Positions 1 to 64,000 of a stretch of 64,000 nt of DNA are shown here, in pieces. Where the stretch lies: positions 92,330,491 to 92,394,490 of the forward strand of contig CM037595.1 of NCBI GenBank assembly GCA_021018995.1, given 5' to 3'. The position numbers and the translations under genes are program-made. The first letter of the stretch is position 1, and the number at the start of each line of letters is the position of its first letter. The notes under the pieces are model-generated. The model searched no databases. It saw only the letters and a list, made by a program, of their open reading frames with translations, and was not told where the DNA came from. This DNA comes from Chloranthus sessilifolius (taxonomy: Eukaryota; Streptophyta; Magnoliopsida; Chloranthales; Chloranthaceae).

Positions 1-619
1 ATTAATGAGAACGCATTGCATTTTGGCTTGTGAGAAGCTTGAAGAGTGAGTCTTCTTCCCCGAGAGGGGTTTGGTGTGAGGCCAAGGGTGAGATGCCCAT
101 GTTACTTTGATTTTTTCCTTTACATTTTGTTCTTATTTGATCTCCTATTTTCTCCTTGAATCTTTGGCATCCTCTTTTCCCCCTTTTTAATTGATTTTCT
201 CATTTCCCAACCCTAGATTTAGAGTAACCTTAATGTCTATCCTAATGGATCGAATCCAATCCTAGCCTGTCGATCCATAACCGTTGTTAGACTCGAGCTT
301 GCTCGATTTGAGTCGTTAGCCGTTTCGATTCCAAAGCACTAGCGAAGAACTATCGATTCCATCGCGAGCTACAATCTAACGCCCCGACTTAGACGAAGCG
401 AGAGTTCTATCTCTCGGATCGCCTCTTCCGCCATCCTAACGGATCTCGCGCGTCGGATTGGACACTGCGTGAACCAAAGCATGGACACCTAAGGGAAATC
501 CCGAGAAACCTGAAGGTATCGCCTTAATTGGTAGTTGATTGCTTAATTAATTAGTTTAATTTCGACAAAATCATCATATCATGAACATTCATGGATCTTA
601 GGGTCGTTGTCCCGCGTCA
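1..619 (+). repeat. LTR of repeat family A, copy 1 (left part outside window)
   Basis: The right 619 bases of a long terminal repeat. It shares with the copies at 6814-7836 and 7902-8863 the stretch around GGTTTGGTGTGAGGCCAAGGG (split here as 70-90) and the terminal GTCGTTGTCCCGCGTCA at 603-619. The boundary at 619 is where all three copies stop matching. It sits inside a minus-strand Copia LTR, which resumes at 620. The 5-bp TSD would be TTAGG (620-624), but the left side lies outside the window. Whether it is a solo LTR or the end of a longer element cannot be seen. Superfamily unknown; LTR lengths near 1 kb suggest Ty3/gypsy, but this is inference. Confidence 0.75.
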
Positions 620-2505
620 TTAGGGTTAGAGAAAATAGAGAAAAAGAGAGAGAGAGAGAGAGACAAAAGAGAATAAGAAATAATGAGAAGGCTTAGTAAG
701 TAATCACCCCTTGCTAGTGTTGTCATGGAGGAGGCTGCAAGTCTATAAGAGTTGGTAAGGGCAATGAGAGAATAGGGACTGGACTAATGTGATCCTCAAA
801 AAAATAGTGAACATCCTCATAAAATGTGACATCCATGGAAGTGTAAAACCGATGAATTTGAGGATAATAAAAACGGTACTCCTTTGACACACCGAAATAC
901 CCAATAAAAATAAACTTGATGGCCTTATCACCCAAATTTTTTCGTGAAGGGCGAAGATCGTGAACAAAAGCATGCACATCCAAAAACATGATGCTCAAGG
1001 AGGAACATAGGATCTTCAAGCCGAAATGTTTATAGGGGAGTATTACCTTCTATGATCCGAAATGGAGTGTGATTCATGAGATAAAATGTCGTTAAGAGTT
1101 CCATAGACCAAGAGGTCTTAGACACATACGTACCATGAAGTAAACATCTAGTTCCTATCAAAAGATGCCTATTCTTAGGCTCAGCCACATCAGTCTGTTG
1201 CGGAGTGTCACGAAATGAGTATTGATGTCTAATTCCATGATTAGAGAGATAGTCTTTAAAGGATTGAGATGTGTATTCACCTCTATTATCAGATCTCAAG
1301 ATCCTGATATTAGTCCCATACTGATTGCATACTTTAGCATGGGCCTCTTAGAATTAAACAAAAAATCTCACTTTTGTTCACCAACAAGGAAAGTTAGGTA
1401 GCCTTGGTGCAATCATCAATAAAAAAGACAAAGTAATGATAACCATCAAGAGAAGCAACTAGGAATGTCCCCAAACATCAAAGAGATCAAAATTAAAGGT
1501 AAGTTAGAACTATGCATATGAAAAGGATAAGAGTTTCGAACATGTTTGGAAACTTCACAAACCTCACATTGGAATGTCATAGATTAACACACATGCTTAA
1601 ATTTAGGAATCAGATTGCGTAAGGTAAGGAAACCAACATAACCAAGCTAGGCATGCCATAAAGAAAGGTTATCACGATTAACATTTATAACGAATGGAAA
1701 AAAGGAGAAATATTCTTCGTTCCATTGGCAATTGCAGCAGTAGATGTACCAAGTTCCACGGCTAGATAGTAGAGACCTCCTCTCTCAATGCCCCAACCAA
1801 CAAATCTCTTAGTGGTCAAATCCTGGACAAGACAATGGGAAGGATAAAAGGGAATGGAACAATTTAAATTTTTGGAAAGACAGCTAGCAAATAGAAAATT
1901 TGTAGAGAAATGCAGAACATAAAGTACATTAGATAAAGAAAGAGAGAGGATACCGAATTGGTTCTTACTCCTTCAACCAGAGTAGGTAACCATCAGCCAA
2001 GCGAACCTGAGATGCTGATGATGTAGATGCTCGTGATGTTGTTGAATAAAATGAGAATCCCTGATACTCTTCGGTCATATGTTCAGTAGCTCTGATATCA
2101 ATGACCCAATATGAAGGAGTACAGAAGTGGCAACCAAGACTGAGCTTAAGCAACCTGCGAATCAAGATATGACATCGTACTAGATGTGGGATCAAATAAT
2201 TCAAAAATGAAACCATCGTATCGTAGCCGCACAAATCAATAAACATCAATCTCGATCCCAAAGGGGAGGGTTTCGAGGGGTTTTAGGTCAAATAGTTGAC
2301 TCGACTGACATAAGTCTGACGTCAGCAGGAAGAGATGTGGGCACAGGTCCGATGAGGCTCTGATACCAACTTCAGTGTAATGGCATGGTGGTATTAAGGT
2401 TTAGATTGGCGGTATTGGGTTAGATTGGTGGTTTTAGGTTTAGAGTTAGAGAAGATAGAGATAGAGAGAGAATAAGAAATAATTAAAAGACTTAGTGAGT
2501 CACAA
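620..2505 (-). mobile_element. Copia-type LTR retrotransposon fossil E1
   Basis: Minus-strand Copia remnant. Recognisable parts, in minus order: partial LTR (about 2370-2505), PBS of the initiator-Met class (2356-2369, reads TTGGTATCAGAGCC), 5' leader with a GACGTCA motif, a protease-like DSGA-type segment (WVIDIRATEHMT, near 2090-2130), integrase with the core motif SDNRGEYTS (about 1030-1300), the post-integrase KGY-type segment (723-1019), and an LTR remnant (620-712). The LTR belongs to the family of E3 (5869-11536). It is much shorter than the usual ~5 kb and broken in many places. Old. Family A copy 1 is inserted in its left LTR. Confidence 0.8.
645..662. repeat. (GA)n microsatellite
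   Basis: Nine GA units in the E1 LTR remnant. The related LTR at 11327-11536 carries a longer CT run at the matching place, so this is an LTR-borne microsatellite. Confidence 0.9.
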
Positions 2506-2820
2506 AAATCGTCGAATTTTTTAAAAAATCGAGAATAATTCGCAAATTTAAGATCCCCCGAATTATTCGCGAATTTTTTGAAAATTCGCCTTATCACAAA
2601 AAATTGCGAATAATTCGCAAATTATTCCCGAATTTTTCAAAAAAGTTGACTTATTAAATTTTTTTAATTTTTTTTATAATTTTAAATCTTTTTATTTTTA
2701 AATTTTTCTCACTGATTTTTTGTCCGAATATTTCCCCAAACTTCCCGGATTTGCTGGATTTTTCCGAATTTTAACCTCGCCGAACTATTATCGAACCCCG
2801 ATTTGGTGACTACGTTTTCG
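2504..2820. repeat. AT-rich palindromic repeat, possibly MITE-derived
   Basis: About 315 bases built of variants of GAATTATTCGCGAATTTTT, with Ts and As in long runs. The outer ends are roughly inverted (CACAAAAATCG at 2503 against CGATTTGGTG at 2800-2809), which resembles a MITE, but I cannot find a convincing TSD. It separates the two minus-strand Copia fossils E1 and E2. No coding potential. Confidence 0.45.
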
Positions 2821-4559
2821 ACAACCAATTATAATGTAGTGTACCAAGTACAGTCATCTAAAAATGACACAAAATAACGGTAACCATGTATTGCAACGAC
2901 ATGAGGAAGGCCCCCAAACATCTGAGTGAACAATTTTGAAAGGGATTATCACACTTCTCATTACTACTAGGATATGTAACTCTGCAATTTTTTTTACTGC
3001 TGACAGACTTCACATTTAAAGGTTTTATAGTAAAAAGAACTAAATAATGTAGGAAATAAGATATGGAAATGGGGAAGAGGAAGTGTCCAAGGCGACGATG
3101 TCATAAGTGGGTCGTCCCTAAAGATGTAGCAGCAAGTGCAGCAATAATTGACTTCTGAGGCTTCTGGTCTTCAAAACTCCCTCTCCTCACTCTCACGACC
3201 AAATGTTTTCCCTAGTCAGGTTCTATAAAGATAATAATAAATTAATAACGGAAAAATGTTACATTATAATTCACAGTTTTAACAATTGTACTGACAGCAA
3301 AAAGATTAAGAGGCATCTTGGGAATGTGCAATGTAGAGTCAAGAGATAAACTTCAAATGTGAACACTTCCAGTGCCCCGTTAGCGAGACAATGGAACTGT
3401 CAGCAAACTGAACATGACACGGAGCAAATAAGGGTATAATTGAATCAAATAAAATGAACATACCAGACATGTAATCAGTAGCACATGAATCATTGATCGA
3501 GGGAGACTGACGAGGATGATGCATGAGCTGATCCAATGATACCTGACTCGACAAGATGAGAAGATGAGGCCTAGGCACTTGAGGCTCTCTGGACAAGCTC
3601 TTGATCTCTATGTCATTGAAGACGTAGATAGTACAGTAGTTGGGATCATAGTCGGTGGAGAAGACAAAATAGATCTTACAACAGAAATAAGAGGTTCAGA
3701 GTCACCCTCGGCAGTAAAAACACCCATTCTCAAAATTTGGCTTCCCAGTAAGTCCCAGCAAGTCTCTTGTAAATGCCCCACTCGGCCATAGTGGGTGAAT
3801 TTCAATTTTTCTTTCTCCTCATGTGACATACCCACACGGCCACGTCTACCCCAACCATGAAATCTACCTACTCGGTGGCGGAACTCAGAGAAGGATGGAA
3901 GCACTGAATGCTCAGGGGCTGCTATAGAGACGCAAAAAATGTCATCTAACTCTCCCCATGCTGTAAAACAGAGAAGACAGTACCAAATGAAGGGCACTTC
4001 TCACATACTAAAATGTTTGCAATACCACTTCCATATTCGGGGTTAGCACCTCGCAACAAATCCAATACTTTTTTCCTTTCAAGGGTACGATGGGCCTTGC
4101 TCAAACATTCATTGTACGTATCATTTTCCAGGTACTGGGCTAGCTTATCCCACATACTCCTCATGTGTGTAAAACTCTCCTATTGGATTTTCTCCTTGAT
4201 GGTACTGCTGATTTTGTCATGAGCTGAAACATTTTGGCTAAACTTTGCTTTTGTTACAACTTAGAAGGCATCACGAATTTCCTCCCAGAACTCTCTTGCA
4301 TTAGTAGCGTATGAAAGATGGGCGGTTAGTGGGTTGCATGGAGTGAAGGATCGACATCATGACCGTTAAATTACCACACTCCCAATAATTATGCTTCGGA
4401 TCAGTAACATCCAGTTCAGAATAGCACCATTCACATAGCCTAGCTTTCTTTTGGATCCCAAGAACATCGGAACAGACCCTGGTCACTCAAGGTAATTAGC
4501 CATCAAACTTAACTTTAGTGACTGGGAGTCCATGGAACCGTTCCGAACCACTAACCAAA

Positions 4560-4970
4560 CTGATTTTAGTTTCATCCATTCAGCAAAACAACAAATGCAA
4601 CGAATATTTTCACCAAAGACCTCTAATCACAACAAATTAGCACAATTTATAATCAAACCAACACAAACGTTGTCCCCACCTGCTGCATACAGCCTCTTCC
4701 TTACCTTTAGCATAGCTATGACATTAAAACCCAATAGATTTTTTCCATGCGCATTAGCGACTATTAAATGCCAATCGCTTGTTTAACATTTTTGGCAAAT
4801 TCATTACCACTATTAGGTGCCATACAAATATTTCTCAAAACTATATTTTGAAAGGTTTAATGAACAAAAAGGATTGTCTGACTCCACGCGATAATTTGCT
4901 TCTCAAATCCCAAAATAGGCATTTCAAAGCATCTTTCAGCGATACTTAAAAGGCAAGCTCTTCTAACTAT
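4560..4970. other. Leader-side region of E2, nothing coding
   Basis: Between the gag remnant and the LTR of E2. AT-rich, with no domain, tandem repeat or TSD that I can support. Probably the leader and eroded gag start of E2 plus small insertions. Confidence 0.4.
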
Positions 4971-5267
4971 AGGAAACTAGAAATAACTAAAGATGAAAGA
5001 TAACCAACTAAAGAGAATACCCTGTTAGGGTTGATTAAGAGAAAGAGAGATAGAGAAGAAAAGGGAGAGAAGAGAGAGAAATGGGCGCTAAAGGCTACAT
5101 TGTTGTATTTAAATAATTTGAGTTACATGAGATGTCCCCTATATATAGAGGGAAACTTAAATACAAAACTTATTTATAGTCAATGTGGGACTAAACATAT
5201 TACCACAACATAACTAGACTAACTACCTAGATTAAATAGATATACAAAAACCTCATTATCTTAGACA
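4971..5267 (-). repeat. LTR of E2
   Basis: 297-base LTR that aligns over its length with 15193-15465 (shared GGAAACTAGAAATAACTAA, AGTTACATGAGA, CAAAACTTATTT and AACCTCATTGT-type blocks). On the minus strand it starts TGTCTAAGA. The left flank resembles a worn PBS; the right flank (5268-5278, minus CTGGAGGGGAG) looks like a polypurine tract. Confidence 0.75.
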
Positions 5268-5799
5268 CTCCCCTCCAGATAGGTACAAAAGTGCTTTACG
5301 TTCAAATTTCTCAAACACTGCCATCTGAAAGTTTGTGGACTCTTTAACACAAAATCTATATGTTTCAGATACACAATATGAACAAATTCTTCACATCTAT
5401 AAGAGGAATCTCTTAGCTTGTATGGCCCCCACATTCCAAATTTAATGGTATCGGATTAACTTGTATCTAGCTTAGATGTAAGTGTATTAGTATTTTCTGC
5501 TTTTTCTAAGTTATTGGAACTAAAAGGATTAAACAGCCTGTCTTGTGGGATTCTCCTTATTTAAAAACTTTAAATATACAACAGATTCTTCCATGGAAAG
5601 AATTTACGAAGATGGTTGTACACTTTTAATGTTACTATTTTACAGGTTGAATTGGGATATATACCATTGAAAAAGTTGATGATTGACTTTCACCTTAAAA
5701 AAATAATTTTAAATTTTTTGAATTGATTTATACATTCTACCCAAGCTCCACATGGACCCCGGAGCCAGTACGGTGTTCCTGCAGGAGCACCCTATCGGC

Positions 5800-5836
<37 letters not shown>

Positions 5837-5863
5837 ATTTGGAGCATCTATGGTAGTGATGCC
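5268..5863. other. Unassigned spacer with a microsatellite
   Basis: Lies between the E2 LTR and the TSD of E3. The first ~430 bases could be the 3' internal end of another minus-strand element, because a polypurine-like tract abuts the LTR, but no protein domain is visible. A (TA)n(TG)n tract occupies 5801-5836. Confidence 0.4.
5801..5836. repeat. (TA)n(TG)n compound microsatellite
   Basis: About nine TA units run directly into about nine TG units. No flanking gene. Confidence 0.95.
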
Positions 5864-5868
5864 CAACT

Positions 5869-6080
5869 TTTTAGTGTTAGAAGTGTTAGTTATATTGGTG
5901 TGCGTGTAGCACTATTGGGTGTCATTGTAATTATTATCACTTAATATAAATGCTAGTGAGGCACTACTAACTCATTAAGCCTTCCCATTATTTCTTTCTC
6001 CCTCTCTCTTCTAATCTTCTCTAACCCTAAACCTAATACCACTCACCTAACCCTAAAATCACCATACATTAATGTCTTCT
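5869..6080 (+). repeat. 5' LTR of E3
   Basis: 212 bases. Pairs with 11327-11536 through the blocks TTAATATAAATGCTAGTGAG and AATACCACTCACCTAA. The TSD CAACT lies directly to its left and the PBS directly to its right. Confidence 0.8.
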
Positions 6081-6813
6081 TAGTATTAGAGAAAGGTTAA
6101 ACCTGTGCCACCTCCTCTTTAGGTTGACGTCATGCTAATGTCACGCTGATGTCAGCTGGTCAAATTAGTTTACCTGAAACCACTTGCAATCGGTACTCCT
6201 AGAATCGGATTCTCAAGTGGAGGATTCTTCTCTTCTTCATCTGAGTTGATTTGAGCATTGGAAATTAAGGTTTCAAATAGATCTTTTTTTATTACACAGA
6301 CCCCAAGGCAGATCCATGGCGGAGGTTCGAAATTGGATTTGGAGTTGATTGGCACCTGCAGCAGGTATTTCTGTGGCAGATTGGAATTTCTGATATTTTT
6401 TTTCTGGGGTTCTGCTTATTCTCTCTGTTGATGATTAGCACATGGTAAACCATGATTCTTAATTCTTTGATGATCTCTGCAGGTGAGTTTTTTTTCCAGT
6501 TTGGAATAAATATTCAAAGGTGTTTTTCAGACTTCTCCTTTTTTCCTTGTTTTACGGATATAAATGCATATTATTGGGGCAGGTTTAGCCCGATATCCGA
6601 ATGCTGGTCTTAGTCTATAGCTTCTATGATTTAAAAAGGGGAATACTGTTTTCTTGTTTAGTATCCCTTTGTTGTTAGTTATCCTTTTCTTTTGGGATCA
6701 ACATGACCGAGAATTTTAAGAAACATGAGTGTTGAGAATCTACCCACTAGTATTACTTACACATAGTTGAATTGCAACAACTATGTGGAATGGAAGAGTA
6801 CCATTAGACTCTA
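6081..6813 (+). other. 5' leader region of E3
   Basis: PBS-like sequence, then a leader with GACGTCA and CTGGTCAAATTAG-type motifs shared with other Copia leaders in the window. The rest (6370-6813) is non-coding by eye. It ends at the TSD CTCTA of the first solo LTR. Confidence 0.6.
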
Positions 6814-7836
6814 TGATGCGGGACAAGGACCCTAAACTACGTGAATGTCATGATTTAATTAATTGCCGAAATTAAACTAAATTAATTAAACAATAAACCA
6901 TAAAATTAATGCGAATACCATAGGGTTTCATAGTTTCCATTGAAAGATTGCACTTGATTCAAGTAGGGTTCGGTCCATGCGCTAGATCCATTAGATTCGC
7001 GGTGTAGATCGGTTTTAGAGGTAGAACTCTAACTTTTCCAGATTAGGGCACCGCTCGAGATTCAATGATGCAATCACAAGTCCTCTAAGGGGTTCTAATT
7101 CGGGTTGGCTAATGACTTGTATAAGATCTAGGGTTAGAATCAGATCGATTTGATGGTTCTGATGGATGTGTGGGTTTTGAATATCGGGGCAATTTTGGTT
7201 GGATGGTTGGATTTAGGATTTATGAGATGGGTGAGAATCAATGACTCTGATGGAGACTAGGTTTAAGGTAACGGCTGGATTTATGGTTATGGGATCAAAA
7301 TAAAGCAGAGAAAGAAAAATAAAAATGAAGAGATAGATAGAAGATTGATTTTGGGCTTCACACCCTTGGCTTCACACCAAACCCTTATCGGGAAGCGAAG
7401 AAGAATCACTCTTCAACAATGGCTCATCTCAAGCACACAAACAATAGCTTTCATTCATAATCAATCATTAATTACAAAGTTTATTTTGAGACCTTATATA
7501 GGAGACCTCACAAAAGAAAAATAAAACCTCAAAACAAAATAAACAAAGACAAGTATGCCCTTAAAATTCAAATTCGAATTCTGGTCACAACATAGTCAAT
7601 CGATCGACACTTGTCATTCGATTGATTGACTCATATATAAATATGTCGCCAGAATTAGTTCCTCGCAGGCCCAGTAAATCGATTGAATCCCAAGTGTCAA
7701 TCGATTTACTGTGCATTGCTCCAGCACGTCGAATCTTTAAGCCTGGTTCTGGTTTCCGTTTTCGTTCCGCTTTTTCCAACGCCGGTACACGCGAAATGGT
7801 CTGTATCTAATGTCTACAATGTCGACGTCCCCGTCA
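6814..7836 (-). repeat. Solo LTR of repeat family A, copy 2
   Basis: 1023-base LTR on the minus strand, starting TGACGGGGACG at 7836 and ending CCCGCATCA at 6814. It is flanked by a perfect 5-bp TSD, CTCTA (6809-6813 and 7837-7841). No internal region or second LTR is attached, so it is a solo LTR left by LTR-LTR recombination. A TATA-like box (TATATAAGG, minus) lies near 7495. The U3 part holds palindromes around ATCGATT (7600-7712). Inserted in Copia element E3. Confidence 0.9.
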
Positions 7837-7901
7837 CTCTATGCCAAGGATGGATGAAGATGGGTTTGTTAATTAAGACCATCCCTAGGCCTAAAACTAA
7901 T

Positions 7902-8863
7902 TGATGGGGACGCCACTTACATAGACATTGGATTCAGACCGCACCGGTTCTCTCGGCGTCGGAAGAAGCGTAGAGGAAGCCCGAGTACCGTAGCCTCAGA
8001 GGAGGAACAGACACAAACCGCGAAGAGAGCAACACTACACACGAGGAGAACGACGCTGCAGAGAACCCTCGTGCGAGCGAGTACTTAAACTCACTCAAGC
8101 GAGTCTTGCGTGAGCGATCACTTAAACTCGCTCGAGCGAGCCTCGCTCGAGCGATGATAAAACTCGCGCAAGCGAACCCGTAAGATAGGATTTTATGCGA
8201 AACTTCCCTTTTTTGTGTTTTATTAGTATTAGAACTCTTTATTTCGAACTTAATTATTGGTAGCCTATATATAGAGGCTTGTAAAGACTTTTAATTAGTT
8301 GATTGATTATTTGAATACTTTTATGCTTGAATAATCTTTGCCTGAGATGGGTTTGGTATGAGGCCAAGGGAGTGATTCCCAAAAGCCATTGTTATCTTCT
8401 CTATTCTATTTGCTACTTTCGATCTGTGTTTGCTTTTCTAAACCATAGCCTAATTGTTTCTTTTCAAATCCAAAACCCTAAACCCTTTTGAAACCCTAAA
8501 CCACACAAAAACAACACCCATTCCAAACCATAAACCGAGTCGAAAACCATAAGCCTATTGCAAACCGCAAATCCCTTTCACAATCCAACTTGGAATCCGT
8601 GAATCTACATCGAACTGAAGACGAGCGCCTAAGCCTGGAAAAAGCTAGAGTCTTATCTCTAGGCCGATCTTGCCTCGACTCGAAAAGTACTTGCGCATCA
8701 TACTAGACCCTACTTGGATCTCGTGTGATCTACCAACCTGAATTCTCTGAACCCTAAGGTACTTAAGATAGTTTTGAGATTAAGTTTGATTTAATTTTAT
8801 TTAATTTCGGCAAAATCTGTATAAAAATCATATTCCGCATTTTAGGGTCGTTGTCCCTCGTCA
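7902..8863 (+). repeat. Solo LTR of repeat family A, copy 3
   Basis: 962-base LTR on the plus strand, starting TGATGGGGACG at 7902 and ending GTCCCTCGTCA at 8863. Flanked by CTAAT (7897-7901) and CCAAT (8864-8868), a TSD with one mismatch. A TATA-like box (CCTATATATAGAGG) is near 8262-8275. It lies head to head with copy 2, only 65 bases away, and in the same Copia element. No internal region, hence a solo LTR. Confidence 0.9.
8071..8180. repeat. Tandem CTCGAGCGAG palindromes in a solo LTR
   Basis: Five or six degenerate copies of a CTCGCTCGAGCGAG-like palindrome, separated by ACTTAAACT-like linkers. They lie in U3, upstream of the TATA-like box of solo LTR copy 3. The matching part of copy 2 carries different palindromes (TCAATCGATTGAC type). 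Confidence 0.7.
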
Positions 8864-11326
8864 CCAATGCTAGTGTTGTCGAAAAGTAGGATGCTGACAA
8901 TGCTATCATCCTCGGATGACTGTTTAACTCCATGAACCCTTCTATTTATCGAATTTTTATGTATTATGATTTTGTTGCCAACCTTTAAACCAGGTTGGAG
9001 CATACTTGCGCACCATCTGATGATGACACAAGCATTTATCACCTCAAGAAAATGATTGTTGAGTATAAGAAGGGGGTTATTCCATGAAGGACTACTATAG
9101 CTCCCTTCAAAGTATGTGAAAAAGCTCAATCATTATGGGCCACTTTCAGTGTTCGGTGAAGAAGTTGGGGCCAGCCGAAACATTTTGAGCGTGATCAAAT
9201 CTACAAATTCCTTAGGGGCCTTCGATCCAACTACGAGTAGACACGTACTCAGATTCTCACCTCGAGGCCTCTTCCCCCTTTGAGCATTGTCTATGGTGTC
9301 TTTTTTAACAGAGGAGTAGTGTCTTATAGTTATGTCCACTAGTGCTCTTGTTCTTTTTGCTCCACTAGAGCGTACTGCATACGGTTCTAATACTCATCCC
9401 CTGGAGGCAGAGGGAGGTGAAGCGATAAAGGTGGCCAGTGGGGAGGCTGTCCAAATGGCCCAGGAAGTTTCTCTACCATTACAGGTTCTCACTTTGGTAT
9501 CATCGGGCATGACCGCGATCAGTGCAACCATTTACATGGCTATCCCGACGGTTATCATCCTAGATTTTCTATACTAGTACTATTGATACATATGAGGTTA
9601 CTACTGTTGATCTTATGAGCTCTCTTCGATCCCAGATGACAGTTGATTCGGGTTGAGCTTCGTGTTGCACAGTCTCCATCTTCAGATCATCCAGGATCGT
9701 TTGCATCTACTTCAGAGCCTCAAACATATCCAATTCATCTGCTTTCACTACAACCACTACTACTTCCGCTTCTATTTACTCAGGGGCCACAGACCATATG
9801 ATGGATGAGTCTCAGGGTACTCTACATACTCCCCTCCCTCTTCTCCAACTCAGGTTCGCATTGCAGATAGCTCCTTCACTCATATTTTGGGAATGAAATT
9901 ACCCTATGTAACTCTTTTTCATGTCCTACATGTCTCATAGTTTTTTACAAATCTTCTTTCAGTTAGTAGCATTGCGAAGAAATTCAACTATCGCGTTATT
10001 TTTCTACCCTTCCTATTTTGTGTTTTAGGAGCTTACTACGAAGAAGATTGTTGGTAGAGGTGTCGAGAGGGGCGGACTCTACTATCTAGAGGCGGACTTT
10101 AGTATAGGCACTACTGTCGTTGTTGATGGATCAGATGATATCCTTCTCTCTATTTTCTCTTTTCCCATTAGATTCAGCTTAGATACTTTGTCTTTGTGGC
10201 ATGCCAAATTTGGACATGTCAGTTTTCAAACTCTATGCACTTTAGTACCAAGTTTTAAATCTATTTGCAAATCCATTAGATTTCAATGTGAAGTCTATGA
10301 GCTTTCAAAGCATGTTAGAAATTCTTATCCTTCATATATGTGTAAGTTTTATACTCTTCTTCATATTGTGCATATTGATGTGTGGGATCCCTCCTCTATT
10401 AGTTATGTTCTATGTGGAAGGTTTTCAATACTTTGTTACTTTCATTGTCGATTTCAATAGAACTGCTTGACTATATTTGTTGGAAAACAAAGGTGAAGTT
10501 CTATCTAAGTTTTAGGAGTTTCATGCTTTAGTTAGAACCCAATATGGTGCTACTGTGAATATTCTAACGTCTGGCAATAAAGGGGAGTACATGTCTCAAT
10601 CCTTTGATGATTACTTGAAAATGCATATTCATCATTTTTCCGGTCCTTATACTCCACAACAAAATGGAGTTGCGAAGCATAAGAACAGGCATCTTCTAGG
10701 ATTAACTTTGTATTTACTCCAAGGTATGTATGTGCCAAAACCTTATTGGTATTTGGCACTACAAACCTACGTATGTGTAGGGTTGGATTTGTTATGAATT
10801 GCCGCTCAACATCTGGATATAGTGTCTTTTTGGGAGGCACCTTGGCTGCCTGGAAAACTAAGAAACAAGCTTTGGCGTCTAAATCAAGTGCAGAAGCTAA
10901 ATACAGAGCCATTGCCCATGGGACTTGTGAAGTCACGTCGCTATGTTCTCTTCTATCCGAGCTTGGCTTTCCTATTTCTAGTTCATTATCTCTCCATTGT
11001 GACAATGGAGCAGCTAAAAAGATTGCTTCTGATTGCCCCAGATCTTTGGCATTCATTTATTTCTCACAAAGGTGGCTTGCTTTTTGTTTGGCACATTTCA
11101 TGTAACAGGCTTTGGTTCTTCATGAAACGACTAAGCACCATCAAGGTTGATATTCACTTTGTCCATGACAAGGTGTGGAAAAAGTTCTTACTCCTAGTTG
11201 ATATTGCCACTTCTCAGCAGCTTGCAGACATAATGACTAAGGTCGTTGGGCATGACACTCAACGTGATGTTGTTGTCAAGCTGGGTATGGTTGATATACA
11301 TGCTCCAGCTTTGGGGGGATGGGGGG

Positions 11327-11437
11327 TGTTAGTGTTAGTAATGTTAGTTAAGTTGGTGTGCATGCAACACTATTGGGCGTTTAGTTGTAACTCTTAATAT
11401 AAATGCTAGTGAGGGACTCTTGACTCATTAAGCCCTC

Positions 11438-11478
<41 letters not shown>

Positions 11479-11536
11479 ACCCACACCCAAATACCACTCA
11501 CCTAAGCCTAAAACCACCATACCATGAATCTCCTCT
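11327..11536 (+). repeat. 3' LTR of E3
   Basis: 210 bases, preceded by the polypurine tract and followed by the TSD CAACT. Contains a CT microsatellite at 11440-11478. Confidence 0.85.
11440..11478. repeat. (CT)n microsatellite
   Basis: About 19 CT units inside the 3' LTR of E3. The paired 5' LTR has only a short CT stretch, so the run expanded after insertion. Confidence 0.95.
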
Positions 11537-11541
11537 CAACT

Positions 11542-12120
11542 TGCCAACAAATACATCGAAATACACATGTTTATACCACTATCTCCGCCCTGACTGGATT
11601 GGGTAACAATAGTTGAACAAACATTTTCATAACAACAATGAATTAGTGCAACACAGTGAACTCAATGACCAACAACAATAATAAAGAAGTTCAAACACTT
11701 GTACACAAGTGACCATCCTACACCCATGGTTCAAGCAAGTGGCCAGCCTACACCCATGGTAGGAACAAGTAGCTAAACACTTAGCTTACAACAGTACATT
11801 TTTCTTGGTAGTAAGTAGTAACAATATGGCCATAAAGCCTAAACAATGACCAATCATCAACAACTAAAAAAGTGATGGTACGATACAAGTATACAACATT
11901 AACCTCAAAGAGATGGGGGCAAGTCACCTCCAAAAGCATATATCTCTGCAGCCACACTACCTACAACTCCATCAGCCACCATCTTCTCTTTTGGAGTTAA
12001 TAGAGATAAGATGGTTGTATAAAGTAAACACATGAGCACATCTTAGGAGCAGCTTGTCAGGGAGTCACTCCTTTCGACGTGCACTCGCGTGCGACACCTA
12101 ACTTCCCAAGCTAGGTCAGT
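11542..12120. other. Unassigned region with a short tandem duplication
   Basis: No coding sequence recognised. At about 11705-11770 there are two near copies of a ~33-base unit (CAAGTGRCCANCCTACACCC). The rest is AT-rich flank between E3 and the GC-rich LTR-like cluster. Confidence 0.5.
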
Positions 12121-12550
12121 CTGTCTCTGATACCATCTGTCACGGAGTCATAGCCCGACACTGGCTATCACACCCGTGCGGTGCCCCAATGTTGCGTGCA
12201 ACGAGGCCAACCTCACCCTCGATCAGCTCTGATACCACCCGCCTAGAGGACGGGAACTCCCGTTCATGGTTATCTTCTTCTGAGGCCTACCATACCAATG
12301 CATCGTGTCCCTCGCACCATGCATTAGTACCTCGCTTTGCAACAGTAGAATGCAGCTCCACATGTTGTCCCATTCCAACATGTCTCGCCGACATATAAAC
12401 AAGCCCATCATCATGAGTGGCCCTCATAACCAGCACACAAGCATCTAGCCCTCTGCCAACGTGCACAAAAGTGTCCCACGCCACCCTCGGCTACCTCCTT
12501 CATTGCCGACCCAATTGCACCATGATGTGTAGTCCAAGGCCACATGGCAA

Positions 12551-13047
12551 CCTCACTTCGGGTGACACACGGCATTGTCGAAGCAACGTCCTAAGCCCAC
12601 CCTTTCAAGCCTAGGAGACCCCTGCGCACCCTCTAGTGTCGCATGACCCTGATTTATAGGGAAGTAGCTCCACAGCTCCCCTCCCCCATATATGGGTTAA
12701 ACACCACTTCAAGTCAAATAGCAGGATAACCTCAAGCGTATTGGTTTGACATACTGCCCATGGCACACGAACCCGGTCCATGGCACACGACCCATGCAAC
12801 ACCAGCCACGCCTCCGAGTCAGCACTCCACACCCCACGCGCGTCTAGTCGCCAGACTAGCACTCCATCTAGCTCGAATAGCCATCTACGCCACATATAAG
12901 GAGGATGCACGCGACGCAAGGCCTGCCCGGCTCCACACTCGCGCATCACACACCTAGCTCCAAGACCCACGCGCCTTCCTGCTAGCCAACCAACCAGCTC
13001 CATTGCCCCCATGCCTTCCTGCTGCTACGCTGAGTATTGGCCCCATC
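12551..13047 (-). repeat. Direct repeat, left copy (LTR-like)
   Basis: Matches 13253-13734 at roughly 85-90 percent by eye, from GGTGACACACGGCATTG to GAGTATTGG. The right end (minus TGATGGGGCC) is a TG-type LTR start, with a purine-rich minus-strand stretch just outside. Confidence 0.75.
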
Positions 13048-13252
13048 AGATCCTCCACCACTCCATAATGTCAACATCCTCGTTGACATAATAATCACCA
13101 TGGAATGACCACTCCACCTCCTCCCAACCTGTTAACGTCAACACCCTGCTGATACCAAACCCTGCATTAGTTCCTCGACCTTCGTCTTCACCCTATGCAA
13201 AATTTCTCCAAATATCTAGCCCAAAGGACTAACACCTACCCGCTAGCTCACC

Positions 13253-13734
13253 TCAGGTGACACACGGCATTGCCAAAGCAAGGTCCTAGGCCCACCCTTT
13301 CAGGCCTCGGAGATCCTTGCGCACCCTATAGTGCGGCATGGCCCCCATGTGTAGGGAAGTAGCTCCCTCCCCCACATATGGGTTAAACACCACCTCAAGC
13401 CAAATAGCAGGAGAACCTCAAACGTATTGGTTTGACATACTTCCCATGGCACACAAACCCGGTCCATGGCACACAGCCCATGCAACACCAACCACGCCTC
13501 CGAGTCAACACTCCACACCCCACACGCGTCTAGTCGCCACACTAGCACACCACCTAGCTCGAGTAGCCATCAACGCCACATATAGGGAGGATGCACGCAA
13601 CACAAGGCCTGCCCGGCTCCGCACTTGCGCATCACACACCTAGCTCCAAGGACCACGCGCCTTCCTGCTAGCCAACCAACCAGCTCCAAGGCCCCCATGC
13701 AATCCTGCTCCTACCTAGAGTATTGGTCCCGTCA
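13253..13734 (-). repeat. Direct repeat, right copy (LTR-like)
   Basis: Partner of 12551-13047; starts TGACGGGACC on the minus strand. Its left side runs into a segment with a TTTGGTATCAG PBS-like motif. Confidence 0.75.
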
Positions 13735-14116
13735 CAAGCTGCTCCTTATATCTTGAAATAAACCAACCACGGGCTCTATAGCAGTGTAGCTCATCACACA
13801 AGCATAGAATATCAAGCAGATTTACAGCCACCCAACTTCATAGGCATCAATGGTCTTCAGAGGAGAAAGCGAATAGGAGACAAAGAACAGTAAATGGGCA
13901 GGTGAATGGAAGATAGAATCAAGGATCATGTAAAACTATCAGTTAGGTTTCATGTAAATCACTATACATACCTCAAATCTTCATCAAACATTACGAGAGC
14001 ATAGGAAAAAGAAGCCAGAAGGAAAATTGATCCAAATCATTACCACAGATCAAAGGTCAATGACCCCTGAAATTTAGAATCTTCAAAAATCATGAAAAAG
14101 TACAAAACGAAACTCA
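13735..14116. other. Unassigned region
   Basis: No recognisable gene or repeat. It ends at the TSD of the MITE at 14125. Confidence 0.4.
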
Positions 14117-14124
14117 GTAAAAAG

Positions 14125-14540
14125 CAAGAAAGCATGGATACTCCGTTATTGGTAATGTATCCATATCCATATTGGATACCGATACTTGAGGGATACAGCT
14201 GCATGTGTATCCTGGCATTTCTGAAAAAAAAAAAAAAAAAAAGACGAAATTTGACTGCGAGTTTGGGATTTATTTTAGGAAAAGAAGAAAAAGAGAAGAA
14301 ATTGAAGGAGCCTACCAGTGTGCAGCCTACCCATTTGAAATCAGTCTTTGTAAGTTCTTTTTCGTTTTCTTCGTGATTTTCTTTCTTACATTTATTAACC
14401 TAAAATGTACCTAAAAATACATTAAAATAATTTTTAAATACACATATCCCCCGTATCGTATCCTACTTTTTTGAAATTAGCGTATCCCCGTACCCGTAAC
14501 GGATCGTACCAGTGTCCGTATCTGTATCCATGCATCCTAG
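14125..14540. mobile_element. hAT-type MITE (TSD GTAAAAAG)
   Basis: 416-base non-coding element with imperfect 17-base inverted ends (CAAGAAAGCATGGATAC on the left; CTAGGATGCATGGATAC as the reverse complement of the right). A perfect 8-bp TSD, GTAAAAAG, lies at 14117-14124 and 14541-14548. The 8-bp TSD is the hAT signature. The interior has many GTATCC and GGATAC words near both ends, and an A run at 14224-14241. Confidence 0.85.
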
Positions 14541-14548
14541 GTAAAAAG

Positions 14549-15465
14549 GCTTTCAAAGGCTCCAAGAGGGAAATTTGTAGGAAATGAAAAACCAGTAAGT
14601 TGCAGGAAATGGAAAACCAATCCAAAATGGGACCTCATCCAGTCGTCCCATTCTGAATTTTAACTTTTGACCTATGCATGACATCAGAAATCTTAGGGCT
14701 GACCTCAGCAATATCTGATAAAGTAAAAAAATTCCCTTTTTTGTGTTGCAAATTTGCTTTTCTTCTTCTTTCTTTATTTTTTATTTCTTTTTCCATTTTT
14801 TCCTTCATTCATTCACATCTCCTATTCTCATTAAATTTTTGTCTTTTGATCTTCAAGGACAACAACAGGAAAGCAATAGATTATTCTTGGTTTTCTTTTC
14901 TCCTTCAGAAAATATTTTCAACTTCAAAATATTGGTGGTTGATGGAGAAAATACACGAGTGATGGAAGAGATAATCCAAGAAATATGAAAGAAGGTATAA
15001 GTGGCAACAAAATACATGACAGAAAGACAAACTTGTTGAAGAAAGATGGTAATCCAAAAAACTATTATTCCTGATTTCTGCTGTACAAAGATCTGAGGAG
15101 ATGGAGATTTGGAGGGCATATGTCAAACAGAACCAGACTACGCCACTCAAACAAAACAAAATAGAACGAAATGAACCCGCTCTGATACCATTTAGGAAAC
15201 TAGAAATAACTAAATGTAAAAGATAAACAACTAAAGACAAATACCCATTTAGAGTTGGAGAAAGAGAGATGGAGAAGAGGTGGAGAGAAGAGAGAGATGG
15301 ACACTAAAGGTTACAATGTTACTATTTAGATAGTTTGAGTTACATGAGAAGGCCCCTATATAGAGGGCAGCTTAAATACAAAACTTATTTTTAGTCAATC
15401 TGGGCCTAAATCTATACTCACTACTTACATTAAACACATATACATAAACCTCATTGTCTCTAACA
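14549..15465 (-). mobile_element. Truncated Copia 5' end (LTR, PBS, leader)
   Basis: Minus-strand LTR 15193-15465 (starts TGTTAGAGACAATGAGG) with a clear PBS at 15178-15190 (minus TGGTATCAGAGC). It is followed by a leader that includes a GATGTCATGC and GGTCAAAAG segment near 14640-14720. No protein domain. The LTR is the family of E2. Broken; only the 5' end is present. Confidence 0.75.
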
Positions 15466-16446
15466 CTGACAAATTTCCTGGTGACATAAACCCTAACGCT
15501 TTGTCTCGCATTATCACTTAGCATAAAAAATGTGATTGATTAATTGACTCAATTACCACCAACTGATTTGACTGCATACAACAACTTGATCCCAAAAGAC
15601 AGATTCCTTAAAATCTTCAAATTTAGAAGATGTCTTTAGTTATTAAACACATTTACTAGGTGAACAAAACAACTATAATGATGAAATCTTTTACATGCCC
15701 TACTTTCCTCAGGAGAATCATTGATTTGTGTATTAGATATATGCACAATATAACAAGTATTTCTCCATAACAAGGTGTACAACATATACAATATCTGCAC
15801 TTTAATATGTTAAAAGGAACACAAAAGTAATGAATACTTGGTACTGCATATATTTAGGCATCATTAAACTAAATTATGAAAGCAGAAGTAGGAAGTTTGA
15901 ACCTCAAACATTGTTGGATATGTATTAAAAAAACTACCCTCATAACTACGAGATATGTAAACCAATTATGTATCCAAAAATAATATACTTTTTAAGCAAG
16001 AACAATGTGTAGAGCAGACCTCTTCATCAAACTGAAAAAGAGACTGGTCATAATATGGGGATAGACTGGGATTGGCAGGTTATGGGCAAAATATCTGTCC
16101 TCTTCTTAAAAAGCTGCCAAATAAAACAGGACCCATATTATTTCATTTCTAAGATGTAGGGCTCAATATCCTCATCAATACAAGTTAAGAAAATAGCAAG
16201 CTGTCATGGGAAAATTTCAGAAGGGATACAACGACAAACAAAACATATAGATGTTCAAACTTCAAAGATAGTAAAAAAATCACATATATGATATGTAACT
16301 GTACGTGTAGTAGTAGTGTGCAGTAGTACATAGCTAATACACATCATAACAGTACTATTCTAGTTATACTCATGAAATTGCAGTACTAATTTGAAGGTAA
16401 TTTATTCACACTAGCTCTGTATCACTTTTTCAGTCCTAATATCCCA
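15466..16446. other. Unassigned AT-rich region
   Basis: Nearly 1 kb with no open frame of note, no domain and no clear repeat. The right side ends at the 5' LTR of element E6. Confidence 0.5.
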
Positions 16447-16462
16447 TGTTGGGTATGCTGAG

Positions 16463-16737
16463 CAAGGTATCAAATATCAGCTGATACCGATACGTATCGG
16501 TTTTTCGGTAAATCGATACGTATCAGCGCCGATACGTATCGAGTATCCAACTCGGTATTGGTATCGGCCGATACGTATCCGGTATCGGCCGATACGTATC
16601 CGGTATCGGCCGATACCTGTATTTTTATTTTTATTTTTTTCTTTTTTTTCAATAGGCCGATACGTATCAGTATCGGCCGATTCATATCGGTCCTCCAAGG
16701 ACCGATACCCGATACCGATACCGAGTTTGTTACCTTG
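16463..16737. mobile_element. hAT-type MITE (TSD ATGCTGAG) in the E6 5' LTR
   Basis: 275 bases, with ends CAAGGTATCAAAT and, inverted, CAAGGTAACAAAC. Perfect 8-bp TSD ATGCTGAG at 16455-16462 and 16738-16745. The interior is dense in CGATACGTATCG and CCGATACGTATC words in both orientations, plus a T-rich spacer. It is absent from the paired E6 LTR at 29191-29423, so it arrived after E6. Confidence 0.9.
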
Positions 16738-17562
16738 ATGCTGAGTATTGGTGAAAGATTAATGTATGGAGTGAGATAGGTGTTTGAGCTCAGCATGGTA
16801 TATTTGTGTCTTGTATGTATGAGAGTATGGTTTTAGTCCCACATTGGTTAATGTTGATTTGTCTTATTAAGCTCTTCTATTGTAAAAATATGAATCAGCA
16901 ATAGTCATTAAGGTATGCCCGTCTCTCTCCTTCTTCCTTCTCTCATTCTTTAGTTAATAATAAGTTTTTTTTGTTTTTTTTTTATCATACATCATGGTGC
17001 CTTAGAGATGCATTAGGATTATAGGTTAGTTGGCATCCTTTTATTATTGGCGTGTTCATAGCATTGATGTTAGTCGTATATGCTAATTCATTCATTAGTG
17101 CATGTGTGAGTTTAAGCATGTAAAGAGTACATATATATTCTAATAAAAAGGGGTATGGGAGAAATTAACTCATAAACCCAATCTTTTATATCTTCTCCTT
17201 AACTCTCTCTCTCTCCTACTATATCTTCTCCTACCAAATCCTAACCCTACATTTATCTTCTAATATTTAATTTGGTATCAGAGCTTACATCTCTAGGACC
17301 TTGTTTTCATTGATGCCATCCTTCATTGCTGACATCAGAACTGGTCAAAGTTTGACCTCAAATCATAAAGTGAAGGGCAGGGATCTGATCAGAATGTTCC
17401 CCTGAACAACTTTAGTTAAAGGTGCAATGTGATTTTAACAAGTTTCGAAGGTCTTTTGATCCATTTCCAAGTATTTGATCTCTCACGGTTTTCTGAGGTT
17501 CTAAACCTTGGTGGATCAAAAAGGTGGCGGCTTCCTGTCTAGGCCGGATTTGTGAGAGGAAC

Positions 17563-20500
17563 AGATAGAAATTAGGGCTTTTTGGATAATATGTAAACCC
17601 CCTTTTCTTTTATGTAGGGGTAACAAGAATTTATACAAAAGAATGACAAAGATACTATACAAGTCACTAATACACCCCGTCAAGTTGATGGATGTGGGCG
17701 AACCATCAACTTGGATTGGAGATAAGAGAATCGATGTGATGACAGTGGCTTGGTGAAGACGTCGGCCACTTGATCAACAGTGCTGACATGACGGATCTCA
17801 AGCGCTTTGTTGACAACTTTTTCTTGGATGAAATGGTAGTCCACCTCTATATGCTTGGTGCGTGCATGAAAAATGGGATCGGCGGCGAGTGATGTGACAG
17901 AGACATTGTCGCACCATAAAATCAGTGGAGCGTAGATGGGGATGCGGAGGTCACGAAGAAGCATCATAAGACACGAGATATCGGCGGCAGTGTGGGCAAG
18001 TGAGCGGTATTCAGCTTTGGTGGAGGAACGTGCAACTATTGGCTGCTTTTTGGTGCACCATGAAATGAGGTTTGACCCAATATATAGACAATATCCAGTG
18101 GTGGAGCGGCGATCCGTGCAGTCACCAGCCCAATCAGCATCTGAGTAAGCAGTGAGGGAAAGAGAAACGGATGAGAATTGTAAACCGTAGTTGAGGGTAC
18201 CTTTCACAAAACGTAGGATACGTTTTACAGAAGTGAAGTGATGATTTTTGGATTTGTGCATATGTTGGCATACCATGTTGACGGCATAGGAGAGGTCGGG
18301 CCGAGTAATAGTAAGGGTATTGAAGGGCATCGACGAGGCTGCGATAAAGGCTAGGGTCATGAAAATCGATGAGATCAATGGACGAAAAATGAGAAGGTTT
18401 GGTAGTGGATGGTGACGAGTAAGGCTTGCAGTTAGACGTGTCAGCGCGATGGAGAATGTCGAGTCCATATTGGGTTTGAGTGAGTAGCAAACCTTGGGGA
18501 GTATAGTTGGCTTGGATGCCCAGGAAGTGGTTGAGTCGGCCAAGGTCTTTCATGGAGAATTGGGTGTGCATGGCTTGGGTGAGAGATTGGATGAGGGAGG
18601 GATGACTGCCGGTGACTAGGATATCAACATAGATTAAAACAAGGGTGATGGTGGTGCGAGTATGGAGAATGAAGAAAGAGGGATCAGCGTGGCTGGGTTT
18701 GAAACCATGGTTGGTGAGAAAACGGGAGAGGATGGAAAACCAGCCCGTGGGGCCTGCTTGAGACCATATAGGGCCTTGTGAAGTTTGCAAACATAATGGG
18801 GGCGAGTTGGGTCAACGAAGCCTTGCGCTTGGGCCATATAAACTTCTTCGTTGTTATGCATGTGAAGAAAGGCGTTGGAGACATCCATTTGCTTGATGGG
18901 CCAGTTGTAAGGGAGAGTGAGAGATAGGACAACCCGGATTGTGGGTTGCTTGATGACAGGGCTGAAAGTTTCGAAGTAATCAAGGCCCTTCTCTTGATGG
19001 AATCCTTTGGCCACAAGGCAGGCTTTGTGGCGTGAGATGCTCCCATCGAATTCTTCTTCAAGCGACACACCCATTTGCAACTGATAAGTTTGCGATGAGG
19101 TGGCATGGGACTAGTGTCCATGTCCCTTGGCGGACTAATGCATCAAATTCACTAGACATGGCTGCACGCCATTCGGGTAACCTGAAGGCAGCAGTGAATG
19201 AGGTGGGTTCAGTTGGGGAAGTGCAAAATTTGGCTGTAAGGCACATGGGGATTTTCTTCTTGGATATCCCCGATTTCAAACGGGTGACCATGGGATGAGT
19301 GGGATGAGGGTTAGTTGTTGGTGGTAAACATGAGGGGCTGGGTAAGCCGAGTGATTGTGGAGCATGTTGGAGAGAAAGTATGTACTTCTATACATGGTGG
19401 GCTAGTTGGGTTGGGCATAGGGGATGGAGTGTGTGAAGAGGAAAGTGTACTGGTGATTGGGAGGGGTGGATATGTGGTGTGGTGACTGGGTTTGCAAGTA
19501 GAGGGGTTAATAGGTTTTGGTGTAACAGAAGGGTTGGTTAGATTTGAAATAGTGGTGAGGCCGTGAGGTAGCCAAGAGGTGGGGGAGGAGTGATATGGTG
19601 AGGGGGCTGCAAAGGGGAATTCGTCCTCAATGAATTTTACATGCCGAGAGGAATAGAGTTTGCCAGTGGATTCATGAAGACACAGGTAGCCTTTGGTAGT
19701 GGCGTTATACTCGATGAAGATGCAAGGTAGAGAGCGGGGTTGTAATTTATGCTTGGTATACGGCCTCAACCAGGGATAGGGAGACTGATGATCCAATGTG
19801 GGGCTAGGCATTCTGCTTATGAGATGAACGGATGTGAAAAGAGCATGAAGTCAATAGGACGGTGGTACGGAGGAGTGGTGGAGTAGGGTCACAGTGATCT
19901 CGATAAGTTGGTGATGCTTGTGTTCCGCCACCCCATTTTGTTCGGGTGTGTGCGGGCATGTGATTTGATGTAGAATTCCGGAGCTATGGAACAAGGATTG
20001 CAAGGTATGGTTAACAAATTCTCCGCCACCATCGCTACAAAATATTTTGATTTTTTTGCAAAGCTAATTCTCAACAAAGTTTTTGAAATGTAAAAAGACA
20101 ATAGGAACTTCATATTTAGCTTTTAAAGGGTACACTAGAAAAATGCGAAAAAATCATTTATAAATAGGACATAATATTTGCATCCACGAGCAGATGGGAG
20201 GGGGGACGGTCCCCAAACATCGGCATGGATAAGTTCTAATGGCTGGTTCACATGAGTAGTAGAAAGATTGAAGGGTAATTTGTGACTCTTGGCCACATTA
20301 CATGATTCACAAGAACCGAAACACACATTGCTAGGAATATTAAAAGACTTAATTATAGAAGCAAAAGTACCAGCAGACGGGTGACCGAGTCGGTGGTGCC
20401 ACAGTGAAGCGGGAGATCGAATGGAGATGAGAGTGGTTGGAGGAAGCTTCCCTAATGTGGAGGGAAGTGGGTAGAGGGAAGTGCCTACTGTCCCCCTGGA

Positions 20501-21991
20501 AGAGAATCTTCTGTGAGGTTGTGTCCTGTGTTAGAAAACCGTTAGAATTAAAGGATAAGGTGCAATTATTGTCACGAGCTAATTTGTGTTCAGAGAGGAG
20601 ACTAGAAGAGATGTGTGGGACATGCAGAATTTTTTTGAGAAGAAGGGTTTTAGTGGGGGTTGGGAGTAGACCAGGGTCGGTATGTAGGATGTTGAGAAAT
20701 TTACCATTGCCGACTACCACCTTGTCGAGACTGTTGTAGCGAAGATATAGGGATAGATTGTTGAGATCGTTAGTGATGTGGCTGCTAGCTCCAGAGGCTA
20801 CATACCAATGGGAATCAGGGGGTAGGGTTGGTAGCAACCAAGGCCTGATTGGGGTGGGAAGAGGGTGGCTAAGGATGGTAATCGAGGTCATTGCGGCAAA
20901 AGCATTCACCAGTGGTATGGTTGCGACGGCCACAGATTTGGCATGGGGGGCAACCGGTAGGGGGGTTTTGGGAGGGGGCATTATAGAAGTTGTGTCGGTT
21001 GCCTTGGTCACGAAAGTTGTCACAGCCATTGTTGCGTTGACGTCCGCCACGATAGGTGTTCGAAGTGACACTAGGATTAGTGGAGCGACTGCTGCCATTG
21101 GTAGTTGCTGAAAAAGCAATGGAGATGTCTGGTGTTGGCGGTGCCAGATGGTCAAGTTCAACCAAAATCTCCTCAGAGGCGAGAAGCGTGTGAAGCTCCG
21201 CAATGGTAATGGGTTGCGGCCGGGTGCGGATGGGCGTCTTGAACGAGTTGTACTCGGTCGGCAGCCTCTGAAGGATGTAGAAGACGATGTCCTCATCATC
21301 GAGGCGATTGGTGGAGGCTGCAAGGGCGTCGGTGATTTCTCGAATTTTTTCGAGATATTGTGCCATGGATTGAGAGCCTTTTTTTAAGACATTGAGCTCT
21401 GTTTTAAGCTTGTGAATATGGCTTCGAGAGAGAGACGCAAAGAATTGTTCAAGAAAGCACCAGACATCGGAGGCGTCATCAAGGTGAGCAAGAGAGGGAA
21501 GAACGACGTGAGTAATGGTGGCAAAGAGGCAAATAAGAAGATGGCCGTTGATGGTGTGCCAAAGGGCGATGGCGGGATCGATGGTTTCTGCATCATTTGG
21601 GTTGCTACTGGTATGTTCAGATGAAGGGGTTAGAGAGGGACGGGGAATGGTTCCATCAACGTAACCAAGGAGACCATTGGTGCGGAAGATGTTCTTCACT
21701 TGAAACTTCCAGGTGCCGCAGTTGTTTGAGTCGAGGCGGATGGAGACGAGGTGGGTGATGTTGGACAGAAGAAAGGTGAGACCAGCAGAGAGCTGGGAAG
21801 TCATTTTATGTTGCAGGGAAGGTGGAAGGAGCTCGGTGGAGCTTTGGATCGAAGGGAGGTCGACAACGGCAGTCATTTGGAGCTCTGATACCAAGATAGA
21901 AATTAGGGCTTTTTGGATAATATGTAATCCCCCTTTTCTTTAGTGTAGGGGTAACGAGTAGTTTATACAAAAGAATGACAAAGATACTATA
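17563..21991 (-). mobile_element. Copia-type retrotransposon E5, short LTRs, best preserved in the window
   Basis: 4.4-kb minus-strand Copia element with ~97-bp LTRs (17563-17659 and 21894-21991) and a perfect 5-bp TSD, GGAAC (17558-17562 and 21992-21996). PBS (minus TGGTATCAGAGC) at 21882-21893. Parts in minus order: gag with a CX2CX4HX4C knuckle (20869-21894), protease (about 20720-20800, ASGASSHIT), GAG-pre-integrase and integrase (19311-20330), RT (18134-19121) and RNase H (17680-18200, SDADWAGD and TKAEYR). Size and short LTRs fit the Ale/Retrofit-like lineage. Broken at roughly half a dozen places. The LTRs differ at about five or six sites, so it is younger than its host E4. Confidence 0.9.
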
Positions 21992-22037
21992 GGAACAACC
22001 TCGTGCAATCAGTTATTATTTTAGCATTACTGGAGGA

Positions 22038-22220
22038 CAAGGATCAAAATTCCGGATTTCGTTTCGGTTTCAGTGGGGACCGAAACCAAAATTTCAGCCG
22101 AAATCTTCATACCTGGCCGAAATGACCGAAAATTTGGGTTATCGTTTCGGTTTCGGTGGGGACTGAAACTGAAATTGTGGACCAAAATTTTCGTCATTTC
22201 GGCCAAAATTTTGATCCTTG
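22038..22220. mobile_element. hAT-type MITE (TSD CTGGAKGA) in E4
   Basis: 183 bases with inverted ends CAAGGATCAAAATT (left) and CAAGGATCAAAATT (reverse complement of the right). TSD CTGGAGGA at 22030-22037 and CTGGATGA at 22221-22228, one mismatch in eight. The interior carries repeated TTTCGGTTTCGGTGGGGAC-like and CCGAAA words in both orientations. Confidence 0.85.
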
Positions 22221-25200
22221 CTGGATGAAGAATCAAAGATTTACAATCTTCTCTTTTTCCTGGGCTCAGTCACGGATTTCTGTGTTCTCAATCTTTGGGT
22301 TCCCGATAGATCCTATTTTTTGTTAGGGACTGGATCAGCTCTGACAAAGCTTTTGGTTGTTTGTCGTGCGATTTGGACCTATATTGAGGGAGATATAGTG
22401 CTCTTTATGGTATTCTTTGTGCACCGTGTGACCTGAAATACTTGTTCTGCCCCTATGATTCCAATGCTGAGCTGAAGCTGTTGTAATTAGTGCTGCATCT
22501 GTTGTCCTGCTCCACACTAGTAAGCCGATGTGAAGGTGTACTCCCTATTGCCTGAAAGTGTTTCTTATATGGGATATTTTTCTCTTCTTTTGACTGTTCT
22601 GGGTTTTTTAATGGTGTGGTGTTAGGCTGTTAACTAGTGGAGTAACCAACAGTGTTGTTGGATTGCAGGAGGATATTTGGTTAGTGGTTTGTGGTGGACT
22701 GTTGGGTGGTGCTACAACTACAGTATTGTAGTGGTTGGTGCCCCCTTAGAGCTGGCTCTGTGCTGCCTGTTGTATGCTGAAGTGTGGTTGTTTTATAGCC
22801 TGTTACTTGTGAAGTTTTCTGCTGTTTAGCGGTGTATAGTTGAGGTACCTCAACTACAGATGCACTTAAAGTGGAGGCCAGTAGAAAATCTCCTATTGTT
22901 GAATTAAGAACACGTGTATCATTTTATGTGGCTGAGACAGGGATGTTGGGTCTGCCCATGCATCTGTATCACCTCGGTCCTCCTGGATAATTGACTCTTG
23001 GGCCACTGATCACATGATGCATATTTTTTCCCTATTTCACTCTATATCCCCTGACCTACAACTTTTAGTGTCCGTGTAGCTGATGGGTCCCATGTTCCAG
23101 TTGTTGATAAAGGATTTTACATGTTGGTTGTTTACCTTTCAGCATCTATCCTACATGTTCCCAAGATGTCAGTTAATCTTCTCTTCGTAAGTAGTACTAC
23201 TAAGCATCTTAACTGCCATGTGACTTTGTTTCCTTCTCATTGTGTCTTCTAGGACTTATCAACGGGAAAGGTGCTTAGTCATGGCTGTGAGAAGGGAGGA
23301 TTGTATTTGTTTGAAGATCATCCTATTCAAGAAACTATAGCTACTGTGGTAGCTACTCTTGAGGGTGTTAGACTATGGCATCCCCATTTTGGACATCTTC
23401 CTCTACAGTGGTGTGTCTCATCTTTCCTAAAAACCAACAGATGTCTCAAAGTTCCAATGTGATGTGTGTCAGGTGGCCAAACATTGTCAGGCATCGTATC
23501 CATCCATAGGTCATAGGAGTACTACTACTTTCCATATTGTGCATTCAGATGTTTGGGGGCCATCTTCAGTGGTAGCACTACATCGTCATTGTTACCTGTA
23601 TCATTTGTAGATGGCTGTCCCCGTTTCACTGTTTTGTACTTGTTGAAGTCCAAGGATGAAGCTGCCTCTATTTTTCCTGTCTATCACTTGCTGATTCAAA
23701 CTAGTATCATGCCACTATAAAAAATTTGAAATCTTGGTGAGAGTATGCATCCCACCATCTTCAATCCTATCTTCACAGTCATGGAATTGAATGGCAAACC
23801 ACTTGTCCATACGCTCAACAACGAAATGGGTTAGCTGAGAGAAAAAAATGGCGTCTTCTTGAAGTTTCTCGTGCATTATTGATTGGTACTCATGTCCTTG
23901 AACATCTTTGGGGTGATGCAGTCCTCACTGCCAATTATCTCATTAATAGAATGCCAACTGTTCTGGAAGGAAAGCCCCCTCATCAACTATTTTGTCCTCG
24001 AAGTCCTCCCCTTGTTCCTCTTCGCGAATTTGGGTCGCTCTGCTTTACCCACATCGCATCTTATCATCGTGACAAGCTATCTCCCATGGCTGCAAAATGC
24101 ATAGTCGTTGGTTATCCTCCCACTACAAAAGGATACAAGTGTTATGATCCTATCTCCAGGAAGGTGTTTGTGACTATGGATGTAACCTTTTTTAATCCAC
24201 TTTGTTCTATTCACTGCCAAAGTGCTTTAGGGGGAGAGCTATAAGGAACAGAGCAGCGTGCCTAGTTCTAAGGGGGGGGAACATGATGCCTATATTACCT
24301 TATCTCCAAAGTGATGTTGGTGGAAATGAGGAAGAAGGAGATGTTGTTGAAGATGATGTTGAAGTTGAAACTGAAGTAGAAAGTCAAGAGATGCAAACAG
24401 AAACTACTACTACAGGAGGACAAGATACGTTTGGTAGGTTTGGTAAAGGCAAGACCTTCAATTGGGGTGAATCCTTCAAGAAAATGAAGAAGGCCTCTCC
24501 TCAAACTATAGATCAAGCGCCCCTACCTGAAGCAAATCCACATCCACAAGTTGAATTGACCTCCCTATTGCATTTCGTAAAGGATCCAGCTCGTTTACTC
24601 ACCATCCCATTAGTGAATTTGTGTCAGATCAAAATCTTTCTGCTTCTCACATATCATTCATTTTATCATGCGCCTCTATTTTTATACAATGTAGTGTCTC
24701 TGATGCTCTATCTCAGCCAAAGTGGAAAGAGGCTAATGAACAGGAGATGAACGCATTGGACCAGGATAACACTTGGGAAGTTATAGAACCTCCTTAAAGA
24801 AAAAAAATATATAGTTGGATGTAAATGGGTGTATACTATCAACTATAGACTGAATGGTTCAATTAAAAGATGTAAAGCCAGGTTAGTTGCGAAGGATTCA
24901 CACAAACACGGAGTGGACTACCAAGAAATATTTGCCCCAGTAGCAAAGTCAAATACTATCAGAGAACTTCTATCACTAGCGGCATACAAAGACTGGCCCT
25001 TGTATCAATGAGACGTAAAAAAAATGCCCTCTTGCATGGAGATCTAAAAGAAGTTATTTATATGGCATTACCTCCAGGTTTTTCATTTCAGAGGGGAGGG
25101 GTAAGGCGTATAGACTGAACAACGTCATTAAGGAGCTGAAACAATCTCCCAGGGAATGGTTTAAAAAACTCAGTGATGTTGTGGTAGGGTTTGATTATCA

Positions 25201-26762
25201 GAGAGCCACTATGACCATACCTTATTTGTAAAGAAAGGAGCTCATCTCATTGCGCTGGTAGTTTATGTGGATGACATTATTGTTACGGGAGATGACAGTG
25301 AGGAGATACTTAAGAAGTTTTATTTAAGCAAAGCTTTTTACATCAAAGAATTGAGTACACTCAAATATTTCTTGGGGATTGAAGTGGCCAGGTCTAAAAA
25401 GAGGATAGCCCTATCTAAAAGAAAGTCTACACTGGATGTGCTAAAGCAGACAGAAATGTTGGGTTGTAGGCCTGTAGTTACTCCTATGGAACAGAATCGC
25501 AAGGTCAATGGAGAAGCTGGTGAACCTCTCAAAGATGTCAGATCTTATCAAAGACGTGGGAAATTTTATTTATCTCATTATGACTCGCTCTGACATAGCC
25601 TATGCAGTGAGCGTGGTTAGACATGCATCCTCCCAGGACTACACATCTGGATGTAGTCTACAAAATCCTTAGATATTTGAAGGGCGGACCAGGAAGAGGA
25701 CTGCTTTACTAACCGCGGACACCTTAATATTGTGATTTTTATTGGTTGACTGGGTGGGCTCTCTGAGTGAGAGAAGATCTTCCACTAGCTATTGCACTTT
25801 CCTTGAGGAAATCTAGTCACCTGGAGGTAAGAAGCAACACGTGGTTTCAAATTCACGTGTTGAAGGTGAATATAAGGGAATGTCACACTGTGCCTGTGAA
25901 GGGATGTGGCTTTGTTTCATTCTAGCCGACCTCGGCATTGATGTGAGACTTCCTATGACCCGATATGGAGACAATGAGGTTGCACTACATATAGCTGAAA
26001 TCCAGTCTATCATGAAAGGAAAAGGCACGTTGAAGTAGATTGAATCCAAGGAATATTGTATACCCCAAGTCAGCACCGAGGATCAACTTGTGGATGTACT
26101 TACCAAAGCAGTGGGAAAAATATGCCTATTATGACATCACCACCAAGTTGGACATGATTGACATCTATGTTCCAGCTTGAGGGGGAGTGTTGGTATATGT
26201 TAGTCGGTGTGTATATGTGGTGTCTGACTTTAAGCAAGTAAAGAGTATATATTCTAATGGAAAAGGGTGTAGGGGTAATTGACTCGCAAACCCAACCTTT
26301 TACATCTTCAATTTTCCCTAACTCTTTCTCTCTCCTACTTCATCTTCTCCAACCAAACCCTAACCCTATATTTTATCTTCATATTTCATTTTTATATGTT
26401 TTTTACTGCAGCATGTCTTTACAGCAGCAACATGTTTCTAAAACTTTGTTTCAGCAACATCTTCCGCTAAATGTTTTTCTGCACTAGCAACCTCATCTTG
26501 TTTTCATCATCATTAATAGCATCATTTACATTTCAACAATTTATCTTCATTTACAGCAGCGATAGCAAGTTAGCAACATCATCTCTGCTGCTTCTTTCTT
26601 TTCTGAAACATCTCACAGCAATTGTATCTCATCTTTTTTAGCATTTCATTTGTTTTTTAGCATTCCATCGTCATCCATATCTCCCCCCCAACTGAAAACC
26701 AGCCATCCCCTGTAACCAGCCATTAAAATACTTTTGTATATCTTCTTTCTTCTGCATTCTTT

Positions 26763-28196
26763 TGTTACGTGCCCAACACCTTATTGGGTCTCAAGGGCTA
26801 CTCCTGTCAAATTCGGCTGTCTTCTCTATGAGTTGGATCTCTTTGGCTTCATACTCGGCTTTTTGCTTCAGAAAAAGAGTTTGCCTCTCTTGCAGAGCTG
26901 GTCCTTAGTAGCGTTGACAAAGAAGAACAGCCGGTTAAAAGACAGCTATATATCTATATAGGCCAGCTTGACAAGCTACCTTTCCTCTTGATCTGAGAAG
27001 ATAAATCTTAATTTTTTATGACGTAAATAAGGCATCTTGCCATATTAGAAAAGGCACGTTGCCATAGTAGATAGGATCTATCTATTTAGGAAGTTTATTT
27101 AATTAGGATTCTTATTTTAGTAGGAATAGTTGGTTAGGACTCTTATTAAATTCTTATAAATTGTTGAACTTATTATTTTGAAATGAGAAGAGAATTATTA
27201 TTAAAAGTGTGTCGAATGCACAAAGAGGACGACGCCCTTTCCCTCTTCAATCGTGGGCTAGATAGGGTAAGAACACTACCAAGTGGTATTAGAGAGGTTG
27301 TTTCTGGTTGATCTGATGGAGCAAAGCGTAGAACGGCTTGAAGTATCGATGAGCCAAATCAATATCAAGCTCAATCTGATCGAACAAACTCTCGAACGTC
27401 TTTTATTGCGTTTTATTGCAAAGAGGATGACTTGGTTTCAATCATAGATTCGGAGATCTTTGTCGATGAGCCTTTCGACGTTAATCAGTATGTGGATGTG
27501 ACGGAACCGGAGTTCACAACATCTTACAAGGCCTTTGGTGAAAAGATCATTGAGAAGATCCCAGTCGTAGATGATCTAGATCTTGAAAATCTCAAGGTCG
27601 ATTTTTCCTTGACTGTAAGACACGACTTTATTGTTTTTTCTTCTTTCAAATATATCGACCCCTTTGAGCACTGGATAAAGGATGCGAAGTATAATATCAA
27701 CATGGAACATGAGAAGGCTAACTCGAATTTCTTTCCAAGGCGTGCATTCAAACTAAGGACAAGTGATTCTACACTACAGATTCTGGCTCGGCTGCAAATC
27801 AACCATGCAAAAAGACAATACACCAACCTAGAGGGCGGATCTGGATCTGGACCACCTAAGAATATGGGAGTGCCAAAACGTTTAAGTCATAGGGACATGA
27901 CTCGTTTTAGAGGGGGGCATTGTTACTTGCCCAACACGTAAATAAGGCATCTTGCCATATTAGATAAGGCACATTGCCATATTAGATAGGACCTATCTAT
28001 TTAGGAAGTTTATTTGATTAGAACTCTTATTTTAGTAGGAATAGTTGGTTTAGGACAATTATTAAATTGTTAAAAATATTGTTGAACTTACTATTTTGGA
28101 ATGAGAAGAGAATTATTATTAAAAATGTGTCTCATGAACAAAGAGGAAGCCCTTTCCCTCTTCAATTGTGGGCTAGATAGAGTAAGAACCCTACCA
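26763..28196 (+). mobile_element. Small LTR mini-element E7 (TSD TCTTT)
   Basis: 1434-base element bounded by a perfect 5-bp TSD, TCTTT (26758-26762 and 28197-28201). 5' LTR 26763-27281 (enlarged by about 230 bases of unrelated sequence after its first 18 bases) and 3' LTR 27921-28196 share GTAAATAAGGCATCTTGCCA and the end TAAGAACMCTACCA. PBS-like TGGTATTAGAG at 27284-27294; polypurine AGAGGGGGGC before the 3' LTR. The ~640-base interior has a short coiled-coil-like frame (from 27317) and one longer frame (27432-27941). No RT, integrase or RNase H, so non-autonomous; it needs proteins from another element. Moderately old. Confidence 0.85.
27432..27941 (+). CDS. Unrecognised 169-residue frame of LTR mini-element E7
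   Basis: Open frame in the interior of E7 that runs into its 3' LTR. The sequence is acidic early (VDVTEPEF, VVDDLDLENLKVD) and basic later (FFPRRAFKLR, HAKRQYTNLEGG), with no zinc knuckle, protease or polymerase motif. A coiled-coil-like stretch (EQSVERLEVSMSQINIKL) lies just upstream in another frame. It might be a worn gag-derived piece or a carried host fragment; I do not recognise it. Expression unknown. Confidence 0.4.
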   Translation: MVSIIDSEIFVDEPFDVNQYVDVTEPEFTTSYKAFGEKIIEKIPVVDDLDLENLKVDFSLTVRHDFIVFSSFKYIDPFEHWIKDAKYNINMEHEKANSNFFPRRAFKLRTSDSTLQILARLQINHAKRQYTNLEGGSGSGPPKNMGVPKRLSHRDMTRFRGGHCYLPNT

Positions 28197-28201
28197 TCTT
28201 T

Positions 28202-29190
28202 ATGACATCCCCTCTCAGACATATCGGCAAGCACATGATTTGTGCCTTCTTAAAAAAGGGGGGAAAGTATACAAGAGAAGAGGGTGAGAATCTTCCTCAT
28301 CATCAGCATCTCCACCTTGGTGCAGTAAGCTAAAGGTCCTCTATCTTCAGACCATGCCTTCTTCAGCAGCCTTAATGGCCATCTCTGAAATAGCTTCAAC
28401 ATCATCATCATGTTCTTTTTTTGGATTCAGCAATAGCAGCACCTTCATTCTTTTTTTCAGCACAGATCAGAGGAACTCCAAAAAGGATTAACTATTTGTT
28501 ACTATTGACCATAATCGAATGGGTTATGAAGCTCTGTATGGCTCTATGGCTCGTGCATATAAAGCACCTGCTCCTAAGAAGCTTATACTTGTAGTGACAA
28601 AAAAAAAATGCAACCTCAAAATTTGTGAAGAATCTGCCTTAAAATATGTGAAAGATATATTGTTCTACTTCGATGCTTCTGCCCTGAGATTTGTGTGATC
28701 TCAAAATTTGTTCTGCCTTGAGATCCGTGGGCCATAGATATTGTTGCCCTGAAATCTATGAAGATGATGCTACCATCCACTATTGTTGTTGTTGCCTACT
28801 ATTATTGAGCCTCAGGACCCAATCCATGTATACTGCCCCTCAGACAGCCACTCAAGCTACCACTGGATGTTATATCTCACTATCTTCTTGTTTCGAGAGC
28901 CGTGTATCTTTCCCTCCATTTCTTTTATCCTGTCAATTTTATTTGTATGTGTGTGACACACCTTTTGAATTCCTGCTATCCCTCCATATTATTGATGATG
29001 AGTGGCCTCTGTTGCTGTAGTATGCAACCTGTTACTGGCCTTAAGCTTTTGTCGCTCCTGTAATATGTAACCTTGTTATCGACCTTATGGTCTTTTTTTG
29101 CCCTATCAATGTTAGGGGAGATGGTTCAGGGTTTTTCTTGTAATTGACAAGTTGAACATCATTGTCATCAATGTTCAACTTGAGGGGGAG
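28202..29190 (+). other. 3' interior of E6, non-coding by eye
   Basis: Between E7 and the 3' LTR of E6. It includes short frames without homology that I recognise and repeats of GCCYTGARATYTRTG (28640-28750). Ends with the polypurine tract GAGGGGGAG. Confidence 0.5.
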
Positions 29191-29449
29191 TGTTGGTATA
29201 GTTAGAGATTAATGTATAGAGTGAGATAGGTGTTTGAGCTCAGGATGGTATATTTGGGTAGTGTTGATTTTGTCTTACTGAGATATTCTATCAAAGTTTG
29301 TCTCTTGTAAAAATATGAATCAGCAAATATGTAGTCATCAAGTGACACCTGTCTCTCTCCTTCTTCCTTCCCTCATTCTTTAGGCAATAACAAGTGTAGT
29401 TTATTTTGTTTTATTTTGCATCATATTAGAGATATAATATGAAGATGTG

Positions 29450-29960
29450 TGTTAGTGAGAAACACTATATATCTATGTATGAGAGATATGCATAGTAGGT
29501 TTAGCCTGCATTGGTTAAGAACATAACTTGTGTCATGTATCCCCCCCTCTAAAAATGGTTCATCCATTATTACTTGAGTATCTTGGAATAGAAACAATGT
29601 AGTCTTTAGTGTTTATTGTGCTCTCTCTCTCTCTCTCTCTCTCTCTCTAATAAACCCTGCATGGGTATTTCTTCTCTTTATCTAGTCTGATATTATTTTT
29701 TACATGGTATCAAAGCCAGTCGGTCCAGCATCTTGTTTAGGATTACGTCTGACTTATGCTCTGCACCTTGCCGCTTCGTCGGATCTTTGTGCATCAGAAA
29801 TCGAGAACTCTAGGTCTATTTTGTGATGGTCGTTGCTTTTCCTCTAGCAGCCCCAAACTCATCTTTGTTTCTCCTCCCTGTTGAAGCCATGCTGACGTCA
29901 GCAGGTCAAATTTTGACCTGCTCAAATTGGCTCTAATTAGGATTCCAACATCCCACAATC
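29450..29960 (+). mobile_element. Copia 5' end fragment (LTR, PBS, leader)
   Basis: LTR 29450-29704 (TGTTAGTGAG to TTTTTTACA), then the PBS-like TGGTATCAAAGCC (29705-29717), then a leader with GCTGACGTCAGCAGGTCAAA near 29890. No protein part. A CT microsatellite lies inside the LTR (29621-29648). Truncated; only the 5' end remains. Confidence 0.75.
29621..29648. repeat. (CT)n microsatellite
   Basis: Fourteen CT units within the LTR of the Copia fragment at 29450. Confidence 0.95.
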
Positions 29961-30348
29961 CCGAGCCCACTAAAAATCTGGTATCCATTTCAAAGCAATG
30001 TGTATCCAGTTTTGTAGTCAACAGAACAAACCAAAAGAATATACACTGTTCCTTCAACCAACAAGGCAAAGTTCAACAAATGAAATACTTTCCAATTTTA
30101 GACCAGAGAGATATATATCTGCAATTATGAAACTTCAACTGTGCCAACCAACAAACTAAAATAGACATGCAATATTGAAGAACAAAATGTTTCAGTTTGT
30201 TATCATATAGGTCATCTCTTACATATGACAATATCTCTGTATTTCTAGATTCAACCAGGTCTGTTTCCCACACACCGCATTTCATTGACAAACAGTAAAA
30301 CCAGTAGCACAAGAAAGAATTATTGTATGTTTAAAATATTATAAGTGA
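29961..30348. other. Unassigned region left of the MITE
   Basis: No exon of the DET1-like gene that I can recognise; in particular I do not find the FVKKML-type exon that should follow. Probably intron or flank. Confidence 0.4.
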
Positions 30349-30357
30349 AATAATAAA

Positions 30358-30761
30358 GAGTACCTTTAAATCCACCCACCAAATCTTTGAGTTCACCCAC
30401 ACTGAAACACATTGACTGTATTGAATCAGACGATGGAGATCATTTATCATCCCAATCTTTCACAGATGGATGCAGAGATTATGGGCGTACCATCAGACGG
30501 TTGGATTTTTATTGCATGTGGTACACACCCAAAAAAATGACCTTAAAACCAATTTTGAGTGTGCACATGATGTTAAGGTCACTTTTTTGAGTGTGTACCA
30601 CATTAAAAAAAAATCGACCGTCTGATGTTGTGCCCATGATCTAAAAATCCATCGTGTGAAAGATTGGAATGATAAACAATCTCCATCGTCTGATTCAATG
30701 CAGTCAATGTGTTTCAGCATGGGTGAACTCAAAGATTCGGTGGGTGGATTTAAAGGTACTC
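30358..30761. mobile_element. Mutator-like MITE with 9-bp TSD
   Basis: 404-base foldback element. Its arms match over well over 100 bases, starting GAGTACCTTTAAATCCACCC on the left and in reverse complement on the right. Perfect 9-bp TSD AATAATAAA at 30349-30357 and 30762-30770, which points to the Mutator (MULE) superfamily. Non-coding. One-arm relatives lie at about 35008-35100 and 47320-47345. It lies just downstream of exon e of the DET1-like gene. Confidence 0.9.
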
Positions 30762-30944
30762 AATAATAAAACCTTGTAGAACAAAAATCATAACAAAAGA
30801 ATTTAAGATTCAAATAGCAGGACAAGATAACTTTCTATTGGCTCACACCAGCAACTTCACTAAACCCATAATCCAGTCGTCATATCAATAAGTTAGAAAA
30901 GAAGGAAAAATGAACATTATTACATCTCTGATGATGAAACTGAC

Positions 30945-31106
30945 CTTTGAAAAACCACTAACATCATTTTTTATGCGCCTAAATATCTTGAGAGCATGAA
31001 CATTATTGGAGTGGGAGGATATGAAATTCCCACTTAATGAACTTGAAGGTGCACGAAAGTGATCATAAAACTTCTCAAACAAGTTGTAAAGTTCATCCAC
31101 GGATTT
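30945..31106 (-). CDS. DET1: DET1-like exon e
   Basis: 162 bases, 54 codons, acceptor CTGCAG, donor AAG/GTCAGT. Contains DELYNLFEKFYDHFRA and NFISSHSNNVHAL, both close to DET1 (LYQLFEQFxDHF; NFISSHSNNxHALEQL). The donor is intact, but the next exon is not found between here and 29960. Confidence 0.85.
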
Positions 31107-31208
31107 CTGCAGGAAATAATGTACACATATGAAAGAAAGGTTAAAGAGTTATATAAAAGTATAGAGAGAAATAAGTCAAATAACTAAGTATCTGGAGGCA
31201 ATAGGTAC

Positions 31209-31286
31209 CTCATAAACTGCAACTATATCAGTTGTCACTATGTTATACACAACAAAGATTGTGTGACGGTCATTTTGTCTAAGTAA
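31209..31286 (-). CDS. DET1: DET1-like exon d
   Basis: 78 bases, 26 codons, acceptor CTTCAG, donor GAG/GTACC. Encodes LLRQNDRHTIF then VVYNIVTTDIVAVYE. The second half matches FAVYNMETTDIVAFYQ of DET1; the first half departs from the usually invariant DHHPAFF. Confidence 0.85.
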
Positions 31287-31417
31287 CTGAAGTCCAAGCA
31301 CCGGATGGTAAGATATTTGCATTAATGAAAATAAATCATGATGTGAAAGCAAGTAAGAATATTTAATTCAGGACAGATAAATTTTACCAAGTTGGAAAAA
31401 GAAAATCATCCTCTTAC

Positions 31418-31474
31418 CCCTCCTTCGGCACTACCAAACTTGATTAACAGGTGCTGCCGGTCTAAAAATTGCAC
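31418..31474 (-). CDS. DET1: DET1-like exon c
   Basis: 57 bases, 19 codons: VQFLDRQHLLIKFGSAEGG. Nearly identical to the DET1 consensus VQFLDRxHLLIKFGSVDGG. Acceptor GACAG, donor GGG/GTAAG. The best single exon for identifying the gene. Confidence 0.9.
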
Positions 31475-31747
31475 CTGTCCAGAGTAGCATTATGACAACT
31501 AATGACAAACTAGGCATGCTAAAATTCAAATCCTCAAATAATAATGGAAGTCAATGTGAAATTATTGTTTCATAGAGTGGAAAACAAATCAGTAACATGA
31601 AATGAAGATGTAAAATAAAAATGATTCTTCAAAGAAAAAATGTACAATTAAAAGGGTGATCTAATGGAATAAATAATATATGACCATCTTTAATGGCAGT
31701 CCAAGAAAGGTGAATCTAGAAAATGAGAAAACATTTTAGAAACCTAC

Positions 31748-31813
31748 CTTCCACATGATCAGATTAACATATTCTTGAAAATACAAAGAGAACTCTTTCA
31801 GAGAATCAGCCCT
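31748..31813 (-). CDS. DET1: DET1-like exon b
   Basis: 66 bases, 22 codons, acceptor TTTCAG and donor AAG/GTAGG. Encodes RADSLKEFSLYFQEYVNLIM then WK. DET1 proteins have LKKKFYFHFQDYVDLIMWK here, so the second half is conserved and the first half diverged. The intron before it is about 17 kb and contains the Harbinger element. Confidence 0.85.
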
Positions 31814-32604
31814 CTGAAACACATAAAATTTCATACAGTTATGGTCAGGAAATATTTTGGAAATCCAAATGGGTCTTAGAATCATATGCAGAACAGATTG
31901 AATCTAATTGCATAATTGTAATGTAAATATACAAAATCACTCTAGTGTAAACAAAATCAACAGAAATATTAGGGTAAAATAAATGATCAAGCTAACCAGA
32001 GCATCAAAACTTGATACAAGATGTATACTGTAGTGCTGTTAAGAAAGAAAGCGAAAAATAAACAAGAACGCAAATCTATCACAGCAAACACAATGATTTT
32101 ATGTGGTTCGGCAATAGTAGCCACGTCCACGGATTCACCTAGGTTTGACTATTATTCAAGAGTTTCAAATTAGATTACAGGAGTCACTCAAAAAAGACTT
32201 TATATACCCTGTAATTAGGGCTAACGTAATAGAATGTGAATTACTGTTGTATCCATGACTTACGGGACCTTGGGGGACTGGCGCAATCGTGGCTGGTCAT
32301 CAGTACTCCCAAGTGACTCAATCGCATTTGTCTCCACATATCAACAATTAAACATTAAAGAATTGAGTACATCCACTCGTTAGAAAAAATTTGATAATAA
32401 AACTTTACCAGGAAGTCCTCTTCATCTCCAAACAATTCATAGGACAAAATAAAAAAGAAAGTACAACAGGCATGAAACTGAAAAATTATAGCACCTCCCA
32501 TTTTATCTTTTATGATTGTAGCAGGGTACATATAGAAGAATGCTCAACACCCTTTGGGGGGAGGTTAGCAATGTCCACAAAAAATGGACATGCTAACGCC
32601 CTTA
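31814..32604. other. Intron of the DET1-like gene left of the Harbinger element
   Basis: Non-coding. At about 32035-32345 it holds a sequence with TG..CA-like ends (TGTTAAGAAAG to ATATCAACA) and the motif ATGTGGTTCGGCAATAGTAG, CCACGTCCACGG, seen in dispersed plant LTR-type repeats. No TSD found, so it is only a candidate repeat. Ends at the TSD TTA (32602-32604). Confidence 0.45.
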
Positions 32605-33622
32605 GGCTGCGTTTGGGAACGTGAATTTGGATTTAGGCCCTGGGAAACCAAATACATTGTTTGGGTGACAAGTAATTGTATTTGGATTTGGATTTGAGAA
32701 ATCTCGTGTCATTCCAAATCCACACTCGTAGTGTAAAATCGGGAATTCACAAATGATGCCCCATACTTGTTATTTGGAAATCCAAAGGGAGATGCGCCCT
32801 TCTCAATAACAAAAAGCTCATCGAGGTGCACTCTTCTCTCTCCCTCTCTCTCATTTCCGTTTTCCTCCAAAAAAAAGCTAGGGTTTGATTGTCTTCTTCA
32901 TTTTTCTCTGCAAAAAAATTGGGTTTGATTGATCTCCTCGTCTCCTTTATTTTTTTCTATAAAAAATTAGGGATTGATTGATCTCTTTGATCGATCTCCT
33001 AGTCTCCTTCATTTTTCTCTGCAAAAAAACTTGAGTTTGATCAACCTCCTTGTCTCCTTCATTTTCTCTGCAAAAAAATTGGGTTTGATCGATCTCCTCG
33101 TCTCCACAGCGGCCAGCAGCACAGCTCGATCAGATTGCAGAATCGTCTCAGTATTATTTGGATTTTGATCTTTGCGTTGAACTCAGGGAAAAAAAATCTA
33201 AGGTATGACTTTATAATTATTATTTTTTTGGATTTTGATAATTCGTTCTATTCTTAAATTTATTTATTTTTGGGACTTTTAATAATTTGGGGTTTTTAAT
33301 AATTTATTTATTTTTGGGGTTTTTAATAATTTGTTCCATTCGATGTTGTGTTTGGGAATCCATTATATTACAATAATTTATTATTAATTTTTATTAAAAA
33401 AAATAAAAGGGTGGATATCCACGGTCCATTGGTGTTTGGGAATCCATTATATTGCTATAGTTTATTATTTATTTTTATTTAAAAATTAAAAAAGGTGATC
33501 CACAGTCCAAAATATGGTTGAAGGTGAAAAAATCTATGCATTTGGTTGTTAAAGATAAATATCCAAATTCTTTATATATTTATTGACCACAACTGTTTGA
33601 TGAAATGTCCCAAATAACATAC

Positions 33623-33771
33623 CAGCTAAATGTTGTGATGGGTGTCAAGCCATAAAGTTGCTTCTTTGTAGCTTGCAAAAATAAAATCCTGAGAGTGTTC
33701 ATCACATTGTGCTTGACGTATTCAATTCGGAACTCATCATTAGTGTTCCATAGTTCCATAAATTTCTCAAC
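33623..33771 (-). CDS. Exon-like segment of an unrecognised host gene
   Basis: 149 bases, minus strand, acceptor GGTTTAG and donor CTG/GTATGT. The frame reads VEKFMELWNTNDEFRIEY, then VKHNVMNTLRILFLQ, then KKQLYGLTPITTF, a normal globular composition with no stop. It is not DET1, since exons a and b join without it. It lies inside the Harbinger element, in the transposase intron and antisense to it, so it may be a captured gene fragment. Identity unknown. Confidence 0.5.
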
Positions 33772-35007
33772 CTAAACCAGAGATCTGTATGTTAATAATT
33801 TCCTGAAAAAATGATCCGTGAAGAAAAGGCAGGACTCAATCCATTTCAGTCCAATGTCACTCCAAGATATTGGCAATCAGTAGTCGCATAATATTTCCAA
33901 TAAAGCATTTAAACATCTTGATTGGGGTTGGGCCTGTAGCTCAACGGATCCAACTAAAGGAGTACAGGGGAAAGATAATCTCAGACAATACCAAGACATC
34001 AATTGATTCATCTTGATACCGGAGCCACCCAAGACAGATGTATCATCTCAGGAAATCTCCCAATTCATATATTTTTTTTTTATCATCATATACTTTGTGG
34101 TACATGTATTACCCATGTAAACTTTGTATTCGTGATACCTTGACAATACGCCTCGGCAACGGCACACAATACAGAGATTTTAATCCTTGCTAGATTATGG
34201 TTATATAGTACTTAAGTTTTAAATTTGATATACAGCCAAAAGCTGTCGACATTCGATTCTTCTGGGAACTGAGAACTAAGCTTCATACTAATTTATGAAA
34301 AACTTGGGTGAGTCAACTAAGTTTTTTGGAAAACATCATCTGAGCAAACCAGTTCGTAGTACGGTTTGCTTGAGGTCGCAAACTGGGTCACAGTTGTGTT
34401 CAGGAACCGCTTCCGCTGATCTGGTTCATCCAGTTCAGCTTTGATTATAAAAATCTGTAAAATTAGATTTAGATTAGGGATCTAACTCATATCTCCTTTA
34501 TACGCAATGCATAAACCAACGTGCTATGAAACTTTCATGTGTTAAATATGAATTTATAATTAATATATTATATTTTTCTCTATAAATATTTACTTTTTAT
34601 ACCATAAACTCATCCTATCCCTAGTGAACCAGGTTCACTTGACAGTGGAAAACAGTGAACCATAAAACCGAATTTTAACCAATAACACCAGTGAGCCTGG
34701 TAACATTGTTTTAAACCTTGTTGTTAGGTATTTCCTAATTCAAATGGAGGTAAAACAAGGAAGGGTAAGGAGCTGATGTAAGAGAAATTAGACATAAATT
34801 AATGTATATGATATAGTTCTCAACTTTGTTTGCTACTTTTTACCATCATATCTTGTTACTTTTTGCACATTATGAAAGATTATCACTAATAAAAAAGGAT
34901 ATAAAGATTGGGCAAGATGTCATTATAAGTCCTAACAATCTTCCAATCAATTGGTCTCACAAGAAAACAAGAGACCAAAATTTTACACAATTTTGGCATA
35001 AGATCAC

Positions 35008-35100
35008 CTTTATATTCACCTACCGAATCTTTGAGTTCACCCACGCCCAAACCCATTGACAACTTTGAATCAGACGATGGAGATTGTTTTTGGTCCCAAG
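35008..35100. repeat. Fragment of the 9-bp-TSD MITE family
   Basis: Matches one arm of the MITE at 30358-30761 (ATCTTTGAGTTCACCCAC, GAATCAGACGATGGAGAT). The second arm is missing. Confidence 0.75.
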
Positions 35101-35697
35101 CTATAAAGCGTGATAGCCTGGCCAGGCCTATTTTCATTACAGAAGGCCATAGTTCCCAAAGGTTTTAAAACCAGTTTAATATATTAGGTTGAACCAGTTG
35201 GGCCATTAGATTGGCCTGTATACACTACAAAAGGCCATTAATTCCATGGTTTAAGCATTTGGCCGTGAACATGATGACCCTTCTAGAATCTCTCTTAGGA
35301 ACCCGAGTTATGTATAGTGCTTATGTTACTTGTGTACTTTGGTGACCATCTTACTATTTGATGTTAGCTGTCTTTAGTTTCACTGTGAGAGATTAGAGTC
35401 TAGTGCTTCTAAATGGAAGTTGCTTGTCTCAAGCCTTACAAGAAGTCCATCCATGTTAGTAATTATTCATGCGTATATCTATGCATGCTTAGCAATCCAT
35501 CCATGGCTTTGAGAACTGACACAATGAGGAATCCTTTCAAAAGATTTTCCCAGCCCCAAAGACTTAAGGTTATTAGCAAAATCATCAAGAACAGAAGATC
35601 ATTATTTACAAATTTTATTTTTGTTTTATGCTTTGTTCCTCCAAAAAAAAATGCATTCTTTATCAATATTTGGAGACAGTTACTCATCATAATTTTA

Positions 35698-35813
35698 GTG
35701 CCTGTTTAGTTGGGGAAACCATTTATTGATTTGAATCAAGGAGAAACGTAGTTTCTCCGTACAATCAGAAAGAGACCCCAAACAGGTCTAAGACCCATGC
35801 TCCAAACAGGGTC
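35698..35813. mobile_element. Small MITE-like element
   Basis: 116 bases with ends GTGCCTGTTTAGTTGGGG and, inverted, GACCCTGTTTGGAGCATG, flanked by TA on both sides. A third related inverted word (GACCTGTTTGGGG, minus) lies just inside the right end. Superfamily uncertain. Confidence 0.45.
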
Positions 35814-37335
35814 TAAATACAATCAGTCCCCAAAAAGGTTTGTTTGTTAATTCATTATAATTCTAGTTGGCTAAATGAAATGAGATTTGACTAATTCAGT
35901 ATATTTAACAAGAACCCTATATTTATAAAATCTGTGTTGTTAGCAAGAAAGTCCCCACAATTCAAAAGTTCACTTGTATATAAGGTGAGAGCAATATTTT
36001 ACTGTGCAAGTAATTTAATTAATTTTTCTGTAACTATAATCCATTAGAAGAAATTAATGTGTAAACAGTATTGTTCGCTTTACAGCTGAGTTTGCAAATT
36101 CAGTTCCCAGTTATTAGTGTTTGCAAATTCAGTTCCCAGTTATTAGTGTATCTCCAAATGAACCATTGGCCAGTGACCTATACTCTGGTTTATTTTCCTT
36201 AACAGTAGCACTTCGAATGAAGAAACAAAAGATAACCAGTAAGCTGCAATTAGTTTCAGGATGTTGAGCAGGCTGCAATAATCACAGTAAGCCCAGACAA
36301 ACAGATTGATTTGTGCGCTAAGCATGATTTTAAAATTGCATAGTATTTTCAATATTGGATTTAGTAGACAGCAGATCATGGGTCCTTCTTATTCTTTTTT
36401 TTTTTTGTTTTTGTGCTATAATTTTTCTATTGACCTGCTCAATTTCCCATAGCTACTATCCCACACTAGCTTTCACTATCCACCACAAATACCAAGTCTG
36501 TTTTTCTTTATTTTTTTAAGACCCATGATATGTTCATATTATGCATAATACATATATCGATACGTTCATGAATCGTTTTTTATATATTATATTTAAAAAA
36601 AAAACACAACTGATTCATTTTATATATTATTTTTAATAGCAATGTCTAGTGACGAGACTACCATGGGTCAAAATACCGGTTTTCCGGTACGTATCGTCCG
36701 GACTTCTCGGACGATACGTACCGGGTATCGTCCGATACATTCAATGTATCGGCGATACATTGAATGTATCGGTTTGATACATTGAAAAAATCGTTTTTTT
36801 TTTTTTAAATCCCAAAAAAATCCCAAAAAATTATATTTATTTATTTTGTTTTTATTTCAACTATTTTTGCTTTTATTTTTTATATATTTGATGCATTATT
36901 TAGATGAATATATAAGTAAGATGCCTATTTTGTAACTTAACCCAAGTCACATGCCTAATTTTTAACTTATTTTTGTCTTAAGATCACATTTTTGACTTAA
37001 TGTAATAGATCTTCTAACATTATATTCGATCAGCTGATCACATGCCTATTTTATTAACAATATTTCATAATTTGATCGACGCAGACACGCATAAAGTAAA
37101 TTACAATATATATTGACAAAAATAAATTATATATTGTCAAAAATAATAGCTATGTTGATAAAAATAAGTTTAATTGTACATAAAAAACTTACTTTAGAGC
37201 CACATTGAATTTCGTGGTGGTTCTTGGCCCTCATGATCATCGTCATCATCGGTGCGCGAGCTTTCCGGCCTTTGCCTATAATGTTGCCCATATTGATACC
37301 CATGATTACGAGGTCAGAGAACGAATATGGCTCGA

Positions 37336-40215
37336 TTAGTAATGCGTAAAGGCCAGTCCTCCAAAAATCTGACTAACGAAGTCATATGGCACCGGGTAAG
37401 CTTGTTGTGGCGGGTAGTATGGGTTACTAGTTCTTTGAATCTTGATTTTACCAGCTGAATCCCCGAAGCTAGAAGTCATATAACCCATATCCAGTATCAT
37501 CTTGTGGTGGTGGTGGTGGTGGTGTTTGATATGATCCGCTCCTCTTCCTTCAACCCCTCCCATTACGAATGTAGGAGTGTCGAGGCGTGTTACCATGCCG
37601 CCATATCTCTATAAGGATCGAGGTACCCGACTTCCTCCCTCCACCACTAGTGCCAACATCCCTCCACCATCATGCCCTCCATCATCCTCACCACTCCCAT
37701 CATCACTCTGTGCGTTTTCGTCATCAGATCCAACCACTGAATGACGATTCATTCTTCTTTTCCGCCTCGGTTGTTGGGAAGCCTGCTGCTCCGCTACTCT
37801 TTCAGCATTGTCCAGCCATTCAGTGCTCTCACTATCCAAGACTGGCACTTCTCTCTCTTGATCCATTCATTCAAAGGTCATCCTCCTCGAATATATAATC
37901 CAACTGGATGGAATCAAAATAATCACCGTCTGCAAGATAGAATATGATAGATGAATTAGTATAATATGTAAGTAAGACTTCATATAATTGAGGATCTAAG
38001 ACTTCATGTAATTGCTTACCGCGGTTGGTCCTCTGTATATTCCTGACCCTTAATCGCATGCTGTAGTGGCAGTAGACTAACTTTTCCAATCGGTCCATAG
38101 TTAGTCTATTCCTTGTCTTAGTATGAATCAGAGAGAAAGTGCTCTAATTCCGCTTCAAGCTGACGAGGAACACGCTTACATAATACCTCATTGCTACCCG
38201 CCTCAATATCGGACCATCACCTCCATAATGCATCCACCAATCAGGGTTTGTCGTGTTTAATTTGGGATTGCGCCTAACGGGGTCCCAAATGACCCATGTC
38301 TCATGTAAACATGTCAATCTATAAAGATGAAACAAAGAAGGCACATATCAATAAATAGATGATAATATCACATGACATTTGACTTATTAATTATAAGGTA
38401 TGATACTATGATCACTCACATCTCTTATGGCTTGGCCTTGGTCCGCCAACTCGTGGAGCATTCTTTGGATTACATTGAGCAAACCGGTATACACTTCATC
38501 GTGTCGCCAACTCAAGCGCGTCACAGACATCTTTGGAAGGTCGGATTCAAGTAGTGTGCTACACATCAAATATGAGCAATTTCATCAAGATATGAAAATA
38601 ATGAATAAATAAATAAAAATCACTACATAATTGTGCAACATGTTATACTCCGCATGCACAATCTTGGTGAAATTGTGCATCCCACCTCTTGTCGATAATC
38701 GCCAGATATCGTTTATATTTTGTAGGGCATTTGGTTTTATAGCCAATTTTGCCTTATCTATTGACTCATAAACGCATTCCCATTGTTGGTTTGTCATCAC
38801 CATCAACCAATCTGGTGGTCGACATCGCCCCAAAGCTGCGTCTTTGTAGATCAGTCGACAACCGGTGCAAGCTAGTCTCTTCGCTCGTGGGAGTCCTATT
38901 TCATGTTGATTCCATTCTTCCGACGACACCATGCTTTTCAGCTCACGCCTATATCTAGCCGCTAAGAACTGCGGTTGCAAAACGCGGTAATCGCTAGGCC
39001 TGGAGCAACTCATTGTTCGTGAAGGCTCTCATTAAATTGACCAGCTTGTCACTGTTGTACAAGTAGGAAGTAATCGTTCTTCCCTTTTGAATAGTTGCCT
39101 GTGCCTTGCTTCTCTTTCCTAAATCCTCAAGAATGAGGTCCACGCAATGTGCGGCACACGGGGTCCAGTACAGGTGACGTCTCTTCGCCATTAGTTTTAA
39201 TCCAGTGGCTTTGTAGTTTGCCGCATTCGTTATGCATTACCAAGACAACCCGCCGCTTCTCCAACCTCATTAACTACCATATCCATTAGTTTAAAGAGGT
39301 AGTCGCCTTTACGTGTGTCAGAAGCATCAATCGATTTCAAAATATCGTCCCAAGATCGTAAACCAAAAAGTTTATCAAGCTCTTCTTTGTGGCACCAGTC
39401 CATCCATCCCACATAATTGTACTACCTCTCTTATCCCAAACATCCTCAAAGCTCAGTACATGGCGGTTATCTCATCGTACTCATCATTAGTAAGGGCCCA
39501 GGATATCTCATATGGAGAAGGCTTTTTAACTCTGGACCAACTTCGCACTTGTATCAATCATGCTTTTGAAATGCATGATACGCTACTTGGCTCAATGTGG
39601 TTGTATAAAAAACTTGGCAATGGATTTTCCAAGCTTCTTCCCCATTTTTGCAAGTGACATTGCACTCAATTTGGTTTGTTTGGAGCTTTCAGTGCGATAC
39701 ATGAATGGATCCATGGGGGCTGTAGTACGGCCTCTAGTAGACGGCCTATAATCCCTCCCAGATGCTGCCCTACGCAACCCGACAGTCTGCTCAACATCCT
39801 CATCAACATCAACAACATGTGGCCTATGACTAGATCCACCACCGGTAGCAGGCATGGATGGACCCCTCAACCTGGACCGAAACCGATAATCGGCTTCTTC
39901 CTGATCTCGACGCTGTTGTGCTTCCCTAGCACTCTCTCTCATAGCTCTCGCTAGCTGCTCATCCTCACCCTCATCCTCATCATCCTCAGGTGCATCTGAT
40001 GTAAACTGTGGATCTGGCCTCCTGATTCTCTCATACATTTCCCTATCACGATCGGCTTCAGCTTTTTTCTTTCCCTTTGCCGCTTGTAAACTAGCTCTGA
40101 TATTTTCTTTTACCTCTCTTTTACAGGACACCCTCTTGTCTCTCCTTTACATGAGCTAGATGCTCCTTTAATCGTGATACCTCCTCAGCAGTTTTTTCCA
40201 CAAAGATTACATTGA
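37336..40215 (-). pseudogene. hAT transposase (BED finger, DUF659-like, hAT dimerisation end)
   Basis: Minus order: a BED-like zinc finger (CNLCGK near 40200, HLAH and GC following, in more than one frame); an acidic and Arg-rich segment then KLGKSIAKFFI (39592-40131); a DUF659-like block with GWMDWCHKE, SIDASDTRKGDYLFKLMD (39230-39412); HLYWTPCAAHCVDLILEDLG (about 39130-39185), a hallmark of plant hATs; a long middle segment (38585-39013); the dimerisation part DWWMHYGGDGPILRRVAMR (about 38170-38230); and an acidic tail with a His run from (GGT)n (37503-37524). It excises and inserts the element and acts as a dimer in the nucleus. Several frame changes make it inactive as it stands. Confidence 0.9.
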
Positions 40216-40394
40216 ATCGAGTCTATTACCATCTATCATTGCCATATTGCTATTTGGATCATCATTTAACGTACCATATTTATTTATTTCACCTGCATGA
40301 ATGAGCAAACGATTGCATTAAAGTAAACATCTAATTTACACTTGAAAATAAATTTTATTTTTTAATTATTGCTATTTTAAAAATATCAGATTAT

Positions 40395-40665
40395 ATTTTA
40401 TCAAATTTATTTGATATTATTATAATTTTTGAATATTTATTCGATATTATTATAATTTTTGAATATTTATTTGATATTATTATAATATATAAATATTTAT
40501 TTGATATTATTTTAATTTATGAATATTTATTTGATATTATTTTAATTTATGAATATTTATTTCATATTATTTTAATTTATGAATATTTATTTCATATTAT
40601 TTTAATTTATGAATATTTATTTGATATTATTTTAATTTTTAAATATTTATTTGAAATTTTTTTCA
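40395..40665. repeat. ~31-base AT-rich tandem array in the hAT
   Basis: About eight copies of GAATATTTATTTGATATTAT-like units with small changes (TGATATTA or CATATTA; ATTTATG or ATTTTTG). No coding potential. It is followed by AT-rich sequence with TATATGTGACCCATATT-like words (40730-40910). Confidence 0.9.
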
Positions 40666-41180
40666 TATTATTCTAAAATTTTAGGACATATCCCATAATA
40701 TAAATTATTTTAATTATATGAACATATAATCAATATGTCACATATAATTAAATTTATTATTATAATTAATATGTGATCCATATTAATTATAATAATTAAT
40801 TTAATTATATGTGACCCATATTGACCTTATTATTTTATTAATTATATGTGACCCATATGATATGTGACCCATATTATATGTGGCCCATATTGATTACATG
40901 TGACCCTTAATTATAATTATTTATATTATTTTTTACCTATCAATTTAAATATTTTAAATGGGGTCACATATAATTATTTTTGTCCCATCATATTATTTTT
41001 GACCAATTATTTATATTACTTTTAATTAATTTAAATATTTTAAATAATTATTTATATTATTTTTAAATTATTTTAAATAATATTAATTATTTTAAATAAT
41101 ATTAATTATTTTAAATAATTTAAATAATTAATATTATAGGTAAATGATAAATTGACCTATAATATTAATTAATATTAAGG

Positions 41181-41883
41181 GTAGATCTACACTAAATTAG
41201 TGTAGATCTACCCTTATTTAGTGTAGATCTACACTAAATAAAGGTAGATCTACACTAATTAAATATAGATCTACACTTAATTAGTGTAGATCTACACTAA
41301 ATTAGTGTAGATCTACCTTATTTAAGGGTAGATCTACACTAATTAAATGTAGATCTACACTTAATTAGTGTAGATCTACACTTAATTAGTGTAGATCTAC
41401 CTTATTTAAGGGTAGATCTACAATTATTTAGTGTAGATCTACCTTATTTAAGGGTAGATCTACACTTAATTAGTGTAGATCTACCCTTATTTAGGGTAGA
41501 TCTACACTAATTAGGTGTAGATCTACCTTATTTAAGGGTAGATCTACCTTATTTAAGGGTAGATCTACACTTATTTAGTGTAGATCTACCTTATTTAAGG
41601 GTAGATCTACACTTAATTAGTGTAGATCTACCTTATTTAAGGGTAGATCTACAATTATTTAGTGTAGATCTACCTTATTTAAGGATAGATCTACACTTAA
41701 TTAGTGTAGATCTACCCTTATTTAGGGTAGATCTACACTAATTAGGTGTAGATCTACCTTATTTAAGGGTAGATCTACACTTAATTAGTGTAGATCTACC
41801 TTATTTAAGGGTAGATCTACACTAATTAGGTGTAGATCTACCTTATTTAAGGGTAGATCTACACTTAATTAGTGTAGATCTAC
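41181..41883. repeat. GTAGATCTAC palindrome array (~34 copies) in the hAT
   Basis: About 34 copies of the perfect palindrome GTAGATCTAC (some TATAGATCTAC or GATAGATCTAC) at a spacing of about 20 bases. They are joined by linkers such as ACTTAATTAGT, CTTATTTAAGG and ACTAATTAGGT that are themselves near-palindromic. The array is almost free of other sequence. It lies upstream of the transposase gene and inside the right end of the hAT. Confidence 0.95.
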
Positions 41884-43959
41884 CTTATTTTAGGAAATAA
41901 AATGAAATACACATACCTTCCACGTCGATCCCGTGATATTTTGTGCGATTTGGCGCCGATTTATGGGGTAAATAATCAAAAAATAGAGGAGAAAGAAGAG
42001 AGGAAGAAGAGAGGAGGAAGAAGAGAGGAATAGGAGGAAGAAGAGAGGAGGAAGGGGTAGAACCCGACTTTTAAGTCGGGTCTACCGTGGGCCCCACATC
42101 AAATTCAACGTATCGGACGATAATTTGAAATTATCGTCCGATAATTTCAAATTATCGTCCGATAATTTGAAATTATCGTCCGATACGAACGATAATTTCA
42201 TATTATCGTTCGTATCGGACGATAATTTGTTTTTTATTTACTTTCCTACAGATTTAGGCAAATTATCGGACGATAATTTCAATTTATCGTCCGATAATTT
42301 GAAATTATCGTCCGATACGGACGATACAGACGATATTTTGTCCGTATCGGACGATAATTTACACATTCTACTGATGGTACGATACATAGGGTATGTATCG
42401 TACCGGTGGGGTCCAAAACCGATACGTATCGTCCGATACGTATCGGTATCGGACGATATTTTGACCCATGGAGACTACTTTGCGTTTACAACTGAAGCAG
42501 GCAAGAGAGGAAGAGGAGAGGCTCGAGGAAGAGGAAACCGAAATTATAATAATTCTTGTAGGTTTCCTTATAGCAGCTGTAGGAGCATGGTATCATAAAA
42601 AGTACATGCTTAAAGAACCATCAACTAGTAGAGATGATTCTAGGAGAGCGTGGTTGAACACCTTAATCAATGGTAATGAATTTACATGCATTCAACAGTT
42701 GTGAGTTACGCAAACACCCTAATCAATGGTAATGAATTTACATGCATTCAACAGTTGTGAGTTACCCAATCAGGGTTTAGAAGACTGTACACCATTTTGC
42801 GAGATAAGGGTGAGTTGGTGGCCTCGAGAAATGTTACAATTGAAGAAATTGTTGCCCTTTTTTTACATATTATTGCTCACAACCTGAAAAATAGCACGAT
42901 CAAAACTTGTTTTGGTCGTTCAGGTGAAACAATAAGTAGACAATTACTTATTGTGTTGCAAGCAATTCTTCGATTAGGTAAAGATTTTCTTAGATTACAT
43001 GAAACAACTCTTGATGAGCGAGAGACAGAGAAATGGGGATGGTTCCAGGTACTAATTCAACTACAACATTATGTTTATATATTTTACTTGTCGTTGCATA
43101 AGACTAATAACAATTTAATGATTTTTTTTAAGAATGCCCTGGGAGCACTTGATGGGGCACGTAGAATTAACAGTTCCATTGGTAGACCAACCTAGATATC
43201 AAAATCGAAAGAACGACATAACCACAAATGTCTAATGAGTGTGTGATGCCAATTTAAAATTTATATATGTATTACCCAGTTGGGAGGGATCCAGTTCTGA
43301 CTCTCGAGTGCTGCGAGATGCTTTATTCAGGCGCAATTGCCTTACGGTCCCATTTGGTATGAACTCAATTTTTTTATATTATTATTTACTTTATATCATT
43401 AGAGTTTAAATAATGCAACTAAATTATTGCTATTTTAATTGTTGTAGGTAAATATTATCTTGTCGACGCAGGGTATAGTAATGCACAAGGATTTTTAGCT
43501 CCTTATAGAGGAACTCGATACCAGCTTAAGGAGTGGAAGGGTAACACTCCAACCAACTATAAGGAGTTATTTAATCTTCGACACTCATCTGCAAGGAACT
43601 CGATTGAAAGAGCGTTAGAATTATTGAAGAGATGGGCTATACTGCGGACCGCGAGTTTCTATAGTGTCAAAACACAAGTTAGGATCATCAACGCTTGTTT
43701 CATCCTTCATAACTTGATACGAGATGACATTCCAAATGAGTCATTGTTGGATGATGTTGATCACGAGTTAGAATCTGCTTCCGTAGAGGATCAAAATGAG
43801 GATCACGAACGTATCACAGTCATACAAGCTACACCTGAATGGATGGCATTTCGAAAAACTTTAGCAAGGGATATGTTTGATGAGTATTAGGCTCATCTAT
43901 CACTTAGACTATACATGTTTAAATTTGATTTTGATGTAAATGTTAAAATATTGTCTCTT

Positions 43960-44182
43960 TGATGCTTATGAAAATTGATGGATATGTTGGAAGATGTTAT
44001 CATACTGTGTCACTTTAATGCTTATAAAAATTGATAGATGTGTTGGTAGATGTTATCATATTCCATCTCTTGGATGCTTATGGAAATGGATAGACGTGTC
44101 GGTAGATGTTATTATATTCTATCTCTTTGATGCTTAAGGAAATTGATGGATGTGTTGGTAGATGTTATATATTATGTCTCTT
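43960..44182. repeat. ~62-base tandem repeat downstream of the Harbinger transposase
   Basis: Four copies of a unit containing GATGCTTATGAAAATTGATRG, TGTTGGTAGATGTTAT and TCTCTTTGATGC, each slightly changed. It lies between the transposase stop and the Myb-like gene. Confidence 0.85.
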
Positions 44183-44254
44183 AAATTAATAGATTTATTT
44201 GAATTTATCATAAATTGTGCATTATTAATTACATTTTGATACAGATATATTTGA

Positions 44255-45226
44255 ATGAACATGATTAGAAAAGAAAAACAGTTGCAGACCGACTCGGATG
44301 GAAACAAAGGAAGGGAATATTTTAAATGGAACCTCTCTATAGAGAAAACATTAATAAATATCCTGCACGACCAATTAAATTTGGGTATGAGGGGGGACAA
44401 TGGTTTTAAACCTCAAGCAATCCAATCTGCAATTGATGCAATAAATGGGCAATTCAACAATAAGGTAGAAGAAAAATATGTCTGAAATAAAATAAAAAAT
44501 TGGAAGACCCAGTTCTCCTAGAGTGGCTTTACATGGGATAATGAGAAACATATGATAATAGTAGAAGATGAATTTGTATGGCAGAGACTTACTGTGAGGT
44601 AGGAAAAATTTATTTTTTAGGATGTTTATTGATATGAGTTTAATACTAATATGAAATATATGTTTGTTTTCTTTTTATAGGTACATGAAAAGGCAGCCAG
44701 TTACAGAAACAGACAAATAGATTATTGGGATGATTTTGTGGTGTTGTTCGGGAATGATAGAGCTACTGGGGTGGGTGCAGAACACTACGATGATGCTAAT
44801 GAAGCTATGAGAAATGAAAATTTAGATGAGATTGATGAAATAAGGAGATCGATTAGGCTTCAAGATTTGAGTGATGACAATAACGACAGCACCACATCAC
44901 CACGAGCACGACCACGATCATTAGCACACTCTACTCAATGTGGCCCAAACCAAAAGAAGGCTAGGAAAGATCATATGGCAAATGTAGTTTACGAGGTGGC
45001 TAATTCAATCAAAGACTTCTTGGCAACAAGGAAACCGACACAACCTACCACGACTCAAGTGTTAGATTTGATCTCAACTGTGCCAGGCCTCTCTGATGAC
45101 GAGGAATTCAAAGCACACGAAAGGCTCCTAAAAGCCGATCCTAGGACTATCAAGATGTTGTCTACTTTTGGCGATGATAAAAAGAAGCGGTGGATACAAT
45201 TACTCCTCTCTAATCCACCTAATTGA
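44255..45226 (+). pseudogene. Harbinger Myb/SANT-like DNA-binding protein (ORF1)
   Basis: Second gene of the Harbinger element; in this family the ORF1 protein binds the element ends and carries the transposase to the nucleus. Seen: FKWNLSIEKTLINILHDQ (44325), NGFKPQAIQSAIDAINGQF, NKIKNWKTQFS, SGFTWDNE (about 44530), then after an intron (about 44600-44680) YWDDFVVLFGNDRATG (about 44725-44770), matching the usual LxxIFGxDRATG. The 163-residue last part (44738-45226) is acidic then basic (KKARK) and ends LLSNPPN. An in-frame stop near 44483 indicates inactivation. Confidence 0.85.
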
Positions 45227-46742
45227 AAAGGTAAAGAAAAGACTCGTTTCTTTTGAATTTATTCTTTTTTTTATATATAATAATGCTTAGGTTTTATATA
45301 AAATTGTCTTCTTGCAAGCTTATCAAAGACTTCTTGCAAGCTTATGAACCTTTCAATTTTTCTTTTTTGCTCATAGCAAATCATTTACCTAGCAAGGATG
45401 AGCTCGTTAGTGACTTAAAGCGGTTAGGCGCCTCTCACAACAAATCATTTGAACATGTGGAAAAGCTTGTTTTTCTCCGTAAGGGTGTGGAAGCTTATTG
45501 ATTTCCAATACTACTTATGATGGATAATTGATAGTCGCACGGTTTTCTTTATTATATTCAATGGAGATGACTTTGTTTTGAACTTCCCTAACGCACTTCT
45601 TGAAATGCGTAGTGTGAGGATAAACAATTGGACAATTGATCCCACCTTAAATAGCCTACGTGTGTATCAAAATTTGCATATTGTCACTTGATGAGTACTT
45701 GAGTTTGATTTGTTTTTCAATTGTTGGTATTTTCCTTGGATCTTTCATGATTTTTTTTTTTTGAGAAAATTGGGATCAAGACTTTGTTGATCACTATGGT
45801 AAATTGTTCATCTGAAAATCTAATCACTGGTTTGTAAGTTTTAATGCAAAAATCAGTAACTTTTGTTTTTTAAAAATATTTCTAGCTGGCTATACATGTG
45901 AAAAATCAAACCAAAGACGAAACCCATTGTTTAGTTTTTGAAGTTGTTTTAATGGTGGTGTTGTAGAGTAGCTCTAAGTTAGAATTTAGCTGGCAGTCCC
46001 AACCTACTTTTCACATATTGCCAAATCCATTAGGTATACCTACATTTGAAAAATAAGTGTTCATTCATTTCCATATCTTCCCAACAAAGAACATATCGGG
46101 AAGGGATATTGGATCCTCTTTTCATTAGATTTTCGATAGTCATGAGTTTATCATGGACTGCAAGCTATGAAATAAAGTTGTGTTTGGAAATATTCATCCC
46201 ATGACAGAGGGTTTTATACCACAGTACTCTTTGGTTCCTTTCCCTTTTTTTCATTTTGATTGGTTCTTGTTACAGGCTATGATGAAAATATAGTGGCTTC
46301 AAGAATGGATGTTATGAGTAAGTCTAGAGTGGTTTCTATCGTAATGATCCCTTGATGATGGCTATGGAGTCTTGACCAATGAGTTCGTTCGGATTCAAAT
46401 TCTGAAGTTTCAACAACTGAATCAATGGTGATGGAGAACAATAGAAACCCAAGTCTATATTTGTATGCTGAGATTGATCGAGGAATAGAGATCACTACCA
46501 AATTGTCCTTCACTGATTTGATTGAAGTTGGTGCAACATAGGATTCTTTTATAGATTAAAAGGCCCATGTTGGCCTTTTGTTTTATTAGAGTTCACAGTG
46601 CTAGTATTTTTGTTGCAACAATTGCTATATTTTAGACCAAATTTTATTCATTATTTAATGATGATGACCTTCCATGGCTCTCCATTTCAATATTTGGATT
46701 GATATATAACAAGAAAGAGTGAGCAAGTTGTAACCCTAATGA
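45227..46742 (+). other. 3' region of the Harbinger element, unassigned
   Basis: 1.5 kb without a recognisable domain. A short frame (45253-45501, ending LVSDLKRLGASHNKSFEHVE) has no known relative that I recall. At about 45300-45350 CTTCTTGCAAGCTTATSAA is duplicated. Confidence 0.4.
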
Positions 46743-47245
46743 CAGTTCAGCATGTCAAGATCTAGAGTTGGTATGTGGGTACTCAGCCTGAGTGCCTGGT
46801 GACCTATCTAGAGTTGGTATGGAGCACTCGGTCCGAGTGCCTCATGACCTATCTAGAGTTGGTATGTGGGCACTTGGCCCGAGTGCCCGGTGACCTAATA
46901 CTCGGGCCATTTTTGGGATGTATGCCACGTGGAAACACTTTGTGTGTTCTGTCTGATTTGAAGGCTATGATATGAAGGATTTTAGTGCAAAATTTTGATA
47001 AGAAACAAAATTTCTATCATCTAATTCAACAGTCAAAGATCCATAAAAAAATGGATGGTATGTTAGATTTACGTAAATTATTTATGGCCTTGGCGTTGAA
47101 TCAAATGATAGAGATAGTTTTTCGTGCCAAATTTTTGCACCAAAAAATGGCTATGTCATGGCCTTCAAATCAGATGGAAGTCATGGCATGTGTTCCCGAG
47201 TGGCGTGGGCATCCCAAAAAGTGGCCCAAGTACGAGGGCACCTGA
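46743..47245. repeat. Foldback element with tandemly amplified left end
   Basis: Two inverted arms of about 130 bases face each other: the left starts GGTGACCTAATACTCGGGCC (46892), the right in reverse complement starts GGTGCCCTCGTACTTGGGCC (47245). Shared inner words include TCTGATTTGAAGGC. Left of the first arm a ~54-base unit (CTATCTAGAGTTGGTATG plus GCACTCGGTCCGAGTGCC) occurs three times (46748-46900). No clear TSD. Confidence 0.65.
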
Positions 47246-47593
47246 CATAATACCAAGGCTAGCTCCATTTGCGCCTATTGAACTATTGAGGGACCCACGT
47301 TGAAAACCACAAATTGCATTGAATCAGACCATGGAGATCTTTTTCATTTTTATTATTATTATTTTTACATATGGATATCGGGATGGGCAATGATCAGGTC
47401 CAACTGGTTGAACCTGAAATCGTGTTCAACCAGATCTGCAGCCATTGGCAAAAAACCCGACCCGTCCCAGTAAAAAAACACAAATTTTCATTATCTTTAT
47501 ATCTAAAATATTGGGTTGGGTGGACTCAACCAGTGACCCTATAATCTTTGCTGACCCAACCCAACCGGTCCCGGTTTTTGCCCGACTCGACCT

Positions 47594-47822
47594 CATGGAT
47601 CAAAATATCGTCCGATACCGATACGTATCGGACGATATGTATCGGTATTGGACTCGAACGATACATTCAATGTATCATTTGATACATTCAAATGTATTGA
47701 ATGTATCGAACGATACATTCAATGTATTGTCCGATACAGACCGGTACCGATACGTATCGTTCGATACGTATCGTTTTGGAGCTCGGACGATACATATTGG
47801 TAACCCAATATTTTAACCCATG
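47594..47822. mobile_element. hAT-type MITE (TSD CTCGACCT), relative of the hAT at 36662
   Basis: 229 bases with ends CATGGATCAAAATATCG and, inverted, CATGGGTTAAAATATTGG. Perfect 8-bp TSD CTCGACCT at 47586-47593 and 47823-47830. The interior consists of CGATACGTATCG and GATACATTCAATGTATC palindromes, the latter also found at 36735-36780 in the hAT. Ends and interior make it a deletion derivative or close relative of that element. Confidence 0.92.
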
Positions 47823-48184
47823 CTCGACCTAACCTCATAGTTGACTCAACCCGACCCATCTGGATGAGTGAAGTTTATGTGGCCGACTCGGTAAAACATT
47901 CGGCTCGGGTGGGTTGGAAATCGGGTTGACCCTACCCATCTAAATTCTTAATTGTGATTCATATATACTAAAATTTAGGATACTGGAATTTAAATTTTAT
48001 TTTTTTAAAATTTACCTAATGAAGCTTTTAAATCCTAGGAATAAATCCCAATACACTCCTTAAACATTCAAACAAGAGATTTTCAAATCCAAATATTTCA
48101 AATCCTAGATTTGAAATGCTTAGATTTCAAATGCTTGGATTTGAAATTTTCAAATGCAAATGCTTGTTCCCAAACGCAGCCTTA

Positions 48185-48852
48185 TAGATTTCAAAAACGT
48201 AATAGGAGTTCTTGACTGCTCGGTAAAATCACCAGTTTCCTATTCTTGTAGTTTCCATATAAAGTAGGGAATTCTATGACAGCTTATAGAATACCTTGCT
48301 TTATTTGGTAATTAGAAGAATACCAGATGGTGTTTTCCCAAAATCAGCCCCATTTCTTTTCAAGCTTAGTTGTATTTTTTTAAATTGAGACTTACCAGAA
48401 GGAGCAAAAGAGGTTGTATCATCCATATAAGAAAAGCCACAGTCCTCCAAAAGAGAAGTATTTAACAAGAATGAGCACACAAGTAGTTGGACTCATCTAA
48501 TCTAACTAGAATGACTTGAATGGGATCAGAAACCACAGAGCAAACGCATCACAGACTAATAATCTGAACTAAACTAAAGGCATTCAATCATAAACAAGAA
48601 CACAACAACAAATTAGAAACATACAGGTCCTATAATAACAAAGAAAGAATATCGTAGACGAGCCCAATGCAAGAAGAACCCACCCACCCTAAGCTCAAAA
48701 GGCTAATACAGCAATATTCACGTTATCTAACTATGAATTGTTATGTTAAAGATGCATATACTATTAGATCAAGAATTTAGATTAGTTCATGATACTACTG
48801 ACAAGAATTGAATTTCAGGAAATAAATTGGATTCGAGATTTATATAATCAAC
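48185..48852. other. Intron of the DET1-like gene right of the Harbinger element
   Basis: Non-coding by eye. A stretch near 48396-48460 reads FSYMDDTTSFAPSG on the minus strand before a GTAAGT, but exons a and b join without it, so I do not call it an exon. Confidence 0.5.
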
Positions 48853-48938
48853 CTGAGCTTGATCTGTTTCTTCATTCCAGATTCTGCGGAAAAGAAAAGA
48901 GAGCAAGGGCTGTTTGAGACTACTGAAGAACGTACGCC
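48853..48938 (-). CDS. DET1: DET1-like exon a
   Basis: Encodes RTFFSSLKQPLLSFLFRR then IWNEETDQAQ, matching the SFLSGIKQRLLSFIFRGIWNEE segment of DET1. The donor is CAG/GTTGAT. The acceptor is taken as GAGCAG/GG at 48938, but the exon may continue to 48960 and then, beyond the LTR element, to 50694. Ends in phase 0. Confidence 0.8.
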
Positions 48939-48960
48939 CTGCTCCATAATATTATGATGG

Positions 48961-50636
48961 TGTTGGATATTTATTAAATATAAATACTTATATATGACTT
49001 TAATAATATTTATTTATTATTAATTTAATAATATTTATTTATTAGTTTTGTTAAATGTTTAAATGATTCCTTAAAATTATTGGTTCCATTTGAAAAAAAT
49101 TGTTTTGACAATACTTATTATTTAACCTTCAAGTCAAAATGATTTAGATTTTGAATAATATTAGAGGGAAAATATTCCCACCATAAATTTAAAGTGTTGC
49201 AAAAGTTTTGTCCCACTTTACTCTTTTATAAGAAAAATCCATGTCATATATATAAAATATTACCTTTCATATTGTTTGATTTGAAAAGAGATAAAGAACT
49301 CATAACGGCGATTCGCCGTCGCGCGATGTGCGAATAACGCAATTGGCGCTTTTAACTATAAGTAGAGGCTAGAGAAGGGATTCGAATTACTTGCAAATTT
49401 CGAATCTTACATTTATGTCCATATTCGTATTCCTACTAGAGCAATCTCTGTATTTCGTTTCATTTGATCGCACACTACAGTGCAACGTAGTGTGTGATAG
49501 ATCAGTGCTTTACCGAGGTTTCATTGTATCTTGAAGGCGAATTTGTCAATATCATGTTCCATATAGGGGGTAAATATTGTCTTAAAATTATTTGTGGATT
49601 GTTCAAATATTTATTTATTACTTTAATAATATTTATTTATTATTAATTTAATAATATTTATTTATTAATTTTGCTAAATCTTTAAATGATTCCTTAAAAT
49701 TGTTGGTTCCATGTGAAAAAGATGTTTTTGAAAGCACTTGATCATTTATCCTTCAAGTCAAAATGATTTGGATTTTGAATAATATTGGAGGGAAAATATT
49801 CCTACCACAAATTTAAAGTGTTACAAAAGTTTTGCTCCACCTCGCTATTTTATAAGAAAAATTCATGTCATATATATGAAAGGTTACCTTTCATATTGTT
49901 TGATTTAAAAAGAGGTAAAGAGCTCATAGCGGCGGTTCGTCGGCGCATGTGCGATGTGTGAATGGCGCAATTGGCGCTTTTAAGGCGCACTTTACACTTT
50001 GCACAACTGCATCATCGCGAAGAGCTTGAAGAGCCTTTCCTATTTAAACTAAGATGGTCCGATTGATTGACTTGTTGACCGGGCACTGATTGACTTCACA
50101 CATGTACACCTCATGTGTGCACCAGGCAGTTTCCGACTATTCATTGAAACGGTCGGATTCCGAATTCGAACAAATAATTAAGATTCCGGATTCAGACAAG
50201 TCAGTTAACCAAAAGATGTAACCGTTCGGATGTGAACCGTCGGATCCTTGCAACCGTTGATCAGATCGATCAGGGTCCTCGATTGTAAGAAATCGACAGA
50301 TACAATCGCCCTGAAAAGGTATTTCAAAAGCTATAAATAGAGGGCAGATGAGGGATTCGAATCACTTGCAAATCTCGATTCTTATATTTGTGTCCTCGAT
50401 ATTTGTGTGCCTACTAGAGCAATCTCTGTGTTTCATTTCATTGGGTCGCACACTACAGTGCAACGTAGTATGTGACAGATCGGTAATTCACCGAAGCTTC
50501 ATTGTATCCTGAAAGCGAATTTGTCGTTATCCCGTTATATATAGGGGGCAAATATTATCCTAAAGACAGTGATCTAATCGCACCTTGAAGCATTTTTCGA
50601 TCTATTTTCTGTCAATAGTTGTGCAATCTACCAACA
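48961..50636 (+). mobile_element. LTR element remnant E10 within a DET1-like exon
   Basis: Two long direct repeats: about 48961-49560 and 49597-50636, sharing TTAATAATATTTATTTATTA, GGAGGGAAAATATTCC-like, GCGCAATTGGCGCTTTTAA and CACACTACAGTGCAACGTAG blocks. It starts TGTTGGATATT and ends TCTACCAACA; TSD-like GATGG (48956-48960) and GAAGG (50637-50641), one mismatch. A TATA-like CTATAAATAGAGG is near 50330. Almost no interior remains, so it is broken. The LTR end resembles that of E8 (GGGGGCAAATATT, TTTAAAGACAG-type). Confidence 0.7.
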
Positions 50637-50694
50637 GAAGGTACAATCTATCTTCACCTTCAGTTGGTGTACTTCTGTCCAGTAATCCCATGTT
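50637..50694 (-). CDS. Possible upstream exon piece of the DET1-like gene
   Basis: After a good acceptor (TATTTTGCAG at 50695 and beyond, minus) reads NMGLLDRSTPTEGEDRLYL. It falls where the variable linker of DET1 is expected and abuts the LTR element at 48961-50636, beyond which exon a sequence resumes in another frame. The linker is poorly conserved in DET1, so the assignment rests on position and splice signal only. Confidence 0.35.
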
Positions 50695-52056
50695 CTGCAA
50701 AATAATAGTTAAAACTATCAAAAGAAATGTGGCGCCAAAACATTAGAGCATCTCTTATTAGAAATATAGCTATGGTTGTAAAGCTAAATGAATACTTAAA
50801 AAAATTTGAAAGAAAATTGCAAGTTTACTATGAAAACATGAAGCCTAGCTTTCATTTCGGGCCATCTAGTCTAACTAGGTAATAAAAAAGAGCATAGAAG
50901 ATAATCAAAAAGTAACTAAATAAAATTTAAATTAGTCTTTATACTAAATTTAAGGTTTTTTATTTGCACAGTAGCTTGTCATCAAGGGATCGCCCGCTCG
51001 GCAATGCTACCTTTAGGAAGAGACAAATATCAGAATCAGAGCCAGCTAAAATTTAAACGATTCATCGTATAACGAACAAGATAACTATGGTATGGAAGAG
51101 TTGGTTAAATTGTTCCGACTAGTAGCTCTAAGATGACGGCTTGAGTTAGAGGACCCTATACCCTTGGCCATAAATATAAGACCCGTCCGGAAAAAATGGT
51201 GCCAAAATGGTGAACCCAAATGGTTACTTTTACCAATGTGCACCTCCCACGCGGATACGGCCCTCAGCTACCCGGGATACCAACAAAAAAGTTGTTACAT
51301 AAACAGCCTGCAATAAACGGACTGCGAATAGAGGGATAAATTGATTAAGGGCTTAGACTTATAAAATGGATATTCAATGCAGTTAAATTCCCTATTTCCT
51401 CCAAATTAGGTTCCTCACTATGCCAGTAACAAGGGAAATTTGCATATTCAGCCTTATAAGTTTGTCTATTTACAAAAACGGTCTTATAATTAAAATTTTA
51501 CAGAATAAACTATTTTCAAGCCAAGCCATTATCACATCAGCACCGAATTCTGAAATGCCTAAAAAAAACTCACTGCTTTTAAAGTTATGTAACATCACTA
51601 TTTGCATAACCAATCTTTGCCATAAGGAAATTCTGAAACAAAAAAATAATTTATTAACCTTCAGTCCAATTGGATTCACTTCAAATATTTATGACGACAA
51701 TTTCATGAAATTTTCTGCTGTAGTGATAACGAAAAATACAAACCTATAACGTAGCATAATGAATCTTCGAAGCATATATGATCACGTCAAGTGATGTGAT
51801 CAGTTCCCACGCTTGAGCTTCCATTGGTTCCACATCAGGCCTCTACCTTTTTACAAGTCAACGGACAGCTGTTAGAACCAATAGGTGCTCGAGTAAAGTG
51901 AGGGGGTCATTTATATTCATATATATATATATATATATATATACGTATTTAAAAATCTAGAGGCTAAATAGCTCAAATGTGTGAAAATAACTATTTAACG
52001 TTTAGTGTGATTGAGAGGAGAAGAAGAGGGAGAGAGAAGTGAGCACATTAGATACT
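50695..52056. other. Unassigned AT-rich region
   Basis: No recognisable exon of the DET1-like gene or other domain. Contains a (TA)n run at 51919-51944. Confidence 0.45.
51919..51944. repeat. (TA)n microsatellite
   Basis: About 13 AT units. No gene next to it. Confidence 0.95.
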
Positions 52057-52197
52057 CACTACAAAAAATAAGACTAAATTGTTGCTATTAACCAAAAAAC
52101 TATTATAACTATTAGTAACAAGAGTATTAGTGACAATTAATTTTTTGTTAATAACAAAAAATTTTGACTGCCACTAAAAGTCTTATTTTTTGTAATG
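52057..52197. mobile_element. CACTA-type MITE
   Basis: 141 bases with ends CACTACAAAAAATAAGACT and, inverted, CATTACAAAAAATAAGACT. The CACTACAAAAAA end is the CACTA (En/Spm) signature. Flanking triplets are ACT and ATT, an imperfect 3-bp TSD. Non-coding. Confidence 0.8.
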
Positions 52198-52209
52198 ATT
52201 AATGGATTA

Positions 52210-53055
52210 CATTGTTGCTTTTCCAGATGATTCAAGTTGCAATAGACAAGACAAGCCATTTAAATGGAGTGCAACTTAGACCCCAAATGCCTTTATGCTC
52301 AATGTGGGATTAAACACCAACTAGGCACACCTCTCGTTCATGAGTATCTAGTTTTGTGATTATAGAATTGTCTTAGTATCGATTTTGGAAAATGACATAT
52401 TACGTGCATTTATGATTCATCACTAGTCTTCATTAAATTCGAGTGATATTTGAGGATGTCTAAGTGTTTTTAAACAATGAATTTCTTTACAACGTGCACT
52501 CATTTTGATTGTCTCAATCCAGTGAGAGTTATTTTTTTAAATCATAGTCGGTGTATGGACCAAGTGGGAGATTATTGGATCTTTTGTTTGAAAGCTCAAA
52601 CATTCATGTTTTATATGTGGCCCGCACACACTAGGATATAATAAAACCCTATATTAGAGTTGCTTGAAACAATAAGGGCATTATTGGAAACTAAAGGAAA
52701 CCTAAAGTTTCATGAATTACATGCGATTCTCATATCTTTTAAAATATCGTGATAAGCGGTATTCTTAGCAAACATGACTCTACATGCTATATATATATGG
52801 GTCGACGCTCCATGAACAAGTCCTTGGTATCTTTGCATCAAGAGAATGTAGGAAGAGAGGCGGGTAGAGCCACCTTCATCTTCTTCATAGGAAAAAACTC
52901 GAATTGGATGTCCCATGTCAAAGATAATCAATGGTCAATCTTCTTGATAAGGTAGGCATGTATTTTGATTTTGTAATTTATTGATTTCATGTTTCGATTG
53001 ATCATACGCCTAGATCCTAGAGCAATCATGAGTTATCGGATCGCTAGATCCAACA
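52210..53055 (+). mobile_element. Copia 3' end fragment with LTR
   Basis: LTR at about 52572-53055 (TTATTGGATC to GATCCAACA), preceded by ACCAAGTGGGAGA, a polypurine-tract form common before plant Copia LTRs. A TATA-like GCTATATATATATGGG is near 52785. The left flank (52210-52571) is probably internal 3' sequence; no protein domain seen. Truncated. Confidence 0.6.
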
Positions 53056-55380
53056 GGATATACTGGAAGTTCTTATTTATATTAGCTAAAAATATAAATT
53101 AGATTACACCGTTGCAAACACAAATCAATATCACAATTTGGATTTCCATCAAGTCATGTATTAGTGATTTAAGGGATTCGGATGTACAGGTCACTAAATA
53201 AGTCAGAGATCTTCATAAATTCAGATATATACCTATAGATCACAGCTAGAATTTTAAGGTTATCTATAAGGTTTAAACATAGTTCAGCTATCAAGGGTCT
53301 TTACCTTCCGCTTGATATGAATCAAAGGTGGCAAATATATATATATATAAGTGCAAAAAAAAATAAAGATTCATATTACCTCAACTTATATAAGGACAGA
53401 GAATCTTATTTATATAAATTCAAACCTAAAATTATTATGAAAGGTGACTTTCCTGGAAAAATTAGTTAAGGTTTCCTCTCCTCCTCTTCCTCCTTAGAGA
53501 TGCAAGGGTCATCCATATGGTTGTTGGGTAAGGTCGGCCCAATACCCGACCCGGTATCTTACCCGGTCAAGCACATAAACTTGACCCGTCGGGTCAGGTC
53601 AGCCATGAGACATCCAACCCTGTCTTCGGGTCAGGTTAGGTTGACTAAGAGGTCAGGTCTAGTTGGGTAATTGAACTGCTACATATGAGCATACAAAGCA
53701 GTGGAAATTCAAAAGTGAACTTCCATTAATTTGGAGCCAAAATTTATTAGCCCTATAACTAGGGGCTCAATGAGCTAGGCTTGAACCTTACAAACCCTAA
53801 TTTACAGTTTATCAACAATTGGAGCACAAAAAAATGGAATAAAAATAATTTTTATGCAATCCCAATAATAGTGTTTCGGCCCAAACCAAATTTATAAAAA
53901 AGAATTAGAAAATGGGTTTCCACCAAACTAGGTGACCCGTTGACAGCCCTTTGTGGGTACTTAAAGAGTTGTAAAGCATCCATTTAGCCATTGAATTCTA
54001 AGGCCCAATGATATCGTAACAGACAGTCAAATTACCACAAAATTTAGGGTTTGGAGAAAACATTTCGGTAGGAGAAGAAATGAGAAGAAAAGAAGAAAGA
54101 GAAAGGAGATGAGACCCACCAGGGTCCACCCTGCGTGGATAGGGAAGAGAGAGAAACAGAGAAGAGTGGCAGAGAAAGAGAAAAAAGAAGAAAGAGACTT
54201 AAACCAAAATGTGAGTTTTTATAATGGGAGACAATACTTGCACCCCAAATATAAGCCATTGCACCCACTAAAAAGAAAAATAAGAATTAAAAAGGGCACT
54301 TTAGAAAAAAGGATCCGTTTTGTAAAGTTTTAGTGCCATATACTATTTCGAAAAGTTTGTAGGTAAAAGGATTGAGACGATTTATGAGATTCTAAAAAAG
54401 TGTTTTGATCAACTTGAAAGAAAAATCTATACTTAAGTTACAGAAATATCCTTCCACTAAAATCTCAATGAAGAAGAAAAGAGATTTGGATTTCTGAAGG
54501 GGTTCGAGCTTCTACACGCCAGATGAAGGAAATAATCGACGACGCATAGGTCTCCATTAATGAAGGTCTATAGCTTGCACAAAAACGATTAAAAAAACAA
54601 CCAACCGAACATCACAAAACCCTCACAATCAAAAGCTTTAAAAGCCAATAAGAAATCCAAAGGTATCTGTTTCCTTCGTCGGCACAGTTGGGTTGCTTAA
54701 GGAAGCTTCCATAAAACTCACTCAAGAACCTAAACATCACCAATTCCAGAGAGGTTTTTTCCATATTCATTTTCATGACCGACACCTATATTGTGTTCAT
54801 TGACCTCCATTAATGGCTGCTAAAGATTAGAGGAAGAAGGAGAATAAAAAACATTCAAAAAAAAATTGCAGAAAGCTTAGAATCGGGCTTTCATGGCTTG
54901 TGCATAGATCTGTTCTTCAATGGATTACACACTGTGTCATTAAAGAGAGAAGCAGTTTAAAGAGAGGTTAGAACTACAAGCGGTCATTAATGACGTTGTT
55001 CGAAATTTTTGTAAAGGCTCCATTAATGGATTCTCTTGGTTTATGGGAGAAGCAAGAGAGAAGAAAAAGAAAATCAGAGAAATATCTGTAAAAAGATCTG
55101 CTAACAATCTCATGATTTTTTATTGAAGCAAGAGAGAAGAAGAAGAAGATGCATCGTCTAACAATTTTCTCTCTCGTTTGGGACATTTGGGAGAGAGAAG
55201 GGTACTCTAATATTTTCATGTTCACACTCTATTTTTGGGAACCTCAAAATTAGTGTCAATCCCTTTTACCTCAAACTTTTGCATTGGGTATAATAACTCA
55301 AAACTTTTCTCCCACAGTCCCTATTAGCTAATAGTCCCAATTAAAAATGGTACAAGTTACAGAAACAGAATTATTCTAAA
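53056..55380. other. Unassigned region with a GGTCGGGT-rich patch
   Basis: 2.3 kb without a gene that I can support. At 53510-53680 and, in part, 47400-47600 and 47830-47940, CCCGACCC and GGGTCRGGT words are frequent, suggesting an old dispersed repeat. 54045-54200 is purine-rich (GAGAAGAAA). Confidence 0.4.
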
Positions 55381-55471
55381 AGACTAAAATGGTGCATGTT
55401 CTTAGTCGTTCACTCATCCTCACTCTCTTTCTCTCTCTCTCTCTCACATTATTTCTGTTTCTATTTTTTAA

Positions 55472-55762
55472 AATCCCATTAAACCTCCTCTCAAATCTCA
55501 CCCCCTCTTTATCTCTTCACTTCTCCACTCCTTTCAAGACTTCTCCATACCTTTCGAGATTTCTCCAATTCTCACCCCCTCTATTTTCACCATTCGAATC
55601 TCTAAAAGCACCTAAAAATCCCATTAAACCTCCTCTCAAATCTCACCCCCTCTCTTCATCTCATCACTTCTCTACTCCTTTCGAGACTTCTCTGTACCTC
55701 TCAAGATTTATCCAAATCTTACCCCCTCTATTTGGACCAATCGAATCTCTAAAAGCACCCAC
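55472..55762. repeat. Two-copy ~145-base tandem repeat
   Basis: AAATCCCATTAAACCTCCTC at 55471 and 55617 starts two copies that run to CGAATCTCTAAAAGCACC. A Leu- and Ser-rich open frame (55389-55781) over it is a product of the pyrimidine-rich repeat and I do not call it a gene. Confidence 0.85.
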
Positions 55763-55781
55763 ATTTGCACATGTCATATAA

Positions 55782-57439
55782 AAAAAGCACCTAATTTTTA
55801 CACAGGGGTAAAAAAAAATCATACCCCAGGGATTTTCCAAGTGCACCCTCAATTGATTCACCCTAACCGTCGCCTCCTGCATTTGAACAGTCCTACTCCT
55901 GCCATTAATGGAGCTCTCTGCGATTCATCGAAGTTAAGGAAGAAGAGGGTGCTTGTCCATTGTCAAGCATCACTAAATCCATTAATGTAATTGCAACTTG
56001 CCGGAGTGGGGAGTCGACTCTCCAGAGGAGAAGAAGAAGAAGAAGCAGGTGTTTGCCCATCGTCAAGCATCACCAAAGCCATTAATGAACGAGTAGGATG
56101 ACCAAAATAGTTGGTGAGTGTCCATCGTTAGGCCCTGTAGACTTGACGATAGGTGCTCACGGTCAAAACAAAACAATTGACAGTGAGCACCCACCATCAA
56201 AGATATATGCATGACAGTGGGCACACACCATCAAAGATATACCCATGTTAGTGGGCACCCACTGTCTAGCATCGTTAGGCCTCTTCTCAATGGTAGTTGT
56301 CGTTGTTAGGCATTTTTTTAATGGTTTTTTGTCGTTCCGTCTAAGAAGGGGTGCCATCATTAGAGATGATGTCATTGTCGTCTTTGCGACTCACCGGATT
56401 TGAGGAGGAAGAAGAAAAGAAGAAGAGGGTGCTTCGATGATGTTGTTACCGTCGTTACAACTCTCCATAGTTGAGGAAGAAAAAGAAGAGGGTTCTTCGG
56501 GTATGCTAAGTGGATGTATATCTTATGAAAAATGACAAAACATGATTCGATGCGCTTATAATATCTCAAATAATAAGTGGGTGCAAATAGTAGGTCGCCT
56601 TTATAGATTTTATTGGTGCAAATAAAGGTACTTATTAGAAAAAGAGGTAAATTGCTAATGTCTAATATACCCCTTATAAGTTAGATTACTATCATACCCC
56701 ATTAGATCTCAAAACCCCAATTGGCCTTTCAATTTATTAAATTACTCCAATACCTCTCTTTCCATCCAATTACTCAAACATCCCCCTTATTTATCAAATT
56801 ATGAATAGAGCCTTCACATTTCCTTCAATATCTAAATATTCGTAATTACAACATTACTAAAACCCCCTTATAGCCCTCACTCATTCAAACTTGAATACAA
56901 ACTTGAAAAATACTCAAGATGCTCCTCGTATCTCTCTAAATGACCATACTGCTCCCAACATATAAAAAGATAAAAGCAACCTATTGTCTTAAATGACCAA
57001 AATACCCTTCACACAAGAAAAATCTACCCACAAATACATGTAAATACTCCTTTCATTATGTCAGGTGATCAATGTACTCGCCTATATATCTAGGTCATTA
57101 CACTAACCCTCTCAGTTCGACCCTCTCCTTTCCATCGTGGCAACTATTGAACCATGAAGGCCCAGCCCAGTAACACTCTCGGTTCAACTCCCACCATTGC
57201 ATCATGTAGCACTATAGAACACTAAATCATCACTAATCTCAGTTCACCATCCACACCAAATATATAGAAAAGCCAGCGAGGAGTTGGAAATCATACAAAG
57301 GGCCAGAAAGACCAAAAACCGAAAAGAAAAGGTAAAAAGAGAAAAAAAAAAACAACAAAAGCCTAAAGGCAAGAAGACAAACAGAAGCGTGGGGGGGGGG
57401 GGGGGAATACGGGAGGAACTACCCCTAATCAATACAATC
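55782..57439. other. Unassigned region
   Basis: Contains degenerate repeats of GTGGGCACCCACTATC-like words (56110-56275), GAAGAAGAAG runs and a G15 homopolymer (57391-57405). No gene recognised. Confidence 0.4.
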
Positions 57440-59573
57440 CGAACTTAATAGAGCCCCACCGTTGATCAACACAATCCAGGAGTATATGAGGTCCATTATC
57501 CCCTTGAGGATCATCCCTATCAGACGACGAATCTTATGAAAAATACGGGCATTACACTCTAACCAAATGCCCTACAAAACCGCAAAAACAGCTACCCTCC
57601 AGTGCGCACCGCCTGACCTCTTAACTTAATGCCCGACCAGGGCGTGAGGAGGCTAGGGACGGAGTCCGGGGAGACCCAAAGCATATCGAACAAACTGAGG
57701 ACAGATCCTCAAATCTGGTGCGCCACCTGACAGTGGAGGAACAAATGTGGCGCTGATTCCTCATAGATAAGGCACATAACACAACGATTAGGCATCTCCT
57801 TGCCCCTTTGGATCAGCTGATCCACCGTTAGAATACGACCCCTGAGAACTGACCACGAAAAGAACCTCACTTTGGGATGGACCGGGGCTTTCCACAGCTT
57901 AGCCCAATCGCACTGACAGAGGAGGCGACCAGCCAACATCTGGTAGAACGATTTGACGGAGAAAGATCCGGATTTAGAAGGCATCCATATTCTCGCATCA
58001 ACTCTGGCATGATTCTTGATCGTGAGAGATAAATTGGACAGTAACTCTTGGAAAGGCCTCAATTCCTCCTCCCTAAGCGGCCGCCTTGTAGACACCTCCC
58101 AAGACACCGATCCACCATTTTCCGTAAAAAGATCAGCCACTAAGGCGTCGGGGTTTGTGGCAATAGAATAAATGTCAACAAATTTTTCCTTCAAAGACCA
58201 ATACTAAATCCAGATGTCGTCCCATAATCTGATCCTAGTCCCCTCGCCCCAGCTGAACCGAATACCCCTCGCAAAGGCTTTCCAGGTGGAACAAACACCT
58301 TTCAACCAATTAGAGACCCGTCTATTAACCGAAGTACTGACACCCCAAAACCCGTCCATCCAACCATACTTTTCCACCAAGATGGCCATCCAAAGATTGT
58401 TCCTATCAGTAACCGACCCTGCTCGCCAAAACCATTTGCCTACCAACGCAATATTAACCAATTCCAAACTTCTGATTCCTAGCCCTCTCGATACCAACGA
58501 CATCTAGCAAATCTCCCAACTAACAAGGTGATATTTCCTATCGAGGCCCGAACCTTCCCAAAGAAAATTTCGCTCTATCTGTTCCAACCTCCGGATGACT
58601 GATTTGGGGCAAACTAAGACGGACAAGAAGAAGATAGGCAAACTAGACAGGACTCCCTTAACAAGGAGCATCCTCCCTCCAATGCTTAACAGTTTACCCT
58701 TTCAGGACGCCATCCTCCTTTCGAATCACTCCACCACCGAGTCCCAAGCCCTCACATTCGTCTTACTAATGCTAAGAGGCTATCCCAAATAGGATATAGG
58801 GAACTGCTCGCAAACCCCATCCACCTCCGTAGCCAACAGCGACAATAGATGAGCTTCCACCCCAATACCCATCACAGATGACTTGTGGAGGTTGACCCGC
58901 TGACCCGAGACTGCCTCATAAATTGAAAGCACATCCACTAAAGTCCCGATTTCCTCCACGTTTGCCCTACAGAAGAGGACCATATCGTCAACATACTGTA
59001 AATGCGTTACTCTCTGTCCCAAGCTCCCTACCTCAACTCCTGAAATCTGATTTAGAGAACGAGCACGCCTTGGAAGACCGTCCAAGCCTCACCCACCATA
59101 TTATAAAGGAAAGGAGACAGGGGATCTCCCTGCCTGAAGCCTCGAGAATTTTTTAAATAGCCCACCGAAGACCCATTGACCATGATAAAGAACCAAGCAA
59201 AAGAGTAGCAAGCATGCATCCATTTCCTTCACTTATCTCCAAACCCAAACCTCCGAAGCATATAATCCAAACAATCCCAGCTAGCGTGATCGTAGGCTTT
59301 TTCCATATCCACCTTCCAAATAACTATAGGTGCTCTCTGACTGTGTGCGGAGTGAATCACTTCATGAGCCACAACCACCAAATCAATAAGCTGACGACCT
59401 TTCACGAAAAGCCACTTGATTTTCTGAAATTAGCCCACCCATCAAGGGCTTGAGCTGATTGGCAAGCACCTTAAACACAATCTTAAACAAGCTATTGAGA
59501 AGGCTGATTGAACGAAAATCCTTAATGTCCTCCTCTCCTTCCTTCTATGGAATAAGCGAAAGGAAGGCGTTGG
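57440..59573 (-). mobile_element. L1-like LINE, 5'-truncated
   Basis: Minus-strand non-LTR retrotransposon remnant. In minus order: RT fingers FLSLIP, KEGEEDIKDF, SISLLNSLFKIVFKVLANQ (59573-59450), QVAFVKGRQL, WKVDMEKAYDHASWD (about 59300), GFRQGDPLSPFLYN (about 59110), catalytic HLQYVDDMVLF (about 58980), the C-terminal region WLKGVCSTW, LWDDIW (58204-58503), and the zf-RVT domain with WKAPVHPKVRFFSW, CVMCLIYEESAPHLFLHC (57709-58194). It copies its RNA at a nicked target. The endonuclease and ORF1 part is absent and several stops and frame changes are present, so it is dead. It joins Copia E9 at about 59573. Confidence 0.9.
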
Positions 59574-60639
59574 ATCAAAATGGATTTTTAAAACCAAAGT
59601 GCCCCACACTACTGACATTAACATTGTTGGATCAAAATGGATTTTTAAAACCAAGTCGAAGCCGATGGTGATATTGAACAATTCAAAGCTTGACTCGTCG
59701 CCAAAGGGTCCGAGCAAATGGAAAGGGATTGGCTTCGATGAAACCTTCAGCACAATTAATCAATCCACCGCAATATGACTTGTTTAAGCGTTGTGAGCCA
59801 TGCACAAGTAGTTGCAGGTTCAATTCCAGCTTGCCTATCACCAAAAAGAAAAAGAAAATTGCACAAGTGGACTTAAAGAAACAGTTTTCATGGAACACCC
59901 CCCTAGCTCCATTGATCCATAATGTTTTCTGCCTAAAGTGCACCTTTATGGCCTTAAAACAGAACCACGTGCTTGATTTAATTGAATTAGTGTATCATTC
60001 ATCTTGGCTTTTTTTAGCTCGATTGATCCCTCATTTTTCATCCTTCACTCTATGGCCCGCTCGATATTTCTCCTCGTCTATGTTGACGACGTTATCATAA
60101 CCAACAACAATGATTCCGTTCTTTTCAGACTCATTCCAAAATTGGGCATTGAGTTTTCCATGAAGGATTTAGGGCCCTTAATTATTTTCTAGGGGTCGAG
60201 GTTAGTTCGTCTCCAACGAACATTATACTTACCCAATCTAAATGCACCTGACCTCGTTGCCCAGACTCACATGACTGTGCAAGGCTATTTCTACTCCTCT
60301 GGCCACAAAAGTATCAAATGTTACGCCCCTCCTCCATCCTCGCAGATCAATAGTTGGAGCACATAAATATCCAATCAACTGCCCGGATCTCTCTTATGCC
60401 ATGAACCAATGTATGGTTGCACCTATTGAAGCTCATCTCCTAGAAATCAAATGTAGTCTTCTATACCTCAAAGGCACCATCAACCAAGGAATCCCATAGT
60501 CCTTGCAAAGCTCCTCTCACTTATACGCCTTCTCCAATGGTAATTGGGTTGGCTGTCCGGACAATCGTCGCTCTTCTACTTGATTTTTGCATTTTCCTAG
60601 GTGCCAAATGTGTATCTTGGCACTCTAAGTCTAAGGAAC

Positions 60640-61137
60640 TGTTAGATATTTAAAAGTTTATTATACTTGTCTTTTCCCAAGAGGTGTGTCTTTTCAATTG
60701 AGGTTTCTTTCCAAAGTGGTGTATCTTTTCAAAATGAAGGGTCATTTCAAAGTGGCGTGTCTTTTCCGAAGGAATGCGTGTTACACCTTTTCATACAAAA
60801 AAGGTGCATTAACGCACCACTTGATATCTATTTAAGGAACCTAAAATCATTGTTTTATATACCACAAAAAGAGTCTTATTTCTTCTCTCTTGCTATGTCT
60901 TTAAAGGTCTTGATCAGAGCGTTCTTACAATATTTGGTATTCGGATAGCGTGATCGGATTCGCCAAATCCTTCACAAGAATACACAGCTGTATCCTGGAA
61001 CCAGTTTATCGGTAACCTGTTGGCGACCACCTTGTTGAAGTGGTGGGGGCAAATATTGGTTTAAAGACAGCGATATTTCTCGTGCCTCGAACCGGTTCCA
61101 TATATTATTTCGGATCAACATTTCAATTTCTCCAACA
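60640..61137 (+). repeat. 5' LTR of E8
   Basis: 498 bases; contains repeated TCCAAAGTGGYGT and GGTGTGTCTTTTC words. Pairs with 63081-63586. Confidence 0.85.
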
Positions 61138-63080
61138 ATTTTAAACCAATATTTAGAGGTTTCGGATCCGATGGTACATGGAAACACTACCCAACTCTTT
61201 ATTTATAACTCGATTACGAAGACGTGGAGAGGTGTTTCTTTGGGTAATGACATGCTTAAGAGGTATGCTAATTTTACTTTATTTTTTTTATGGGTGAATT
61301 TAATGGCACTGGCTGGCTGGTTGAATGCACCCATTGACACCCTCATGTTAGAATGTGGGGCATTTTAATGGGTGTGAGAAAAGCACTACCAAGGTGCTTC
61401 AACCAACCATTTAAAGTGAAGACTTTTATTTACTTGGGCAATTATTTTTTATTATGGGTCACTTGTGATTGAAGAGTGATACTAAACCTAAGTGTAATTT
61501 TTCTTAAATTGATGTGTGATCATATTTTTTGCTCACCATTAATCAAAAGCCTTTGTCAAAGTGCTCATGATCATGCCACGATGGTCTAGCAATCATCATT
61601 GGTTGGTGATGAGTGACCACGATCAAAGTTACAATCAAGAGCCCACATAATAAGAAATATAATCAAATTGGTTTGAAGGCTAAGATTGAATGACTATGAT
61701 TTATTGATCATTTTCATTTTTACGTAATTTCTTGTGAGATTTTTTTTTTAATGTCCTTGTCAAGAAGGGTAGACTTTGTCACTCATATGTTCAGATGTCA
61801 TTATATTTGTGCGACTTTGATCATATCACCATTGTTCGTTAGCAACTATTTGAGCATGATCAAATGGTTGATTCAGTAGCCTCATAACAGGCTTGACTCT
61901 AAGGTCATCCTTATTTTCATGATTGATTGATTGATTAATTACGCTCGATCATATGATCATTAAGTGCCCTTGATTAAGTAGACATAACTTGAAATTATTA
62001 TCAATGATTTGACCATAAAATTCTCACCACATCGAATTGTCATAAAAAGATTGATAGGATCATTTAAAGATGGTCAAATGATTTTGATTGAATTATCTTA
62101 GAAAAGATAATAGATTTAGATTTGGAGATCTAAATCATTTAAAGATGATTTTCCATTAAGAAATGGAATCATGATCTTACAAGAGATATTAAGGAGCAAT
62201 TATAAATATCATTGAGTTTGTTGGTTATATCAAAATAGGTAGATAAATGAATTGACTTAAGGGTCCTTTGGTAGACGTACCAACAAAGATTGAGTCAAAA
62301 CTTCTAAGTTTTCTATAGAACTTATTTTCTTATCAATGAACAAAAAAATAAATGATATATAATTTCAGGCAAAAATATTTAAAGAAACACTATATGTGTT
62401 GATAATTATAATTATGAACAATTATAGAAAGTATTAGCCTAAAAGAAGAATCGGGATAGGTTTAAAGTTATTTACCCAAACATTCACTTATGATAGGAAC
62501 CCTACCTAATATTTGTTTGGTCAATGTTTAGGTTCAAAGGGAAGAACAAGTCGTAAATCCATGATGGACAAAGGGACACTATATTGATGAGAATTAAATT
62601 ATCATAAACATCCCAGAAAAGGTAATGTTTTGCTTGTAATGGATAAGGGGAGGTTGAGCATTGCTCTTAATAGACGCTATAACACAATGTGCTGAGATGT
62701 TAAAGTTACAAGGATATCTCATATAGGTCTACCTATATAAGTGTGAGGGTGGAGCAGCCTTCAATGAGACATGACTCTATCTCATAAACACTAATGAAAA
62801 TCAGGGTACTAGCATATGACCTAAATGTGCTAACTAATTTATTGAACACTAAATATATGAAATATGTATGTGGAATAGTTCTGATTTGTCGAATATGATC
62901 ATTAGTTCAAGACTTAGTTTCACTAAAAATCTTGACAAACTTTGAGTTATTTCCACTAAAATGAAAATTCAAGTCTATAAGACATTTTCATTTATGCATA
63001 TATTTTTGGCTTTGCTCTGATTTCAAAATTTTAAATAGTGGAGGATTGTTGGATATTTAAACTTTTAAATAGTGGAGGAT
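61138..63080 (+). other. Interior of E8, non-coding by eye
   Basis: 1.9 kb, AT-rich, with many TGATCAT and CATTTAAAGATG-like words but no protein domain or open frame above about 60 codons that looks real. Confidence 0.6.
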
Positions 63081-63586
63081 TGTTAGATATTTAAAAGTTT
63101 ATTATACATGTCTTTTTTCAATAGGTGTGTCTTTTCAATTAAGGTGTCTTTCCAAAGTGGTGTATCTTTTCAAAATGAAGGGTCATTTCAAAGTGGCGTG
63201 TCTTTTCCGAAGGGATGCGTGTTACACCTTTTCATACAAAAAATGTGCATTAACGCACCACTTGATTTCTATTTAAGGAACTTAAAATCATTATTTTATA
63301 TACCATAAAAAGAGTCTTATTTCTTCTCTCTTGTTATGTCTTTAAAAGTCTTGATCAGAGCGTTCTTGCAATATTTGGTGTTCGGATAGCGTGATCGGAT
63401 TCACCAAATTCTTCACAAGAATACACAACAGTTTCGTTATATCCTGGAACCAGTTTGCCGGTAACCTGTTGGTGACCACTTTGTCGAAGCAGTGGGGACA
63501 AATATTAGTTTAAAGACAACGATATTTCTCGTGCTTCGAATCGATTCCATGTATTATTTCGGATCAACATTTCAATTTCTCTAACA
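63081..63586 (+). repeat. 3' LTR of E8
   Basis: 506 bases. A partial extra copy of its first bases and of the tract before it (GTGGAGGATTGTTGGATATT) lies just upstream at about 63040-63060. Confidence 0.85.
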
Positions 63587-63827
63587 AGAACAACCTATGG
63601 TCACCCGCTCGATTATCAAAGCTGATCACTGCATGAAATATGTTGTTGCTAAGCTCACATGGATCTCCTTTTTATTTCTCGACCTTGGCCTCCCGCTTCC
63701 TCATGCCTCAAAACTCTTTTCCAATAATAATAGTGCCCTCCGTCTTAGAATCAATCCTATTTTTCATGCTCGCACTAAGGATGTTGTATTAGAGAATCTA
63801 TAAGGTTACAATGCGGAAAAGATTAGG

Positions 63828-64000
63828 TGTTAAGATTAAAATCTTACTATTTAAGATATATGTTAAGATTAAGTTTATCTCTATCACTTGGAAAACCGTA
63901 TTATGGTTATCTTAATCTTGAGTGTAAATATGTGAAAGGTTGTAGTCTCTCGTGACCTCTTTCTGCTCTTTCTAATCTTCTTCTTCACCTTCTTATTCTT
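63828..64000 (+). repeat. Start of the 3' LTR of E9
   Basis: TGTTAAGATTAAAATC follows the end of the RNase H region after a purine-rich stretch (GCGGAAAAGATTAGG). TTAAGATTAA-type words recur. Ends outside the window. Confidence 0.55.

Follow-up and report, generated by a model that had tools for sequence, protein, structure and literature searches.

Two DNA transposons of different superfamilies occupy one locus of the Chloranthus sessilifolius genome, one of them lying where the transposase gene of the other begins. The arrangement raises the questions of whether this is a genuine nesting, which element came first and what the later arrival did to the gene that it entered. Here, we address these questions for a window of 64,000 bp of contig CM037595.1, in which all positions are counted from the first base. 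We conclude, with a probability of about 97%, that the locus is a case of nested cut-and-paste transposons, a hAT element within a PIF/Harbinger element; nothing in this analysis contradicts it.

A hAT element within the first coding exon of a Harbinger transposase

Several lines of evidence support the nesting. First, two copies of GAGACTAC, read directly at 36654-36661 and 42471-42478, form a perfect target-site duplication (TSD) around an insert of 5,809 bp at 36662-42470, exact to the base as given in a sequence-only reading of the locus; by arithmetic, two given places would agree exactly over 8 bp by chance in ∼1 of 65,000 cases. The Harbinger transposase coding sequence runs for 20 bases (36642-36661, forward strand) up to the end of the left TSD copy, and the flanks, once joined, give the single frame MSSDETTLRLQLKQ..., so that the uninterrupted protein predicted for the empty site is indeed recovered. 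Second, the empty site exists elsewhere. The source genome was searched with a query of 235 bases, comprising both flanks and a single copy of the TSD. All 37 first-look candidates were scored, and of the resulting 38 matches two were the window's own halves. Among the 36 non-window matches, 33 run through the site as a single alignment and three lie only to its right, with identities from 96% over the full query for the best to 64-70% for the weakest. Third, of the 29 loci that this search found outside the window, 17 could be aligned across the transposase region (with the longer form L071 used for L018), and 12 were partial, interrupted or unalignable over it. The hAT element is absent from all 17 aligned siblings, seven of which retain GAGACTAC exactly. 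These results make the hAT insertion the derived state, later than the Harbinger element. A start of the MSSDE type, which the sequence-only reading had set as a test of its proposal, is present in related copies: the ATG is found in 14 of the 17 siblings, while of the remaining three one has lost it, one has another codon and in one the extract ends before it.

Fourth, the ends of the insert are those of a large family. The 14-bp terminal inverted repeat (TIR), CATGGGTCAAAATA, is perfect and occupies 36662-36675 (forward strand) and 42457-42470 (reverse strand, final letters CCCATG). This 14-mer occurs 4,011 times genome-wide compared to three times for a reversed control, and the 44-base right end of the element has 399 exact occurrences compared to none for its control. 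Of the 29 hAT relatives (L040-L068) from a search with 38700-40200, we extended seven with end pieces. Their homology to the window starts exactly at 36662 in 7/7 and ends exactly at 42470 in 6/7, which agrees with the ends on which the earlier proposal had staked itself; the seventh, L041, shows no right end in the stretch examined. An 8-bp TSD surrounds all six relatives with both ends visible; it is perfect in five and has a single mismatch in the sixth. Given the 4,011 to 3 excess of the TIR, the empty sites in 33 of 36 matches and the TSDs in 6/6 relatives, the nesting is not a product of chance. The claim that a hAT element entered a pre-existing PIF/Harbinger transposase gene within its first coding exon thus stands, as does the claim that both partners can be recognized by TIRs and TSDs, to which their protein domains can now be added.

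The PIF/Harbinger element inserted first, at a TTA, and the hAT element came later. Staggered cuts at GAGACTAC would have opened the first coding exon after its 20th base, and host repair of the 8-base overhangs would have created the TSD. The cut-and-join chemistry of both insertions is what we infer from these footprints.

Identity and ends of the two elements

The guest (36662-42470, reverse strand) has a G+C content of 35.5% and carries a broken transposase remnant antisense to the Harbinger gene. An 8-bp TSD, short TIRs with fixed ends and transposase domains in relatives place it in the hAT superfamily. Plant hAT transposases of the Ac/Tam3/Tag1 kind have a BED finger, a DUF659 domain and a C-terminal dimerization domain; correspondingly, open reading frames of the relatives L061 and L044 match zf-BED, DUF659 and Dimer_Tnp_hAT above the Pfam cut-offs. 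The window copy itself retains a DUF659 piece with an E value of 1.4e-06, below the curated cut-off. A first family scan of its own open reading frames gave no hAT family, and a 90-aa piece of its C-terminal region has no Pfam match whereas the relative's piece matched. Over the query 38700-40200, identity to full-length copies outside the window reaches at best 91% (among 40 scored of 2,637 first-look candidates), and for the query 37050-38690 the best copy is 92% identical (among 40 scored of 2,717 candidates). Compared to plant hAT elements in general, the element shares the 8-bp TSD, the short TIR and the three domains found in its relatives, and its family includes a short non-autonomous member whose ends are of the same kind. 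It differs in a TIR that begins CATGGG or CAAGGG; the left end of the window copy (36662-36669) reads CATGGG where 7/7 relatives read CAAGGG, with the TIR position unchanged. Further possible differences are an internal array of 42-bp palindromic repeats and subterminal TCGTCCGATA repeats that are distributed asymmetrically, six of seven in the last 400 bp and one in the first 400 bp.

The ends of the host had not been placed before and were reached through a 31-bp inverted match of 87% identity. It led to a 16-bp TIR that is perfect at both ends (GGCTGCGTTTGGGAAC at 32605-32620 on the forward strand; 48166-48181 on the reverse strand) and that, as read in the window copy, is flanked by a TTA TSD at 32602-32604 and 48182-48184. 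The whole element thus spans 32605-48181 (forward strand), or 15,577 bp in the window; subtracting the large hAT and one copy of its TSD leaves 9,760 bp. Relatives support both ends. On the left, homology reaches 32604 in two relatives and 32623 in four more; on the right, 19 of 55 non-window matches stop at 48182-48185, three run 3 to 10 bases past and the others stop earlier. Several siblings lose homology near 35153 and 35333 and had suggested ends there; these were ruled out, as other copies continue leftward beyond the inserts and homology reaches 32604.

The TTA TSD, the matching TIRs, a DDE_Tnp_4 domain and a second gene of the Myb/SANT type identify the host as a PIF/Harbinger element. 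On the forward strand, the transposase comprises the broken remainder of exon 1 (42479-43048), a predicted exon 2 (43133-43356) based on GT/AG borders and sibling alignment, and a predicted exon 3 (43448-43890). DDE_Tnp_4 matches the window exon 3 with an E value of 2.8e-12 and the sibling L009 with 3.7e-23; the N-terminal Harbinger piece of L009, 201 aa long, has no Pfam match. The second gene, also on the forward strand and with a stop inside, lies at approximately 44261-45226. Its first 74 aa match Myb_DNA-bind_3 (PF12776; E value 4e-06, 28.1 bits against a cut-off of 23.6), and its 162-aa open reading frame at 44738-45226 has no family match. Plant PIF/Harbinger elements are of a two-gene type, and the host resembles them in its TTA TSD, in a TIR with ...TGCGTTTGG and in pairing a DDE_Tnp_4 transposase with a Myb/SANT-like gene. 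It differs in being ∼9.8 kb long without the hAT, which is long for this class, and in containing further repeats. A match to the Plant_tran family, together with the two-gene type of the host, points to a plant genome from the sequence itself.

At 36304-36331, ahead of the Harbinger gene, the homology between the window and many siblings ends, and L009, L011 and L012 have a common, different sequence further upstream. Judged by these alignments, there are at least two Harbinger subfamilies that differ in their 5' parts.

Consequences for the Harbinger gene

The sequence-only reading held that the hAT had disabled the Harbinger copy. This part of the claim may be true but goes beyond the sequence evidence, given an in-frame ATG at the end of the hAT, other lesions private to the window copy and stops in 17/17 siblings. 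Today, both the hAT and the Harbinger copies are presumably inactive.

The likelier account, and one that we favor with some reserve, is that the Harbinger copy had lost its function before the hAT came in and that the insertion was without consequence. A crude splice model places seven internal stops in the window copy and one or more in every one of the 17 siblings examined. Exon 2 of the window copy contains stops and frame shifts. A stop at codon 82 is private to the window copy (0/17 siblings, one of them with a gap there), and so is a frame-shifting 56-bp tandem duplication at 42657-42769 on the forward strand (0/17 siblings). The multiple lesions of the window copy and the decay of its siblings speak for this account; however, the order of the lesions relative to the hAT is unreadable, which tells against it, and strictly private transversions at non-CpG sites are about equal in guest and host (25/2,785 and 14/1,338, p 0.61), so that insertion and host copy may be of nearly equal age.

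Divergence gave mixed signals on timing. By maximum likelihood, the terminal branch of the window hAT measures 0.064 among 30 sequences and that of the Harbinger copy 0.031 among 18, and all transversions against the consensus at non-CpG sites number 58/2,785 and 16/1,338, respectively (p 0.045). These two measures had suggested that the hAT was already diverged on landing, an idea that we dropped since the private transversions did not agree. Because more than half of the window-hAT transversions are common to other copies and because the two hAT searches scored 40 of 2,637 and 40 of 2,717 candidates, with largely different best copies, we withhold a conclusion on timing.

That the hAT instead killed a live, transposase-making copy is doubtful. 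The insertion falls at codon 7, translation from the old Harbinger ATG would enter the hAT and yield 47 codons before a stop, and the insert sets the rest of the coding sequence 5.8 kb apart from its 5' region, all of which would fit such a blow. Yet, the other disabling lesions of the window copy, again in unreadable order relative to the hAT, and the internal stops in 17/17 siblings under the same crude splice model, which make defunct copies common in this family, speak against it. So does the end of the hAT itself. The last three bases of the element (42468-42470, forward strand) are an ATG in frame with the downstream Harbinger open reading frame, a one-in-three event. The new frame, METTLRLQLKQ..., runs for 78 residues to its first stop, a lesion private to the window copy, and is broken in any case by the lesions described above; at the insertion MSSD- becomes M-, so that Ser-Ser-Asp alone is lost from the frame and the 5' region is displaced. 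By its position, this ATG may be a start codon for the remaining Harbinger open reading frame.

A broader reading is that hAT right ends act as portable start codons and that the Harbinger open reading frame was perhaps re-started rather than ended. We consider this improbable. As the right end of the family reads ...CCCATG, every insertion sets an ATG flush against the target site; were the reading true, a struck gene would, in one frame out of three, gain a start codon instead of being destroyed. Whatever its fate in this gene, an outward ATG at a hAT terminus means that insertion in an exon does not equal destruction of the reading frame.

The notion that the nesting is an assembly artefact joining unrelated sequences has a negligible probability: no support for it was found, an exact TSD lies on both sides and the boundaries are identical to those of independent copies.

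Context and further repeats at the locus

Nested transposons are commonplace in plant genomes, and the window holds an ordinary, cleanly bounded case. As a fully bounded example, it can be used in teaching and in annotation of the source genome, and it fixes, to the base, where a large hAT family and its PIF/Harbinger host end and which TSDs they leave. Among the titles and abstract openings of the open-access literature, we found nothing on a nested hAT/Harbinger pair, and the TIR letters were not met in a transposon setting. By the same portions of text, the papers returned for nested transposons concern other genomes (PMC2836289, PMC11939994), that returned for the TIR letters is a bacterial paper (PMC2670519) and that returned for transposon-supplied start codons concerns gene duplications (PMC9673378).

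The Harbinger copy also carries a short hAT relative, a MITE of 229 bp at 47594-47822 with a perfect TSD, CTCGACCT, at 47586-47593 and 47823-47830. Its ends, CATGGATCAAAATATCG... and ...TTTTAACCCATG, are of the same kind as those of the large hAT. The MITE is absent from the copies on C10 and C11, in which the matches on its two sides lie 2 bases apart compared to 239 in the window. It entered near the 3' end of the Harbinger copy; thus, with the large hAT, one copy was hit twice by one hAT family.

Other repeats were observed in both elements. Inside the hAT, ∼17 tandem copies of the 42-bp palindromic repeat (GTAGATCTACAC...) occupy 41173-41890, an array that hAT relatives also match, and ∼9 copies of a 30-bp minisatellite at 40390-40671 are matched repeatedly in several relatives. 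In the Harbinger 3' part, 46889-47242 matches its own reverse complement at ∼69%, like a fold-back element. Finally, 35006-35102 is a single arm of a MITE-like repeat that elsewhere forms inverted pairs, each spanning roughly 300-400 bp.
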